Below, in pieces: positions 1 through 64,000 of a DNA stretch of 64,000 nt; the first letter of the stretch is position 1; each line of letters opens with the position of its first letter. Under the pieces are notes generated by a model. It saw only the letters and a list, made by a program, of their open reading frames with translations, did not search any database and had not been told where the DNA came from. Source of the DNA: Microbulbifer sp. SAOS-129_SWC (GTDB taxonomy: Bacteria; Pseudomonadota; Gammaproteobacteria; Pseudomonadales; Cellvibrionaceae); contig NZ_CP155567.1 in the NCBI RefSeq assembly GCF_039696035.1, positions 3,033,001 through 3,097,000 of the forward strand, read 5' to 3'. The translations under genes were made by a program, and so were the position numbers.

Positions 1-939
1 CTGCCACTGATCAGTGGCAGGCTCGCCGCGCGGCACCATGGCGTTGATATAGTCGATCTTGCCATTGGGCAGCCAGTCGGCGGCGGCGCGCCGGCTCAGT
101 TCCTGCAGATAGCGGTCGCCCACGGCCAGGTCGAGCGTCAGGTAGCCGCCGCCGCTGAGGCCGCGGTAGGTACTGATAAACGTCTCGATACCGGCCAGCT
201 CGGCATCCCCCGGGGTGCCGTTCTCCCAGTCGATCTCAAAGCCGTCCAGGCCCAGATCCAGTACCACCTGGTGCGCCCGCATCGCCAGACCGGCGGGGTC
301 GGTCACCAGCGCCTGGTCCCAGGCATCGGTATAGGTGATGCCGCCCATGGAAACCATCACGCGGATGCCGTGATCCTTGAAGTAGTTGACCACGTCGGTG
401 GTCATGCCGCGCGGCACGCCGTTGACGAAATTATCATCGGTGGTCTGGTTGAGCAGTTTCAGCGGCTCGAGAAAGCTGAGAATCACCAGGTTGATCGACG
501 GCCTGCCGTCGCCGCGATCGATCATCCAGTGGTTGGCCACATCAAACTCACCGCCGGGCGTGGTATCCCGCGGCAGGCTCCAGTCACAGAAATGGTTACC
601 GCAGTGCCAGGCGCCATAGATCGACATGGGCGCACCACTGCCGCCGGAGGATGAGCTGGAACTCGAACTGGAAGAAGACGAGGAGCTGGAAGAGGAACTG
701 GACGAAGAGCTGCTATCGCAGCTGCCCAGTGCCAGCCACGGATCGCCCTTGGAGGGCTGGTCCTTGGTACCGGCCGCGGCCTGGGCCTCATAGGCGGTGC
801 CGTTGTACTGCACTTGATCACCGGTCTGATAGCTCAGGTGCCGGTCCCACGCTGCGAGACCGCTGCAGTCGTAGGCGAAACCCGGCGCGGCCCACAGGGC
901 AGCGACGGAAACGAGTACTCCAGTAATCGTACGTAGCAT
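1..939 (-). CDS. Secreted GH18 chitinase with CBM5/12-type module and polyserine linker (C-terminus off window)
   Basis: Hydrolyses chitin outside the cell. The frame opens with ATG at 939 after an AAGGA-type ribosome site and stays open to base 1, so the C-terminus is missing. Residues 1-22 form a signal peptide ending in GFA. About 23-74 is a small aromatic-rich carbohydrate-binding module (AWDRHLSYQTGDQVQYNG). About 23 consecutive serines follow, the polyserine linker typical of secreted carbohydrases in Saccharophagus, Cellvibrio and Microbulbifer. The GH18 barrel then starts (IYGAWHCGNHFCDW) and includes the beta3 motif SMGG and the catalytic strand DGFEIDWE. The last Glu is the expected acid/base. 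The second Asp of the usual DxxDxDxE motif is Glu here. The family call is secure; the substrate is inferred. Confidence 0.9.
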   Translation of the reverse strand, partial: MLRTITGVLVSVAALWAAPGFAYDCSGLAAWDRHLSYQTGDQVQYNGTAYEAQAAAGTKDQPSKGDPWLALGSCDSSSSSSSSSSSSSSSSSSSSSSSGGSGAPMSIYGAWHCGNHFCDWSLPRDTTPGGEFDVANHWMIDRGDGRPSINLVILSFLEPLKLLNQTTDDNFVNGVPRGMTTDVVNYFKDHGIRVMVSMGGITYTDAWDQALVTDPAGLAMRAHQVVLDLGLDGFEIDWENGTPGDAELAGIETFISTYRGLSGGGYLTLDLAVGDRYLQELSRRAAADWLPNGKIDYINAMVPRGEPATDQWQ

Positions 940-1253
940 ATTGTTATCCTTTTCGGTTGCGTGTCGCTCGGGCAATACCGGCACCTCCCTTGCCACCGCC
1001 GGGCCGCCCGCTTGTGTACAGATTGGACTTCACTCGAACGGGTACAACGCGCCGCCGGATGCACCTTGGCATCAGATGACAGCGTTATCAAAAAGTAGGT
1101 GAGAGGAAAACCCGCGTCAACGAAATCACCGCCGCTAACCGCTGGAATAAGACCTGGTTGGCAATTGCGTCGGCGTAGTGGCCTTTAAAAAGGAATGCAC
1201 CGCCACAGGGCTTGTGGCAACGGGATCGGTTACCGCATCAGCCGCACGGCGCG
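940..1253. other. Intergenic region upstream of the chitinase
   Basis: About 314 bases between the chitinase start and the 3' end of the MFS gene. It should hold the chitinase promoter. I see no convincing -35/-10 pair, terminator, RNA gene or repeat; open frames here lack a ribosome site and any recognisable protein. Confidence 0.5.
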
Positions 1254-2513
1254 CTAGGTAGCGCCAATTTCCAGCCGCTTCAGCGCACCGCTCGCCATCA
1301 CCAGCACGAATGCCAGCAGACTGACAATACCGGCCCACAGCAGCGTGGTCAGCGGTGCCGCGTATTCACTCAACGCCCCCGCCGCCAGCGCCCCCAGCGC
1401 CGCCGAACCGAACAGCGCCAGCTGGTAGATCGAGATCAAGCGGCTGCGATAGGCGTCCGGTGCCAGCACCTGTACGACCGCGCGCCCCAGCACCGCCGAG
1501 GCCGCCGCCACACCGCCCCAGCAGGCGCACAGCAGGATCAGCCCGAACGGTGTAGGGCCGAAGCTGATCGCTACCAGCAGCGCGGCGCTGTAGGCTAGAC
1601 ACATGAGGATACCGCGCCCGGGCCGGGTGCCCTGGCCGCGGCGCAGCATGGTGACCGTCGCCGCCACGGTGCCGCCGATAAACGCCAGCTGCAGCGTGGC
1701 GTAATAACTGGCGCCGCGCCCGTAGTCTTCCGCCAACAACGGCAGCACCACCAGAAAGACACCGATATGCACGAAACCGTTGAATGCCATCAGTGCCACC
1801 AGCTCGCGCAGCGCCGGGCGTCGCCACGCCTCGGCCAGGCCCTCGGCGATCAGCGTCAGCGGCCGTTTGCCCTGCTCCGGTGGCAGCGTCGCGCGGGGTT
1901 CGCGCAGCGAATAGAAAAAGAGCGCCGCCACTGCCACGACCGCCGCCTGCAGTGACAGCAGCGGCCGCAGGCCCCAGTGATCGAAGCGGCTCGCCAGCAG
2001 CATGCCCAGCGCCTGGCCGCCGTACTGGGCCAGCATCATCCAGGTGACCGTCTGCTGCACACCGCGCTCGCTGGCGCGGCCGTCGTCGCTGCGCGCGCTG
2101 CGCTGCACCAGGTTATCCCGCGCCGGTTGCAGGAAAGCGGTGCAGACGCCAAGGCTGACTCCATAGAGCAGCAGCACCGCCAGGTTGGGAATACGGACCT
2201 GGAAATACAGCAGCAGCGCCAGGTGGCAGACCGCCAGCCCCAGGCACGCCAGCGCCGCCACTCTGGCAGCATCGCGGCGATCCGCGAGTGCGCCGCCGAA
2301 CAGTAGAAACAGCAGGTTCGGCAGCAGCACCGACGCCTGTACCCAGCCAAGGTGCAGCGCCGGCAGATCCACCACCTTGACTGCAATCCATGGCAGCAAC
2401 ACTACCTGCAGGCCGGTGGCCAGCGAGGTGCCGCCGTAGCCGAACAGAAATCTTTTCAGGGTTGCCGATAGGGCGGGAAACGACATTACGGATTCCGATT
2501 GGGGCAGAGACAT
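1254..2513 (-). CDS. MFS transporter (EntS-like exporter fold)
   Basis: Inner-membrane permease of the major facilitator superfamily, 419 aa, with about 12 hydrophobic helices. The loop after helix 2 carries the MFS signature GGALADRRDAARV. The hydrophobic pattern resembles MFS_3 exporters such as EntS, but the substrate cannot be read from sequence. It is the last gene of the moxR-DUF58-tgpA run, starting 6 bases after the tgpA stop, which suggests co-transcription and coupled translation. A second in-frame ATG at 2486 (MSFPALSATLKRF) has a GGAA slightly better placed and is an alternative start. Confidence 0.85.
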   Translation of the reverse strand: MSLPQSESVMSFPALSATLKRFLFGYGGTSLATGLQVVLLPWIAVKVVDLPALHLGWVQASVLLPNLLFLLFGGALADRRDAARVAALACLGLAVCHLALLLYFQVRIPNLAVLLLYGVSLGVCTAFLQPARDNLVQRSARSDDGRASERGVQQTVTWMMLAQYGGQALGMLLASRFDHWGLRPLLSLQAAVVAVAALFFYSLREPRATLPPEQGKRPLTLIAEGLAEAWRRPALRELVALMAFNGFVHIGVFLVVLPLLAEDYGRGASYYATLQLAFIGGTVAATVTMLRRGQGTRPGRGILMCLAYSAALLVAISFGPTPFGLILLCACWGGVAAASAVLGRAVVQVLAPDAYRSRLISIYQLALFGSAALGALAAGALSEYAAPLTTLLWAGIVSLLAFVLVMASGALKRLEIGAT

Positions 2514-2519
2514 CAGGCG

Positions 2520-4511
2520 TTATCGAGCAGCGGCAGCGCGCAGCGGCCAAAAGCGGCGCAACAGCAGGCGCAGCTGTTTTTCCGCCGCCGCATCGCCACC
2601 GTAGGCAGCGCGCTCGAAGGCCGCCGTGATCGCCCGCACCGCCGGCGCCAGCTGCGGGCGCTCGACACACACGCGCCGGCAGAAGTCCCGCGGCGCCTCG
2701 CCACTGCGGCGCTGCAGACCGGCGCGCGCCAGGCGGCGGCAGAATTTGCGGTACAGGCGGCTGCTGCGTGGCGCCCGCGCGCCGCGGCCACTAAACCACA
2801 TCCACGCCAGAATGCCCAGTAGCGCCAGCGCCGCCGGCACCGCCAGCAACAGCGCCATACGCAATGCCGATACCTCGCCAAGCAGGCGCTGCAACAGGCT
2901 CTGCTGCTTGTCGCTGTCGAAACTGATCACCGTGCTGTACCAGCGGTAGTTGATCATATCCCACTGCAAGCGCAGGCGGTTGAGAATCGAGATGCGGTGC
3001 AGCGGCAGCAGCGAGTCCTGCATGAATTCATCCGCGGCGGCACTCTCGAGACCGTCGCGGATGCGCTCCGGCGACACCGCCGCAGTGGGATCGACCCGCT
3101 GCCAGCCGCGCGCCGGCGTCCAGATTTCCGCCCAGGCATGGGCGTCGTACTGGCGCACCAGTAGATATTTTTCCTGCGCCACCCATTCGCCGCCCTGGTA
3201 GCCGGCCACCACCCGCGCCGGCACACCGGCGGCGCGCATGGCGAAGACATAAGCGCCGGCAAAGTGCTCGCAGAAGCCCTGCCGGGTGTCAAACAGAAAG
3301 TCGTCGACACTGTCGGCGCCGAGCGCGGGCGGTTTCAGCGTGTAGGTGAAATCGCGGTGAAAGAAGTCCAGCAGCGCCGCCGACATCTGCTGTGCATCCA
3401 GCCCGCGGCGGCGCAGATTGCGAACCCACGCGCGCGTGCGCGGGTTGACGCCGTCGGGCAGTTGCAGGTTGCGGCGGCGCGCCCGCAACGACAGCGGCGG
3501 CCCCGCGGCCAGGCTCTCGCGCGGCCAGGAGCGCACCTCGTAGGCGAAGCGGCTGTACACCGGTGCGCGGCGCAACAGACGGTCGTCGGGCATTTCCTCG
3601 ACACCCTCGGTGTTGGAGTTCGGCCGCGCCATCGCGAACAGCCAGCGGCTGTTGGTGGGTTCCTGAATCACCCGGTAGCGGTAGCGCGGCCCCACTTCCG
3701 GCAGCGGCCGTGCGGGGGGCAGCTGCCAGTGCGGGCCGCCGCTGTAGCGGTGGTTGGCGAGGCTCCAGCGGCGACCGTCAAAGTGTTCGTACACCAGGCC
3801 GCGCCAGTAGCGCTGCTCCGGCGGCGGCACCGGGCCGTCGAAGGCGATACGCAGGGTCGGCTCATCGGAGCGGGACAGATCGGTGAAATCCCCGGGGCTC
3901 ATCGAGTCGCTGATACCGGTGCTGGCACCGCCGCTGCTCTGTGGCACCGCCCACAGCGGCCCCAGCCTCGGCAACACGACGAACAGCAGCAACATCAGCG
4001 GTACCGCCTGCGCCAGCAGGCGCAGCGACAGACCCAAAGCGCGGCGCGGCGCGGCGCTGTGGCTGCCCAGTTGCGCCGCCAGCCCGGCGGTAATCACCAC
4101 CACGCACAGGCAACCGTAAATCGCATAGGGAATCGACTGCTCGAACACGAACAGCGTGGCGGCGACAAAATAGGACAGCAACAGACTCAGGAAGGCGTCG
4201 CGGCGGTTGAACAGTTCCAGGTTCTTGAGCGTAAAGGAAACCGCCAGCAGCGCGACCATCGGCGCCAGCGAGAACCAGTGGCGGAACGACAGCAGCAGGC
4301 CGCCCAGCGCCAGCACCACCGCCAGTAACTTGATCCAGCGCCCGGGCAGGTCCCAGCGACCGCGGTACACCTGGAAACGCCAGTAGACCGCCAGCGCCCA
4401 GGCGATCGGAATCCACAGCGGCAGGCGCGAAAACTGCGGCAGCAGCGCCGCCAGCTGGGCGGCGAAAATCCACAGCAGGCTCTCCCGCGGCAGGCGTTCG
4501 GCGGTGCTCAT
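2520..4511 (-). CDS. tgpA: TgpA-type membrane transglutaminase-like protein (DUF3488 + transglutaminase core)
   Basis: 663 aa. The N-terminal ~200 residues are a cluster of transmembrane helices (DUF3488). A periplasmic transglutaminase core follows, then another helix near 590 and a cytoplasmic tail (DUF4129-like). The catalytic triad is visible: Cys in GFCEHFAGAY (~411), His in DAHAW (~455) and Asp in RVDPT (~472). Length matches Pseudomonas TgpA (about 668 aa), which is essential there; the substrate is not known. The ATG at 4511 overlaps the stop of the upstream DUF58 gene by four bases (ATGA), which fixes the start; the open frame upstream of it is read-through of that gene's DNA in another frame. 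Confidence 0.93.
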   Translation of the reverse strand: MSTAERLPRESLLWIFAAQLAALLPQFSRLPLWIPIAWALAVYWRFQVYRGRWDLPGRWIKLLAVVLALGGLLLSFRHWFSLAPMVALLAVSFTLKNLELFNRRDAFLSLLLSYFVAATLFVFEQSIPYAIYGCLCVVVITAGLAAQLGSHSAAPRRALGLSLRLLAQAVPLMLLLFVVLPRLGPLWAVPQSSGGASTGISDSMSPGDFTDLSRSDEPTLRIAFDGPVPPPEQRYWRGLVYEHFDGRRWSLANHRYSGGPHWQLPPARPLPEVGPRYRYRVIQEPTNSRWLFAMARPNSNTEGVEEMPDDRLLRRAPVYSRFAYEVRSWPRESLAAGPPLSLRARRRNLQLPDGVNPRTRAWVRNLRRRGLDAQQMSAALLDFFHRDFTYTLKPPALGADSVDDFLFDTRQGFCEHFAGAYVFAMRAAGVPARVVAGYQGGEWVAQEKYLLVRQYDAHAWAEIWTPARGWQRVDPTAAVSPERIRDGLESAAADEFMQDSLLPLHRISILNRLRLQWDMINYRWYSTVISFDSDKQQSLLQRLLGEVSALRMALLLAVPAALALLGILAWMWFSGRGARAPRSSRLYRKFCRRLARAGLQRRSGEAPRDFCRRVCVERPQLAPAVRAITAAFERAAYGGDAAAEKQLRLLLRRFWPLRAAAAR

Positions 4512-5509
4512 CGGTCGCCCCCCGCCGGTGCGTGGATCGGGAACAGCGCCAGTGCGGTCAGCACCCGCCGCAGATGATCCGGGCCCAGCGCCGGCTGGAT
4601 AACGGTGCCGGGCAGGCGCAAGCCGTAGGCGCTCTGTTCGCGCTCCGCCTGCAGCGCCCAGTGGCACAGATTACAGAGGCGCGTTTCAACATCGCGCCCG
4701 GCCAGCAGGTCCCAGTCCAGCCACAGGCGCGTATCGACACCACTCTCGTAGCGCTTGGAATAGAGGTCGCGGCCACCGGCATACTGCTTCCACGCCAGGT
4801 GGCGCGGCGAATCGCCCGGCCGGTAAGTCGCCAGACCGGCGAAGTCGTCGCCGCCGGCGCGCTTCTGCACTGATTCACCGTCCGCAGTGGCGGCGCCGAG
4901 CGGCAGCGGGCCGGCGGATTTGGGTTGCGGGTAAACGAGAAACTCCACATCCAGGTCGACCCGGCTCCAGCAGCGAAACAGTCCCAGTGGGAAACGGCTC
5001 TGCACCCGCAGGCGCGGCGCGCGCACGCGGCCGCGGCGCACCACCGGCAGCGCCACACGCACCTCCTCCTCACCGCGGTCCACCAGGTCCAGCCACGCAC
5101 CCTGTTCCGGCGGCCAGAAAATTTCGATGCGTTCGCGGATACGATTGCCGGGGCGGCCGACGCGCAACAGCGCTTCGGCGTAATCACCGGCGAACACCGG
5201 GCGCACCTCGCACAGGCGCAGCTGCAGGCCGGAGAGATTGGCAAAGGTGTGCACCGGCAACACCGCGAACAGGCTCACCAGCAGAAAGGTCAGCGCGAAC
5301 ACCAGGTTGTTTTCGTAGTTGGTGCCGAGCAGCCACAGGATGATGACCACCATCAGAAACGCCAGCCCGGCGCGGGTGGGCAGGATAAACAGGCGGCTGT
5401 GGTCGAGCGTGACCCGGCGCGCGGCCGGCGCGCGGCGCTGCAGCCAGCGCTCGGTGAGTTCGCGCCAGCGCCCGCCGAGCGCTGCGAATGCCGCTCTCGT
5501 GCCCGCCAC
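4508..5509 (-). CDS. DUF58 domain membrane protein
   Basis: 333 aa. Two transmembrane helices near residues 43-80 (FLMVVIILWLLG and FALTFLLVSLFAVL) precede a soluble domain. The DUF58 signature YRPGDSPRHLAWKQ is near residue 233. DUF58 proteins are nearly always encoded with MoxR ATPases and transglutaminase-like proteins and are thought to work with them in envelope protein maturation, but a biochemical activity is not established. It starts four bases after the moxR stop and its own stop overlaps the tgpA start, so the three genes form a tight operon. Confidence 0.92.
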   Translation of the reverse strand: MAGTRAAFAALGGRWRELTERWLQRRAPAARRVTLDHSRLFILPTRAGLAFLMVVIILWLLGTNYENNLVFALTFLLVSLFAVLPVHTFANLSGLQLRLCEVRPVFAGDYAEALLRVGRPGNRIRERIEIFWPPEQGAWLDLVDRGEEEVRVALPVVRRGRVRAPRLRVQSRFPLGLFRCWSRVDLDVEFLVYPQPKSAGPLPLGAATADGESVQKRAGGDDFAGLATYRPGDSPRHLAWKQYAGGRDLYSKRYESGVDTRLWLDWDLLAGRDVETRLCNLCHWALQAEREQSAYGLRLPGTVIQPALGPDHLRRVLTALALFPIHAPAGGDR

Positions 5510-5513
5510 GGGA

Positions 5514-6437
5514 TCAGGCAGCGATCACGTCGACCTGGTGCAGCAGCCGCTCCACCAGCTGGACGCCGTCGCCCCAGTCGCCCTGGGCGCCGGCCTGCAG
5601 GCGGTGACCGGCCACCGCCGGCAGCACTGCCTGGATATCGTCCGGCAGCAGGTGGCCGCGGCCGTGGATCAGTGCCCAGGCGCGCGCCGAGTGCAGCAGC
5701 GCCAGTGCGCCACGGGGCGACAGGCCCACGGCACAGTCGGGGCTCTGGCGGGTGTGCTGCACCAGTCGCTCGAGGTAGTCGAGCAGGCTGTCGGAAGCCT
5801 TCACCTGCCCCACCAGCGCCTGCATCTTGTGCAGGGTGGCACCGTCGATACGCGGTTTCAGGCGCTGCAGCTGCAGGCGCGGATCGACGCCCTGAAACAG
5901 CGCCCGCTCGGCTTCGCGGGTGGGGTAGCCGAGACCGATGCGCATCAGGAAGCGGTCGAGCTGGGATTCCGGCAGGGCGAAGGTGCCGGCCTGGTGCAGC
6001 GGGTTCTGGGTGGCGATGACAAAGAAGGGTTGCGGCAGTGGGCGGGTATCGCCGTCGATGCTGACCTGGCGCTCTTCCATCGCTTCGAGCAGGGCGCTCT
6101 GGGTCTTGGGCGAGGCGCGGTTGATTTCATCGGCCAGCAGCAGCTGGCTGAATACCGGCCCTTCGTGGAAACGGAACTGGCCGGACTCCCGTTCGAAGAT
6201 GGAGACCCCGAGAATATCCGCCGGCAGCATATCGCTGGTGAACTGCACCCGGTTGTAGGAGAGCCCCAATACCTGCGCCAGGGCGTGTGCCAGCGTGGTC
6301 TTGCCCATACCGGGCAGGTCCTCGATCAACAGGTGGCCGCGTGACAACAAACAGGCCAGCGCCAGTTTCACCTGATGTTCCTTGCCCAACAGCACTTTGC
6401 CGATATCGGCAACGATGGCGGAAATAATCTTTTGCAC
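5514..6437 (-). CDS. MoxR-family AAA+ ATPase
   Basis: AAA+ chaperone-like ATPase of the MoxR group, about 307 aa from the GTG at 6437. Walker A is LPGMGKTT (~40-47), Walker B is LLLADEIN (~100), and sensor 1 is VIATQNP. Probably acts on the DUF58/TgpA proteins encoded just downstream. The frame stays open to an ATG at 6554, but the extra 39 residues would be translated from one arm of the palindromic element at 6518-6614 and have no MoxR homology. The usual family length also favours the GTG (VQKIISAIV...). The ribosome site before this GTG is weak, so the exact start is uncertain. Confidence 0.9.
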   Translation of the reverse strand: MQKIISAIVADIGKVLLGKEHQVKLALACLLSRGHLLIEDLPGMGKTTLAHALAQVLGLSYNRVQFTSDMLPADILGVSIFERESGQFRFHEGPVFSQLLLADEINRASPKTQSALLEAMEERQVSIDGDTRPLPQPFFVIATQNPLHQAGTFALPESQLDRFLMRIGLGYPTREAERALFQGVDPRLQLQRLKPRIDGATLHKMQALVGQVKASDSLLDYLERLVQHTRQSPDCAVGLSPRGALALLHSARAWALIHGRGHLLPDDIQAVLPAVAGHRLQAGAQGDWGDGVQLVERLLHQVDVIAA

Positions 6438-6517
6438 GGCTAATCCATTACTGCTCGGTTTTTCTATGCGGTGCTTCCGGGTATTTGAGCCCTGTTCCGG
6501 TTCCGGGGCGGTCCCGC

Positions 6518-6614
6518 TACCGGGGGCTTTTTGCCAGACACGCTGTGAATACATCCCTGTACGCTCTCCGCGGCCATCCCTGGCCGCAGAAGGTCTGGCA
6601 AAAAGCCCCCGGTA
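6518..6614. repeat. Palindromic element, copy A of the variable-arm/constant-core family
   Basis: A perfect 22-bp inverted repeat (6518-6539 and 6593-6614; it begins TACCGGGGGC on the left arm) encloses a 53-base core. The core reads ACACGCTGTGAATACATCCC followed by an inner hairpin GCGGCCA-TCCC-TGGCCGC. The same core occurs at 29490, 29680 and 33088 with different outer arms. It lies between metZ and moxR and may also end metZ transcription. Confidence 0.85.
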
Positions 6615-6715
6615 TCGAAACCTGCTCGTCGGGTATTGTGCTTTGCGCCAAACTGACTCTTAATCATAGGTGTTGAAAAAGGAGGCTCTACCCTCCCCGT
6701 CACAAATAGCGCCAC

Positions 6716-7897
6716 TTACAGCAGCGCCAATCCCCGCGCCAGATCGCTCTGCAGATCCCCGAAATCTTCCAGCCCCGCCGAGACCCTAATCAGGTTCTCG
6801 GTGATGCCGGCACGGGCCTTGTCCTCATCGCTGAGGCGGCCGTGGGTGGTGGTGGCCGGGTGCACGATGGTGCTCTTGGCATCGCCGAGGTTGGCGGTGA
6901 CCGAGAAGATCTTGCAGGCGTCGATGACCTTCCACGCCGCCTCGCGGCCGCCGCGCACGGCAAAGCTCAGCACGCCGCCGAACATATGCTGCTGCTCTGC
7001 CGCCAGCAGGTGGCCGGGATGTTTGGGCAGGCCAGCATAGTTGACCTTTTCCACTGCGTCCTGCTCGTCCAGCCAGAAGGCCAGCGCCAGCGCGTTGCGG
7101 CAATGGGCCTCCATACGCAGTTTCAGTGTTTCCAGGCCCTTGAGGAATACCCAGGCGTTGAACGGACTCATGCTCGGGCCGGCGGTGCGCAGGAAGATCA
7201 CCAGCTCGTCCATGATGTCCTTTTTACCGACCGCGACGCCGCCGACACAGCGGCCCTGCCCGTCCAGGTATTTGGTGGCCGAGTGCACCACGATGTCGGC
7301 GCCGAGCGCCAGCGGGCGCTGCAGCGCCGGGGTGCAGAAACAGTTGTCCACCACCAGCAGCGCACCGGCACTGTGGGCCAGGTCGGCCATCGCGCGGATA
7401 TCCACCACCTCGCACAGCGGGTTGGACGGCGTTTCCAGGAACAGCAGCTTGGTATCGCCGTCGAGGGCGTCCTGCCACTGCTGCCGATCGGTGAGATCGA
7501 CGAAGCTGACGCGCACGCCGAACTTCTGCATATAGCGGGTAAACAGTGCGGTGGTGGTACCGAAGACACTGCGCGAGCAAATGACCTTGTCGCCGCTCTT
7601 CAGCAGCGCCATGCACAGGCTCAGGATTGCGGCCATACCACTGGAGGTGGCCACTGCCGCCTCGCCGCCTTCCAGCGCGGCCATGCGCTGCTCGAACATG
7701 CGTACGGTGGGATTGGTATAGCGGGAGTAGACGTTGCCCGGATTTTCACCGGAGAAACGCGCCGCGGCCTCGGCGGCTGAGGGAAATACGTAACTGGAGG
7801 TGAGGTACAGCGCCTCGGAGTGCTCGCCCTCGTCGGAGCGCGTCTGTCCCGCGCGCACCGCCAGGGTGTCCAGAGCATAGCCGTCGTCTTCGAACAT
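6716..7897 (-). CDS. metZ: O-succinylhomoserine sulfhydrylase
   Basis: PLP enzyme of the Cys/Met metabolism family, 393 aa, forming homocysteine from O-succinylhomoserine and sulfide in methionine synthesis. PLP-binding lysine lies in SATKYLDGQGR (~208); the cofactor loop SSGMAAI and the motif ETPSNP are present. Placement downstream of cvpA-purF is the arrangement of Pseudomonas metZ, which distinguishes it from metB and metC. It is separated from purF by 322 bases holding a hairpin repeat, so it probably has its own promoter. Confidence 0.92.
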   Translation of the reverse strand: MFEDDGYALDTLAVRAGQTRSDEGEHSEALYLTSSYVFPSAAEAAARFSGENPGNVYSRYTNPTVRMFEQRMAALEGGEAAVATSSGMAAILSLCMALLKSGDKVICSRSVFGTTTALFTRYMQKFGVRVSFVDLTDRQQWQDALDGDTKLLFLETPSNPLCEVVDIRAMADLAHSAGALLVVDNCFCTPALQRPLALGADIVVHSATKYLDGQGRCVGGVAVGKKDIMDELVIFLRTAGPSMSPFNAWVFLKGLETLKLRMEAHCRNALALAFWLDEQDAVEKVNYAGLPKHPGHLLAAEQQHMFGGVLSFAVRGGREAAWKVIDACKIFSVTANLGDAKSTIVHPATTTHGRLSDEDKARAGITENLIRVSAGLEDFGDLQSDLARGLALL

Positions 7898-8219
7898 AAA
7901 CCATCCCGGTTTTTTGCTGTTTACGGAGACGGTTATGGTAACCGAAATGGCGGGAAAATGGCGCGATCGCTTACCGCGGTAGTGAGATCAAAGCCGAGCC
8001 GAATGCGTACAGTGGCGATAAAAGCAACGGTGCGCCAGGGCCACACAAGGCACCGCCGCCGAATCGATCCCCGAATTCTTTCCGTAGGGGCGATCCTTGT
8101 GTTCGCCCGACCCGGGTGCCAGTAACGACAAGGGCGAACACAAGGTTCGCCCCTACGGAAATGGCATGGCAGGCATAGCCTGTTCAGCGCCTGCAGAGTC
8201 GCGCCGTGTAATTGCCCGC
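7898..8219. other. purF-metZ spacer
   Basis: About 320 bases containing the metZ upstream region and one hairpin-pair repeat (8080-8160, listed separately). Apart from that I see no gene or terminator with a T-run. Confidence 0.6.
8080..8160. repeat. Single copy of the GTAGGGGCG hairpin-pair repeat
   Basis: Inverted repeat starting TTCCGTAGGGGCGA and ending TCGCCCCTACGGAA. Each half also folds on itself (GGGCGAAC-ACAAG-GTTCGCCC on the right). This is the same double-hairpin module that forms the core of the 158-bp arrays at 52.6 and 56.0 kb, here as a solitary copy. Confidence 0.85.
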
Positions 8220-9707
8220 TTACAGCGAGCTGGCGCTGCCCTTCTTCTGCTTGGCGGCGTCGTTGCGCGCGGTATGCAGGTCGTGCAGGTACTGCTCGTC
8301 CACGTCGCCGGTAACATAGTTGCCGTCGAATACGGAGCAGTCGAACTGCTCGATCTTTTCGTTGCCCTCGGCGGAACACTCCACCAGATCCTCGAGATCC
8401 TGGTAGATCAGCCAGTCGGCACCGATCTCCTCGCAGATTTCCTCGGTGGTGCGATCGTGGGCCACCAGCTCTTCGGCGGAGGGCATATCGATACCGTAGA
8501 CGTTGGGGAACTTCACTGCCGGCGCGGCGGAGGCGAAATACACCTTGGCGGCGCCCGCTTCGCGGGCCATCTGGATGATCTGCTTACAGGTGGTACCGCG
8601 CACGATGGAGTCATCCACCAGCAGCACGTTCTTGCCGCGGAATTCCAGCTCGATCGCGTTCAGCTTCTGGCGCACGGACTTCTTGCGCTGCTTCTGTCCC
8701 GGCATGATGAAGGTGCGGCCGATATAGCGGTTCTTCACCATGCCCTCGCGGAACTTGACGCCGAGGCGGTGGGCAACAGTCTGCCCGGCGGTGCGGGCGG
8801 AATCCGGAATCGGAATCACCACGTCGATATCGTGGTCCGGGCGATCGCGCAGGATCTTTTCGGCCAGGTGCTCGCCCTGGCGCAGGCGCGCCTTGTGCAC
8901 GGAGACGCCGTCCATGATCGAATCGGGGCGCGCGAAGTAAACGTGTTCGAAGATACAGGGGTTCAGCGACGGATTGTCGGCGCACTGCTCCGAGTGCACG
9001 GTGCCGTCCAGTTCGATATAGATTGCCTCGCCCGGCGCCACATCGCGCACCAGGGTATAACCGAGCACGTCCAGGGCCACGGATTCGGACGCCACCATGT
9101 ATTCGGTGCCCTTGTCGGTCTCACGCTTACCGTACACCAGCGGGCGGATACCGTTGGGATCGCGGAAAGCGACCACGCCGTAGCCAACGATCAGCGCCAC
9201 ACAGGCGTAGCCGCCGCGCACGCGCTTGTGCACCGCGCGCATCGCCGTGAACACATCCTCGGCTTTCGGCTGCAGCTTGTGCTGTGCGAGCAACTCGTGA
9301 GCAAACACATTCAACAGCACCTCGGAATCGGAATCGGTGCTGATATGACGCAGGTCCTGCTGATAGATCTCTTCCATCACCTGGTCTTTGTTGGTGAGGT
9401 TGCCATTGTGGGCCATGGCAATGCCGTAGGGGGAGTTGACGTAGAAGGGCTGGGCCAGCGCCGGGCCGGAACCACCGGCGGTGGGATAGCGCACATGGCC
9501 GATGCCAAAATTGCCCTTCAGGCGCTCCATATGGCGCGCGCGGAACACGTCGCGCACCAGGCCGTTGGCCTTCTGCTGATTGAGGCGGTCGCCATCACAG
9601 GTGACGATGCCGGCGGCGTCCTGCCCGCGGTGCTGCAACAGGGTGAGCGCATCGTACAACTGCAGGTTGACGTCACTCTTACCGACGATACCGACAATAC
9701 CACACAT
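8220..9707 (-). CDS. purF: Amidophosphoribosyltransferase
   Basis: First committed step of purine synthesis: PRPP plus glutamine gives phosphoribosylamine. 495 aa. The start at 9707 places Cys at position 2 (MCGIVGIVG), the N-terminal nucleophile of the class II glutaminase domain; an upstream in-frame ATG at 9761 would block that residue and is rejected. The PRPP loop is [13 protein letters not shown] in the C-terminal phosphoribosyltransferase domain. Lies 94 bases downstream of cvpA, as in E. coli and Pseudomonas. Confidence 0.97.
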
Positions 9708-9801
9708 AGTCTTGGCCCTACTGGTCGAGAGAGAGCGGCTCAACCGCTCCGCTAAATTCAATCATCTTGTGCGCGGCCCCCGGGAGGGCTGGCCGCGCTG
9801 C

Positions 9802-10302
9802 TCAGTTGGCAGTTCCCTGCACGAACAGCTCCTTGATCGTCTCCGCCAATGCCTTCGCCGTATCTTCAAAGGCGAGGAAATGCGGGATCAGCGCCGAGTC
9901 GCGCCACCATTCGTCCTGCTCCACCGGCACCAGCGCCGGTGCCAGAATAAGTAGCGCCACCACCACGATGCCGCCGCGCGCCAGCCCGAACACCATACCC
10001 AGTACCCGGTCGGTACCCGACAGGCCAGTCGCCTCGACGAACGCCGACAGGGTCATATTGAGCCCGGCGCCGGCCAGCAGCGTGAAAATGAACAGGATGG
10101 CAAAGGCAGCGATGGCCTGCAGTGACGGCGTGTCCACCAGATTGGAAAGCAGTGGCGCCAGCTCGTCGCGAAACATCATGGCAATGACGAAGGCAGCAAC
10201 CCAGGTCAGGAGGGAGAGGGTTTCGCGCACGAAACCACGGCTGAGACCGATCAGCGTGGAGATGGCCACGATTGCCAGAATGGTCCAGTCAGCCCAGTTC
10301 AT
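9802..10302 (-). CDS. cvpA: CvpA family membrane protein
   Basis: 166 aa inner-membrane protein with about four hydrophobic segments (IVAISTLIGLSRG, LLTWVAAFVIAMMF, AAFAILFIFTLLAG, GGIVVVALLIL). In E. coli CvpA is needed for colicin V production and affects envelope homeostasis; the molecular role is unknown. The cvpA-purF pairing is conserved across gammaproteobacteria and supports the call. Confidence 0.92.
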   Translation of the reverse strand: MNWADWTILAIVAISTLIGLSRGFVRETLSLLTWVAAFVIAMMFRDELAPLLSNLVDTPSLQAIAAFAILFIFTLLAGAGLNMTLSAFVEATGLSGTDRVLGMVFGLARGGIVVVALLILAPALVPVEQDEWWRDSALIPHFLAFEDTAKALAETIKELFVQGTAN

Positions 10303-10435
10303 CCAGTCCTACCTGCCAGGCGGCGGTCGCCGCGAAGAGCGCGCATTCTAACTGAAGCGCTCCAGCGCGTGAAGCTGTTCGCAAACACAGTAGAAATTAG
10401 GATCTGCAGCCTTCCGGTTGACGTCGCTTGCCAAA

Positions 10436-11068
10436 TCAGGCCTTGAAGCGTAACACGAGGGTGCTGGCGCCGAGCATCTGGTCCAGCTCGCGCTTGACTG
10501 ACTCGGCGTCCGTCTTGCTGACCTTGGGCCCGACAAATACGCGCACGAAGTGCCCCTTGTCGGTGGTCACGGCACGGGTGTAGGCCTTGTAACCGTCGTC
10601 CATCAGCTTGTCGCGCAGCTTTTCCGCGCGCGCCTTGTCGCGGTAGGCCGCCACCTGCACCACCCAGGCCATCGGCAGGCCCTTGGCATCGAGCAGCGGG
10701 CCGGAATCCTGTTTCGCCAGTGCTTCTTTAGCGGGTTTTTGCGGCTCGGCTTTCTTCGGCTCAGACGCTTTTTGCGGTGTTTCGGCGGGCTCGGGGGAAC
10801 GCTGTTCCACTACTTCCGGCTGGAACAGCGTGTCTGCCGGCGGTGCCGGTGCCGCATCGGCCACCGGTTCCGGAGCAGCCATCTCGATCGGCTCGATATC
10901 CGGGGCCGGCGGAATCTGGCTGGTCATATCGATATAGCGGGTGCCTTCGCGGTCGAACAGGCTGGGCAGAAAGATCACCGCCAGCGCGATCAGCACCAGC
11001 GCACCGACAATGCGCTGCCGAAAGCCATCATTCAAGCGGCCACGCCTGGCCGGTTCACGACTCGCCAT
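10436..11068 (-). CDS. SPOR-domain protein (DedD-like)
   Basis: 210 aa. One transmembrane helix near residues 18-36 (IVGALVLIALAVIFLP) is followed by a Pro/Glu/Ala-rich periplasmic linker. A C-terminal SPOR domain (~130-208, AWVVQVAAYRDKARAEKL) is of the type that binds denuded septal peptidoglycan. Bitopic layout and position between folC and cvpA match DedD, a non-essential division protein. The ATG at 11068 overlaps the folC stop by 14 bases; longer upstream readings run through folC in the wrong frame. Confidence 0.9.
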   Translation of the reverse strand: MASREPARRGRLNDGFRQRIVGALVLIALAVIFLPSLFDREGTRYIDMTSQIPPAPDIEPIEMAAPEPVADAAPAPPADTLFQPEVVEQRSPEPAETPQKASEPKKAEPQKPAKEALAKQDSGPLLDAKGLPMAWVVQVAAYRDKARAEKLRDKLMDDGYKAYTRAVTTDKGHFVRVFVGPKVSKTDAESVKRELDQMLGASTLVLRFKA

Positions 11069-12332
11069 CACCCACTTCCCGGATCTGTTGTAAAACTTCC
11101 GCCACAGTAAAGAAGGATCCGAAGACAAGCAACCTGTCCTGCGACCCGAGAGTCGGCAACAGCTGCGCCAGACCATCGACGACCGCCGGACACTGGCGGT
11201 CGATCCGCGCCGTGTCGACACCGGCGCGCTGCAACCCGTCCAGCAGCGCGGCGCAATCCGCCGCGCGCGGATTGCCCGGCAGCAGTGCCGGATGCCAGTG
11301 GCTGACCAGGTCATCGAGCGGCGCGAACAGCCCGGCCAGATCTTTGTCGGCCATCGCCGCCACCAGCACATGGGTGGCGCCGGCCACCGGGTTGTCGCGC
11401 AGCCAGCGCGCCAGGTATTCCGCCGCGGCCGGGTTGTGGCCCACGTCGAGTAACAGTGTGCGGCCGCGGTACTGCAGCTGCTGGCGGCGTCCGGCCAGGC
11501 GTATGCCGGCCAGTGCCCCGGTCACTGCACGCGCGGTTCCGCCCCCGGCGCCGCTGCCGGGCAGCGCATCCAGCAACGCCAGCGCGGTGATCGCAGCGCC
11601 GATACTGGGGCGCGGCAAGCTGATCGGCGGCAGCGCCAATTCCAACTCACCGAAGCGGTAGCGGTCAGCAGTGACAGTGAAGTCGCGGTCGATAAAGTAC
11701 GCCGGCGCGCCGGTGCCGGCGGCCGCCGCCAGCACCGACTGCGGCGGTGCCGGGTCGGCACAGATGAACGGGCGGCCGGAGCGCAGGATGCCGGCCTTCT
11801 CGGCGCCGATCACCTCGCGGTCGCTGCCCAGCCAGGCCTCGTGATCCACCGCCACGCTGGTGATCACCGCGACATCCCCATCCACCAGGTTGACCGCGTC
11901 CAGGCGCCCGCCGAGCCCCACTTCGAGCAGCGCAAACTCGACGCCGGCGCGCTTGAACAGCCACAGCGCCGCCAGTGTGGTGTACTCGAAATAGGTCAGG
12001 CTGATATCGCCGCGGGCCGCCTCGATCGCCTCGAAGGCAAGCACCAGGTCGGCGTCCTCCACCTCGCGGCCACCGATGCGTACCCGCTCGTTGAAGCGCA
12101 GCAGGTGCGGGGAGGTGTAGGCGCCGACGCTGCGCCCGCCGGCGCACAGCAGCGCCTCGGCGCTGGCGACGCAGGAACCCTTGCCGTTGGTGCCGGCAAC
12201 GGTAATGACATGCGGCGCCGGCTGGCGCACGCCGAGCGTATCCGCCACGGTGGATACCCGCTCCAGGCCCAGTTCAATTTCAGTGGGGTGCAGCCGCTCG
12301 AGGCGAGCCAGCCAGTCTTGCAGTGACATCAT
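11055..12332 (-). CDS. folC: Bifunctional folylpolyglutamate synthase / dihydrofolate synthase
   Basis: Adds glutamate to dihydropteroate and to folates. 425 aa, the usual FolC length. P-loop VAGTNGKGS (~44-52), the Mur-ligase-type segment EVGLGGRLDAVN and the DVGHNPAA motif of the C-terminal domain are present. The start is ATG at 12332 or the adjacent ATG at 12329. Upstream accD is 172 bases away, separated by a REP-like hairpin; downstream the SPOR gene overlaps. Confidence 0.95.
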   Translation of the reverse strand: MMSLQDWLARLERLHPTEIELGLERVSTVADTLGVRQPAPHVITVAGTNGKGSCVASAEALLCAGGRSVGAYTSPHLLRFNERVRIGGREVEDADLVLAFEAIEAARGDISLTYFEYTTLAALWLFKRAGVEFALLEVGLGGRLDAVNLVDGDVAVITSVAVDHEAWLGSDREVIGAEKAGILRSGRPFICADPAPPQSVLAAAAGTGAPAYFIDRDFTVTADRYRFGELELALPPISLPRPSIGAAITALALLDALPGSGAGGGTARAVTGALAGIRLAGRRQQLQYRGRTLLLDVGHNPAAAEYLARWLRDNPVAGATHVLVAAMADKDLAGLFAPLDDLVSHWHPALLPGNPRAADCAALLDGLQRAGVDTARIDRQCPAVVDGLAQLLPTLGSQDRLLVFGSFFTVAEVLQQIREVGDGES

Positions 12333-12373
12333 CTGTTAAAACCGTCGCAACGTATGTTTGCCGCGCCGAAATG

Positions 12374-12443
12374 CAGGAGCGGCCGCTGGCCGCGATCGGC
12401 CTCCCGCGGGAACGGCTCCGATCGCGACCAGCGGCCGCTCCTG
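12374..12443. repeat. REP-like palindrome between accD and folC
   Basis: Long imperfect hairpin: it starts CAGGAGCGGCCGCTGG and ends CCAGCGGCCGCTCCTG, with an internal CCCGCGGG loop region. The outline resembles the intergenic GGAGCG-type REP palindromes of Pseudomonas. No T-run follows, so it is more likely a REP or mRNA-stability element than a terminator. Confidence 0.7.
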
Positions 12444-12504
12444 TTTCATCAATCTCGTCGCCAGCCCGGCATCGTCGTCCGCACGGACGGGATACCGGCA
12501 GCGC

Positions 12505-13359
12505 TCAGCTCCAGGCCAGCTTGCCCAGCAGGCGGCCGATGGTTTCGCGCATCTCGTAGCGCGGGATAATCATATCGATGGCGCCGTGATCCAGCAGGAA
12601 CTCCGCGCGCTGGAAGCCCTTGGGCAGCTTCTGGCGGATGGTCTGCTCGATGATATTGGGCCCGGCAAAACCGGCGCGCGCGCCGGGCTCGGCGGCGTTG
12701 ATATCGCCCAGCAGTGCCAGTGACGCGGACACACCACCATAAACCGGATCGGTCATCACCGAGATATAGGGCACGCCGGCCATCTTCATTTTTTCCAGCA
12801 CCGCGGAGGTCTTGGCCATCTGCATCAGCGAGATCAGCGCCTCCTGCATGCGCGCCCCACCGGTGGCGGAAAAGCATACCAGCGGGATGCGCTCTTCCAG
12901 CGCCAGTTGCGCGGCGCGGGTAAAGCGCTCGCCGACCACATAGCCCATGGAACCGCCGTGAAAGGCAAACTCGAACGCCACCGCCACCAGCGGCTTGCCC
13001 TCGAGGGTGCCGCGCATGGCAATCAGCGCATCCTTCTCACCGGTAGCTTTCTGCGCCTGGCTCAAGCGATCCTTGTATTTTTTCACATCCTTGAATTTCA
13101 GGCGGTCCACCGGTTCCACATCGGTGGCCAGCTCTTCGCGCCCGTCTTCGTCGAGGAAGATATCCAGGCGCCGGCGCGCGCCGATGCGCATGTGGTGATC
13201 GCACTTCGGGCACACTTCCAGATTGCGCTCCAGCTCCGGGCGGTACAGCATGGCGTCGCACTTGACGCACTTCTTCCACACCCCCTCCGGAACCTTGCTG
13301 GCGCCGGCGCGGCGCTCGGTGCGGATCACTGCGGGAACAATTTTTTCTAACCAGCTCAT
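12505..13359 (-). CDS. accD: Acetyl-CoA carboxylase carboxyltransferase subunit beta
   Basis: Transfers carboxyl from biotin to acetyl-CoA, the committed step of fatty-acid synthesis, with AccA. 284 aa from the ATG at 13359 (MSWLEKIVP). The N-terminal zinc ribbon is visible as CVKC ... CPKC. The crotonase-like carboxyltransferase core contains [12 protein letters not shown]. The 12 residues encoded upstream of this ATG are not part of the family. The gene follows trpA in the ancestral trpF-trpB-trpA-accD-folC order. Confidence 0.96.
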
Positions 13360-13502
13360 CTCGTTACCACTTCCGATGTTTTGCGGGCCGAACAACTTTT
13401 CGACCAGTGGGTTTCAGGCTGAGAATTAAAACACTATCGTACAATGGAGGCCCGGTCAGTTCAGCCGCCAAATCGGGCTTTCTGGCCAGTTCGTGACGCC
13501 GA

Positions 13503-14312
13503 TCAAGCGTCCAGCGCGCCGCGCATCTCCCCCACCAGCGCAGCGACACGCTCGCGCGCCGCGTCGGCGGATTGCGCCTCACCGATCGCCGCCACCAGCA
13601 CACTGCCGACCACCGCGCCGTCGCCATCGGCGCTCACCGCCCGGGCCGAGGCGCCGTCCTTGATACCGAAGCCGACACACAGTGGCAGCTCGGTGTGGCG
13701 GCGGATGCGCGCCAGGTTCTCGCTCACCGACTTTGGATCCAGGTTGCCGGCGCCGGTGACACCCTTCAGGGATACATAGTAGACAAAGCCGCTGGCGAGG
13801 CGCGCGATGGCCTCGACCCGCGCGTCACTGGTGGTCGGCGTGAGCAGGAAGATATTGCGCAGGTTGCGCGCCCGCAGCATCTCGTTCAGCGGGCCGGCCT
13901 CTTCCGCCGGCAGGTCCACGGTCAGGGCGCCATCCACACCGGCTTCGCCGGCGGCATCGGCAAAGCGTTCCGCACCCATCTTCTCGATCGGGTTGGCGTA
14001 GCCCATGAGGATCACCGGGGTATCGGGGTCCTCGCGACGGAACTCCGCCACCATTTCCAGGCACTTGCGCAGTGAAGTCTTGTGCTCCAGCGCGCGCTCG
14101 TGCCCTTTCTGGATCACCGGGCCCTCGGCCATCGGGTCGGAGAAAGGCACACCCAGTTCGATCAGGTCGGAGCCGCTGGCCACCAGCTGGTGCATCAGCG
14201 GCACGGTATTTTCCGGGCCGCCATCGCCGGCGACGATGTAGGTCACCAGCGCCTTGCGCCCCTCGGCGCGCAGCGCGGCGAAGCGGCGGTCGATTCTATT
14301 CTGTTCTGTCAC
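13503..14312 (-). CDS. trpA: Tryptophan synthase alpha subunit
   Basis: Cleaves indole-3-glycerol phosphate to indole, which is channelled to TrpB. 269 aa. Catalytic acids lie in ELGVPFSDPMAEGP (Glu ~50, Asp ~61). Glycine-rich phosphate-binding segments include GVTGAG and GFGIKDG. Read in the same direction as trpB, 75 bases downstream of it. Confidence 0.96.
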   Translation of the reverse strand: MTEQNRIDRRFAALRAEGRKALVTYIVAGDGGPENTVPLMHQLVASGSDLIELGVPFSDPMAEGPVIQKGHERALEHKTSLRKCLEMVAEFRREDPDTPVILMGYANPIEKMGAERFADAAGEAGVDGALTVDLPAEEAGPLNEMLRARNLRNIFLLTPTTSDARVEAIARLASGFVYYVSLKGVTGAGNLDPKSVSENLARIRRHTELPLCVGFGIKDGASARAVSADGDGAVVGSVLVAAIGEAQSADAARERVAALVGEMRGALDA

Positions 14313-14387
14313 TGCTTTAATCCCTATTGCACTGTGGGAGTCGGCCCGGCCGCGCTTGCCTGGCGGAATCGCCGGCGCGGCCGCCTC

Positions 14388-15617
14388 TTACACTTCGATG
14401 CCGTCGATCGCGGCCACGGTGAAAATATCCTTGTCGCCGCGCCCGGACAGGTTCACGACAATGTTCTGTTCCGGTTTCATGGTCGCCGCCAGCTTGAGGC
14501 CGTAGGCCACCGCATGACTGGATTCCAGCGCCGGAATAATGCCCTCGGTGCGGGTCAGGGTGCGGAAGGCGGCGAGCGCCTCCTCGTCGTCGGCAGTGAC
14601 ATACTGCACCCGGCCGATATCTTTCAGCCACGCGTGCTCCGGGCCCACGCCCGGATAATCGAGACCGGCGGAAACCGAGTGGGTCTCGATAATCTGGCCG
14701 TCTTCGTCTTCCATCAGGTAGGTGCGGTTGCCGTGCAGGATGCCAGGCACCCCGTCGTTCAGCGGCGCGGCGTGATGGCCGGTGGCCAGCCCCTCACCGC
14801 CGGCCTCGACGCCGAACATCTTCACGTCGCTGTCGCCCAGGAACGGGTGGAACAGGCCGATGGCATTGGAGCCGCCGCCGACACAGGCAACCAGCGCGTC
14901 CGGCAGCCGGCCGAACTCTTCCAGGCTCTGGCGCCGGGCCTCGCGGCCGATCACCGAGTTGAAATCGCGCACCAGCTGCGGGTAGGGGTGCGGGCCGGCC
15001 ACGGTACCGATGATGTAGAAGGTATCGTCGACATTGGTAACCCAGTCGCGCATGGCTTCGTTCATCGCGTCTTTCAATGTCTTGGAGCCGGACTCCACCG
15101 GGATCACCTCGGCGCCCAGCAGCTTCATGCGGTAGACATTGGGTGACTGGCGCTTGACGTCTTCGGCACCCATGTACACGGCGCACTTGAGCCCCAGGCG
15201 TGCGGCCACAGTGGCCGTGGCGACGCCGTGCTGGCCGGCGCCGGTCTCGGCAATCACGCGGGTCTTGCCACTGTGCTTGGCCAGCAGCGCCTGCCCCACC
15301 GTGTTATTCACCTTGTGGGCGCCGGTGTGGTTGAGGTCTTCACGCTTGAGCCAGATGCGCGCACCGCCGGCCTTCTCGGTGAGGCGCTCGGCCAGATACA
15401 GCGGCGACGGGCGGCCGACATAGTGGGCCAGGTCGTAATCAAAGGCGGCGACAAATTCCGGATCGTCTTTCAGGCGCGAGTACATCTCGCGCAACTCGTC
15501 CAGCGCACCGATCAATGTCTCCGATACGAAACGGCCACCGTAGGGCCCGAAATGCCCGCTGGCATCCGGGTAGGCGGAAAAATCTATCGCGCCGCCTTTA
15601 CCACCTTGCTCACTCAC
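14388..15617 (-). CDS. trpB: Tryptophan synthase beta subunit
   Basis: PLP enzyme joining indole and serine to give tryptophan. 409 aa from GTG at 15617. That start is chosen because AAGGAG lies seven bases upstream and the protein then begins [17 protein letters not shown], normal for the family; the ATG at 15656 lies in the trpF tail. PLP lysine is in [10 protein letters not shown], and the phosphate loop is [10 protein letters not shown]. Forms an alpha2beta2 complex with TrpA. Confidence 0.96.
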
Positions 15618-15652
15618 AATACTGCTCCTTATCCACGCGGACTTCCGTCCAA

Positions 15653-16276
15653 TCAAGCTTCCACAAACGCGCGTTTGGCCGCGCGAATAAACGCCCGGAC
15701 CTTGTCCGGGTCCTTGCGCCCGGGCGCCGCCTCGACACCACCGCTGACATCCACCGCCTGCGGCTGTGCCGCGGCGATGGCCCGCGCCACATTGTCCGGC
15801 TTCAGACCACCGGCCAGCACTATCTGCCGGCCGCTGTCCCGCGGCACGCGCTGCCAGTCAAAAGATTCCCCGGTGCCACCCGGCACACCCGGACGGTAGG
15901 CGTCCAGCAGGAAACCCCGTGCGTTCGGGTGCGCGGCCATGGCCGCCGCTACATCGAGATCGGCTTTCATGCGCAGCGCCTTGAGATAGGGGCGCTGGAA
16001 CTGCTCGCAGTAATCGGCCGACTCACTGCCGTGAAATTGCAGCAGATTGAGCGGCACACGCGCCAGGACGTCGCGCACGGCCACCGCATCGGCATCGACG
16101 AACAGGCCCACCAGGGTCGTCAAGGGCGGTACGACACGGGCGATCGCGGCAGCCTGCTGCACTGCCACAAAACGCGGGCTTTTGGCGTAAAACACCAGGC
16201 CCAACGCGTCCGCGCCCGCTGCGCTCACCGCGATTGCGTCGTCGATGTCAGTGATGCCACAGATTTTTACTTGCAT
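15653..16276 (-). CDS. trpF: Phosphoribosylanthranilate isomerase
   Basis: Third step of the tryptophan branch, 207 aa TIM barrel. Catalytic Cys is in the N-terminal VKICGIT (residues 3-9); the C-terminal phosphate site is ALDVSGG-like (AVDVSGGVE). The ATG at 16276 gives the standard N-terminus; the frame upstream to 16450 is unrelated. Only 35 bases separate it from trpB. Divergent from the GntR module, so both promoters lie in 16277-16508. Confidence 0.95.
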
Positions 16277-16443
16277 CGCGCCTTTCCATGACCTCGCGCA
16301 CTGCGTCACTAGCGCCGTGTCGAACTCTCGATTCGCAGCCGACCGGCCACGCAAAAATGGGGGAGCCCGGGATACTAGCAGATTGGCCGATGACGCGAAA
16401 TGCGCAGGCGCCACTGCCGCTCCGCTGCCGAAGTACTGCGGAG

Positions 16444-16488
16444 TTGACAAGCGACAGCGGCCAACCTACTGTACCACCACACACAGTA
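16444..16488 (+). promoter_or_regulatory. Sigma70-type promoter and overlapping palindromic operator of the GntR-ABC module
   Basis: TTGACA at 16444-16449, a 17-base spacer and TACTGT at 16467-16472 form a good promoter about 35 bases upstream of the GntR start. The -10 hexamer is also the left half of an inverted repeat TACTGT-N10-ACAGTA (16467-16488). An operator covering the -10 of a GntR-family gene is the expected layout for autorepression, released by an inducer. Confidence 0.7.
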
Positions 16489-16508
16489 CAGAAGGAACGG
16501 AAATCCGT

Positions 16509-16913
16509 ATGATCCAGATCAACACCGGCGACTCCCGCCCCATCTTCAGGCAGATCGTCGACAGTATCCGGCGCCAGATCGCCGCCGGCGAACTGGCGCC
16601 GGGCACCAAGCTACCCAGCGTGCGCGGACTGGCGATGCAGCTGACGATCAATACCAATACCGTCGCCAAGGCCTACGGCGAACTGACTGCCCAGGGCTGG
16701 GTGGAATCCCGCCCCGGGCTGGGCCTGTTCGTTTCCAAGCCGCGCAAACTGTTCAGTGACCGCGAGCAGGAGCGCCGGCTGAACGAGGCAATCCAGCAGT
16801 TCATCAACCAGGTCATCGGCCTCGACTACGACGCCGACGATTTGCTCGCACGCCTGGAGCGCGACCTCAAGGCGCTGGACGCGGGTCCGGCCAGGAGTGC
16901 CGGCAATGAATGA
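16509..16913 (+). CDS. GntR-family repressor, YtrA subfamily
   Basis: 134 aa. The N-terminal winged helix-turn-helix covers about 10-75 (PIFRQIVDSIRRQIAAGEL, PSVRGLAMQLTINTNTVAKAY). A short C-terminal helical tail rather than a large effector domain places it in the YtrA subfamily, which controls ABC transporter operons. Start ATG at 16509 is preceded by GAAGGAACGG. It overlaps the ABC ATPase start by eight bases. Likely represses its own operon through the palindrome at 16467-16488; the inducer is unknown. Confidence 0.9.
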   Translation: MIQINTGDSRPIFRQIVDSIRRQIAAGELAPGTKLPSVRGLAMQLTINTNTVAKAYGELTAQGWVESRPGLGLFVSKPRKLFSDREQERRLNEAIQQFINQVIGLDYDADDLLARLERDLKALDAGPARSAGNE

Positions 16914-17805
16914 TCCGGCCATTTCCACCCGCAATCTCACCAAACACTTCGGGGGCAAGTGCGCGCTGGATCAGCTCAGTGTCGATATTCCCCGCGGCGG
17001 CATCCACGCCATCGTTGGCAGTAACGGCGCCGGCAAATCCACCCTGTTCCGCCTGTTATTGGGCCTGGCCGAGCCCAGCGGTGGCAGCTCCCGGGTGCTC
17101 GGCTGCGACAGCCTGCAACTGACCGCGGACCTGCGCGGCCGTATCGGTTTCGTCAACGAGGAACACACACTGCCCGAGTGGATGACGGTCGGAGCGGTCA
17201 AGGCCATGCAGCAACAGCTCTACCCCCAGTGGCAGGAAGCCATTTACCGGGAGGTCCTGGGCAGCTTCGACGTGCAAGCCGCGCAGAAGGTGAGCGAGCT
17301 GTCCCGCGGCGAGCGCGCCGGTTTCAACCTGTCGCTGGCACTGGCGCAGAGCCCCGAACTCCTGATCCTCGATGAGCCGACGCTGGGCCTGGATATCGTG
17401 GCCAAGCGCGCATTCCTCGAGGCATTGATGTTTGTCGGCGCGGACAACGGCGGCACCATCATTTACTGCTCACACCAGATGGAGGAAATCGAGCGGGTGG
17501 CCGACAACCTGCTGATCATGGAGCACGGCGCACTGAGCGCCATGTCACCGCCGGATGAATTCCGCCAGCGGGTGGGCTACTGGATCGTGGACTTTCCCGA
17601 GTACCAGCCGACCAACGCCGAAATTCCCGGATTGCTGCAGGCGCGCCGCATCGACGACCAATACCACCTGATGGTCCTCGATGCCGACGAAAAGCTGCAA
17701 CGCTATCTGCGCGAACGCGGTGCCAGCGTATACAGCCAACAGCCGGTCAGCCTCGACCAGGCGATCAACGGGTATCTGGCCAAAAACCATCGCGTGGCCC
17801 AGTAG
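16906..17805 (+). CDS. ABC transporter ATP-binding protein
   Basis: 299 aa from ATG at 16906. Walker A GSNGAGKST (~37-45), Q-loop region near FVNEEHT, degenerate signature ELSRGERAG (~130), Walker B LLILDEP (~152), H-loop YCSHQ. The signature departs from LSGGQ (LSRGE), a common change in YtrB- or CcmA-like ATPases. The C-terminal ~70 residues are a variable accessory region. Partners the membrane protein encoded next; the cargo is not evident. Confidence 0.92.
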   Translation: MNDPAISTRNLTKHFGGKCALDQLSVDIPRGGIHAIVGSNGAGKSTLFRLLLGLAEPSGGSSRVLGCDSLQLTADLRGRIGFVNEEHTLPEWMTVGAVKAMQQQLYPQWQEAIYREVLGSFDVQAAQKVSELSRGERAGFNLSLALAQSPELLILDEPTLGLDIVAKRAFLEALMFVGADNGGTIIYCSHQMEEIERVADNLLIMEHGALSAMSPPDEFRQRVGYWIVDFPEYQPTNAEIPGLLQARRIDDQYHLMVLDADEKLQRYLRERGASVYSQQPVSLDQAINGYLAKNHRVAQ

Positions 17806-17841
17806 GAAGAAAACAACAGGGAAAAAACAAAGGGATATAAA

Positions 17842-19710
17842 ATGTGGAATCTCATTCGATGCGAATGCCTACGCTTTCGCAAATGGGCCCTGGGCCTCGC
17901 CGCATTGCACCTGCTACTGCTCGGTTACCTGTATATCAACGGTGCGCTGCAACCTTCCGACTCCGACATCGCCAACAGCGCAGCCATCCTCTATGCGTTG
18001 CTGGGCCTCGGCTTCGGCCTGGTGCAGATCGGCGGTTACCGCCGCCCCAGCCAGTGGGTATTTCTGATGCACCGGCCGCTGGCGCCAGCGCGCATCTGGC
18101 TCGCGCTCGTGGCCGGTGCGCTGACGCTGCTCTCCGTCGCCATCATCGCGCCGCTGTATCTGACTCTGCTGGGCGCCGATCTGAGCGGCGCGCAGGACCT
18201 CGACCTGCGCGTTTATCTGCTGCCGCTGTTCTTGTTTGGGCTGGCATTCTGCGGCTATCTGTGCGGTACCTTTATCCTGCTGAGCAGTAGCCGTGTTGCT
18301 CTCGTGGTGCTCGCGCTGCCGACACTGTTCATGACCCGGGAAGCCGGGCTGTGGATCTTCATTCCACAACTAGCGGTAACCGGCCTGCTGTTGTGGCTGA
18401 ATCGCTGTGCCTTCAAGCCGGACCGGCAGGCCCGCCTGAAATCCCCCACGGCGCTGGTACCTACCGCGCTGGCCATTCAGTGGGGACTCTATTGCGCGCT
18501 GTATATTGCCACGTCACTCGGCTACCAGTTTGGCCTGATGGCGATCAGGCAACACCCCAATTACAACCCGGCCCCGGATACCACCCGGGCCATTACGGCC
18601 ATGGCGGATTCGGCAGCGATGCAATATGCATTCGGCAACCAGGCACCGCCGATGCTGGAACAGGAGCTGGCAATTGCCGCAGTGCACCGCGCTGCACCGC
18701 AATGGAATCACTTCCCGTTTCACCAGCAACTACCATTCGCTGACACCGATCACTTCCTGTTCGATAAGGCGCGCAACATCCGCTGGCACTTCAGCCACGA
18801 CCGCATGCTATTCAAAGGCATCAATGTTCGCAGTGGTGCCGACGCCGGCTGGATGGGCCGCCGCGGCGCCGTCTACCCGTTTTCACAGAATCTGGCCAGC
18901 GGAGAGTATTTCCGCGGGATTCCACAGATCCTCGACAGCACCACCCTGGTCATGCCGCGGGCGATTTACCGGGTTGATTTCGACAACAGGCGCCTGGAAA
19001 TGCGCTATTCACTCGAACCGCAGGAGCATTTTCGCAGCGGCATACAGGTAGAGGGGAAAATGGCTATCGCCTTCAGCGATCGCAAGCTGTATTTCTTCGA
19101 TGCGTTTGACGTACAAAACGGACACGGCCCGCTGCAGGCCGACGCTGTAGTGCCGTTGCCGCAAACACGGGTGAATCTGCGCTGGGTGTACGCCGCGGAG
19201 CTGGCCGACGGTTTTGCGCTGACCTTCGTTTGCGGCAATTACGGCCGCGAGGGCTGGGATCCGGCTAGCCCCGCCTACCTGATCAGCGGACTGCTGCCGC
19301 TGGGCGGGGAGTTTGCCGTTACCCGCACTCGAACGCTGCAACCCATATACCCGCTGTGGTTCCGCTATAAGGAATACCTGATCTCGCCGCTGTTTGCCTA
19401 CCTGAATAGGGCGACCCGCTCGGCGATTGAACCGCAGAGTGAAAACTCGGTTGCGCTGCAGGAATTAATCGCGCGCCCGCTGCCGCAAAAAATCTCAACG
19501 GCAATGCTGGTCATGGCCCTGTTTTGCGCATTGATCACCGCCCTGCTGGCCCGGCGCACCCGGCTGTCACTCCCGGGTCGCGCAGCCTGGATACTGTGCA
19601 ACGCCTTAACCGGCCTGCCCGGACTGCTCAGCTTCCTGTTCCTGACCGACAGGCACAGCGCAACGGTACAAAAGCCCGCGCAGGGAATCCGCGAGGTGCA
19701 GCCGGCATGA
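17842..19710 (+). CDS. ABC-type membrane subunit with large extracytoplasmic domain
   Basis: 622 aa. About six hydrophobic helices occupy residues 15-235. A soluble, mainly beta-rich region of ~300 residues (about 245-545) follows, and two to three helices near 550-610 close it. The layout resembles an ABC-2-like permease with a big extracytoplasmic insertion. I recognise no named family. The gene follows the ATPase by 36 bases with a GGGATAT ribosome region, and its stop overlaps the peptidase start (ATGA), so it is co-translated with both. Permease function is inferred from position. Confidence 0.75.
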   Translation: MWNLIRCECLRFRKWALGLAALHLLLLGYLYINGALQPSDSDIANSAAILYALLGLGFGLVQIGGYRRPSQWVFLMHRPLAPARIWLALVAGALTLLSVAIIAPLYLTLLGADLSGAQDLDLRVYLLPLFLFGLAFCGYLCGTFILLSSSRVALVVLALPTLFMTREAGLWIFIPQLAVTGLLLWLNRCAFKPDRQARLKSPTALVPTALAIQWGLYCALYIATSLGYQFGLMAIRQHPNYNPAPDTTRAITAMADSAAMQYAFGNQAPPMLEQELAIAAVHRAAPQWNHFPFHQQLPFADTDHFLFDKARNIRWHFSHDRMLFKGINVRSGADAGWMGRRGAVYPFSQNLASGEYFRGIPQILDSTTLVMPRAIYRVDFDNRRLEMRYSLEPQEHFRSGIQVEGKMAIAFSDRKLYFFDAFDVQNGHGPLQADAVVPLPQTRVNLRWVYAAELADGFALTFVCGNYGREGWDPASPAYLISGLLPLGGEFAVTRTRTLQPIYPLWFRYKEYLISPLFAYLNRATRSAIEPQSENSVALQELIARPLPQKISTAMLVMALFCALITALLARRTRLSLPGRAAWILCNALTGLPGLLSFLFLTDRHSATVQKPAQGIREVQPA

Positions 19711-21749
19711 CAAAAAAACCAGCGGCACTCTTTCTCGCCGGAGCCATGCTGCTCCCGCCACTGCCAGCCAGCGCGGAACTGCCGCCGCCGCTGGCCGCAG
19801 CGGTCGCCAGCAGCGAATCCAGCGCGCCGGCGGAGCTGTTACCGCGGCAATATTTTCTCGACAGCCCCAAGCTCGCCCTGGCCCGCCTGTCCCCGGACGA
19901 ACGCCGGGTGGCATTCGTGACCCGCAGTGGACGGGAGCTGGCCCTGCACCAGCTAGAGCTGGCGAGCGGCGAGCAGGTCGAGCGCTTGCGCAGCCGCGAT
20001 CTGCAGTCACTGGACTGGTCCAGCGATAGCCACACGCTCTTCCTGCAGACCAGCTACGGTCTCGCGGCACTGGAAACCGCCGGGGGGCGGGCGCATCTGC
20101 TGGTAAAACTCGAGGCGGATAAGCAGCAGTTTTCTCTCGGCACAGACCCGGCTGTCCCGGCCGCCGCACTGGTGTCACTGCCCGACACGGGCGGCGGCCA
20201 CAACCTTTACCGTATCGGCACGAGCGGCGAGCGCACTGCGCTGCTGCACACAGAAACACCCGTACGCGACCTGCTGACCGATGCCGGCGGCGTACGCTAC
20301 ATGCGCCTGGCGCGCGGCGATCACCAGGAAATCCTGCAGATTCAACAGGGCGGAGAAAAACGGAAAGTATTGCAGTGCGATCTTCTCGACGCCTGTGCAC
20401 TGCTGGGATTCCACAATAACAAACTGGTGCTGCGCAGCGATGGCGGCGGACAGTATCGCCGCCTGTTGCAACTGGATACCGCAAGCGGCCAGTTGACGGA
20501 ACTGCACCGGGACCCGCTCGGCATCGCCAGCCTGGATTCAGTGAGCATGGCGCGAAACGGGATAGCCCCGCTGATCGCCAGCTACCGCAGCGAACTGAGA
20601 CACAATTACGGATTGGGTGCGGCGGCCGACCGCGTACGTTCGCTGCAGGCCCGGTTGCACGGCCTCGACCTGGACATCGACGCCCACAGTGCCAACGGCA
20701 ACTGGCTGGTCCGCGCGACGCGCTCGGACTATCACCGCCCGCGCTATTTCCTGCTACCTGCCGGGAGCGACAATCCGCGGCCGTTACTGGAAGAATTTTC
20801 CGCGGATGATCCGGCGCGGGAGTCCCAGCTGAGCGAGAAAATCCCCTTCACCTTCAACGCGTCAGACGGCCTGTCGATTCCCGCCTATGTAACCCTGCCG
20901 CGCGGTCGCAACCTGCACCACGCCCCGATTATCGCCCTGCCCCACGGCGGCCCCTGGAACCGTGTGGATTCAACCCCGAACCGCTTTACCCAGTTTCTCG
21001 CCAATCGCGGCTATATCGTTTTTGAACCCAATTTCCGCGCCTCCACCGGTTACAGTCGCGACTTCGCACTGGCAGGCAAAGGCGAATTCGGCCGCGGGCG
21101 GGTGCAACAGGATATTCTCGACGGGCTGGATTACCTGCTCGCAAACGGTATCGGTGATGCGCACAAGCAGGCTATCGTCGGCCACTCTTTCGGCGGCTTC
21201 GCGGCACTCACAGGGCTGGCATTCACCCCAGACCGCTTCGTCGCCGGCGTGGCCTCATCACCGCCGGTGGACCTGATCAGCAGCTTCCGCGACTACAGTG
21301 AACATTTCGAGCTGCGTAACAACGGTCTGCGCTGGACCGACTCGCTCGACCAACTGGCGGGCGATCTGGACGATCCGCAGGTCGTGAAGACAATGCGCGA
21401 TCGTATGCCCGCTACGCATGTCGACGCCATCAAAAAACCCCTGCTGGTGATCGCCGGCGGTGTAGATCCACGGGTGGACCAACGGCGTGTGAAGGGATTT
21501 GTCACGCAACTGCAGGCTAATGACAATGCCGTCGCGTTGCTGCTGGATCCGCACGAAGGCCACAACTTTCGCGCGCCGCTGGCTCGTGAAGCCTACTACT
21601 ACCTGGTCGAGACATTCCTGTCGCGGTATCTCGGCGGGCGGCGGCAGGATGATAATCCGCAAACGTTGCAGCGTTATCTGAAGCGCAACCTGCTGCTCGA
21701 TAGTGACGGCCTGACGCCGGCTGCACCACCGCCGGCAACGGCCCTGTAG
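19707..21749 (+). CDS. Secreted S9-family prolyl-oligopeptidase-like peptidase
   Basis: 680 aa from ATG at 19707. Residues 1-24 look like a signal peptide (ALFLAGAMLLPPLPASA). A beta-propeller-like region runs to ~385. The alpha/beta hydrolase domain carries Ser in GHSFGGFAA (~494), Asp in GGVDPRVDQ (~587) and His in HEGHNF (~618). All three catalytic residues are present. Probably cleaves oligopeptides in the periplasm. Last gene of the GntR-ABC operon and convergent with truA, ten bases apart with no terminator visible between them. Confidence 0.9.
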   Translation: MTKKPAALFLAGAMLLPPLPASAELPPPLAAAVASSESSAPAELLPRQYFLDSPKLALARLSPDERRVAFVTRSGRELALHQLELASGEQVERLRSRDLQSLDWSSDSHTLFLQTSYGLAALETAGGRAHLLVKLEADKQQFSLGTDPAVPAAALVSLPDTGGGHNLYRIGTSGERTALLHTETPVRDLLTDAGGVRYMRLARGDHQEILQIQQGGEKRKVLQCDLLDACALLGFHNNKLVLRSDGGGQYRRLLQLDTASGQLTELHRDPLGIASLDSVSMARNGIAPLIASYRSELRHNYGLGAAADRVRSLQARLHGLDLDIDAHSANGNWLVRATRSDYHRPRYFLLPAGSDNPRPLLEEFSADDPARESQLSEKIPFTFNASDGLSIPAYVTLPRGRNLHHAPIIALPHGGPWNRVDSTPNRFTQFLANRGYIVFEPNFRASTGYSRDFALAGKGEFGRGRVQQDILDGLDYLLANGIGDAHKQAIVGHSFGGFAALTGLAFTPDRFVAGVASSPPVDLISSFRDYSEHFELRNNGLRWTDSLDQLAGDLDDPQVVKTMRDRMPATHVDAIKKPLLVIAGGVDPRVDQRRVKGFVTQLQANDNAVALLLDPHEGHNFRAPLAREAYYYLVETFLSRYLGGRRQDDNPQTLQRYLKRNLLLDSDGLTPAAPPPATAL

Positions 21750-21759
21750 CGGCCCGCAA

Positions 21760-22647
21760 TCAAGCCGGCAGGCCACCGAGCGGTAGCGGCACCAGCAGCG
21801 GGCCCGGTTCGCTGGTCGGCAGGTCGAACTCCTGCGGATACTGCACGTCGACCAGGTAGAGACCGAACGGTGGCGCGGTGACGCCGGCGGCGCTGCGGTC
21901 GCGGGCTTCCAGGACCTCCCTGACCCACTGCGGACTGCGCTCGCCGCGGCCGACCGCCATCAACACGCCGGTAATATTGCGCACCATATGGTGCAGGAAG
22001 GCATTGGCGCTGATCTCGAGCACGATCAGCTGCCCCACCCGGGCAATATCCAGCCGCGTAATCTCGCGCACCGGGCTTTTCGCCTGGCACTGGCTGGCGC
22101 GGTAACTGGTGAAATCGTGCTCGCCCAACAGGTGTTGCGCGCCGGCACGCATGGCGTCGAGACCCAGGCCGTGCTGGGTCCAGGTCACTTCGCTGGCCGC
22201 CTGGGCGGAGCGGGTCGGCGCGCTGTGGATCAGGTAACGGTAACTGCGCGCGCGTGCGGAAAAGCGGGCGTGGAACTGCGCCGGCACCTCTTTTGCCCAG
22301 TGCACCCGCACGGCATCCGGCAGTTTGGTGTTGACGCCCTGCACCCAGGCGCGCGCCGGGCGCTGCGCCGTGGTATCGAAGTGGATGACCTGACCGGTGG
22401 CGTGCACACCCGCGTCGGTACGGCCGGCGCAGACCAGGGTGATTTCCTCCGCGGCAATACTCGACAGCGCTTTTTCCAGGTGCGCCTGCACAGTCGCAGC
22501 GGCGGATTTCTGTTTCTGGAAACCGTGCAACTTCGCACCACAGTATTCGACACCGACGGCGATGCGGCGCAGGCCGGCGGGCAGCTGCTCGCCGGGGGGG
22601 ACTTCGCCATTGGGCTTGTAGTGGTATTCGCGTTGCATAGCCTGCAT
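21760..22647 (-). CDS. truA: tRNA pseudouridine(38-40) synthase
   Basis: Makes pseudouridine at positions 38-40 of the tRNA anticodon stem-loop. About 295 aa. Catalytic Asp78 sits in CAGRTDAGVHATGQ; the FxSYRA-like segment DFTSYRASQC and NAFLHHMVRNITG are family hallmarks. Start is ATG 22647 (MQAMQREYH) or 22638; neither has a clear ribosome site. Reading further upstream would pass through the fimV terminator. In Pseudomonas truA is followed directly by trpF; here the GntR-ABC-peptidase module intervenes. Confidence 0.94.
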   Translation of the reverse strand: MQAMQREYHYKPNGEVPPGEQLPAGLRRIAVGVEYCGAKLHGFQKQKSAAATVQAHLEKALSSIAAEEITLVCAGRTDAGVHATGQVIHFDTTAQRPARAWVQGVNTKLPDAVRVHWAKEVPAQFHARFSARARSYRYLIHSAPTRSAQAASEVTWTQHGLGLDAMRAGAQHLLGEHDFTSYRASQCQAKSPVREITRLDIARVGQLIVLEISANAFLHHMVRNITGVLMAVGRGERSPQWVREVLEARDRSAAGVTAPPFGLYLVDVQYPQEFDLPTSEPGPLLVPLPLGGLPA

Positions 22648-22708
22648 ATCCGGGCGCGTCGGCGCACAATCGCGCCGCAATATTAATCCGATTGATTGTG
22701 GACCATAA

Positions 22709-22737
22709 AAAAACCCCGCAGCCAGTGCGAGGTTTTT
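22709..22737 (-). terminator. Rho-independent terminator after fimV
   Basis: Stem AAAAACCCCGC / GCGAGGTTTTT (one mismatch) with a GCCAGT-type loop, flanked by A and T runs, 23 bases past the fimV stop. Separates fimV from truA transcription, so truA needs its own promoter or read-through. Confidence 0.8.
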
Positions 22738-22759
22738 CGGAACGGCCGGGGCGCAGGGG

Positions 22760-25700
22760 TTAAACCATACGCTCCAGCATTTCCTTGGCGCGGCCCTGGT
22801 GTTCGCCGCTGCTCTCGTCCACGACTTCCTTGAGGATATCTTTGGCGCCGTCTTTGTCACCCATATCCAGATAAGCCTGAGCCAGTTCCAGCTTGGTGCT
22901 GACTTCGTCGCTGCCCTCGAGCAGGTTCAGCTCCGAATCCAGGTCACTCTCCAGATTGAAGTTCAGGTCGCCGAAGTCGGAATCCGCACTGCTGGCGGCC
23001 GCCGGCTGGGCCGCGGTGCCCGTGCTGGCTTTCTCAGCCGGCGCGGTGACGGCCATATCGCTGTCGGCGGCGAGCTCATCGGCAGCGCCCAGGTCGCCGG
23101 CAATCTCGTCCAGGTCGATGGAGTCCAGATCCAGCTCACCCAGATCGTCGCCGAAGCTCTCGAAGTCGTCGCTGTCGGCATCATCCGCCGGCGCGGCGTC
23201 AAATGTAGCATTGTCTGCCACCGCCGGGGTGGGCTCCGCCACTTGCGGCGACGGCGCCTCGGTTGCGGCGCCCTGCGCGTCGTCCTCGTCCATCGGCGAC
23301 AGGTCCAGGTCGAATTCGAGACCAGTGTCGTCGCTATCCAGCTGCAGGTCACCGCCGTCGAGCTCGAACTCCCCGAGGTCGCTGCTATCGGCGGCGCTGG
23401 CCGTGTCGGCTGCTCCGGAGCCGGTATCGCCGGTATCGAGATCCAGTTCGCCCAGATCCAGATCGGCGGACATCAGCTCGTCAAAATTGAATTCGTCGCC
23501 CGCCGTGTCAGCGGCGTCTTCGCTGGTGTCAGCCTCGCTGCTGCCGAGGGTATCGCCGCCGAAGTCGGACGCCCCGGAGTCGAAATCAACCTCCAGGTCC
23601 AGCGAGAATTCGTCGTCGTCCGCGCTCGGCACAGCGGCGTCTTCCACGTTCGGCACAGCGCTGTCGCCGTCCAGATCCATGGTCAGGTCGTCGAGCAGCG
23701 AAGAATCCTGCGCGTGCGTGCTGTCGGCGCTGCTGTCGAAACTGGAGAAATCGTCTTCAAAGGACGCACTGATATCATCCAGCTGCGCCGCTTCCAGCGA
23801 CTCACTGGTGAAATCCATCTCCGGCGCCTCGAAGGCCCGCGCGCCGGCGATGCTCTCGCGCAGACGCGCGGCGCGATCGGCGGCGGGGCCGTCACTGATA
23901 GTGAGCAGCTGGCGGTAGTGATCGTCGAACTTGTCGGCGTCCTGCTGGTGGGCGTAAACCTCCAGCAGCATCAGGCGCGCGTCCACGTTCTGGCCATCCT
24001 GCTGCAGGCCGGTCAGCAGTTTGCCTTCGGCCTCGGAGTACTGGCCGAGGGACAGGTGAATTTCCGCTTCGGAAACCGGATCATCAGTGCCCACACCATC
24101 CAGTTCGCCCAGATCGAACTCGTCGCTGGCTTCCATGGATTCAACCGCGGCCAGGGCCTCATCCTCTTCGGATTCGGCCGGCGCTTCGGCCAGTGCGCGC
24201 TCGGCGGCCATTTCGGCCTCGACGATGCGCATGGCTTCCTCTTCTTCCTTGCGACGGCGCCAGGCGAACAGCCCGAACAGGCCCGCCAGCAGTGCCGCAG
24301 CACCAATACCGATGAACATGATATTGTCCATCACCCGCTCCAGCAGCGTGGGTTCGGGCTTGGTCTGCACGGTGACGACGCGATTGTGCTGCTCTTGCGC
24401 GGCCGGTTTCTTCACCGTTTCGGCGGCCGCTGCAGTGTCCTTGTCGCCCTGCTCTGCGCTGTCGTCTTGCGCGGCGGTGTCCGCCTGCTCGGTGTCGGCT
24501 GCGGCAAGCGAAGAGTCGGCGGACGGTTCGGCGTCGGCCGCATCATTAGACTGCTTGGCGGCATCCTGCACCGCCTTCAGCTCGTCGCTGGACACATCCA
24601 CCATTTTTTCCATGGTGTCGATCTGATCGTCCAGCTCGGAGATGCGGTCTTTGAGTTCGGAATTTTCCAGCTTGGACTTGTCCAGCTCTTCCTCGGTGGC
24701 GGCCAGCTCGCCGGAGTGCGCCTCGCTGTCTGCGGCGCCGCTGCCGGAACCCGAAGTCACCGTGTCATTGTCACCGGGTGCGGCGAGGCTGACGCGGCCT
24801 TCAACGGTGTCGCTCTCGGTGCTGTCGGCGGTCGCGGTGCGGGCGTCGAGCGGCGCGCCGGTGGTGGTATCCTGCCCGGCGCGCTGGCGCCAGGAATCAT
24901 TCTGTACCGCCACTTCGGAGATGGCGTCACGCACCGACAGCGCGCGCACATCGTCGGTATTGGGCAGGCGCAGCACCGCGCCTTTCTTGAGCAGGTTGAT
25001 ATTGTTGTTGATGAACGCCTCGGGGTTGAGGCGCTGGATCGCCAGCATGGTTTGCTGGACGGAGAATTCGTGGCCGACACGGCTCTGCTGGGCAATTTCC
25101 CACAGGGTATCGTTGGAGGAAACCGGGCCGTATACCTGGCTGCCGCTGTCGGCAGTGTCCTGCGCGGCGCGCTGCTGCACCGCGGGCTCTTCCGCCACCG
25201 CCTGCGCGGCGGGCTTCGCTGCGGCCTGCTGGGCAGGCTTCGCTGCGGGCGTGGTGGTCGGCTGCAACGGGCGCTGCTGCGGTTGCCGCTGGGGCTGCGG
25301 CTGGCGCTGTACCTGCTGGCGCTCACGCTCGGCGGCGCGCACCGGCTGGCGGGCGGTCTCGCCGGAGAAGGCCGGCAGGTCCATCAACAGGGTGTATTCC
25401 CGCAACAGGCGGCCGCTGGGCCAGCGGGTCTCGACCAGGAAGTCCAGATAGGGTTCGCGAATCGGTTCACGGCTGGTGATGCGCACCACCGGCTGGTTAC
25501 CGGAGAAATCCACCTCGAACTTCAGTTCGGAAAGCAGATAGGACCGGTCGACACCGGCCCGGTCGAAGTCGTCAGGCGTGGCAAGCCGCACCTTGATTTC
25601 GCCCTCGCTGAGACCACGGGTCTGCAGCAAGCCAATTTCCGCGTCGAGAGGCTGATTGAGGGTGGAGTTCAGCTTGATCTCACCCAGACCGAGCGCCAGA

Positions 25701-25762
25701 GCGCCGTTGCCCCCCAGTGCGCTGACCAGACCAACAGCTAGTGCCAGCTTTCGCACACGCAT
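22760..25762 (-). CDS. fimV: FimV/HubP-family polar landmark protein
   Basis: 1000 aa. Signal peptide about 1-24, then the conserved FimV N-terminal domain (GEIKLNSTLNQPLDAEI). A periplasmic LysM segment spans about 211-268 (peptidoglycan binding), and a coiled coil lies near 355-395. One transmembrane helix is at about 478-500 (FIGIGAAALLAGLFGLFAW). A long, extremely acidic cytoplasmic region full of Asp/Glu/Ser follows, ending in the FimV C-terminal motif (KLELAQAYLDMGDKDGAKDIL). In relatives this protein marks the cell pole and organises type IV pili, flagella or chromosome partners. Same fimV-truA linkage as in Pseudomonas. Confidence 0.95.
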   Translation of the reverse strand: MRVRKLALAVGLVSALGGNGALALGLGEIKLNSTLNQPLDAEIGLLQTRGLSEGEIKVRLATPDDFDRAGVDRSYLLSELKFEVDFSGNQPVVRITSREPIREPYLDFLVETRWPSGRLLREYTLLMDLPAFSGETARQPVRAAERERQQVQRQPQPQRQPQQRPLQPTTTPAAKPAQQAAAKPAAQAVAEEPAVQQRAAQDTADSGSQVYGPVSSNDTLWEIAQQSRVGHEFSVQQTMLAIQRLNPEAFINNNINLLKKGAVLRLPNTDDVRALSVRDAISEVAVQNDSWRQRAGQDTTTGAPLDARTATADSTESDTVEGRVSLAAPGDNDTVTSGSGSGAADSEAHSGELAATEEELDKSKLENSELKDRISELDDQIDTMEKMVDVSSDELKAVQDAAKQSNDAADAEPSADSSLAAADTEQADTAAQDDSAEQGDKDTAAAAETVKKPAAQEQHNRVVTVQTKPEPTLLERVMDNIMFIGIGAAALLAGLFGLFAWRRRKEEEEAMRIVEAEMAAERALAEAPAESEEDEALAAVESMEASDEFDLGELDGVGTDDPVSEAEIHLSLGQYSEAEGKLLTGLQQDGQNVDARLMLLEVYAHQQDADKFDDHYRQLLTISDGPAADRAARLRESIAGARAFEAPEMDFTSESLEAAQLDDISASFEDDFSSFDSSADSTHAQDSSLLDDLTMDLDGDSAVPNVEDAAVPSADDDEFSLDLEVDFDSGASDFGGDTLGSSEADTSEDAADTAGDEFNFDELMSADLDLGELDLDTGDTGSGAADTASAADSSDLGEFELDGGDLQLDSDDTGLEFDLDLSPMDEDDAQGAATEAPSPQVAEPTPAVADNATFDAAPADDADSDDFESFGDDLGELDLDSIDLDEIAGDLGAADELAADSDMAVTAPAEKASTGTAAQPAAASSADSDFGDLNFNLESDLDSELNLLEGSDEVSTKLELAQAYLDMGDKDGAKDILKEVVDESSGEHQGRAKEMLERMV

Positions 25763-25990
25763 ATCCGATTCCCTTTATTGTTAGAATCACCAGGTTGTAT
25801 CGCAATTCGCGCCTGCGACCAACGCCATCACTGTACAGTAAACGTTCAACACCGCGACTGTCGCAATAACAGTCAGCATTCCCGACGAAACTTTCACCGA
25901 TGCACCGATAAAAGCGCCGCCCTCTCTTGCAACCAGGTGTTGAGCCGAAGTTAAGAATAAACCTTCACTATGTCGGCTAAGTATTAATTA

Positions 25991-26986
25991 TCAATGGTTT
26001 TTTAGCAACAAGTGAACAATCTGCGCACAGTTGATTGCCAGGTCTTTGCGCAAATTGTCCGACGCTGCACAAAAATTAACCTGCCTTTTATTCAACAGGC
26101 TCTGTCGCACGCGGCCAACCAGTGTTTCCTCACCGCCGACGGCCTCCTGGGCCGAGGGCCGCTCGGACATTTTCAGGCGTGCGCCATTGCGCAGCAGCGC
26201 CTCCACCTGATCGAGCGCCACGTCTTCCGCCATCAGCGCACGCACATTGGCCAGCTGGCCGTGGAAAACCGATGCGGTATTGATGGTTGCGTCCACCGCA
26301 ACCTTGTCGCCGAGCAGGCGCCGCAGGTCGTGCACCAGCGCCAGCTCGGACAGATTGTGCCCACTGGCCAGCAGCGCTTCGCTGGAGCTCAATTGATTGA
26401 ACGCCAGGCGATGGCCGATAGCCGGATCGATTTCCGCCTCCTGGCCGTTGAACATGCGCGCGGTCTGTGCCGCCATCGCATCCACCGCAGCCTTGCCAAG
26501 CGCCGATACCGGCTGCTCCAACAGGACTTCCACGCCCTGCAGCTGGTCGGCCAGCGGCGCCAGCGCCTCGGCCACCATGGCCGCACCGGCCGCCGGCAGC
26601 GCCAGTACGCGGCGCTCCGCGCCGGCGATATCGGCGCTATTCAGCAGCGGGTGAATCACCGCCACCGTGTCGTCGCCACGGGTATTATCGGCGCCATCCA
26701 GCACCCAGGCCCCGGCGCTCTCCGCCGCCGCCAGTGCCGCGCGCCCCGCTTCCCCGCCCTTCAGCAGTACCACCACCTGCTCGGGTGCAAACTGGAACTG
26801 CTCCAGCACATCCACCGATATCGAGCGGTTGGCAAATACCTGCGGATCCGCTCCGCTGTCCTCGGTATCGAGCAGGCGCAGCTGCGCCGGGGTGACCACC
26901 TTGCGCGCTTCCAGTACCTCGAGCAGAGGATCGAAGGCGGCGCTGTCGACACCGACAATAACCAGTTCGCGATCGGATTCCGACAT
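25991..26986 (-). CDS. Aspartate-semialdehyde dehydrogenase paralogue, probably inactive (Usg-like)
   Basis: 331 aa, next to true asd as in Pseudomonas. The C-terminal signature (NFCAASDNLRKDLAINCAQI) is that of the ASADH dimerisation fold. The catalytic cysteine loop is replaced by ALPAAGAA (~129-136) with no Cys, and the usual substrate-binding RVPV..GH region reads INTASVFHG. Dehydrogenase activity is therefore unlikely. Role unknown; the gene sits between asd and fimV and follows an asd terminator, so it is probably transcribed separately. Confidence 0.85.
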   Translation of the reverse strand: MSESDRELVIVGVDSAAFDPLLEVLEARKVVTPAQLRLLDTEDSGADPQVFANRSISVDVLEQFQFAPEQVVVLLKGGEAGRAALAAAESAGAWVLDGADNTRGDDTVAVIHPLLNSADIAGAERRVLALPAAGAAMVAEALAPLADQLQGVEVLLEQPVSALGKAAVDAMAAQTARMFNGQEAEIDPAIGHRLAFNQLSSSEALLASGHNLSELALVHDLRRLLGDKVAVDATINTASVFHGQLANVRALMAEDVALDQVEALLRNGARLKMSERPSAQEAVGGEETLVGRVRQSLLNKRQVNFCAASDNLRKDLAINCAQIVHLLLKNH

Positions 26987-27051
26987 GACAACTCACTTCA
27001 GCAATTGGAGGGGAAAAAAGCGGGGGCGATTATACCCGCGGAAGGGATAGG

Positions 27052-27085
27052 AAAAAGCCGCCCCGGGACTCCGGGACGGCTTTTT
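27052..27085 (-). terminator. Rho-independent terminator after asd
   Basis: Strong hairpin AAAAAGCCGCCCCGG ... CCGGGACGGCTTTTT with a GACT loop, about 57 bases past the asd stop. Confidence 0.85.
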
Positions 27086-27142
27086 ATGCCAAGGACATCA
27101 CAACTTGGCGGGCAACTGCCTCACAAGCGCGAAGTAGCCCGG

Positions 27143-28258
27143 TTACAGCTTGCCCAGCAGGATGAGCAAGACACGGCGCAGCGGCTCGGCCGCGCCCCAC
27201 AGCAGCTGGTCGCCGACCGTAAAGGCGGACAGGTACTCGGGGCCCATGTTCAGCTTGCGCAGGCGCCCCACCGGGATATCCAGCTTGCCGGTCACCGCAG
27301 TCGGGGTCAGCTGCTCGAGCGTGGCTTCGCGCTCGTTGGGCACGACCTTGGCCCAGTCGTTGGCGGAACCGATCAGCTGCTCGATCTCGGCGATGGAGAC
27401 ATCTTTCTTCAGCTTCACGGTAAACGCCTGGCTGTGGCAGCGCATGGCGCCGATACGCACGCAGGTGCCGTCCACCGGCACCGTGGTTTCGGTGCGCAGG
27501 ATCTTGTTGGCTTCAGCCTGGGCTTTCCACTCTTCGCGGCTCTGGCCGTTGTCCAGCTGGGTATCGATCCACGGCAGCAGGCTGCCGGCGAGCGGCGCGC
27601 CGAATTCGGCGGTGGGGAAATCCGCCGAGCGCATGTTCTCCGCCACCTTGCGGTCGATCTCGAGGATGGCGCTGGCGGGGTCGGCCAGCTCAGTGGCAAC
27701 GCCGTCGCGGATAGCGCCCATCTGCGAGATCAGCTCACGCATATGACGGGCGCCGGAGCCACTGGCCGCCTGGTAGGTCATGGCGGACACCCAGTCGACC
27801 AGGCCTTCGCGGAACAGGCCGCCGAGGCCCATCAGCATCAGGCTGACGGTGCAGTTACCGCCGATAAAGTCTTTGACGCCGGCGTCGATACCGCGGTCGA
27901 TGACGTCGCGGTTGACCGGGTCGAGCACGATGATGGAATCCTCTTCCATGCGCAGGCTGGAGGCGGCGTCGATCCAGTAGCCCTTCCAACCCTTGTCGCG
28001 CAGCTGCGGATAGACCTTCTTGGTGTAGTCGCCACCCTGGCAGCTGACGATCGCATCCAGCTCGGCCAGCGCATCGATATCGAAGGCATCGCCCAGCGGC
28101 GCCACGTCACGACCGACATCCGGCGCTTTGCCGCCGGCGTTGGAGGTGGAGAAAAAGACCGGTTGCGGAATATGGGCGAAGTCGTTCTCTTCGCGCATAC
28201 GCCCCATCAGTACCGAGCCAACCATGCCGCGCCAGCCGATAAAACCTACTTTGTTCAT
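27143..28258 (-). CDS. asd: Aspartate-semialdehyde dehydrogenase
   Basis: NADPH-dependent reduction of aspartyl phosphate, branch point to lysine/diaminopimelate, threonine and methionine. 371 aa. Nucleotide loop [13 protein letters not shown] at the N-terminus, catalytic Cys136 in GGNCTVS, and the substrate segment [13 protein letters not shown] with its His. Clustered downstream of leuB as in Pseudomonas. Confidence 0.97.
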
Positions 28259-28336
28259 TGCAGTGTCCTGTTAATCCTGTTGGTTCCTGGACTCCGGCTT
28301 GCGCCGGAATGTCGAATTAGGGAGCGGGTTCAGGAA

Positions 28337-29410
28337 TCAGAAAGCGGCCACCACTGCTGCGCCCATTTCCGCGGTGGATACCTTGGTACTGCCTTCAGTG
28401 TAGATATCCGCGGTGCGCAGTCCTTCGTCGAGTACTTTGCTGACGGCTTTTTCGATTGCGTCAGCCGCCTCGCCCATATCGAGCGAGTAACGCAGCATCA
28501 TCGCCGCCGACAGAATCGTCGCCAGCGGATTGGCCAGGCCCTGGCCGGCGATATCCGGCGCCGAGCCATGGCACGGCTCGTAGAGGCCGAAGCCGCTTTC
28601 GTTCAGGGACGCCGACGGCAGCATGCCGATGGAGCCGGTCAGCATTGCTGCGGCGTCGGAGAGGATGTCGCCGAACATATTGCCGGTGACCATCACGTCA
28701 AACTGCTTGGGTGCACGCACCAGCTGCATCGCCGCGTTGTCCACGTACATATGCGACAGCTCCACATCCGGATACTCCGGCGCCAGGCGGTCCAGCACTT
28801 CGCGCCACAGTACGGTGACTTCGAGTACGTTGGCCTTGTCTACGGAGCAGAGTTTGCCACCGCGCTTCTGCGCGGCTTCAAACGCGGTGCGCGCAATGCG
28901 CTCGATTTCGGACTCGGTGTAAACGTAGGTGTTGAAGCCCTGCTTCTCACCGTTTTCCAACGTGCGGATGCCGCGCGGCTCGCCAAAGTAAATGCCGCCA
29001 GTCAGCTCACGCACGATCAGGATATCCAGACCGGAAACCACTTCGGGCTTGAGCGAGGACGCCTCGGCCAGCTGAGGGTACAGAATCGCCGGACGCAGGT
29101 TGGCGTACAGGCCCAGTTTGCTGCGAATTTTCAGCAGGCCTCGCTCCGGACGGATAGCGCGATCCAGCTGATCCCACTTGGGACCGCCCACGGCGCCCAG
29201 CAATACGGCATCGCACTCGCCGGCCTTTTCCAGCTCGGCATCGGTCAGCGGCTCACCGTGCGCGTCGATGGAGGCACCACCGATCAGGCCCTGCTCGAAG
29301 CTGAGGCCCAGATTGAATTTCTTGTCCGCGGCTTCCAGTACGGCCACCGCCTGCTCAACGATTTCCGGGCCAATACCGTCGCCCGGGAGGATCATGATTT
29401 TTTTGCTCAC
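28337..29410 (-). CDS. leuB: 3-isopropylmalate dehydrogenase
   Basis: NAD-dependent oxidative decarboxylation in leucine synthesis, 357 aa. Begins [15 protein letters not shown]. Substrate arginines are in [21 protein letters not shown], metal-binding aspartates in [11 protein letters not shown] segments, and the cofactor loop is [14 protein letters not shown]. It is separated from leuD by about 410 bases with two palindromic elements, unlike the tight leuCD pair. Confidence 0.97.
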
Positions 29411-29489
29411 AGTTCTTTCCTATTCCCAGCCAGTGTTTAGAAACCGAAAGTCTGAGGTCCCCACTAGCAAAAATTGTGGCGGCACTGCT

Positions 29490-29584
29490 GCCGATAGTTG
29501 TTTGCGAGACACGCCGTAAACCCATCCATGGGGGCTCGGCAGCGGCCGTCCGGGCCGCTGACGGTCCCGCAATCAACTATCGGC
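29490..29584. repeat. Palindromic element, copy B
   Basis: Outer arms GCCGATAGTTG ... CAACTATCGGC (21 bases each, two mismatches). Core ACACGCCGTAAACCCATCCA and inner hairpin AGCGGCC-GTCCG-GGCCGCT. Same core as copy A but with unrelated arm sequence. Confidence 0.85.
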
Positions 29585-29679
29585 ATCAGCGCCTTCGCAT
29601 TCCAGTTCAGCGCTCTACCAAAGCTGCGCAGACCGAAGTCCAGTACATGACGCGCAGGCTTCGATGGGGAGGGGACTTC

Positions 29680-29757
29680 GCCAGACCTTCACCGCCATGG
29701 ATGGCGGTGCAGAGCCCCCAAGGATGGGTTGAGGGGGGCGCCTAGCTCGTGTCTGGC
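29680..29757. repeat. Palindromic element, copy C (inverted relative to A and B)
   Basis: Arms GCCAGAC / GTCTGGC, inner palindrome CACCGCCATGGATGGCGGTG. On the minus strand the core reads CCAGACACGAG... AACCCATCC..GGGGGCTC, as in copies A and B. It lies 95 bases from copy B in opposite orientation. Confidence 0.8.
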
Positions 29758-29820
29758 AAAGGCCCATCGCCGGCGGAGCCGCCACTAACATCGCTAGCGG
29801 AACCACCGACTCCAATAAAA

Positions 29821-30468
29821 CTACTTCACCGCATCAAACAACCAGGGCGCCTGCTCGCGACGCTTGCCTTCATAGGCACGAATATCGTCCGCATCTTCCA
29901 GAGTCAGACCGATATCGTCGAGGCCGTTCAGCAGGCAGTGCTTGCGGAAGGCGTCCACATCGAAATCGATGGTGTCGCCGTTCGGCTTGATTACCTGCTG
30001 TTTTTCCAGGTCGATGGTCAGCGCGTAGCCTTCCTGCGCATACATTTCCTCGAACAGCTGATCGACTACCTGCTCGTCGAGTACGATCGGCAGCAGGCCG
30101 TTCTTGAAACAGTTGTTGAAGAAGATATCGGCAAAACTCGGCGCAATTACCGCGCGGAAGCCGTAATCATCCAATGCCCAGGGCGCGTGTTCGCGACTGG
30201 AACCACAGCCGAAATTCTTGCGCGCCAGCAGTACTGAGGCACCCTTGTAGCGCGGGAAGTTCAGCGGGAACTCGGCGTTCAGCGGGCGGTTGCTGCAATC
30301 CTGGCCCGGCTGGCCTTCATCCAGGTAACGCAGCTCGTCGAACAGGTTGGGACCGAAACCGGTGCGCTTGATCGACTTCAGAAACTGCTTGGGGATAATC
30401 AGGTCGGTATCCACATTGGCGCGGTCCATCGGTGCAACAACGCCCTGGTGCTGGGTAAAAGCCTTCAT
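29821..30468 (-). CDS. leuD: 3-isopropylmalate dehydratase small subunit
   Basis: Swivelling subunit of isopropylmalate isomerase, 215 aa, pairing with LeuC. Shows [14 protein letters not shown] near the N-terminus and the substrate-binding [13 protein letters not shown]. Its ATG follows the leuC TAA directly (TAAATG), so the two are translationally coupled. Confidence 0.97.
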
Positions 30469-31908
30469 TTACGCAGTCTCCGCTTGAGTTTCGAATTCAC
30501 GCACATCGACAAAGGTACCGGCGATCGCCGCAGCTGCCGCCATGCCCGGGCTGACCAGATGGGTACGGCCACCGTAACCCTGGCGCCCCTCGAAGTTGCG
30601 GTTGGAGGTGGAAGCACAGTGCTCGCCCGCACCCAGCTTGTCCGCATTCATCGCCAGGCACATGGAGCAGGACGGCTCGCGCCACTCGAAACCGGCCTCG
30701 ACAAAGATCTCGTGCAGGCCTTCCTTTTCCGCCTGCGCCTTCACCGACTGGGAACCGGGCACGATCAGCACCTGCTTCACGCTGTCGGCTTTCTTGCGGC
30801 CCTTGGCCACAGCGGCCGCCGCGCGCAGATCCTCGATGCGGGAGTTGGTGCAGGAACCGATAAACACGCGGTCGAGCTTGATGTCGGTAATCTTCTGGCC
30901 GGCACTCAGGCCCATATATTCCAGCGCGCGCTCGATACCGGCACGCTTGGTTGCATCCGCCTCGTCGGCCGGATTCGGCACCAGCGCACTGACCGGCGCC
31001 ACCATCTCCGGCGACGTGCCCCAGCTCACCTGCGGCTGAATTTCCTCACCGCGCAGCTCGATCACCGCATCGAAGACGGCGTCGTCGTCGGAGTGCAGGC
31101 GGGTCCAGTTTTCCACCGCCGCCTCCCACTGGGCACCTTTGGGCGCGTAGGGCTTGTCTTTGACATAGTCGAGCGTGATCTGGTCCACCGCCACCATACC
31201 GGCGCGGGCGCCGGCCTCGATGGCCATGTTACAGACGGTCATGCGACCTTCCATCGACAGTTTGCGCATCACCTCGCCGCCGAACTCGATCGCGTAACCG
31301 GTACCGCCAGCGGTGCCGATCTTGCCGATGATCGCCAGCACCACGTCTTTCGCCGTCACGCCCGCGCCGAGTTCGCCGTCTACGCGCACCAGCATGTTCT
31401 TCATCTTCTTCTGGATCAGGCACTGGGTGGCCATCACATGCTCCACCTCGGAGGTGCCGATACCGTGCGCCAGCGCGCCGAGGGCACCGTGGGTAGAGGT
31501 GTGTGAGTCACCACAAACCACGGTCATACCCGGCAGGGTCGCGCCGGTTTCCGGACCGATCACATGCACGATGCCCTGCCCCGGCTCGTTGATGCCGAAC
31601 TGCACGACGTTAAAGTCCTTGCAGTTTTCATCCAGAGTCTGCACCTGGATACGCGCAACCTCGTCGCGGATACCCGCCACACCGCCGGCGCGCTCGGCCG
31701 CTTCGGAGGGCACATTGTGGTCCGGCGTGGCCACCAGCGAGTCTTTGCGCCAGGGCTTGCGACCGGCCAGTCGCAGCCCTTCGAAGGCCTGCGGTGAGGT
31801 CACCTCGTGGATCAGGTGGCGGTCGATATAGATCAGTGCAGTGCCGTCTTCGCGGCTCTTGACCAGATGGTCCTGCCAGAGTTTGTCGTAGAGCGTCTGT
31901 CCGGCCAT
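30469..31908 (-). CDS. leuC: 3-isopropylmalate dehydratase large subunit
   Basis: Fe-S aconitase-superfamily enzyme isomerising 2- to 3-isopropylmalate; 479 aa. Cluster ligands are Cys in GSCTNSR (~352) and CSMC (~412 and 415). Start ATG 31908 ([11 protein letters not shown]) has AGAGGA seven bases upstream; the ATG at 31950 adds a tail absent from the family. First gene of the leu cluster, divergent from a LysR regulator. Confidence 0.97.
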
Positions 31909-31978
31909 CGCCGAGTCCTCTAGTTGTCTGCGGATTTGGGATTCGGGCAAGTCTATCGCCCGACGTTGAATAACATCA

Positions 31979-31999
31979 ATTTATATTTATTATATGAAT
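31979..31999. promoter_or_regulatory. AT-rich dyad between leuC and lysR
   Basis: ATTTATAT-N5-ATATGAAT, a near-perfect inverted repeat (7 of 8 pairs) in the divergent leuC/LysR region. It has the size and T-N11-A character of a LysR-type site, and is a plausible place for the adjacent regulator to control leuC and itself. Confidence 0.5.
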
Positions 32000-32109
32000 C
32001 AGTCCAAACTGGAATGTGAGAGCCAGGTGCCCGCTGCCCGGCTCCACAGACCTATCGAAGCTCAGCGCACAGGCGCCGGGGCAACATCAACCACAGGAGG
32101 GTCAACACC

Positions 32110-32988
32110 GTGGAATTACAGTGGCTAAAAGCCTTCCTCGCCGTGGCCGAACAGGGCTCCGTGTCCGAAGCCGCCGAAACGCTGCACCTGACCCAGCCGG
32201 CAGTCAGCAAACGCCTCGCGGCGCTGGAGCAGCAGCTGGACACGGCACTGTTCGACCGCATCGGCCGGCGCCTGCAGCTGACCGACGCCGGCCGCGCGCT
32301 GCTGCCGCGGGCGCGGCATATCCTCAACGAGATCAGCGACGCCGAGCGCGAGCTGCATGCGCTCGGCAGCGCGGTGACCGGCAGCCTGCGCATCGCCACC
32401 AGCCACCACGTGGGTCTGCACCACCTGCCGCCGGTCTTGAAAGAATTCAGTTCCCGCTACCCCGACGTCGCCCTGGATATCGACTTTGTCGATTCGGAAC
32501 AGGCCTATGAAGCGCTGGTGGCCGGCGAGTACGAGCTGGCGGTGGTGACCCTGGCACTGAAGGACTACCCGGCGCTGGATGCCCGCGTCATCTGGCCGGA
32601 CCCCTGTGTGGTGGTGGCCGCGCCGGATCACCCACTCGCGCAGATGCCCGCGCTCGACCTGCCCGACCTGGCTCGCTACCCCGCGATTCTGCCCGACCTG
32701 AATACCTATACCGGGCGCCTGATCAAGCGCGAGTTCGATCGCCGCGGCCTTAAACTCACCGCCAAACTCGCCACCAATTTTCTCGAAACCATCAAGATGA
32801 TGGCCGGCGTCGGCCTCGGCTGGAGTGTGCTGCCACGCACTTTGGTAGATGACAGTCTCGCGGTATTGCCGGTAGAAAAATTGAACATCCTGCGCAACCT
32901 CGGGGTGATCAGCCACCGCGCGCGCACGCTGAGTAACGCCGCCGCCGCACTGCAGCAACTCCTGATTGCCGCCGCAACTGATCAGTAA
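32110..32988 (+). CDS. LysR-family transcriptional regulator
   Basis: 292 aa. N-terminal winged helix-turn-helix at about 2-60 (GSVSEAAETLHLTQPAVSKRLAALE), then a periplasmic-binding-protein-like effector domain (~90-285). Starts with GTG at 32110 behind AGGAGG. Divergent from leuC; Pseudomonas has a LysR gene in the same place, so control of leuCDB is plausible but not shown. Confidence 0.93.
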   Translation: MELQWLKAFLAVAEQGSVSEAAETLHLTQPAVSKRLAALEQQLDTALFDRIGRRLQLTDAGRALLPRARHILNEISDAERELHALGSAVTGSLRIATSHHVGLHHLPPVLKEFSSRYPDVALDIDFVDSEQAYEALVAGEYELAVVTLALKDYPALDARVIWPDPCVVVAAPDHPLAQMPALDLPDLARYPAILPDLNTYTGRLIKREFDRRGLKLTAKLATNFLETIKMMAGVGLGWSVLPRTLVDDSLAVLPVEKLNILRNLGVISHRARTLSNAAAALQQLLIAAATDQ

Positions 32989-33087
32989 TCACGCAATTTT
33001 CTTAAAATGTGCAACTGACAACAGAAAAGTCCGAAAAAAATAGTACACTCCGCGGCGCCCAAATTAACAAGGCGACACGGATGCATA

Positions 33088-33169
33088 CCCCTCTCCCGGG
33101 ACCATATTGAGGCACGGATGCCGAATCGACCCTACAGGGATGTATTCATAGAGTGTTTCGGGAGAGGGG
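33088..33169. repeat. Palindromic element, copy D
   Basis: Perfect 11-bp arms CCCCTCTCCCG / CGGGAGAGGGG. On the minus strand the core reads AACACTCTATGAATACATCC then CTGTAGGG and an inner hairpin GGCATCCGTGCC. The TGAATACATCCCTGTA string is identical to copy A. It lies between the LysR gene and the outer-membrane protein gene. Confidence 0.85.
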
Positions 33170-33213
33170 GGGTTATCCCGTCCGCCCCAGCAATAAAAAA
33201 ACGGAGAGAACCT

Positions 33214-33951
33214 ATGAAAAAAACCGCACTCGCCTTGTGTGTCGCACTTGCCAGCGGCGCCGCCAGCGCTGACACCATTCTCGGCGTCGACGCCACCGCC
33301 GGCATGTGGCAGCCCGATTACAGCGGCAATATCGGTATCGACGATTACAATATCGATAATTTCAATGTCGCCAAAGACAACAACACCTTCCTGCAGGTTG
33401 CGCTGGAACACCCGATTCCGCTGATTCCGAATGTCATGCTCGCCCACAGCAGCATTAGCACCGACGGTACCAGCATGCTGAGCAGCAGCGTCACTTTCGG
33501 CGATCAGACCTTCGCCGCCGATCAGGAAGTCAATGCCAGCCTGGACCTGACCCACACCGACGCCACCCTCTACTACGAGATCCTGGACAACTGGGTCAAT
33601 CTCGACCTGGGCCTGACCGCACGCCAGTACAAGGGCGACCTGCAGCTGACCAGCGACATGCAGTCAGAAGACATCGAACTCAACGGCGTACTGCCGATGG
33701 CCTACGCCATGGCGCGCTTCGATCTGCCGTTTACCGGCTGGTCCATCATTGCCCAGGGCAACGGCACCGGTTACAAAGGTGACACCCTCACCGACCTGAC
33801 CGCCAAAGTGCGCTGGAACTTCGCCCCGGTCCTGGATTTCGCCGTAGAAGCCGGCTACCGCAGCATGTCCCTCAAACTGAAGGAACTCGACGACCTGCAG
33901 AGCGACCTGACCATCCAGGGTCCCTACCTGGGTCTGAACCTGCACCTGTAA
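33214..33951 (+). CDS. TIGR04219-type outer-membrane beta-barrel protein
   Basis: 245 aa. Signal peptide 1-19 (KKTALALCVALASGAASA), then DTILGVDATAGMWQPDYSG, typical of the family, followed by alternating amphipathic strands and a terminal aromatic-poor strand ending LGLNLHL. Predicted outer-membrane location; function unknown. Start ATG 33214 is preceded by GGAGAG. Ends in a clear terminator, so it is monocistronic. Confidence 0.85.
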   Translation: MKKTALALCVALASGAASADTILGVDATAGMWQPDYSGNIGIDDYNIDNFNVAKDNNTFLQVALEHPIPLIPNVMLAHSSISTDGTSMLSSSVTFGDQTFAADQEVNASLDLTHTDATLYYEILDNWVNLDLGLTARQYKGDLQLTSDMQSEDIELNGVLPMAYAMARFDLPFTGWSIIAQGNGTGYKGDTLTDLTAKVRWNFAPVLDFAVEAGYRSMSLKLKELDDLQSDLTIQGPYLGLNLHL

Positions 33952-33969
33952 GGCGGTTCACCCGGTACG

Positions 33970-33998
33970 AAAAAGGGCGGCCATTGGCCGCCCTTTTT
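33970..33998 (+). terminator. Rho-independent terminator
   Basis: AAAAAGGGCGGCC-ATT-GGCCGCCCTTTTT, 18 bases after the beta-barrel gene stop. Confidence 0.9.
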
Positions 33999-34352
33999 GT
34001 TTTTAGCGCACGCATTGACGATACCCGCCCTACCCATGCGTCCTCGTCTGCCGGAAGGAAAGATCTGCCTGGCTATCAGTAACAATGCAGACACGATCAC
34101 CATCCTTCGCCGTGAATACCGCGAATTGGCGGCAGTGCAGTCGCGACACTTTATTGATTGGGCCATGCAATCCGCATGATGAGTGTATGAACAATGTTCA
34201 TCAATATCCGCTTCGCTGAGATCAATGACTCACCCACAAATAAAGCGATCCGGGAGGCGGTAATTCCCGTGAACGATTGCGCGAGTCTGCCCCCGCTCCC
34301 CAGTCTACTCTTTGTAAAGAAACTGAACTCTGTCCCAACTCGGTAAGGGTGC
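33999..34352. other. Intergenic region upstream of the AraC regulator
   Basis: About 350 bases. A 60-codon frame (to 34179) has no ribosome site or recognisable protein. A perfect palindrome ATGAACA-A-TGTTCAT lies at 34187-34201. Otherwise nothing recognisable. Confidence 0.5.
34187..34201. promoter_or_regulatory. Perfect 15-bp palindrome, candidate operator
   Basis: ATGAACAATGTTCAT, 7-bp arms with a one-base centre, 150 bases upstream of the AraC gene. The size suits a dimeric repressor site; the binder is unknown. Confidence 0.4.
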
Positions 34353-35276
34353 GTGGTTTTGGGTGACTCTATCGACCAGAAACTGGCCGCGCTGGCCGAA
34401 GCAATTGAAGGTCAGTGCGAAGGTGATGGTGCCCAGTTAACGCCACTGCCGGGGCTCACCCTGGCCCGCGTTACCACCCCCAGCCATCCGCTGCAGACCA
34501 CCTATGACGCCGCGGTGTGCGTGATAGCACAGGGGCGCAAACAGGCAATGCTGGGTGACCAGCGCTTTGAATATGGTGCCGGGAATTATTTACTGGTCTC
34601 GATAGACGTTCCAGTAACGGGACAAATTGTCGAGGCTTCCGCAAAGAAACCGTATCTGTCCCTGCTTCTGGAGCTTGATTCGGACATACTCGGGGAGCTT
34701 ATTTTGCAAGCCAGCTCCGAACCGGAAAGAGTCGATGAACTCCAGCCCAGCCTGGCAGTCGCCCACGCGTCACCGCAACTGCTGGACGCGGCCACCCGGC
34801 TTGTCCGCCTGCTGCGAACGCCGGAGGACTTGGCCGCGCTATGCAAGCCCACGAAGCAGGAAATTTTCTACTGGCTTCTCAAAGGTCAATGCGGTGCCCA
34901 ACTGCGCCAGATTTCCCGAAGTGAAAGCAAATTGCAGCAGGTGAATCGCGCGGTAAATTGGCTCAAACAGCATTTCCGTGAGCGGATCCATGCTGACGAT
35001 CTCGCCGACATCGCAAGCATGAGCGCGTCGGCACTGTACAAGCATTTCAGGATTATCACCAATATGACACCGCTGCAATACCAGAAGCAATTGAGACTTC
35101 AGGAGGCACGTAGGCTGATGCTGTTCAATGCTCTGGATGCCGGCAGCGCCAGTCATGCGGTGGGATATGAAAGTCCATCTCAATTCAGCCGCGAATACAG
35201 CCGCCTTTTTGGTGCCCCTCCAATGAAAGACCTCGCACGTCTGCGGGAAGCTCCGGCAGAACTGAGATATGTCTGA
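34353..35276 (+). CDS. AraC-family regulator with AraC_N domain (YqhC-like)
   Basis: 307 aa from GTG 34353 (AAGGG just upstream). N-terminal AraC_N domain (about 30-180, with the YDAAVCVIAQGRKQAMLGDQRFEYGAGNYLLVSIDVP pattern in part) and two helix-turn-helix motifs in the last ~95 residues (IHADDLADIASMSASALYKHF; AVGYESPSQFSREYSRLFG). In E. coli YqhC of this type activates an adjacent aldehyde reductase gene. Here a zinc alcohol dehydrogenase lies 170 bases downstream on the same strand, so the same aldehyde-stress role is likely. Confidence 0.9.
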   Translation: MVLGDSIDQKLAALAEAIEGQCEGDGAQLTPLPGLTLARVTTPSHPLQTTYDAAVCVIAQGRKQAMLGDQRFEYGAGNYLLVSIDVPVTGQIVEASAKKPYLSLLLELDSDILGELILQASSEPERVDELQPSLAVAHASPQLLDAATRLVRLLRTPEDLAALCKPTKQEIFYWLLKGQCGAQLRQISRSESKLQQVNRAVNWLKQHFRERIHADDLADIASMSASALYKHFRIITNMTPLQYQKQLRLQEARRLMLFNALDAGSASHAVGYESPSQFSREYSRLFGAPPMKDLARLREAPAELRYV

Positions 35277-35446
35277 GGAGTACATGAGCGACCGACCGGA
35301 AAATCAGCCCTTCCCCAGGGGGAAGAGAAGGAAATGCAGCCCACATGCGAGGAGCCCGGCATCGGATTCATTCCGTTCAGGGCGACCGCTATCCCAGGAA
35401 GCTGGCAGCCCGATTCAATCGACAGACATTACAGAGGAGCAAGAAC

Positions 35447-36493
35447 ATGAAGACAATCGGCTACGCCGCCCAATCCGCCGGAACGGCACTGGCGCCGTTT
35501 GAATTTGAACGCCGCGATCTGCGCCCCAACGACGTCGCCATGGAAATCCTCTACTGCGGCATCTGTCATACCGACCTGCATCAAGTTCGCAATGACTGGG
35601 GCCGGAGCAACTACCCGCTGGTGCCCGGCCACGAGATCGTTGGTCGCGTGATCGATGTGGGCAGCGACGTCGCCCACTACAAGGTGGGCGATACTGTCGC
35701 CGTCGGCTGTATGGTGGATTCCTGCCAACACTGCGACCAGTGCCACCACGGCGAGGAGCAAATGTGCCGCGAGGGCATGACCCAGACTTACAACGACGTG
35801 GATCGCATAACCGGAGACCGGACCTACGGCGGCTATTCCAAGCACCTGGTGGTGCGTGAGGAATTCGTCTTGGGAGTACCGGACGGCCTGGACGCTTCGC
35901 GCGCCGCGCCGCTGCTGTGCGCCGGCATCACCACCTATTCACCGCTGCGTACCTGGAATGTGGGTCCCGGCAGCCGCGTGGGCGTGATCGGGCTCGGCGG
36001 ACTGGGCCATATGGCGGTCAAGCTCGCCGCTGCCATGGGTGCCGACGTGACAGTGATGAGCCGCACCGAAGACAAGGAGGCCGATGCGCTGGCCCTCGGT
36101 GCCGATCGCCTGCTGGTCTCATCCAATAGTGAGGCGATGGAAGAAGCCCAGTCCAGTTTCGACCTGATCATCGATACCGTACCGGTCAAACACGACCTCA
36201 ACCCGTATCTGCCCCTGCTGGATATAGACGGCACTCTGGTGCTCGTCGGCCAGGTCGGCCCGCTCGAAGAACCGATCACCGTACCGATGATCATGGGGCG
36301 CCGCCGCATCGCCGGCTCGCCGATTGGCGGAATCGACGAAACCCAGGAGTTGCTCAACTTCTGCGCAAAGAAAAACATTCTCCCCGAGTGCGAAATGATC
36401 GGCATTGATGAGGTCAACGAAGCCTTCGAGCGAATGGAGCGCGCCGATGTGCGCTATCGATTCGTTATCGACATGGCGTCACTGAGCCAGTAA
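35447..36493 (+). CDS. NAD(P)-dependent zinc alcohol dehydrogenase (CAD/YahK type)
   Basis: 348 aa MDR enzyme of the cinnamyl-alcohol dehydrogenase group, reducing aldehydes. Catalytic-zinc region CGICHTDLH (37-45) and GHE (61-63); structural zinc cysteines in CQHCDQCHHGEEQMC (93-107); Rossmann motif GLGGLGHMA. Start ATG 35447 has GAGGAG eight bases upstream; the upstream open frame is not part of the family. Likely induced by the preceding AraC regulator. Confidence 0.93.
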   Translation: MKTIGYAAQSAGTALAPFEFERRDLRPNDVAMEILYCGICHTDLHQVRNDWGRSNYPLVPGHEIVGRVIDVGSDVAHYKVGDTVAVGCMVDSCQHCDQCHHGEEQMCREGMTQTYNDVDRITGDRTYGGYSKHLVVREEFVLGVPDGLDASRAAPLLCAGITTYSPLRTWNVGPGSRVGVIGLGGLGHMAVKLAAAMGADVTVMSRTEDKEADALALGADRLLVSSNSEAMEEAQSSFDLIIDTVPVKHDLNPYLPLLDIDGTLVLVGQVGPLEEPITVPMIMGRRRIAGSPIGGIDETQELLNFCAKKNILPECEMIGIDEVNEAFERMERADVRYRFVIDMASLSQ

Positions 36494-36565
36494 CGCGCGT
36501 ACGAAAGGGGCGCGGAATCGGATTTCGCGCCCCTCCCGAATTAACCCCCGCCCCCTTCTCCGGGA

Positions 36566-37627
36566 TCACTGCACCATACGAAAAAGCGCCTTGCCCGCGC
36601 CACTGCGCGCATAGGCCAGTGCCGCCTCGAAATCGTGCAGGTGAAATTCCCGCTCCGCGCGGCTGCTCAGTTCACCGGTGGCCACCAGCTTGCGCACCTG
36701 GCGCATCACCGCGTCGCGTTTCCACTTCGACTGCATCGCCAGCCAGTTACCCAGATAAAATCCCTCGACCCGCGCCAGCGACAGCATCAGCTGCCGCACC
36801 GGCAGCTGCGTGCTGCCCGGATCCTGCGTGCCGTAACACACCAGGCGGCCATGCGGCGCCAGACAGCGCAACACCTCCCCGCACAGGGAACCGCCAACGC
36901 TGTCGATGGCATAGTGCACACCGGCGCCGCCGGTCTCCTCCGCCACGCGGGTGAACAGGTCGTCAGCTTCGGTGGCGATCACCACGTCGCCGCCCAAACG
37001 GCGCAACTCCGCCACGCGCTCCCGGCGCCGCACCACGTTGAGGGTTTTGAAGCCGAAGCGGCGGCCGAGGCGGATCACCATTTTGCCCAGCGCCGAGCCC
37101 GCCGCTGTCTGCAGCAGCCAGGCGCCCCTGGGCACACACAGCAATTCGCGGGTGAGGATATAGGCGGCCAGCGGATTGAGAAAAAACATCGCGCCCTGTT
37201 CGTCGTCGATATCTTTCGGCAGCGGCAGCGCCCGGTTGCTATCCACCGCCAGATATTCCGCCCAGGTGCCACTCTGCGGCGCATCCGCGGCGAGGATGGC
37301 GACCCGCTTGCCCATATAGCGGCGCGCCAGCAGGCCACTGCCCACCGCTTCCACCACCCCCAGCCCTTCCGTGCCGAGGGTACAGGGCGCACGCTTGTGC
37401 GGGCCGCCGCCGGGCAGCTGGTAGCAGCCGGGCTTGCCGAAATTCCACACGGCGCGCTGCAGCGCGTGCAGGTTGCGCCCGTGAATCAGGTTGAAATCGG
37501 CGGGGTTGATGACGCTGGCGCTAAGCCGTACCAGCAGTTGTCCGGCGCGGGGCACCGGCATGTCGACGTCGGTGTACTGCACGCGGCTCAGGTCTTCCGC
37601 GTGGCGATCTACGATCAGTGCTTTCAT
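36566..37627 (-). CDS. Zinc-free MDR oxidoreductase (quinone/enoyl reductase type)
   Basis: 353 aa. GroES-like N-terminal domain with SASVINPADFNLIHG and cofactor domain with LLQTAAGSALGKMVIRLGRRFG, as in quinone reductases and trans-2-enoyl-CoA reductases. The zinc-binding cysteines of alcohol dehydrogenases are absent. Substrate not identifiable. Convergent with the CAD-type gene and apparently monocistronic. Confidence 0.85.
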   Translation of the reverse strand: MKALIVDRHAEDLSRVQYTDVDMPVPRAGQLLVRLSASVINPADFNLIHGRNLHALQRAVWNFGKPGCYQLPGGGPHKRAPCTLGTEGLGVVEAVGSGLLARRYMGKRVAILAADAPQSGTWAEYLAVDSNRALPLPKDIDDEQGAMFFLNPLAAYILTRELLCVPRGAWLLQTAAGSALGKMVIRLGRRFGFKTLNVVRRRERVAELRRLGGDVVIATEADDLFTRVAEETGGAGVHYAIDSVGGSLCGEVLRCLAPHGRLVCYGTQDPGSTQLPVRQLMLSLARVEGFYLGNWLAMQSKWKRDAVMRQVRKLVATGELSSRAEREFHLHDFEAALAYARSGAGKALFRMVQ

Positions 37628-37766
37628 TCCCTATCATTTATCTCCGCCTCCATGGCGAGACCCGATCATAACCGCAAATCGTGTAGAGAAACTGGATCGC
37701 CGTCGCAGGGCGCGACGGGATTCGGTCACGGCGCGCCGAATTTGCCACCCCTGCTTCGCCGTGGCG

Positions 37767-38861
37767 CTATTGTGCGCCGACGGTGACCACGCCCGGAGCG
37801 ATATCGCCGTTCTGCGCCCGCTGGCGCAGCGCGTGATCAATCAATACCAGTGCCGTCATCGCCTCGGCGATCGGCGTTGCGCGGATACCGACACAGGGGT
37901 CGTGACGCCCGGTGGTGACCACCTCGATGGGGTTGCCGTGGGTGTCGATACTGCGCCCGGGAATGCGCAGGCTGGAGGTGGGCTTGAGCGCGATATGGGC
38001 GAGGATATCCTGGCCGCTGGAGATACCGCCGAGCACGCCACCGGCGTTGTTGGACAGGAAGCCCTCGGGGGTGATTTCGTCGCGGTGCTCGGTGCCTTTC
38101 TGGGCCACACTGGCAAAACCCGCGCCGATTTCCACGCCCTTGACTGCATTGATGCTCATCAGCGCGTGGGCCAGGTCCGCATCCAGGCGGTCGAAAACCG
38201 GTTCGCCGAGCCCCGCCGGTACACCGCTGGCGCAGACGGAGATGCGCGCGCCAACGGAGTTACCCTCCTTGATCAGCGCCTGCATGTAGGCTTCCATTTC
38301 CGCCACTTTGTCCGCGTCGGGGCAGAAAAACGGATTCTGGCTCACCTGCTCCCAGTCGAACTTTTCCGCCTTGATCGGCCCCAGCTGGCTCAGGTAACCG
38401 CGCACCTCGATGCCATATTTTTCCCGCAACCATTTCTTGGCGATGGCGCCGGCCGCCACGCGCATGGCGGTCTCGCGCGCAGACGAGCGGCCGCCGCCGC
38501 GATAGTCGCGCAGACCGTACTTCTGCCAGTAGGTGTAGTCGGCGTGGGCCGGGCGCACCTGCTCGGCGATGTTGGCGTAGTCCTTGGAGCGCTGGTCAGT
38601 GTTCTCGATCAGCAGCCCGATCGGTGTACCGGTGGTTTTGCCCTCGAACACGCCGGACAGAATCTTGACCTGATCCGCTTCGCGGCGCTGGGTGGTATAG
38701 CGGGAGGTACCGGGCTTGCGGCGGTCCAGCTCGCACTGGATCTCCTCTGCAGTGATTTCCAGCCCGGGCGGGCAACCGTCAACGATACAGCCCAGCGCCG
38801 CGCCGTGGCTCTCGCCAAAGGTGGTGACGCTGAACAGTTTGCCAATGGTATTGCCCGACAT
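37767..38861 (-). CDS. aroC: Chorismate synthase
   Basis: Final step of the shikimate pathway, EPSP to chorismate with reduced FMN; 364 aa. The three family signatures are visible: [37 protein letters not shown] and [18 protein letters not shown]. Follows prmB on the same strand, 126 bases apart, the prmB-aroC order seen in many gammaproteobacteria. Confidence 0.97.
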
Positions 38862-38987
38862 ATGCGATTTCCCTGCGACGTCCAGTCAGTGAGTGAGCCG
38901 GCCATTATAAAGGAATCGCCGCCGCGGTTGCGCCGCGCGCGGCAAAAAGCACAGTTGCTGCGCGCAGCGGCCGCGCCGGGCAAGGAA

Positions 38988-39911
38988 TTATTCGGCGTCG
39001 AAGCAGGATTGGTAGGCCAGCAGCTCCTCGCGGCCGATGGCGAAAACACCGTGACCGCCGTCTTCGAACTCCAGCCAGGTGAACGGCACCTGCGGGAAGG
39101 CCTGTTCCAGCGCCTCCCAGCTGTTGCCCACCTCGCACACCAGCAGGCCGTCCGGCTGCAGGTGATGGGCCGCCTCGCGCAGCAGGCGCCGGGTGAAGTC
39201 GAGGCCGTCGTCGCCGGAGCCCAGCGCGATGCCCGGCTCGGCGCGATACTCTTCCGGCATCTCGGCCAGGTCGCGGGCGTCCACATAGGGCGGATTGCAC
39301 ACGATCAGCTCGTAGCTGAAGCCGTCGAGACCGGAGAACAGGTCGGACTGCACCGCGCGCACCTCTTCATTGAGGTGGTGGCGGTTGATATTGATCTGCG
39401 CCACTTCGATGGCGCCGTCATCGATATCCGCGAGATCCACCCGCGCCTCCGGGAACGCCTCGGCGCAGGCGATGCCGATACAGCCGCTGCCGCAACACAG
39501 GTCGAGAATCGCCAGTGGCTCCACTTTCAGCCACGGCTGGAAGCCGTTGCGGATCAGCTCGCCGATCGGCGAGCGCGGCACCAGCACCCGTTCGTCCACG
39601 TAAAAATCCAGGCCACAGAAATGGGCCTCGTGGGTCAGGTAGGGCGCCGGCAACCGTTCGTTGACGCGGCGTTCCAGCACACCCAGGACCTCGCGGCGCT
39701 CGTCCATGGTCAGGCGCGCCTGCAGCACCTCGGGCCTGCTGTCCGGCGGCAGGTGCAGGCCGTGCATCACCAGCAGCACAGCCTCGTCCCAGGCGTTATC
39801 GGTACCGTGGCCGAACCACAGGTTGGCCTCGCTGAAGCGACTGGCGCCCCAGCGGATGAAATCCAACACGGTGCACAGTTCGTGCAGGCTGGCTTCACGC
39901 TTTTCTATCAT
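38988..39911 (-). CDS. prmB: Ribosomal protein L3 glutamine methyltransferase
   Basis: SAM-dependent N5-glutamine methyltransferase, 307 aa. SAM loop LDLCCGSGCIGIA and catalytic CNPPYVD. The N-terminal helical region is PrmB- rather than PrmC-like, and linkage to aroC supports PrmB. Confidence 0.94.
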   Translation of the reverse strand: MIEKREASLHELCTVLDFIRWGASRFSEANLWFGHGTDNAWDEAVLLVMHGLHLPPDSRPEVLQARLTMDERREVLGVLERRVNERLPAPYLTHEAHFCGLDFYVDERVLVPRSPIGELIRNGFQPWLKVEPLAILDLCCGSGCIGIACAEAFPEARVDLADIDDGAIEVAQININRHHLNEEVRAVQSDLFSGLDGFSYELIVCNPPYVDARDLAEMPEEYRAEPGIALGSGDDGLDFTRRLLREAAHHLQPDGLLVCEVGNSWEALEQAFPQVPFTWLEFEDGGHGVFAIGREELLAYQSCFDAE

Positions 39912-40149
39912 TAACTCTATCCTTTGCAGAATCTGGCCCCCAACCGGTTGCGGGGAGTGATCCCGATACGCCCAGGGGGCGACGGGGTGTGGCCGCTACG
40001 GCTGCCGCGCGGCGGATCTTTACTCGCGGGTGACAAAAGCTTAGGGTAGCGCACCCGCCCGAGAAGCAGCCTGCCAAACCCGGGCTTTCCGCATCATTAC
40101 AGCCCGAACTTGCCAGGCTGCCGGGGCTGAGATATTGGAATACGACCAG

Positions 40150-40689
40150 ATGAACGAACACTACGCGCGAATTATCGAAGCAATCGGCGAGGATCTGCAA
40201 CGTCCGGGCCTGCGCGACACTCCAGCACGCGCCGCCAAGGCCATGCAATACCTGACCCGCGGTTACCAGCAGTCGATCGATGACGTGGTCAACGACGCCC
40301 TGTTCCCGTCCGACTGCAGCGAGATGGTGCTGGTCAAGGATATCGAGCTCTACTCCCTGTGCGAGCACCATCTGCTACCGTTTATCGGCAAGGCCCATGT
40401 GGCGTATATTCCCGACGGCAAGGTGGTGGGTCTATCCAAGGTAGCGCGCATTGTCGACATGTTTGCCCGCCGCCTGCAGATTCAGGAGCAGCTCACAGTG
40501 CAGATTGCCGAATCCCTGCAGCGGGTCACCGGTGCGGCCGGCGTGGGCGTCATCATCGAAGCCAAACACATGTGTATGATGATGCGCGGCGTGGAAAAGC
40601 AGAACTCGGTAATGAAGACGTCGGCCATGCTCGGCACCTTCCGCAGCAACCAGGCCACCCGCAACGAGTTTCTGTCGCTGATTCGCTAA
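40150..40689 (+). CDS. folE: GTP cyclohydrolase I
   Basis: Converts GTP to dihydroneopterin triphosphate, the first step of folate synthesis. 179 aa from ATG 40150. Zinc ligands in [10 protein letters not shown] and CMMMRG; GxSK motif [16 protein letters not shown] at 40135 would add five residues; the ATG with GGAA nine bases upstream is preferred. Divergent from prmB. Confidence 0.95.
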
Positions 40690-40720
40690 TTCAAGGATTC
40701 CCCCTCAGGGAGAGAGGATC

Positions 40721-41077
40721 ATGCCCCACCTGGTCATAGAGTACGCGGAAAAGCTCGAAGAGCAGATTTCGATCAACGCGCTGGTCAGCTCTGCGCAGGA
40801 GGCGATGCAGCGCTCCGGGCTATTCGCCCCGCACACCATCAAAACCCGCGCCCTGCCCTACCGCCACTTTATCGCCGGCGGTGCTTTCGAGGGTTCCGGC
40901 GGCAGCTTCATCCACGCCGAGGTGCGCCTGTTCGAGGGCCGCAGCGAACGCGAGCGCGAGGCGCTGAGTTCGGCAGTGTTCAACTGCCTGTGCCAGTTTG
41001 CCGATGGCGTGCCGGCGGTGACGGTTGAAGTGCGGGAAATGGACCCCGGCTGTTACTCCAAGCGCCTGCCGTTCTGA
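40721..41077 (+). CDS. 5-carboxymethyl-2-hydroxymuconate delta-isomerase family protein
   Basis: 118 aa tautomerase-superfamily protein. After Met removal the N-terminal Pro (MPHLVIEY) would be the catalytic base. Length and the ALPYRHFIAGG segment match the CHMI (HpaF) family. No other homoprotocatechuate pathway genes are near, so it may act on another keto-enol substrate. Lies 31 bases after folE with a GGGAGAGAGG ribosome site, likely co-transcribed. Confidence 0.88.
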   Translation: MPHLVIEYAEKLEEQISINALVSSAQEAMQRSGLFAPHTIKTRALPYRHFIAGGAFEGSGGSFIHAEVRLFEGRSEREREALSSAVFNCLCQFADGVPAVTVEVREMDPGCYSKRLPF

Positions 41078-41110
41078 CGCAATCGCTCTCCCGCCACCCT
41101 CAAACCCGAT

Positions 41111-41989
41111 TTAATCTACCTCACCGCGCAGGAAGGGCCCGAACCACTCGGCGATTGCTTCGGCGCCGCCTTCCATGTGCAGGTGGTGGCTGCCGGGCAG
41201 CTCGCGGATAGTGAAATTGGCGCGGTCGGCCAGCAGCGCCGGCAACCGCTCGAGGATTTCCACGATACCGTCTCTGGCCAGGACCAGGCGCACCGGCATG
41301 GTGGCGCGCTCCAGGAAAGCCTGTACCTGGGCGCGGTTCAGCTTGACGCTGGAGGTGGCCAGCAGGCGCGGATCATTACTCCACGACACACCGCCGTCCG
41401 CCAGCGCTACGCTGCCGCGCGCCACCAGGCGGCGGGCGGCGGCGTCACTGAGCGGGAACATGCCATTGGCACGCGCTTTTACCGCGTCTTCAAAGCTGTC
41501 GAAGGGACGCGGTTTGCGCGCGCCGTAGCGGGCCCGCTGGGCGATGGCACGGGCGAGGAACTCCGGCGCCTGGTGGTCTTCCGCCGGCGGCGGTACCAGG
41601 CCATCGATCAGCGCCATGCGCTTGACCCGCTCCGGGAATGCACCCGCGCTCAACAGCGATGCCACCGCACCGCGGGAATGCGCCAGCAGCGAGAAATCGT
41701 GCCAGCCCAGCGCACGGGTGACCCCCAGCACATCTTCCACCTCTTCCCAGATGTTGTAGTTGGCATCGCGGGAGCGGTGGTAGCTGCGCCCGTGGCCGGC
41801 CATATCCACTGCCACCAGGTTGAGCCCCGACAGCAGCGGCGCCAACTGGTCGAAGCTGGCGCAGTTGTCGAGCCAGCCGTGCAGAGCGAGCACCGGTTCA
41901 CCGGCGGGATCGCCCCACTGGCGGGCAGCAATGGTCCTGCCATCAAATTCGACGGTGATTTCGCGCGGCGACGGGAGAGATGGATGCAT
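41111..41989 (-). CDS. Alpha/beta-fold hydrolase
   Basis: 292 aa. Oxyanion region LALHGWLDNCASFD, nucleophile elbow LLAHSRGAVAS (A-H-S-R-G instead of G-x-S-x-G), acid in LVLARDGIV and His in GSHHLHMEGG. Resembles the serine hydrolase-like/epoxide-hydrolase group. The ATG at 41989 is chosen because homology begins there; the ribosome site is weak. Substrate unknown. Convergent with the CHMI gene. Confidence 0.85.
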   Translation of the reverse strand: MHPSLPSPREITVEFDGRTIAARQWGDPAGEPVLALHGWLDNCASFDQLAPLLSGLNLVAVDMAGHGRSYHRSRDANYNIWEEVEDVLGVTRALGWHDFSLLAHSRGAVASLLSAGAFPERVKRMALIDGLVPPPAEDHQAPEFLARAIAQRARYGARKPRPFDSFEDAVKARANGMFPLSDAAARRLVARGSVALADGGVSWSNDPRLLATSSVKLNRAQVQAFLERATMPVRLVLARDGIVEILERLPALLADRANFTIRELPGSHHLHMEGGAEAIAEWFGPFLRGEVD

Positions 41990-42129
41990 GGGAAACCAGG
42001 TTTGTACAAACAGGCAGAGGATAGTGCCGCGGCCGGGCGCAGCGAACAATGACGCGATGGATCAGGAGTACTGGTCGATCGGTTGGGCCGGAGTCTTCAC
42101 GCCCCTCGCGCAGGGAGGGAGCGCGCCGC

Positions 42130-42588
42130 TCATTCGGCGTGCTGCAGCCAGGCCAGCTCGGCGCAGCCGTTGGCCCACACTTCGGCGTTGAGGCAGGCGA
42201 GACTGGCGGTGCCCAGCGGGTGCGCGTTGCCGCTGCCGCAGAGGCCGTTGACCAGGCTGCCCACCAGTGGCTGGTGGCTCACCAGCAGTAGTGGAAACTC
42301 CTCTGCATCGGCCTGCTGCAGCTCGTCGAGCACCTGCTGCGGACTGGTATCGCCGACCAGAAAGGATTCGGTGATTACCGGCAGGCGCAGGCGTTCGGCG
42401 ACAATCTGCGCGGTCTGCTGCGTGCGCAAAAACGGACTGGCCCAGATAGCGCGCACCCGCGCCAGTTCGGCGGCGCGCAGCGCGCAGATCTCGGCCACCT
42501 GGGCGCGGCCGCGCTCGGTCAGTGCGCGGCTGGCGTCATCGCCGAACATCGGCTCCGCCTGGCCGTGGCGCAGTATCAGCAATTGCAT
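42130..42588 (-). CDS. sixA: Phosphohistidine phosphatase
   Basis: 152 aa histidine-phosphatase-fold enzyme. Catalytic LRHGQAEP at the N-terminus, second Arg in SPFLRTQQTA and His in LVSHQPLVG. Dephosphorylates histidine phosphotransfer domains such as ArcB or NPr in E. coli. Start ATG 42588 with GGGAG eight bases upstream. Third gene of gpsA-DUF4389-sixA, as in Pseudomonas. Confidence 0.93.
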   Translation of the reverse strand: MQLLILRHGQAEPMFGDDASRALTERGRAQVAEICALRAAELARVRAIWASPFLRTQQTAQIVAERLRLPVITESFLVGDTSPQQVLDELQQADAEEFPLLLVSHQPLVGSLVNGLCGSGNAHPLGTASLACLNAEVWANGCAELAWLQHAE

Positions 42589-42611
42589 CGCGCAGCTCCC
42601 GTCAGTTGGGC

Positions 42612-43073
42612 TCAACTCTTGGTCTCGCCCTCGTCTTCGGTGGAGGACTTTTTTGCGCCGGCCCTGGTCGACGCGTCGTCGCGGTCATCGGCACTCAGTA
42701 CGATGGCTTCCTCCGCGTCTTCCGCTTCTTCGTCAGCGACCACCACTTCGGCGTCCACTTCCTCGGCACTCTCGTAGCCGGACAGGTCCTCGACGTCGGA
42801 TTCCGGCCACTCGGCAAACGGGAAGGGCTTTTCCTCGGTGTTGTAGATCAGGAACTGCAGTGTCTGGTAGATGTAAGACGCAATCTGGTCGCCGAGGCGG
42901 CGCAGGTTGTCATTGGCGGAACCACCAAAGATCGAGAACAGGAATTGCAGCACCACCACCGCCAGCATCACGAAGCCGGCGATTTCGAGCAGGAAGGCAA
43001 ACAGCACCATGTATACCAGGCGCAGCCATTGGTTTCCGGAGGTCAGGTTGGTCTTCAGTTCTTCATTATCCAT
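42612..43073 (-). CDS. DUF4389 membrane protein
   Basis: 153 aa. Two hydrophobic segments within 17-50 (WLRLVYMVLFAFLLEIAGFVML, VVLQFLFSIFGG), then DNLRRLGDQIASYIYQTLQFLIYNTEEKPFPF, the DUF4389 core. The tail is very acidic and probably disordered. Function unknown. Between gpsA and sixA with short gaps, so part of that operon. Confidence 0.9.
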   Translation of the reverse strand: MDNEELKTNLTSGNQWLRLVYMVLFAFLLEIAGFVMLAVVVLQFLFSIFGGSANDNLRRLGDQIASYIYQTLQFLIYNTEEKPFPFAEWPESDVEDLSGYESAEEVDAEVVVADEEAEDAEEAIVLSADDRDDASTRAGAKKSSTEDEGETKS

Positions 43074-43109
43074 AAGTTTTCACCGTGAGGGTTTGGCTCT
43101 CTTCTGCTA

Positions 43110-44174
43110 TTACGGCTTCGCCGAGTAAGCCACATCAAAGGTTTGCGCGCCCGACATCAAATCGCGTATTACCTCCGGAATCGGCCGCTCTTCAAATAAT
43201 ATGGCGTGAATCGCGGAAACCAAGGGCATGTAGACGCCCATTTCGTCGGCTTTCTGCTTGATCAGGCGCACCGTGTTGACGCCCTCGGCCACCTGACCGA
43301 TTTCTGCGACGGCCTGTTCCAGCGGACGCCCCTTGCCCACCAGGTAACCGACGCGGTAGTTGCGGCTCAGATCGGAGGAGCAGGTCAGGATCAGGTCGCC
43401 GACGCCGGCGAGCCCGATAAATGTCATCGGATCGGCGCCCATCGCCTCGGCAAAGCGCATCATCTCCGCCAGCGCGCGGGTAATCAGCAGGCTGATGGTG
43501 TTCTGGCCGCGGTCGAGTGCCGCTGCCATGCCGGTGACGATGGCGTAGATATTTTTCAGCGCACCGGCCAGCTCCACACCGAACACATCGCCGCTGGAGT
43601 ACACGCGGAAGGTCTCCGAGTGCAACACCTTCTGGATGCGGCTGCACACCGCTTCGTCATCGCTGGCGATAACCGTGGCGGTGTAGTGCCCCTCGACCAC
43701 TTCCTTGGCAAAGTTGGGGCCGCTCAGCACGCCGATACGAGTGCCGCGGGTTTCCTCGCGCAGGATGTCACTCATCAGGTGGAAGCTGTCGTGCTCGATG
43801 CCCTTGGTGGTGGAGATCAGCATGGTGCCCTCCTCCAGCAGCGGCGCCACGCGCCGTACCACTTCGCGGAAGGACTTACTGGGGATGGCGACGAAAACGA
43901 CCTGGCAACCGTCGATGGCCGCCTCCAGGTCGCTGGTCACCTGCAGCTCCGGGTGCAGCGGCACGCCGGGCAGATAGTAGTGGTTCTCCCCCATTTCGCG
44001 GCAGGCCGCGGCGCGCTCGGGATCGCGCATCCACTGGCGGGTGTCGTGTCCGTTGCCGGCGACAATGTTGGCAATCGCGGTGCCGAAGCTGCCGCCGCCC
44101 AATACGGCAATGGAGAAAGGGCCTGAGGAAAGGGTTTCGGCGGATGCCGGTTTGGTTTCCGTCTGTGTCGTCAT
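43110..44174 (-). CDS. gpsA: Glycerol-3-phosphate dehydrogenase (NAD(P)+)
   Basis: Makes sn-glycerol-3-phosphate for phospholipids. 354 aa. NAD loop [13 protein letters not shown] (~23-35), catalytic Lys in GALKNIYAI, and signature [13 protein letters not shown]. The first ~18 residues ([17 protein letters not shown]) are a low-complexity extension before the fold. Heads the gpsA-DUF4389-sixA operon. Confidence 0.95.
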
Positions 44175-44497
44175 ACCGATAAAGCTTTTTTCGAGTTTTG
44201 CGGATTATAGAGGGGCGGCGGGAGTGACCCAATGACGGCGGGAAAAAAATGTGAGATCCGGTCAAATCGCACAAAAATCGCGCAGATTGGCGCATTGTGG
44301 TGAAGCGGTTGTGGCGGAACGACGGTGCCGTCCGGAGCCAGGGCGCACACAAGGTGCGCCCCTGCAGATCGAACCGGGAGGTTTAATTCCACCACAGCGC
44401 TTACGGAGCACCGGGCACGGAAGCCGCCAGAAACGCCGGGCGGCTTCCACAGGGGCGCACTTTGTGCGCGCCCCGCCCGCTGCAGCCGCGGCCGCTA
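44175..44497. other. gpsA-htpG spacer
   Basis: About 320 bases holding the gpsA upstream region and a nested hairpin repeat (44341-44475). No gene seen. Confidence 0.6.
44341..44475. repeat. Hairpin-pair repeat, GCGCAC variant
   Basis: Two outward modules, GGGCGCAC-ACAAG-GTGCGCCCCTG and CAGGGGCGCAC-TTT-GTGCGCGCCCC, flank an inner hairpin GGAAGCCGCC ... GGCGGCTTCC (44420-44449). It is the same hairpin design as the 158-bp arrays, but the stem tetranucleotide is GCAC/GTGC. Confidence 0.75.
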
Positions 44498-46411
44498 TCA
44501 GCCGTTCAGCTCCAGCAGCAGCGTATTCAGGCGCCGCACATAGTCCGCCGGATCGGCGAGCTGGTTGCCGGCGGCCAGGTTGGCCTGGTCCATCAGGATG
44601 TTGGTCAGGTCGGCGAAGCGATCCTCGTCCTGCTCCTGGTCGAGACGCTGCACCAGCGGGTGGTTGGGGTTCAGCTCGAAGATCGGCTTGGCCTCCGGCA
44701 GCGCCTGACCGGCCTGCTCGAGGATGCGGCGCATCTGCGGGCCCATATCCTGCTCGCTGACCACCAGACAGGCCGGGGAGTCCACCAGGCGCGTGGTCGC
44801 GCGCACTTCTTCGACACGGCTTTCCAGCACTTCCTTGACCCGCTCCACCAGCGCGCCGGATTCCTTCTCGACCTGCTCGCGCTCGGCCTTGTCTTCCTCG
44901 GTCTCGGCTTCGCCCAGGTCCAGCGCGCCCTTGGCCACGTCCTGCAGCGGCTTGCCATCGAACTCGTGCATGTGCCCGGCAAACCACTCGTCCACCTGGT
45001 CGGTCAGCAGCAGTACCTCGATGCCTTTCTTGCGGAAGACTTCCAGGTAGGGGCTGGACTTGGCGGTGGCGAAGTTGTCGGCGGCCACATAGTAAATGTA
45101 CTTCTGGCCGTCTTGCATGCGGCCGACGTAGTCCTGCAGGGACTGGTCCTGCTTGGGCGCATCGGTGTGCGTGGTGGAGAAACGCAGCAGCTTGGCGATC
45201 TTCTCTTTGTTGGAGAAGTCTTCGGCCGGGCCCTCTTTGAGCACATTGCCGAACAGATCCCAGAAGGTCTGGTACTGGTCGGCGTCCTTCTTGGCCAGCT
45301 TTTCCAGCATATCCAGCACGCGCTTGGTCAGCGCGCTCTTGATCGCGTCGGTGTTGCGGTCCTTCTGCAGGATTTCGCGCGACACATTCAATGGCAGGTC
45401 GTTGGAGTCCAGCACGCCTTTGACGAAGCGCAGGTACAGCGGCAGGAACTGCTCGGCGTCGTCCATGATAAAGGTGCGCTGCACGTACAGCTTGAGGCCG
45501 CGGGCGGCATCGCGCTGGTACAGATCGAACGGCGCGCGCGCGGGAATGTACAGCAGGCTGGTGTAATCCTGCTTGCCCTCGACCTTGTTGTGGCTCCAGG
45601 TCAGCGGGTCGTCGAAATCGTGGGAGATGTGCTTGTAAAACTCTTTGTACTCCTCGGACTTCACCTCGCCTCTAGGGCGGGTCCACAGCGCCTGGGCGGC
45701 GTTGACCGCCTCGAATTCGGGCGCTTCTTCCGCTTTCTCCTCGCCTTCGGCCGCCGGTGCGGCTTCTTTCAGCATCTCAACCGGAATGGCGATATGGTCG
45801 GAGTACTTCTTGATGATCGAGCGCAGGCGCCAGCCGTCGGCGTACTCTTTGGCGTCGTCCTTCAGGTGCAGCACCACGCGGGTACCGCGATGCGGCCAGT
45901 CGACATTTTCCACGGAGTACTCAGCCTCACCGCTGCACTCCCAGTGCACGCCCTGGTCGGCGTCGAGGCCGGCGCGGCGGGTGAACACGTCCACCTTGTC
46001 AGCGACGATAAACGCGGAGTAGAAACCGACCCCGAACTGGCCGATCAGGTGCGCGTCCTTCTTCTGGTCGCCGGTCAGGTTCTGCATAAAGGCGGAGGTA
46101 CCGGAGCGGGCGATGGTGCCCAGGTTCTCGATCACCTCGTCGCGGCTCATGCCGATACCGTTGTCGGTGAGGGTCACGGTGCCCTCGTCCTTGTCGAACT
46201 CGATGCGGATGCGCAGCTCCGGGTCCTCTTCCAGCAGCTCGGGCTTGGACAGGGCCTCGAAGCGCAGCTTGTCAGCGGCGTCGGACGCATTGGATACCAG
46301 CTCGCGCAGGAAAATCTCCTGGTTGGAGTAGAGCGAGTGGATCATCAGGTGCAGCAGTTGCTTGGCTTCCGTCTGGAAACCGTGGCTCTCTTTATGGGCC
46401 TCAACGGTCAT
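44498..46411 (-). CDS. htpG: Hsp90-family chaperone HtpG
   Basis: 637 aa cytosolic ATP-dependent chaperone. GHKL ATPase motifs: [21 protein letters not shown] and [11 protein letters not shown]. Full length with middle and C-terminal dimerisation domains, ending [10 protein letters not shown]. Monocistronic; no heat-shock promoter could be identified with confidence. Confidence 0.97.
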
Positions 46412-46590
46412 GGATTGGTCTCCCCGTACACTTCAATCAGAACAGGAAGGGAATATTGGGCTGGGTGGCCCGGTTTCAAGGGGAGGGGGCAGCGAGTTTG
46501 GCACCGACTGCGGGGCGGGCGCCCGCTGCCGAGGGGGTGCAGCGGTTATACAAGCCATAGCGCCGGCGCCACAAACGGCGCTGCGGCAGC

Positions 46591-47811
46591 CTACTTGCTG
46601 TTCGCCAGCGCTGTGGACAGCCGGTCACCGTGGCCGGTGATATCGATGACGAAGTTGGCAGTCAGGTCGGAGATAACGCGCGACTCGGCGTTCATCAGGA
46701 TCACGATGCCGACCTTGCGCTTCTCCGAGTAGGCGATCGCCGCGCGGAAACCGGCGACCCAGCCGCCGTGATAGATGATGCGGTCGTCACCGACGGAGTA
46801 CAGCCGCCAGCCGAGGCCGTAACCGGCGTGGGTCAGGTAGTTGCGCCAGATGCGGTGGCGCATGTGGCGCCGCGTCTCGACCCGCTCGGTGGTCATATCG
46901 GCGATGACCTCCGGCGACAGCACCTTGGGGTAGTAGCCCATCTGCGCCTTCAGCCACTGCGCCATGTCGCTGATGCTGGCGTTGACGCCGGCGGCGGCGG
47001 CGGCCAGGTAGTACTCTTTTCTGACCCTCACCGCGCGCCAGCCGCGGCCGGTCTGCACATGCGGGGCAGCGCGGTTGCTGGAGCCCATGAAGCTGTCCCA
47101 GCCGACCGAGGCATCTTCCATCCGCAGCGGTGTAAAGATGCGCTTCTGCAGCTCGAGGCCGTAGGGAATACCGGTGATCTTGGCGATGATGTTGCCGATC
47201 AGGCTGAACAGCACGTTCTGGTAGCCGTAACAGGTGCCCGGTTTGCAGCGCGGGTCGATATCGGCGAACTTCGGCAGTATCTTGCTGACCGGTTCGTTGT
47301 CTTCGAGATAGTTGTCGTAGGCATTCGGGGTCAGGCCCGAGGATTGGCTGATCAGGTGCTGCACCTGCAGCTGGCGGGTCAGTGATGGCGTCTTGAACGA
47401 TAGCTGCGGCACATAGTTCACCACCCGGTCTTCCCAGTTGAACTTATTCTCGTGCTCCAGCATCGTCGCCATGCTCGCGGCAAAGGTCTTGGATACCGAC
47501 GCGAGACGGAAGATCGTGTGCTTGTCGACCTTTTCCCGCTTGCCCTTGACCCGCACGCCGTAGGTATCCATGGCCACCACGCGGTCGCCATCGACAATGG
47601 CGTAGGCGCCGCCGGGGATTCCCGCCTTTTTCATCACCTGGCGGAAGTAGCGGCCAAACTCCTTGGCGCTGTCGCCGACATCTACCGCCGCTTCTTCCGC
47701 ACGTGCGCCGCCTGTGGCGCCGATGAGCAGCGCCAGACAGAGAGCGATCGCGCCGCGGTGGCGCCAGTAGATTAACGAAGTCAAAAGGGATGCGAGTCTC
47801 ATGCCGTACAT
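46591..47811 (-). CDS. Secreted beta-lactamase-fold serine hydrolase (class C/PBP4*-like)
   Basis: 406 aa. Signal peptide in about 1-38 (GAIALCLALLIGATGGARA). Active-site SxxK is LASVSKTFAAS, the tyrosine motif is in GYQNVLFSLIG, and the KTG-equivalent is YHGGWVAGF. Belongs to the PF00144 group of esterases, DD-peptidases and beta-lactamases; which activity it has cannot be told from sequence. Start ATG 47811, with a second ATG at 47802. Confidence 0.88.
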   Translation of the reverse strand: MYGMRLASLLTSLIYWRHRGAIALCLALLIGATGGARAEEAAVDVGDSAKEFGRYFRQVMKKAGIPGGAYAIVDGDRVVAMDTYGVRVKGKREKVDKHTIFRLASVSKTFAASMATMLEHENKFNWEDRVVNYVPQLSFKTPSLTRQLQVQHLISQSSGLTPNAYDNYLEDNEPVSKILPKFADIDPRCKPGTCYGYQNVLFSLIGNIIAKITGIPYGLELQKRIFTPLRMEDASVGWDSFMGSSNRAAPHVQTGRGWRAVRVRKEYYLAAAAAGVNASISDMAQWLKAQMGYYPKVLSPEVIADMTTERVETRRHMRHRIWRNYLTHAGYGLGWRLYSVGDDRIIYHGGWVAGFRAAIAYSEKRKVGIVILMNAESRVISDLTANFVIDITGHGDRLSTALANSK

Positions 47812-47969
47812 CGGGCCGTCGCGGCAAGTCAGTTACAGATAAACCTAAGACTAGCAGCCCGCGATAAAAGTTCTTTCACGTCCGGCCAGTCAAATAAAGC
47901 GCGGCATTGTACGCACAAATTGAATCCACCGCACATCACTGCCGTGACACCGCTGACAAAAAGGCATAA

Positions 47970-47993
47970 AAAAACCGCCTTGCGGCGGTTTTT
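47970..47993 (-). terminator. Rho-independent terminator after peroxiredoxin
   Basis: AAAAACCGCC-TTGC-GGCGGTTTTT, 45 bases past the peroxiredoxin stop. Confidence 0.9.
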
Positions 47994-48038
47994 GCCGGGG
48001 AGCCGGCGGGCTCCCCGATTCGTGAGCGGCGCGGAAAC

Positions 48039-48641
48039 TTACAGCTTGCCGGCGTTTTCGCTCAGGTAGGCAGCCACACCTTCCGGAGAGGCGTTCATGC
48101 CCTTGTCGCCTTCCTGCCAGCCAGCCGGGCAGACTTCGCCGTGCTCCTGGTGGAACGCCAGCGCGTCGACCATGCGCAGCATTTCGTCAACGTTGCGGCC
48201 CAGCGGCAGGTCGTTGACGACCTGGTGGCGTACAACGCCCTCTTCGTCGATCAGGAAGGAACCGCGGAACGCGACGCCGCCTTCGGACTCAACGTCGTAC
48301 GCCTGGCAGATTTCGTGCTTGGTGTCGGCAACCAGGGTGTACTTGACCGGGCCGATGCCGCCGTCGTTGACGGAGGTGTTGCGCCACGCGTTGTGAGAGA
48401 ACTGGGAATCGATGGAAACACCGATCACTTCCACGCCGCGCTTCTGGAATTCAGCCAGGCGGTGATCAAAAGCGATCAGCTCGGACGGGCACACGAAGGT
48501 GAAGTCCAGCGGGTAGAAGAAAACAACCGCTTTCTTGCCCTTGATGGTTTCTTTCAGGTTGAACGCATCGACGATTTCGCCGTTGCCCAGTACCGCAGCA
48601 GCGGTGAAGTCCGGAGCCGGTTTGCCTACCAGAACTGCCAT
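48039..48641 (-). CDS. Typical 2-Cys peroxiredoxin (AhpC/Tsa family)
   Basis: 200 aa peroxidase reducing H2O2 and organic peroxides. Peroxidatic Cys51 in DFTFVCPSE, resolving Cys in HGEVCPAGW near 170, and the GGIG loop (NDGGIG) of the sensitive eukaryote-like type. The YF motif is absent, so it may resist over-oxidation. Divergent from bfd, as in Pseudomonas, where a peroxidase gene adjoins bfd and bfrB. Confidence 0.95.
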   Translation of the reverse strand: MAVLVGKPAPDFTAAAVLGNGEIVDAFNLKETIKGKKAVVFFYPLDFTFVCPSELIAFDHRLAEFQKRGVEVIGVSIDSQFSHNAWRNTSVNDGGIGPVKYTLVADTKHEICQAYDVESEGGVAFRGSFLIDEEGVVRHQVVNDLPLGRNVDEMLRMVDALAFHQEHGEVCPAGWQEGDKGMNASPEGVAAYLSENAGKL

Positions 48642-48702
48642 AAGAACCTCCTCGTTCCAATGTTGAGTGATTTATTGAATGAATCTTCGCACGGTAAAGT
48701 GA

Positions 48703-48731
48703 TCAATTTATATGCAACCGCTATAAATTGA
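48703..48731. promoter_or_regulatory. Palindrome upstream of peroxiredoxin
   Basis: TCAATTTATA-N9-TATAAATTGA, perfect 10-bp arms, 62-90 bases upstream of the peroxiredoxin ATG. Likely an operator for a dimeric regulator; it does not match the OxyR spacing pattern well. Confidence 0.55.
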
Positions 48732-48912
48732 ACGGGATGTGATAGTGGGGCGCTATGATACACAGCGCCCCACACCAGTCCCATTAAATTTTTATATGGT
48801 GTCGATAGCACCGCAAAACAACCCGCCGACTGCAACTGCCCCACCGGTCGGGCGGGAACGACGCAGTCATCCGCCGCTCTTCTAGACTGAAAATTGATCA
48901 GCCACAGAATCT

Positions 48913-48940
48913 TATTGACACTCATTCTCACTTGCAATAC
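48913..48940. promoter_or_regulatory. Fur-box-like site upstream of bfd
   Basis: On the minus strand the region reads TTGCAAGTGAGAATGAGTG, close to the GATAATGATAATCATTATC consensus through its central GAGAATGA. About 55-80 bases before the bfd ATG, fitting iron-repressed bfd. Confidence 0.55.
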
Positions 48941-48993
48941 GATCCCCGCACTGACAAATATTGAGCGTTTTTTGCGCCAGGGTTCCAGCGACG

Positions 48994-49206
48994 ATGTATG
49001 TATGTATCTGTAAAGGCATCACTGACGGCCAGATCAAAGAGGCCATCTACGACGGCTCCACTTCAGTGAAAGCCCTGCGTCGCCATCTGGGCGTTTCCTC
49101 CCAGTGCGGCCGCTGCGCCGAGCTGACCCAGGAAATCATCGAAGAAACCATGGGCGGTGGAGTCATCGCCGGCGCCAACAGCGGCCTGTTCTACTCCGCC
49201 AGCTGA
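48994..49206 (+). CDS. bfd: Bacterioferritin-associated ferredoxin
   Basis: 70 aa [2Fe-2S] protein that docks on bacterioferritin and reduces its core to release iron. Cluster ligands Cys4, Cys6, Cys38 and Cys41 (YVCICKG ... SSQCGRC) are all present. ATG 48994 is chosen because the family begins MYVCICKG; the TTG at 48961 is not needed. The partner bfr is 3 kb downstream on the same strand. Confidence 0.95.
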   Translation: MYVCICKGITDGQIKEAIYDGSTSVKALRRHLGVSSQCGRCAELTQEIIEETMGGGVIAGANSGLFYSAS

Positions 49207-49532
49207 GACCGCAGCCTGGCCGCGGTCCCGGCGCTTCAGCCAGGACCGCCCTAGCACCCTCCCCCCGGCACACACCGCACCTGCCACTCCCTGGCGCGCT
49301 CATGCATCGACACGGCAACCGCCAAACACCCAGCATCCATCGGGGTTCGCCGCTGAAACTGCCTGATCGCTGGAGTCTCGAAGAAAACCTGAAACCGGCG
49401 CCTGGATGCCTAAAAAAGCGAGCCGCATTTCGGGCTCGCTTTGCGAATGCTGAATGGTGGAACCGCGGTGGGTTTGAGCCGCGCTATGCGACCCGGTCTG
49501 GTACCGGGAACAAGATGCCTACTCCCGGTTTA
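49207..49532. other. bfd-cupin convergent spacer
   Basis: About 325 bases with one terminator hairpin (49414-49442). A stretch at about 49455-49490 looks faintly like a tRNA 3' end on the minus strand but does not fold. No gene seen. Confidence 0.5.
49414..49442. terminator. Bidirectional-looking terminator between bfd and the cupin gene
   Basis: AAAGCGAGCC-N7-GGGCTCGCTTT with an A-run on the left and Ts on the right, about 210 bases past the bfd stop and 90 past the cupin stop. On the minus strand the A-run becomes a T-run, so it suits the cupin gene best. Confidence 0.7.
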
Positions 49533-50045
49533 TCAATTCGACTTCCCCGGTTGTTCCGAGACCGCCTGTAGCGCCTGCTCCACGGGAATCTCGTTACCGG
49601 ATTTATCCAGATAATGGATGTCGAATTTTCCCGAGATTGCGTTAAACAGCACACAATCCGTCTGGCAGGTGAACTGGTGGTGGTGCTTTGCCGGAAGAAG
49701 GACATAGCTTCCCGCCTCGAGCACATGCGTGGGGAAATCCGCCAGTTCGATCTTTCCTTTTCCGCTGACCAGCATGAGTTCTTCCCGCGCAGTGTGCCAG
49801 TGCCAGGGAACGACGCAGCCGCTCGTCATCTTGATCAGCAACAGGGACGGACCGGTATTGGGATCGCCGCGATAAACCGCGAAGGTCAGGCATGAAGGCA
49901 GTACCCCCAGCTCGCCGAACTTCGCCGTATCCAGAGCCCGGGCGATCGGCTTGGAAAACTCCGGCTGCTGCGCAGCACAGGAAAATGAAAGTGCCGCAAC
50001 TAAAAATCCGGCCACGGCCGCCGCGACCCTATGATCTCGCTTCAT
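49533..50045 (-). CDS. Secreted cupin-domain protein
   Basis: 170 aa. Signal peptide (AAVAGFLVAALSFSCA, possibly a lipobox-like end SCAAQ). One cupin barrel with metal-ligand motif PWHWHTAREELMLVSGKG and second motif LLPAKHHHQF. Role unknown. Start ATG 50045 has GAGGAGGG about nine bases upstream; the longer frame to 50123 is not supported. Confidence 0.85.
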   Translation of the reverse strand: MKRDHRVAAAVAGFLVAALSFSCAAQQPEFSKPIARALDTAKFGELGVLPSCLTFAVYRGDPNTGPSLLLIKMTSGCVVPWHWHTAREELMLVSGKGKIELADFPTHVLEAGSYVLLPAKHHHQFTCQTDCVLFNAISGKFDIHYLDKSGNEIPVEQALQAVSEQPGKSN

Positions 50046-50470
50046 CGGATGAGACCCTCCTCGCAATTCAAAATAGAACGGTGGCCTTCTGTCCCGCAGT
50101 CTGCCCGGCAGCAAGCACCGCACCGCGCTTTGGATTTCCCTTCCCGATCACCGCTAACCCGAGAGCCCAGCATGGCCAAGGCCTGAGGGTAACTGGCGTC
50201 TTAGGAAGAATAGACGCCATTTTTACCGGGAGCCATTCGCCGACAACGGCCAGCAGCGGGCCAGTATCCCAGACAGCGAAGACTGGCTCGCAGGCCAGGA
50301 TCTGTTGGAGCGGGATTCAGCCCATGAGGCAACGGCGGAATAGCCAGCGGAGCCGACCCGGCGCCCCCCTGCTTTTCGCACAACCACTGGCACTGGCCGG
50401 CGACTGGCCTATCTTGTAACAGCACGCGCTCGCGCGCGGTATTCGATGCGCAACCAGCGGCCAACATCGT
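50046..50470. other. Divergent cupin/DUF2254 spacer
   Basis: 425 bases with a terminator-like hairpin (50194-50224) that follows no gene. No protein-coding frame with support. Confidence 0.5.
50194..50224 (+). terminator. Orphan terminator-like hairpin
   Basis: TGGCGTC-N12-GACGCCA followed by TTTTT on the plus strand. No plus-strand gene lies upstream in this gap, so it may end a short untranslated transcript; I cannot place a promoter for one. Confidence 0.45.
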
Positions 50471-51787
50471 ATGAAACAGCGGCTACAACATATCGGTGAG
50501 CGCCTGCGGGCCAGTTTCTGGCTGATTCCGGCCGTTATGGTGTTTGCCGCCATCGTCCTGGCCCAGGCCCTGCTGTACCTGGACCGCTCCGGCGTGCTGA
50601 GTAATCTGCCCGGGCTCAGCCTGCGCGACCCGAACAGCGCCCGCTCCCTGCTCTCGACCATCGCCGCTTCCACCATTACCGTGGCCGGCACCGTCTTCTC
50701 CATCACCACCGTCGCCCTGAGCCTCGCCTCCAGCCAGTTCGGCCCGCGCCTGGTGCGCAACTTCATGCGCGACCGCGGTACCCAGTTCGCGATGGGCATG
50801 TTCCTGTCCACCTTCGTCTACGCCCTGATGACAATCCGCGGCATCGACGCCCTGAGCGACGGCGGCGATAGCCACGTGGCCGGCATACACGCCGCCGTGC
50901 TGCTGGCCCTGATCAGCATCGGCACGCTGATCTATTTCATTCACAACGTGGCGCAGTCGATCCAGGTGGACAACGTCACCTTCAATATCAACCGCGAGTT
51001 CAGCAATGCCATCGACCGCCACTATCCCGCCGCGCGTCACGGCCATGAAAACGCGGAATTCTGTGACCTGCGCCAGCTGGCGCTCGGCGACAACGCCCTG
51101 AATGTGTTCAGCGGTGGCAGCGGCTATATCCTGTCGATCGATCGCAACAAACTGGTGGCCTGGGCGCGGGAGCACGGCTGCTGCATCCTGCTCGACTGCC
51201 ACGCGGGCAGCTATGTGCACCACTGGTCGCGCGTGGCGCGGATTTACCAGCCGCCACGCACCATCGACAGCGCCGAGATCAGCACGGCCATCAACCAGAC
51301 CATCAATATCGACCGCCTGCCGACTGCCGAGCAGGACATCGTGTTTTCGATTCACCAGCTGGCACAGATCGCGGTGCGCGCCCTGTCGCCGGGCATCAAC
51401 GATCCCTATACCGCCTATTCCTGTATCGATCGGCTGGTGGATGGCATCGGCAAGGTACTGCAGCGCCCGCAGCTACCCAATTGTTTCCACGACGACGACG
51501 GTGAGCTGCGCCTGGTCACCACTGTGCTGGATTTCGATGACCTGCTGCGCGCCGCGTTCGATGAAATTCGCGAATACGGCCGATCGAGCGGCGTCGTCAT
51601 GCATCACCTGCTGAACAACCTGATCGAACTGGCAGACATCTGCTCACGACGGGTCGACAAACGCGCCCTCGACAATTACAGCTACCGCCTTGAAGAGGAC
51701 TGCGACAAGTTCATCAAGGACCGCTACGACCGCGAACTGATTGGCAAGAAAATCCACTGCATACGCCAACGGGTCGCGCGGCGCTGA
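50471..51787 (+). CDS. DUF2254 membrane protein
   Basis: 438 aa. Four hydrophobic helices in the first ~165 residues (FWLIPAVMVFAAIVLAQALL, AASTITVAGTVFSITTVAL, FAMGMFLSTFVYALM, AVLLALISIGTLIYFI) and a soluble C-terminal domain with the DUF2254 segment ALSPGINDPYTAYSCID. Function unknown. Ribosome site is weak. Monocistronic. Confidence 0.9.
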   Translation: MKQRLQHIGERLRASFWLIPAVMVFAAIVLAQALLYLDRSGVLSNLPGLSLRDPNSARSLLSTIAASTITVAGTVFSITTVALSLASSQFGPRLVRNFMRDRGTQFAMGMFLSTFVYALMTIRGIDALSDGGDSHVAGIHAAVLLALISIGTLIYFIHNVAQSIQVDNVTFNINREFSNAIDRHYPAARHGHENAEFCDLRQLALGDNALNVFSGGSGYILSIDRNKLVAWAREHGCCILLDCHAGSYVHHWSRVARIYQPPRTIDSAEISTAINQTINIDRLPTAEQDIVFSIHQLAQIAVRALSPGINDPYTAYSCIDRLVDGIGKVLQRPQLPNCFHDDDGELRLVTTVLDFDDLLRAAFDEIREYGRSSGVVMHHLLNNLIELADICSRRVDKRALDNYSYRLEEDCDKFIKDRYDRELIGKKIHCIRQRVARR

Positions 51788-51812
51788 GGCGGCGCCGCCG
51801 AACCAATCTAAA

Positions 51813-51833
51813 CGGCAATCGTTCTCGTTGTAT
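51813..51833. promoter_or_regulatory. Fur-box-like site upstream of bfr
   Basis: On the minus strand it reads ACAACGAGAACGATTGCC, with the central GAGAACGATTG typical of Fur sites, about 210 bases before the bfr start. Weaker than the bfd site. Confidence 0.4.
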
Positions 51834-52039
51834 TTTTATGCGCTTTTCCCCTTATTTATTGCGCACTCAGGCCGCAGGTAAAGCCGCGGGTAGCGCTTGA
51901 CTTGGTTATGGGGGCAACGCAAACTCGACCGCAATTGCCCGGCCCGACTGCCAGCACAACACCGGCCCGGCATTGAGAACACACAGGCATTCAAGGAACT
52001 CTGCCGCGCGGATTGCGCGGCCATACAGGAGCAGCAGTT

Positions 52040-52516
52040 ATGAAAGGCGATCCCAAAGTCATCGAACACTTAAACAAAATTCTGGGCAACGAACTGGTAG
52101 CCATCAACCAGTACTTCCTGCACGCGCGCATGTACGACAACTGGGGCCTGAAAGCGCTGGGCAAACACGAGTACGACGAATCCATCGATGAAATGAAGCA
52201 CGCCGATTGGCTGGTCGAGCGGATTCTGTTCCTGGAGGGCGTTCCCAACCTGCAGCACCTGGGCAAACTGCTGATCGGTGAAAACACCGAAGAGATGCTC
52301 AAGTGCGACCTGAAACTGGAATCCAAGGCCATCCCCGACCTGCGCGACGCGATCGAGTACTGCGAATCCGTGCGCGACTACGGCAGCCGCGAATTGCTGG
52401 AAAAAATCCTCGACTCGGAGGAGGAACACCTGGACTGGCTGGAAACCCAGATCGAACTGATCGGCAAGGTGGGCCTGCAGAATTACCTGCAGACGCAGAT
52501 GGAAAGCGCGAGCTAA
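52040..52516 (+). CDS. bfr: Bacterioferritin
   Basis: 158 aa subunit of the 24-mer haem-containing iron store. Ferroxidase ligands Glu18, Glu51, His54, Glu94, Glu127 and His130 and haem ligand Met52 are all in place. Start ATG 52040 with AGGAG eight bases upstream. Works with Bfd encoded 3 kb away. Followed by its own terminator. Confidence 0.97.
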
Positions 52517-52540
52517 ACCGCCGGCGACCAGTTTTTCCGC

Positions 52541-52569
52541 AAGGGCGAGCCATTTGGCTCGCCCTTTTT
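52541..52569 (+). terminator. Rho-independent terminator after bfr
   Basis: AAGGGCGAGCC-ATTT-GGCTCGCCCTT followed by TTT, 25 bases past the bfr stop. Confidence 0.9.
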
Positions 52570-52575
52570 GTTGCT

Positions 52576-53167
52576 GGCACCCTGGTTCGGGCGGACACAA
52601 GGTCCGCCCCTACAGAACTGACCTTGAGGATCTGGCCAGCGGCAGCGCTTTCTTGGCAGTGACGCAATGCCATTGCTAAAACCACAACACCCATTCGGTA
52701 AGGGCGAACCTTGTGTTCGCCCTTATCGCTACCGGCACCCTGGTTCGGGCGGACACAAGGTCCGCCCCTACAGAATTGACCTTGAGGATCTGGCCAGCGG
52801 CAGCGCTTTCTTGGCAGTGACGTAATGCCATTGCTAAAACCACAACACCCATTCGGTAGGGGCGAACCTTGTGTTCGCCCTTGTCGCTACCGGCACCCTG
52901 GTTCGGGCGGACACAAGGTCCGCCCCTACAGAACTGACCTTGAGGATCTGGCCAGCGGCAGCGCTTTCTTGGCAGTGACGCAATGCCATTGCTAAAACCA
53001 CAACACCCATTCGGTAAGGGCGAACCTTGTGTTCGCCCTTATCGCTACCGGCACCCTGGTTCGGGCGGACACAAGGTCCGCCCCTACAGAACTGACCTTG
53101 AGGATCTGGCCAGCGGCAGCGCTTTCTTGGCAGTGACGCAATGCCGCCCCTGAAACCACAATACCCG
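52576..53167. repeat. 158-bp tandem repeat array 1 (about 3.7 copies)
   Basis: Copies start at 52576, 52734, 52892 and 53050, exactly 158 bases apart, the last one partial and diverging after about 53150. Each unit has GGGCGGAC-ACAAG-GTCCGCCCCTAC, a spacer with ATCTGGCCAGCGGCAGCGC, then a GGGCGAACCTTGTGTTCGCCC hairpin. Copies differ by only a few bases, so the expansion is recent. It is the same unit as array 2 but in the opposite orientation. Open frames through it are not genes. Confidence 0.95.
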
Positions 53168-53198
53168 TGCCGCTGCCGACACCGGGGTACGGGCATAA

Positions 53199-53226
53199 AA
53201 AAACCGCGGCCGTAGCCGCGGTTTTT
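53199..53226 (-). terminator. Rho-independent terminator after grxD
   Basis: Perfect AAAAACCGCGGC-CGTA-GCCGCGGTTTTT, 24 bases past the grxD stop. Confidence 0.93.
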
Positions 53227-53250
53227 CTGCATCGCTGTGCGGAGCGGGGA

Positions 53251-53592
53251 TTACTCGCCCTGCTCGCCGCCTTCGCTCTCCGCTGCGGCCTCATCGACCA
53301 GGGTCTTCAGCTCGCCGTTTTCGTACATCTCCATGATGATGTCGCAGCCGCCGACCAGCTCACCCTTGACCCACAGCTGCGGGAAGGTCGGCCAGTTGGC
53401 GTATCTCGGCAGCTCGGCGCGGATATCCGGATTGGACAGCACATCCACATAAGCAAAGCGCTTGCCGCAGGCCATCAGCGCCTGGGAGGCGCGCATGGAA
53501 AAGCCGCACTGGGGTGCGTTGGGGCTGCCTTTCATGTAGAGCAGGATGGCGTTGTCGGCGATCTGCTGCTTGATGTTCTCCAGTGTTTCCAT
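53251..53592 (-). CDS. grxD: Monothiol glutaredoxin (Grx4 type)
   Basis: 113 aa; binds and transfers [2Fe-2S] clusters with glutathione. Active-site CGFS at 29-32, glutathione-binding WPTFPQLWVKGELVGGCDI. The acidic C-terminal tail (DEAAAESEGGEQGE) is typical. ATG 53592 (METLENIKQQI) is the family start; the upstream open frame is not. Bfd, Bfr and Grx4 in one neighbourhood is also the Pseudomonas arrangement. Confidence 0.95.
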   Translation of the reverse strand: METLENIKQQIADNAILLYMKGSPNAPQCGFSMRASQALMACGKRFAYVDVLSNPDIRAELPRYANWPTFPQLWVKGELVGGCDIIMEMYENGELKTLVDEAAAESEGGEQGE

Positions 53593-53857
53593 AGGGATGA
53601 CTAACCTCGGGTAGTGGAACCGTTCGATGAATTCGGGCGCAGTGCCGGCCCGGCCTGTTGCGCGCTGGGCGGCATTGTACATCAGCGGCCAGCAACGTAC
53701 GAAAGTGCGGAAATTTATTGGCGCAACCGTTAGCGCGCCATCGTCCTTATGCTAGTATTGCCGGCTTACCGGGGAAACTGCAGATAGAAACACGGAAAAC
53801 CGAATTTTCTGCGGCAACCCTGCTTTGACAGGCCCACTTTGCAGAGGAGACAACACA

Positions 53858-55045
53858 GTGGCCACTCCCGCACTTATGCACAACTACGGCAACAGAACCC
53901 TCACCCTGGTCCGGGGCGAAGGCAACTATGTGTGGGACGACGCCGGCCGACGATACCTCGACGCCCTGTCCGGTATCGCCGTGTGCGGCCTGGGCCACTG
54001 CCACCCGGCGGTGACCGAAGCGCTGTGCGACCAGGCGAACACGCTGCTGCACGTCTCCAACCTGTACAACATTCCTGCGCAGGAGCAGCTGGCGGACAAG
54101 CTGGTGTCGCTGTCCGGCATGGACAATGTGTTCTTCTCCAATTCCGGCGCCGAGGCCAACGAGGCGGCGATCAAGCTGGCGCGCAAGCTCGGTAACGAGC
54201 GCGGCTACGCGGTGCCGAAGATCGTGGTCATGGAGGGCGCCTTCCACGGCCGCACCCTGGCCACGCTGACCGCCACCGGCAACCCCAAGATCCAGCAGGG
54301 CTTCGCGCCACTGCCGGAGGGTTTCCTGCGCGTGCCGTTCAACGACGTGGCGGCGATCGAGAAGCTTGCCGCCGAGCACCGCGAAATCGTCGCCGTACTG
54401 GTGGAACCGGTGCAGGGCGAAGGTGGTATCCAGGTGCCGGCCGCGGACTACCTCAACCAGCTGCGCACACTGTGCAACCAGCACAACTGGCTGTTGATGC
54501 TCGACGAGATCCAGACTGCCAACGGCCGCAGCGGCAAGCTGTTCGCCTACCAGCACCATGACGGGCTATTGCCGGACGTAGTAACCACCGCCAAGGGCCT
54601 CGGCAACGGCGTGCCCATCGGCGCCTGCCTGGCGCGCGGCAAAGCGGCGGAGCTGTTCACCGCCGGTAGCCACGGTTCCACCTTCGGCGGCAACCCGCTG
54701 GCGTGTCGCGCCGGCCTCGCCGTGCTCGACACCCTCGAGCGCGAGTGGCTGATCGAGCGCGCCGCCACGCTGGGCGAGGCGCTGCTGCAGCGCCTGCACC
54801 AGCAGTTGGCGCGCTGCGACGCGGTCACCGAAATCCGCGGCCTCGGCCTGCTGGTCGGCATCGAACTGGATCGACCCTGCGGCGAACTGGTGCAAGCGGC
54901 GCGCAACGCCGACTTGCTAATCAACGTCACCGCAGGCAATGTGGTGCGCCTGCTGCCACCACTGACGCTGACAGACGCCGAGTGCGACCACATCGCCGAT
55001 ACTGTCGGTACACTGATTAAAGAATTTACGCGGCGCGCAGCCTGA
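53858..55045 (+). CDS. argD: Acetylornithine/succinylornithine aminotransferase family
   Basis: PLP class III aminotransferase of arginine synthesis, 395 aa. PLP Lys in VTTAKGLGNGVPIG, phosphate site SNSGAEANEAAIKLAR, and the EPVQGEGG motif. Start GTG 53858 with AGAGGAGA nine bases upstream; frame residues before it are not conserved. 21 bases upstream of argF, so the pair is an operon. Could also serve succinyl-diaminopimelate transamination. Confidence 0.95.
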   Translation: MATPALMHNYGNRTLTLVRGEGNYVWDDAGRRYLDALSGIAVCGLGHCHPAVTEALCDQANTLLHVSNLYNIPAQEQLADKLVSLSGMDNVFFSNSGAEANEAAIKLARKLGNERGYAVPKIVVMEGAFHGRTLATLTATGNPKIQQGFAPLPEGFLRVPFNDVAAIEKLAAEHREIVAVLVEPVQGEGGIQVPAADYLNQLRTLCNQHNWLLMLDEIQTANGRSGKLFAYQHHDGLLPDVVTTAKGLGNGVPIGACLARGKAAELFTAGSHGSTFGGNPLACRAGLAVLDTLEREWLIERAATLGEALLQRLHQQLARCDAVTEIRGLGLLVGIELDRPCGELVQAARNADLLINVTAGNVVRLLPPLTLTDAECDHIADTVGTLIKEFTRRAA

Positions 55046-55066
55046 TTGCTTAGGGGAACACAATTT

Positions 55067-55981
55067 ATGGCAACCAGACATTTTCTCACTCTGCTGGACC
55101 TGACCACGGAAGAACTGAACAGCGTCATCGAGCGCGCGATCGAGCTCAAGGCACTGCGCAACCAGGGCATCTCTACCGAGCCTTTCCGCGACAAGGTGCT
55201 CGGTATGATCTTCGAGAAATCCTCCACCCGCACCCGCGTGTCGTTCGAGGCGGGCATGGCACAGATGGGCGGCAGCGCCCTGTTCCTGTCCCCGCGCGAC
55301 ACCCAGCTGGGGCGCGGGGAACCGATCGAAGACAGCGCGCGGGTGATCTCGCGCATGGTGGACATGGTGATGATCCGCACCTTCGGCCACAACGTGCTGG
55401 AGCGCTTCGCCGAGTACTCCAAAGTACCGGTGATCAATGCGCTGTCGGACAGCTACCACCCGTGCCAGCTGCTCGCCGATATCCAGACTTACGTCGAGCA
55501 CCGCGGCAGCCCCGCGGGCAAGGTGGTGGCCTGGGTCGGCGACGGTAACAATATGTGCCACTCCTATATCAACGCCGCGCGCCTGTGCAATTTCGAACTG
55601 CGTATCGCCTGCCCCGAGGGCTACGAGCCGGAGGAGAGCATCCTCGCCGCCGCGGGCGATCGCGTCACCATCGTGCGCAAGCCCGCCGACGCCGTGCGCG
55701 GCGCCGACTGGGTGGCAACCGATGTGTGGGCCTCCATGGGCCAGGAGACCGAGCAGCAGGAACGCATCAAGGCGTTCGATGGCTTCCTCGTCGACCACGA
55801 GCTGATGGCCCTCGCCAACAGCGGCGCCGTGTTCATGCACTGCCTGCCTGCCCACCGCGGCGAGGAAGTGAGCGGCGAACTGCTGGAAGACGACAGCATC
55901 TCCGTAGTCTGGGACGAAGCGGAAAACCGCCTGCACGCACAGAAGGCCCTGATGGAGTTCCTGCAGGAACAGAGCCGCTGA
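55067..55981 (+). CDS. argF: Ornithine carbamoyltransferase
   Basis: Carbamoyl phosphate plus ornithine to citrulline, 304 aa. Carbamoyl-phosphate site [12 protein letters not shown], ornithine/active-site [10 protein letters not shown] with its Cys, and HPCQLLAD. Start ATG 55067 after GGGGAA; the ATG at 55046 lies on the argD stop. Second gene of argD-argF. Confidence 0.97.
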
Positions 55982-56000
55982 GATCCAGCGGAATAAGCCT

Positions 56001-56824
56001 GATGGATCTATACACGGCAGCGCGTCAGTGCCTCGCAAGCACTGCCGCCGGCCAGATCCTCACTATCTGTTCTGTAGGGGCGGACCTTGTGTCCGCCCAA
56101 ACCAGGGTGCCAGTAGCGACAAGGGCGAACACAAGGTTCGCCCCTACCGAATACGCCCGGTGGCTCTATAAACCACAGCGCGTCAACACCTCGAAAGCAC
56201 TGCCGCCGGCCAGATCCTCACTATCCGTTCTGTAGGGGCGGACCTTGTGTCCGCCCGAACCAGGGTGCCAGTAGCGACAAGGGCGAACACAAGGTTCGCC
56301 CCTACCGAATGCGCCCGGTGGATCTATACACGACAGTGCGTCAACACCTCGAAAGCACTGGCGCCGGCCAGATCCTCACTATCTGTTCTGTAGGGGCGGA
56401 CCTTGTGTCCGCCCAAACCAGGGTGCCAGTAGCGACAAGGGCGAACACAAGGTTCGCCCCTACCGAATACGCCCGGTGGATCTGTACACGACAGTGCCTC
56501 AACACCTCGAAAGCACTAGCGCCGGCCAGATCCTCAATATCCGTTCTGTAGGGGCGGACCTTGTGTCCGCCCGAACCAGCCAGTAGCGACAAGGGCAAAC
56601 ACAAGGTTCGCCCCTACCGAATACGCCCGGTGATCTATACACGACAGTGCGTCAACACCTCGAAAGCACTGCCGCCGGCCAGATCCTCAATATCCGTTCT
56701 GTAGGGGCGGACCTTGTGACCGCCCGAACCAGCCAGTAGCGACAGGGGCAAACACAAGGTTCGCCCCTACCGAATGCACGTGGTGATTATTTGAACAGCA
56801 GTGGGTCAATGCCACGCAAGTGCT
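56001..56824. repeat. 158-bp tandem repeat array 2 (about 5 copies), inverted relative to array 1
   Basis: TGTAGGGGCGGACC recurs at 56073, 56231, 56389, 56547 and 56700: three exact 158-base steps, then one of 153 where a few bases of the GGGTGCC spacer are lost. Each unit holds GGGCGGAC-CTTGT-GTCCGCCC, then GGGCGAAC-ACAAG-GTTCGCCCCTACC and a spacer with GCCGGCCAGATCCTCA. The plus strand here matches the minus strand of array 1. Outer copies are more degenerate than inner ones. No coding role. Confidence 0.95.
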
Positions 56825-57230
56825 GCGGACCCGTCTCCCCCCAACCAACACCAAGCGATCAAAAAACCGCCAACACCCCCGCCGACCAAAACCACAACAA
56901 CCCGCTCCGCCATGGCGCCCCCTTGTATTCGTCCGCCCCCGGCGCCAGAATCGACCCAACATCTTGTGCCGACGCCATACTGATCAAATTTCAAACACCC
57001 CATCAGGGGTTAAAAAAACGCCAATAAATTGCACATCCGAGTACCAGTTTGCTCATCGACTAATCAGTACGAAATGGTTATTGCCTCGGTTAATTTGAAG
57101 CCCCGTAACTATTAAAAAATATTCTTAAAAATCCCCTCGCGCCCGCGGCGCTGTACACCGATTAACCACACCCAGTAACCACGGGCTCTGGCGCGAAAGT
57201 GGCTACTGACGTTCACCGCCTTTTCACAAT
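56825..57230. other. AT-rich non-coding region before the nrdA promoter
   Basis: About 400 bases, markedly AT-richer than its surroundings after about 56990 and containing a small CCCC-ATCA-GGGG hairpin at 56998-57009. No gene, RNA or repeat recognised. The open frames are short and unsupported. Confidence 0.5.
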
Positions 57231-57239
57231 TTATCCACA
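57231..57239 (+). promoter_or_regulatory. DnaA box upstream of nrdA promoter
   Basis: Perfect TTATCCACA, 23 bases upstream of the -35 hexamer. A one-off relative, GTTATCCGC, follows at about 57252. DnaA control of nrdAB is known in E. coli. Confidence 0.7.
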
Positions 57240-57261
57240 GAAAACCACCGAGTTATCCGCC

Positions 57262-57290
57262 TTGAAATAGACCCCCTACCGCATTATCTT
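57262..57290 (+). promoter_or_regulatory. Likely nrdA promoter
   Basis: TTGAAA (57262-57267), 17-base spacer, TATCTT (57285-57290). The -10 region CATTATCTTGTTG also resembles one half of an NrdR box, but I cannot see a properly spaced second box. Predicted start of transcription near 57297. Confidence 0.55.
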
Positions 57291-57296
57291 GTTGCT

Positions 57297-57680
57297 CAGC
57301 AGTGAGGTCACCCCAACATATTGGGTTTTGGCCTCAGCTTTGCCCCAAGCCAATGGGGATAATTTCCGGCTTGGTGTCGCCCCGCTACGGGGAGCCGGCG
57401 GCGCCAGCGGTCGGAAACACAAATCTGGCAAATCTAGAGGTACAGGCGGAACGGATTGTCCGCCGCAGGCACTCGAAGGCCCGCACCCGCCCCACCCACT
57501 GGTTGGGCGCGCGCGCCGGCGGTAAAGCGGCCTGTTTCCCACTCCGGTTCGCGCCGGCATCCGGCGCGCCAAGCGGGGCACAGTGGGAGAGACGACGGAC
57601 CCGTTACACACATTCATTCGAGGGGATGCTGTTCACGCGAACAGGTGTGGATAAACAGACAAAATCTTGCGGAGAACTAC
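57297..57680 (+). promoter_or_regulatory. Long structured 5' leader of nrdA
   Basis: If the promoter at 57262-57290 is used, the untranslated leader is about 385 nt. Stem-loops: TGAGG/CCTCA (57303-57336) enclosing CCCAA/TTGGG (57312-57325); CCCCA/TGGGG (57343-57358); CCGGCT/AGCCGG (57366-57398) enclosing CCCCG/CGGGG (57380-57392); GGCGGA/TCCGCC (57445-57464); CGCGCCGG/CCGGCGCG (57550-57568). It does not match a cobalamin riboswitch. Candidate cis-regulatory RNA or an inserted structured element. Confidence 0.5.
57646..57654 (-). promoter_or_regulatory. Second DnaA box, just before nrdA
   Basis: TGTGGATAA on the plus strand, i.e. TTATCCACA on the minus strand, 26 bases before the nrdA ATG. 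Confidence 0.6.
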
Positions 57681-60623
57681 ATGCACACAGAGACAGGGCG
57701 CTCTCAATCTGTGCCTGAAAAAAAGGCAGGCACTTCCGGCGACCAGGCCAACACCACCCTTGCGGCAACTGCCCCGGGTCAGATTCGCGTTATCAAGCGC
57801 AACGGCACCGTAGTGCCCTACGACGACAGTAAGATCTCCGTCGCGGTCACCAAGGCCTTCCTCGCCGTTGAAGGCGGCACCGCCGCAGCCTCCAGCCGCA
57901 TCCACGAGCAGGTGAAGGACCTGGTCTCGCAGATCAGCGCCACCTTCAAGCGCCGCATGCCCTCCGGTGGCACCATCCACATCGAGGAGATCCAGGACCA
58001 GGTCGAGCTGGCCCTGATGCGCAACGGCGAACACAAGATCGCCCGCGACTACGTGCTCTACCGCGAGGAGCACGCCCGCCTGCGCGCGGAGAAAGATCAA
58101 CAGAAAGCCCAGCAGGAAGTCGCACAGCAGGCCGCCGACGCCCACCCGAGCATCCGCGTGAAGCAGGAAGACGGCAGCATGACCCCGCTGGACATGGAGC
58201 GCCTGCGCACCATCGTCAGTGAAGCCTGCGAGGGCCTCACCGATGTGAACGGCGAAGCCATCCTCAGCGAAACACTGAAAAACCTCTACGACGGCGTTTC
58301 CGAAGACGACATCAATACCGCGCTGGTGATCACCGCGCGCACCATGGTCGAGCAGGAGCCCAATTACACCTACGCCACCGCCAGCCTGCTGCTGGACAAG
58401 CTGCGCAGTGAAGCCCTGCGCTTCCTCGGTGTGGCCGAGCGCGCTACCGCCCACGAGATGGAAAGCCTCTACGCGGCCGCCCTGCCCGCCTATGTGGAAA
58501 AAGGCATCGCGCTGGAACTGCTCGACCCGGCCCTGGCCACCTTCGACCTGGAAAAGCTCGGCGGCGCGATCAAGAGCGAGCGCGACCACCAGTTTACCTA
58601 TCTGGGCCTGCAGACCCTGTACGACCGCTACTTCCTGCACAGCGACGATATCCGTTTCGAGCTGCCGCAGATCTTCTTCATGCGCGTCGCCATGGGCCTC
58701 GCCATCAATGAAGAAAACAAGAACGAGCGCGCGATCGAGTTCTACAGCCTGCTGAGCTCCTTCGACTACATGAGCTCCACGCCGACCCTGTTCAACGCCG
58801 GCACCCTGCGCCCGCAGCTGTCCTCCTGCTACCTGACCACGGTACCGGACGACCTGCACGGTATCTACGGCGCCATCCAGGACAACGCCATGCTGTCCAA
58901 ATGGGCCGGCGGCCTGGGCAACGACTGGACCCCGGTACGCAGCCTCGGCTCCTACATCAAAGGCACCAACGGCAAATCCCAGGGTGTTGTGCCCTTCCTG
59001 AAAGTGGCCAACGACACCGCCGTGGCCGTCAACCAGGGCGGCAAGCGCAAGGGCGCCGTATGTGCCTACCTGGAAACCTGGCACCTGGATATCGAGGAAT
59101 TCCTCGAGCTGCGCAAGAACACCGGCGACGATCGCCGCCGCACCCACGACATGAACACCGCCAACTGGGTACCGGACCTGTTCATGAAGCGCGTGTTCGA
59201 AGACAAAGAGTGGACGCTGTTCTCCCCGGCCAACTGCCCGGACCTGCACGACCTGTTCGGCAGCGCGTTTGAAGAGCGCTATACCCACTACGAACAGCTC
59301 GCCGCCGAAGGCAAGCTGAAGCTGCACAAGAAAGTGCGCGCAGTAGACCTGTGGCGCAAAATGCTGGGCATGCTGTTCGAAACCGGCCACCCGTGGATCA
59401 CCTTCAAGGACAGCTGCAACCTGCGCAGCCCGCAGCAGCACGTGGGTGTAGTGCACAGCTCCAACCTGTGCACCGAGATCACGCTGAACACCAAGGCCAA
59501 CGACGAGATCGCCGTGTGCAACCTGGGTTCCGTCAACCTGGCCCAGCACATCGGTGCAGACGGCAAACTGGACGAAGGCAAGCTGGCCAAGACCGTCAAG
59601 ACCGCCGTGCGCATGCTCGATAACGTCATCGACATCAACTACTACTCGGTAGACACCGCGCGCCAGTCCAACATGCGCCACCGCCCGGTGGGCCTCGGCC
59701 TGATGGGCTTCCAGGACGCGCTGTACAAGGCCGGCATCGCCTACGCCAGCGACGAAGCCGTGGCCTTTGCCGATACCTCCATGGAGGCCATCAGCTACCA
59801 GGCCATCTCCGCCTCCAGCGACCTGGCCAAGGAACGCGGCAAGTACCAGAGCTACAAAGGCTCCCTGTGGAGCCAGGGCATCCTGCCGCTGGACAGCATC
59901 AAGATCCTGGCCGAACAGCGCGGTGAGCAGTTTATCGAGCAGGACACCGGCAGCACCCAGGACTGGGACAGCCTGCGCAGCAAAGTCGCCAAGCAGGGCA
60001 TGCGCAACTCCAACGTGATGGCGATCGCGCCGACCGCGACTATCGCCAACATCACCGGGGTTTCCCAGTCGATCGAGCCCACGTACCAGAACCTGTACGT
60101 GAAATCGAACCTGTCCGGCGAGTTCACCGTGGTGAACCCCTACCTGGTACACGACCTGAAAGCCCACGGCCTGTGGGACCGGGTGATGGTCAACGACCTC
60201 AAGTACTACGAGGGCTCGGTACAGAAGATCGACCGCGTGCCGGCCGAGCTGAAAGCCAAATACTGCACCGCGTTTGAAGTGGAACCGCGCTGGATCGTGG
60301 ATGCCGCCAGCCGCCGCCAGAAGTGGATCGACCAGGCGCAGAGCCTGAACCTCTACATCGCCGGCGCCGACGGCAAGAAGCTGGACCTGACCTACCGCAT
60401 GGCCTGGTACCGCGGCTTGAAGACCACCTACTACCTGCGCGCCCTGGCCGCCACCAGCACGGAGAAATCCACTGTCAGCGGCGGCACCCTGAACGCAGTG
60501 AGCGCCACCGGTGGTAGCAACGGCGCCGCCGCGGCAGCACCGGCACCCGCAGCAGCGCCGGCCCCGGCCGCCGTGCCCCAGGCCTGCTCCCTGGACGACC
60601 CGGACTGCGAGGCCTGCCAGTAA
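57681..60623 (+). CDS. nrdA: Class I ribonucleoside-diphosphate reductase, alpha subunit
   Basis: Reduces ribonucleotides to deoxyribonucleotides with NrdB. 980 aa, about 220 longer than E. coli NrdA because of two N-terminal ATP-cone domains (about 35-133, IRVIKRNGTVVPYDDSKI...; and about 155-245, IRVKQEDGSMTPLDMERL...). Catalytic-core cysteines are visible in SSCYLTTVPDD and HSSNLCTEITLN. The radical-transfer tyrosine pair is in TTYYLRALA. The C-terminal swinging arm ends CSLDDPDCEACQ after a Gly/Ala/Pro linker. Start ATG 57681 with GGAG seven bases upstream; the open frame upstream runs into the leader. Confidence 0.96.
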   Translation: MHTETGRSQSVPEKKAGTSGDQANTTLAATAPGQIRVIKRNGTVVPYDDSKISVAVTKAFLAVEGGTAAASSRIHEQVKDLVSQISATFKRRMPSGGTIHIEEIQDQVELALMRNGEHKIARDYVLYREEHARLRAEKDQQKAQQEVAQQAADAHPSIRVKQEDGSMTPLDMERLRTIVSEACEGLTDVNGEAILSETLKNLYDGVSEDDINTALVITARTMVEQEPNYTYATASLLLDKLRSEALRFLGVAERATAHEMESLYAAALPAYVEKGIALELLDPALATFDLEKLGGAIKSERDHQFTYLGLQTLYDRYFLHSDDIRFELPQIFFMRVAMGLAINEENKNERAIEFYSLLSSFDYMSSTPTLFNAGTLRPQLSSCYLTTVPDDLHGIYGAIQDNAMLSKWAGGLGNDWTPVRSLGSYIKGTNGKSQGVVPFLKVANDTAVAVNQGGKRKGAVCAYLETWHLDIEEFLELRKNTGDDRRRTHDMNTANWVPDLFMKRVFEDKEWTLFSPANCPDLHDLFGSAFEERYTHYEQLAAEGKLKLHKKVRAVDLWRKMLGMLFETGHPWITFKDSCNLRSPQQHVGVVHSSNLCTEITLNTKANDEIAVCNLGSVNLAQHIGADGKLDEGKLAKTVKTAVRMLDNVIDINYYSVDTARQSNMRHRPVGLGLMGFQDALYKAGIAYASDEAVAFADTSMEAISYQAISASSDLAKERGKYQSYKGSLWSQGILPLDSIKILAEQRGEQFIEQDTGSTQDWDSLRSKVAKQGMRNSNVMAIAPTATIANITGVSQSIEPTYQNLYVKSNLSGEFTVVNPYLVHDLKAHGLWDRVMVNDLKYYEGSVQKIDRVPAELKAKYCTAFEVEPRWIVDAASRRQKWIDQAQSLNLYIAGADGKKLDLTYRMAWYRGLKTTYYLRALAATSTEKSTVSGGTLNAVSATGGSNGAAAAAPAPAAAPAPAAVPQACSLDDPDCEACQ

Positions 60624-61081
60624 GCAGTGTCCTGCCTCACGGAGGCAAGGAAGGAAGCGGGCCGCGCAAGGCCCGCGTGAAAGAACTCTCGGGGGAGAGC
60701 GTCGCCACCGCAACAGTGGTCAAGACCATCCACAGCGACCCCGGTCCACCCCACCCCGCCGGCGCAAGCCGGCAGGTGGAAAAAAAGCCCGGACCGGGGT
60801 TCCGCTGTGATCCAGAATTCCCCGATTGCACAAAAAAAGAAAACAGAACAAGAACAAAAAGAAAACCAACGATTGATCTGGCGCAAAATTTCCGCGCCAC
60901 ACGGCGGGCACAATACCCGCGACAGAAATTGACCGCCGGCGCAGTAATTCCGGCACCCGCGGGGGAGTCACACGCAGTCATTTTCCCCGCTTCTGACCGC
61001 GCCAGGTATCACCGCGCAGAGTCGGAAAAAATTTGACGCACCATCGAACTCACCGAAAAAAGACGGATCAAAAGGCCTACT
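60624..61081. other. nrdA-nrdB spacer
   Basis: 458 bases with two hairpins, TGCCTC-ACG-GAGGCA (60633-60647) and GCGGGCC-N6-GGCCCGC (60657-60676), neither followed by a T-run. They may act as processing or stability signals in a shared nrdAB transcript. No gene seen. Confidence 0.55.
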
Positions 61082-62371
61082 ATGCTGAGCTGGGACGACA
61101 TCGACAAACAGCCCCAACAACCGAAAAGAGCCTTCAGCGAGAACGCGAAGGAAACCGAACCGCGACCGGCGCCGGACACGCTGCAAAACGAAGTAGCTGA
61201 GCCGAGCCCCAACTACGCAGCACCCAGTGCTCCGGCGTCGCCAGCGGCCCAATCCCCCGCAGCCTCCGCGGACGCCGCTTCCGCCGTTGCCGCTGCACGG
61301 GCCGCCGTAGCCGACCTGGACCCCGCCCCGGGTCTGGAAGAACTGGAAATGGGTGCCGCGCGCATCGAAGTAGATGAGAAACGCATCATCAACTGCCGCG
61401 CCGACCTGAACCAGCTGGTACCGTTCAAGTACGACTGGGCCTGGCAGAAATACCTGGATGGCTGCGCCAACCACTGGATGCCGCAGGAAGTGAACATGAA
61501 CAAGGACGTGTCCATGTGGAAAGACCCCGAGGGTCTGACCGAGGACGAGCGTCGCATCGTGGAATACTCCCTGGGCTACTTCTCCACTGCCGACTCCCTG
61601 GTAGCCAACAACCTGGTGCTGGCCATCTACCGCCACATCACCAACCCGGAGTGCCGCCAGTACATCCTGCGCCAGTCCTTCGAGGAAGCCATCCACACCC
61701 ACGCCTACCAGTACTGTGTAGAGTCCCTGGGCATGGACGAAGGCGAAGTGTTCAACATGTACCGCGAAGTGCCCAGCGTCGCCAAGAAAGCCGCCTGGAG
61801 CCTCAAGCACACCCAGTCAATCGGCGATCCCAACTTCAAGACCGGCACCCCGGAGACCGACCAGGAACTGCTGCGCAACCTGATCGCCTTCTACGCGGTG
61901 ACCGAGGGCATCTTCTTCTACTGCGGCTTCACCCAGATCCTGTCTATGGGCCGCCGCAACAAGATGACCGGCGTAGCCGAGCAGTTCCAGTACATCCTGC
62001 GCGACGAGTCCATGCACCTGAACTTCGGCATCGACGTGATCAACCAGATCAAGCTGGAAAACCCGCACCTGTGGACCGAAGCCTTCCAGCAGGAAGTGAG
62101 CCAGATGATCCTCGAAGGCATGGAACTGGAAGTGGCCTACGCCCGCGACACCATGCCCCGCGGCGTACTCGGCATGAACGCGAACATGATGGAGGAATAC
62201 CTCCACTTCATCGCCAACCGCCGCCTCAGCCAGCTGGGCCTGAAAGAACAGTTCCCGGGCGCACAGAACCCCTTCCCCTGGATGTCCGAGATCATGGATC
62301 TGCGCAAGGAGAAGAACTTCTTCGAAACGCGGGTTATCGAATACCAGACTGGCGGTGCGCTGCAGTGGTAA
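61082..62371 (+). CDS. nrdB: Class I ribonucleoside-diphosphate reductase, beta subunit
   Basis: Di-metal radical subunit, 429 aa. Metal ligands in [36 protein letters not shown] and [10 protein letters not shown]. The C-terminus [16 protein letters not shown] carries the conserved tail that docks on NrdA. Residues about 1-100 are an unusual Pro/Ala-rich, probably disordered extension before the ferritin-like core. AAAGG lies upstream of ATG 61082. Confidence 0.96.
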
Positions 62372-62441
62372 CACGATGAATACCGACAGGTAGCAAAAGG
62401 ACAACTACAAAAAGTAGTCGCTCACAGGAAGAGAGGTATTG

Positions 62442-62469
62442 AAAGCGGGCGTTATGCCCGCTTTTTTTT
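62442..62469 (+). terminator. Rho-independent terminator after nrdB
   Basis: AAAGCGGGC-GTTAT-GCCCGCTTT followed by a long T-run, 70 bases past the nrdB stop. Confidence 0.93.
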
Positions 62470-62753
62470 GCACAAAAATACGGAAAACCTCCCAGATCAC
62501 GAGACGCATCGTCTATACACCGACCAAAGAAACCCAAGTGATTGATTTCAAAAGGGTTTCCAAAAAGATCAAGCGACACTGACGACAACCTGATAATGAG
62601 ATGCGTCGCGTTTCGCCCGGCGGCAGAGACCACCATAGAGTTGTAAGGCATTGAATATAAAGGTTTACTGAGATATTTAATGACGTGGGCTCTTTGGATA
62701 GACGACAAGTAGATAACAAGACGCGTCTTATTAATAAACTGTTAAAGAGCGCT
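62470..62753. other. Junction between core genome and cassette DNA
   Basis: About 284 bases in which composition shifts to AT-rich. I find no clear attI or attC. A weak pair, ACAAC near 62590 and GTTGT near 62640, could be a decayed recombination site. No integrase gene lies on this side. Confidence 0.4.
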
Positions 62754-63356
62754 ATGGAATATCGCAAGAACATAGAAAGAGTCTTTGGAAACCATGCCTT
62801 CGACCATGCTCTTTTTTATCAGTACGAAAAGGCATTAAGGTTTGAACTCTCTGTATCTGGATCAGCTATAGAAATGTTTACTACCGCTTGGAGAAAGGCA
62901 GAAGCAATACTTTCTGACGTGCTTAGTGAGGACAACGATTTATATGCTTGCTGGAGCTTCTATGGGGCTAGGACATACTTGTCTTCGCTAAGTGTTTTTC
63001 GTGAGATTGCTGGATGTGGCATAAAAATTCCAAAACTAAACGAGAATTGGTGTGAAGTTGATGAGGATGATAGCGACTATTTTAGGCACTTCTTACTTTT
63101 CAAGATCTCTAGCTCGACTGCGAAGAGTTTACTTTGGGGCGCATTAGCCCAGGATCTTGGAATTCGTCCTAGAATTGTTGGCAAAGTCCACCTTGTTAAT
63201 TTAGAAAGTCAAATACTTGTCCATCCTTATGATGATCGAGGAATGGATATCTACTCAACTGATGCCAAGTTGATGCAAAATCTGTTTGACCGGTTCAACA
63301 GCTACTTGCTTGATTACGATAGAGACATAATGGAGGGTGTCTATGGCACTCTTTAA
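62754..63356 (+). CDS. DUF3885-like protein on a gene cassette
   Basis: 200 aa from ATG 62754 (MEYRKNIERVFGN). The N-terminal half (FYQYEKALRFELS) and the C-terminal motif HPYDDRGMDIYSTDAKLMQNLFDRFNSYLLDYDR match the pattern I associate with DUF3885, whose function is unknown. A GTG at 62685 would add 23 residues; neither start has a strong ribosome site. Codon and base use is much AT-richer than every other gene here, and the stop codon lies inside an attC site. Both point to acquisition as an integron cassette. Confidence 0.75.
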   Translation: MEYRKNIERVFGNHAFDHALFYQYEKALRFELSVSGSAIEMFTTAWRKAEAILSDVLSEDNDLYACWSFYGARTYLSSLSVFREIAGCGIKIPKLNENWCEVDEDDSDYFRHFLLFKISSSTAKSLLWGALAQDLGIRPRIVGKVHLVNLESQILVHPYDDRGMDIYSTDAKLMQNLFDRFNSYLLDYDRDIMEGVYGTL

Positions 63357-63434
63357 CAAGCGCAGTCACAGCGATGGTTTTTTCGTTACGGCTTCGCCTT
63401 CACTACAAAGCCACGCGTGCTGCGGGCGTTATAG
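63351..63434 (+). mobile_element. attC recombination site 1
   Basis: R'' CTTTAAC (63351-63357) pairs with R' GTTATAG (63428-63434), 6 of 7. L'' CGCAG-T-CAC (63361-63369) pairs with L' GTGCTGCG (63417-63424), leaving one extrahelical T. Three-base unpaired spacers (AAG and GGC) separate R and L boxes on both sides. This is the folded attC architecture recognised by integron integrases; the cut would fall after G63428. Confidence 0.85.
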
Positions 63435-63716
63435 AGGCGGGTTCACCGTTTAAAAGTGGCCCGTGGTTTAAGAAATTTTCGAGTGGTTTGGTAGCGGTCA
63501 ACCGGTAGCTACGCAGAGAATTCCAAGCTCGGAAGTTTCGCTCCTAGTGCCTTCGCTCAGGTTCTAGGTATCGGCAATTCCAATGCAGTATTGTGGTTTG
63601 CCACTAAGAGAAAAATTGGTTGGGGGAAGCAAGGTATTCTTTCCTCGTTTATATCGGGCGGTGGCCCGCCAATCCGTGGCGGGCAAAGTGGAGGTAGGTC
63701 GTGCAGAGCGCGCCTG
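63435..63716. mobile_element. ORF-less cassette between the two attC sites
   Basis: About 280 bases bounded by attC1 and attC2. I find no credible reading frame; it contains a GCCCGCC-N7-GGCGGGC hairpin (about 63664-63684). Non-coding cassettes occur in chromosomal integrons and may carry promoters or RNAs. The minus-strand frame across 63557-63820 lies mostly over attC2 and is not a gene. Confidence 0.6.
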
Positions 63717-63828
63717 CTATAACTAGGCCAGGCAGGCACGCCCAGCCCCTTCGGGGCTCGGCTGGACGGCCTACGCGGCGCGCTTCGCACGCCAAACGCT
63801 CCGGCCGCCCCTGCTGGCAACGTTATGT
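63717..63828 (+). mobile_element. attC recombination site 2
   Basis: R'' CTATAAC (63717-63723) and R' GTTATGT (63822-63828). L'' GCCAG-G-CAGG (63727-63736) pairs with L' CCTGCTGGC (63810-63818) leaving one extrahelical G. Three-base unpaired spacers TAG and AAC. An inner stem AGCCCC-TTC-GGGGCT lies in the loop. Same geometry as attC1 and same orientation. Confidence 0.88.
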
Positions 63829-63846
63829 GTTAGTGAGAAAGGGCGG

Positions 63847-64000
63847 ATGATTGATCTGATCGATGGCGTTAAAGCGGGCGGTTGCGGACGGATATTGGTG
63901 AAGCATTTACTGCGTCTTATCTATGCCCTGATTTGTGCAGTGGTTTTAACTGGATTGGTTCGGTTTTTGCTCGGGAAGGAAGAGGTTGTCCCAATAAACG
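63847..64000 (+). CDS. Start of a small membrane protein on the next cassette (C-terminus off window)
   Basis: Open frame from ATG 63847, 18 bases after attC2, running off the window after 51 codons. GAAAGGGCGG lies just upstream. The protein begins MIDLIDGVKAGGCGRILVKH and has one hydrophobic helix (LLRLIYALICAVVLTGLVRFLL). I do not recognise it. Position right after an attC site is what a cassette gene should have. Confidence 0.55.
   Translation, partial: MIDLIDGVKAGGCGRILVKHLLRLIYALICAVVLTGLVRFLLGKEEVVPIN

Follow-up and report, generated by a model that had tools for sequence, protein, structure and literature searches.

How can an array of integron cassettes begin, and be supplied, at a chromosomal site that has no integrase gene? 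The integron is usually described as one platform, made up of intI, attI and the array. In the window, i.e. the whole 64,000-nucleotide stretch of the Microbulbifer sp. SAOS-129_SWC genome that was analysed, a first-pass annotation had proposed two attC sites belonging to a cassette array beside nrdAB without an adjacent integrase, and this proved correct. Both sites (84 and 112 bp) lie exactly where they had been placed, and the geometry described for them, with 7-base R boxes, 3-base spacers and a single extrahelical base (T in one, G in the other) at the same position, was confirmed, as was the location of the upstream gene's stop codon (63354-63356) within R'' of the first site. A covariance model, the check that had been suggested, was built from 14 attC that all lie outside the window (seven came from the same array beyond it and seven from two other arrays), and matched the first site with an E-value of 2.8e-5 and the second with 1.9e-7, both values being rough and calculated for 264,000 bases; nothing else in the window matched the model at E up to 1. 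In a separate attC scan the two sites scored 21 and 20 points against a threshold of 15, at which ten shuffled windows gave 0-2 hits per strand. Three minus-strand hits in the window, with 15 to 17 points, found no support from the covariance model, and Rfam at gathering level returned no match in the window, attC included.

The array comprises 23 attC, all on the plus strand, at genome positions 3096351-3107886, so that 21 of them lie to the right of the second window site and the array extends 11 kb beyond the window. In 20 of the 23 cassettes R'' and the R' of the same cassette are exact reverse complements, with cassettes 16, 18 and 20 one base off. The features of the locus are collected in the table.

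Features of the nrdB locus and of the start of the cassette array, in window positions.
Feature	Position	Strand	Details
nrdB	61082..62371	+	ORF; chromosomal gene adjoining the array
nrdB terminator	62447..62470	+	Stem-loop plus T run
Orphan attI unit	62491..62744	+	254 bp; HMM match
Palindromic blocks of the attI unit	62503-62513, 62600-62609, 62720-62727		Three in all, sequence-related
attI core CTTATTAATAAACTGTTA	62727..62744	+	Putative crossover G|TT at 62741, placed from the cassette boundary
Cassette 1	62742..63428	+	687 bp; own R' GTTAAAG / R'' CTTTAAC exact match
Cassette 1 gene	62754..63356	+	200 aa, DUF3885 (PF13021), E 8.9e-36
attC of cassette 1	63351..63434	+	attC scan and covariance model
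Cassette 2	63429..63822	+	394 bp; longest sense ORF 47 aa
attC of cassette 2	63717..63828	+	attC scan and covariance model
Cassette 3 start	63823..64000	+	Array runs on beyond the window, 23 attC in total

Among ten array proteins searched against Pfam, two gave matches to five families, all below the cut-off and one of them alpha/beta-hydrolase-like, and eight gave no family; a defence-gene search of the same number of array proteins returned two weak matches (E 0.0027 and 0.0064). Cassette 5 is a copy of cassette 2 (98.5% identical), and a cassette of 393-394 bp without a long sense ORF recurs through the genome (cassette 2 of the window, A5, C1, C4, C8, C12, E1 and F4, forming in C4 the final 393 bp of a longer stretch). 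It exists as two sequence types, about 75% alike across 302 bp, stands first at an attI twice (C1 and E1), and may harbour a promoter or encode an RNA. One cassette of the window's array also contains a repeated element of ~1.1 kb with a transposase-like ORF (L012 10700-11668), presumably IS30-like; copies of this ~1085-bp element, 100% identical, occur in cassettes of three arrays (also B2, B4 and C15).

The annotation had missed the head of the array, an attI unit that precedes cassette 1. It had likewise missed that the gene upstream of the first attC, whose stop codon does lie inside the site, belongs to a first cassette bounded by attI. The unit begins about 120 bp 3' of nrdB, between the nrdB terminator and cassette 1, and was matched over 258 bp (E 8.3e-32) by an HMM of 21 intI-linked attI regions from the genus; it can also be aligned with the sequence next to each of the genome's two integrases. 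The core ends in CTGTTA and cassette 1 starts exactly with the GTT of that end, the first-cassette insertion signature being exact. No sigma-70 consensus promoter that might serve as the cassette promoter Pc was found in 62380-62800, a search region that includes the attI unit. Across the genus, the left and middle palindromic blocks resemble the right block of their own unit more than the blocks of other units (for 55 orphan sites, i.e. those lacking a nearby intI, 0 of 1000 permutations reached as high a likeness for left or middle block, and for 21 intI-linked sites 8 of 1000 and 0 of 1000), a likeness that is only suggestive because related units share blocks by descent.

The genome is a single contig of 4.63 Mb in which TIGR02249 detects one intact intI at 1.23 Mb and a second at 1.39 Mb, with scores of 422.6 and 414.1 bits (cut-off 265) and no stops; over the whole genome nothing else exceeded the cut-off, and no intI lies near the window. 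The genome search for intI that had been proposed therefore upholds an integrase-less locus, the nearest intI being >1.7 Mb from the window's array. A CTG-N10-CAG box, which we take to be a motif of the LexA kind, lies upstream of both genes, and the closest integrases in named records (five, with 80-88% identity) are all from Microbulbifer.

The window's unit is one of at least 11 attI-type sites in this genome, two intI-linked and nine orphan, with eight of the nine orphans heading arrays. Seven sites have an exact core, two of them beside intI; all seven head arrays and in all seven R'' of the first cassette matches the attI-proximal R'. When the search was relaxed to one mismatch the core gave 10 hits, against 2 in a reversed-pattern control, and looser searching added two further full-type units, at 2537041 (minus strand, heading an attC cluster; HMM E 1.2e-33) and at 558382 (E 1.4e-10), together with two core-only sites, 4221965 and about 254.5k, which head attC clusters and rest on the core, iterated motifs and the first-cassette signature, since their HMM results were E 0.83 and unlisted respectively. 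Full-type orphan units thus stand at the head of five arrays besides the window's own, namely D (split by an IS), E, F, G and that at 2537k, whilst the six unbroken exact-core units have a mutual identity of only 48-65%. The unit at 558382 (minus, L251) faces attC at 555-556k whose orientation is opposite to its own; since no attC was found in its own direction, it was not counted as an array head, and it may be an empty orphan attI. No attI head was found for the 555k attC cluster or for a site at 1825k, where ten tandem copies of GCTGTC (1825541-1825600, minus, L254) lie within an apparent attC loop. Genome-wide there are at least 78 attC, 150 of 4281 candidates having been scored.

Orphan attI are widespread in the genus. 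Exact cores numbered 99, in 34 of 48 genomes, against 0 for a reversed-pattern control; 21 lay 336-414 bp from an intI and 78 had none within 3 kb, a division of 78:21 that is not the ratio for all attI types, because one core was counted and several integrases without it have other attI types. At 63 of the 78 orphan cores the fetched downstream DNA contained at least one attC. Judged by the start of the HMM match, the orphan unit is 239-279 bp long in 43 of 78 cases and 283-293 bp in six, and in six more it reaches 322-396 bp towards intI, into the region of the LexA box and intI start. The other 23 are shorter and include core-only sites, the IS-split L191 and L152, which is cut by a contig end. 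Searching the 1.6 kb upstream of the 78 orphans with tblastn revealed an intI remnant at one (L158), with only 37 bp available at L152. Cores were present in 34 of the 43 genomes with an intI match and in none of the five without (hypergeometric P 0.0012), one of these five genomes being 80% complete. A simple link between core and intI is nonetheless contradicted by half of the genomes that have orphan cores (16 of 32), in which no intI stands beside an exact core; those of their integrases that were inspected adjoin other attI types. The genus integrase table, restricted to matches at E up to 1e-40, holds 74 matches, 53 of them lacking the exact core within 3 kb. Some of the genus integrases adjoin attI with different ends (L070, L256 and L257 with TATGAATAAAACTGTTA; L067, L075 and L080 with AAATGTTA), which means that several intI-attI types exist in the genus.

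A second orphan type shares the attI core alone, preceded by motifs that are iterated and in part palindromic, for example ATATGGCCAT/ATATCTGG (L121, L129, L138, L139, L140, L150, L206 and L213, with 254.5k and 4221.9k in the own genome). Nine of 13 core-only sites have an attC within 1.5 kb, eight of these nine with the exact junction signature, a figure matched by 1 of 10,000 permutations. None of 13 integrases inspected (the attI side being visible in 11) has an upstream region of this type. Outside the genus the core was found in 10 of 96 family genomes, at 17 sites, where tblastn detected intI beside two and a 64-aa intI-like fragment at one more. L271, with neither unit nor attC, looks like a chance match. 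One genome of another genus (G092) carries five cores, the 64-aa fragment lying near one of them, and no intact intI was found in its assembly of about 850 contigs, which likewise speaks against a simple link between core and intI.

Comparison of the nrdB-downstream locus in related strains, as had been recommended, revealed a region that varies between species rather than uniformly ordinary intergenic DNA. Of the 48 genus genomes, 47 contain a match to the last 329 aa of nrdB; leaving this genome aside, identity is 95-99% in 45 and 80% in G034. Similar stem-loops lie 3' of nrdB in relatives. An exact core lies within 5 kb of nrdB in four of the 47 (this genome, G026, G046 and G047); among 30 nrdB loci compared, the attI unit is present in four and a different short attI-like site in three (G015, G017 and G033). 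Within about 1.45 kb 3' of nrdB, attC occur in this genome, G046, G047, G017 and G033, and in a longer stretch also in G026. The outcome that the annotation itself had named as fatal, no covariance match and the same ordinary intergenic DNA in all relatives, was thus not found: both attC were matched and the locus is variable. The nrdB unit of this genome is only 57-59% identical to those of G026, G046 and G047, which is compatible both with one insertion followed by fast change and with repeated occupation.

Several signs of use are visible at the orphan sites. Of 55 that have an attC within 1.5 kb, 44 show an exact 7-base match of R'' and R', against a mean of 3.5 and a maximum of 11 in 10,000 permutations; the corresponding figure for intI-linked sites is 16 of 18. 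(No attC was found in the first 1.5 kb at 23 of 78 orphan and three of 21 intI-linked sites, several of them at contig ends.) Orthologous sites in different species were paired where the units were at least 78% identical and the left flanks aligned over at least 700 bp, and the first 250 bp of cassette 1 were compared. First cassettes did not match in 14 of 15 such orphan pairs (nine loci; in the pair L187/L197 about 90 bp of cassette was comparable) or in three of three intI-linked pairs. At the nrdB attI of G026 and G047, upstream of which no intI was detected in either genome, the units are identical at 248 of 251 positions and the 1220-bp left flanks are 97% identical, whilst the first cassettes are unrelated. 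Within the own genome, cassette C8 of an intI-linked array and F4 of an orphan array are identical over 393/393 positions. C1 and E1, each the first cassette of its array, agree at 384/393 positions (97.7%) although the attI units beside them are only 65% identical (164/251), which implies that divergence of the two attI preceded the arrival of the cassette. Judging from these sequence features, the orphan attI look functional.

The integrase-less array begins at a real attI, and we consider it probable that IntI from one or both of the genome's platforms elsewhere acts on it in trans. The anatomy of attI and attC, the insertion signatures, the turnover of cassettes at orphan sites and the cassettes common to intI-linked and orphan arrays can all be read directly from the DNA; action of IntI in trans, and which IntI would serve which site, we infer from them. 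The orphan arrays might instead be former complete integrons that have lost intI, their attI and cassettes now inert, and for this speak the six orphans that extend into the region of the LexA box and intI start, the intI fragment at L158, the half of the orphan-core genomes with no intI beside an exact core, and the common occurrence of intI pseudogenes in integrons, as stated in a passage of PMC2426708. The cassette turnover could also date from an era when each locus had an intI. Inert relics are nonetheless an unlikely explanation: first cassettes differ in nearly all orthologous orphan pairs, even beside the near-identical nrdB attI of G026 and G047, whole cassettes are common to different arrays, and more than half of the orphans (43/78) retain the 239-279 bp unit although an intI fragment is detectable upstream of L158 alone. 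We regard as very improbable an ordinary CALIN that arose when cassettes were inserted off target into attG sites of the genome, off-target insertion being one of the routes proposed for CALINs in PMC8618304. Against it stands the attI unit that heads the array, which is homologous to intI-linked attI and has counterparts at five more arrays of the genome. There is next to no chance that the array's own integrase lies just beyond the window's right end; the sole point in favour is that the window ends inside the array, and in a single-contig genome with only two intI over the cut-off neither is there.

How the orphan units arose is a separate matter. Some are plainly products of intI deletion, given the six that reach the LexA-box/intI-start region and the one that retains an intI fragment, and in a tree of 76 of the 99 units (23 short ones were dropped) orphan and intI-linked units are interleaved, the supported branches requiring no fewer than 10 changes of label. 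The window's unit may derive from loss of intI from an integron copy, from duplication of the unit, or from both. That the unit is a discrete module copied to new places without intI is possible but rather doubtful. In G092 three units on different contigs are 92-96% identical over about 317 bp with unmatched first cassettes, and both comparisons involving L266 break off on the left at one and the same base, a pattern suggesting that the unit was copied by itself; the left edge lies 239-279 bp from the core end in 43 of the 78 Microbulbifer orphans, and units of one genome can cluster in the tree (L135-L137 of G013). Against this, no copying enzyme or mechanism was seen, the common left edge could equally mark the end of a functional region, L266 has the 64-aa intI-like fragment upstream and so is possibly a former platform, L268 and L270 share further sequence and dispersed repeats leftward, and in the own genome the six unbroken units with an exact core are only 48-65% identical.

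Under the preferred reading, in which orphan attI are served in trans, IntI would be produced by one or both intI-attI platforms of the chromosome and would bind the scattered double-stranded attI units, into which the folded attC of circular cassettes would be recombined at G|TT, so that one genome would run many parallel arrays. It is quite possible, and we put it forward tentatively, that Microbulbifer and some relatives have distributed integrons, in which stand-alone attI modules of ~250-320 bp, dispersed over the chromosome, would each found an array of their own and one or two integrases under SOS control would supply them all in trans. If attI works in trans at many places, then cassette capacity, expression and stability would be spread over the chromosome, each array would have its own first position for expression, and many arrays filed as CALIN would be active integration platforms, the label hiding live sites. 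It would also provide a way of testing why CALINs are located at conserved loci, and a naturally occurring collection of attI variants from which to learn how IntI recognises attI.

Amongst known systems, the array shares with the complete integron an attI followed by attC cassettes on one strand, and lacks the intI next to attI. It also resembles a sedentary chromosomal integron, with attI, tandem cassettes whose attC have the same orientation, matching R'' and R', and small genes, most of which, as far as they were searched, matched no family, but a sedentary integron is one platform, whereas here the locus has no intI and each genome several arrays led by attI. It is not an In0, which has intI without cassettes, there being no intI and 23 cassettes. 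Cassette insertions at attG sites outside the main integron were reportedly described by Loot and colleagues in 2024; they too place cassettes outside the main integron, but target a short genomic site and not, as here, a 254-bp homologue of an intI-linked attI. In full-text literature outside subscription journals we found no paper on Microbulbifer with integron and attC, nor one on an 'orphan attI' integron, and in literature on multiple attI or on CALINs with attI no title or abstract opening named an attI-headed CALIN. Where passages of PMC12444791, PMC2426708, PMC8618304 and PMC11023631 define CALINs, attI is not mentioned, and a passage of the first reports CALINs at conserved loci in Xanthomonas. 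With at least two attC and no proximal intI the window's array falls within the CALIN definition; it differs from a CALIN derived from attG, which has no attI at its head, and from CALINs generally in combining a conserved attI head with cassette turnover.
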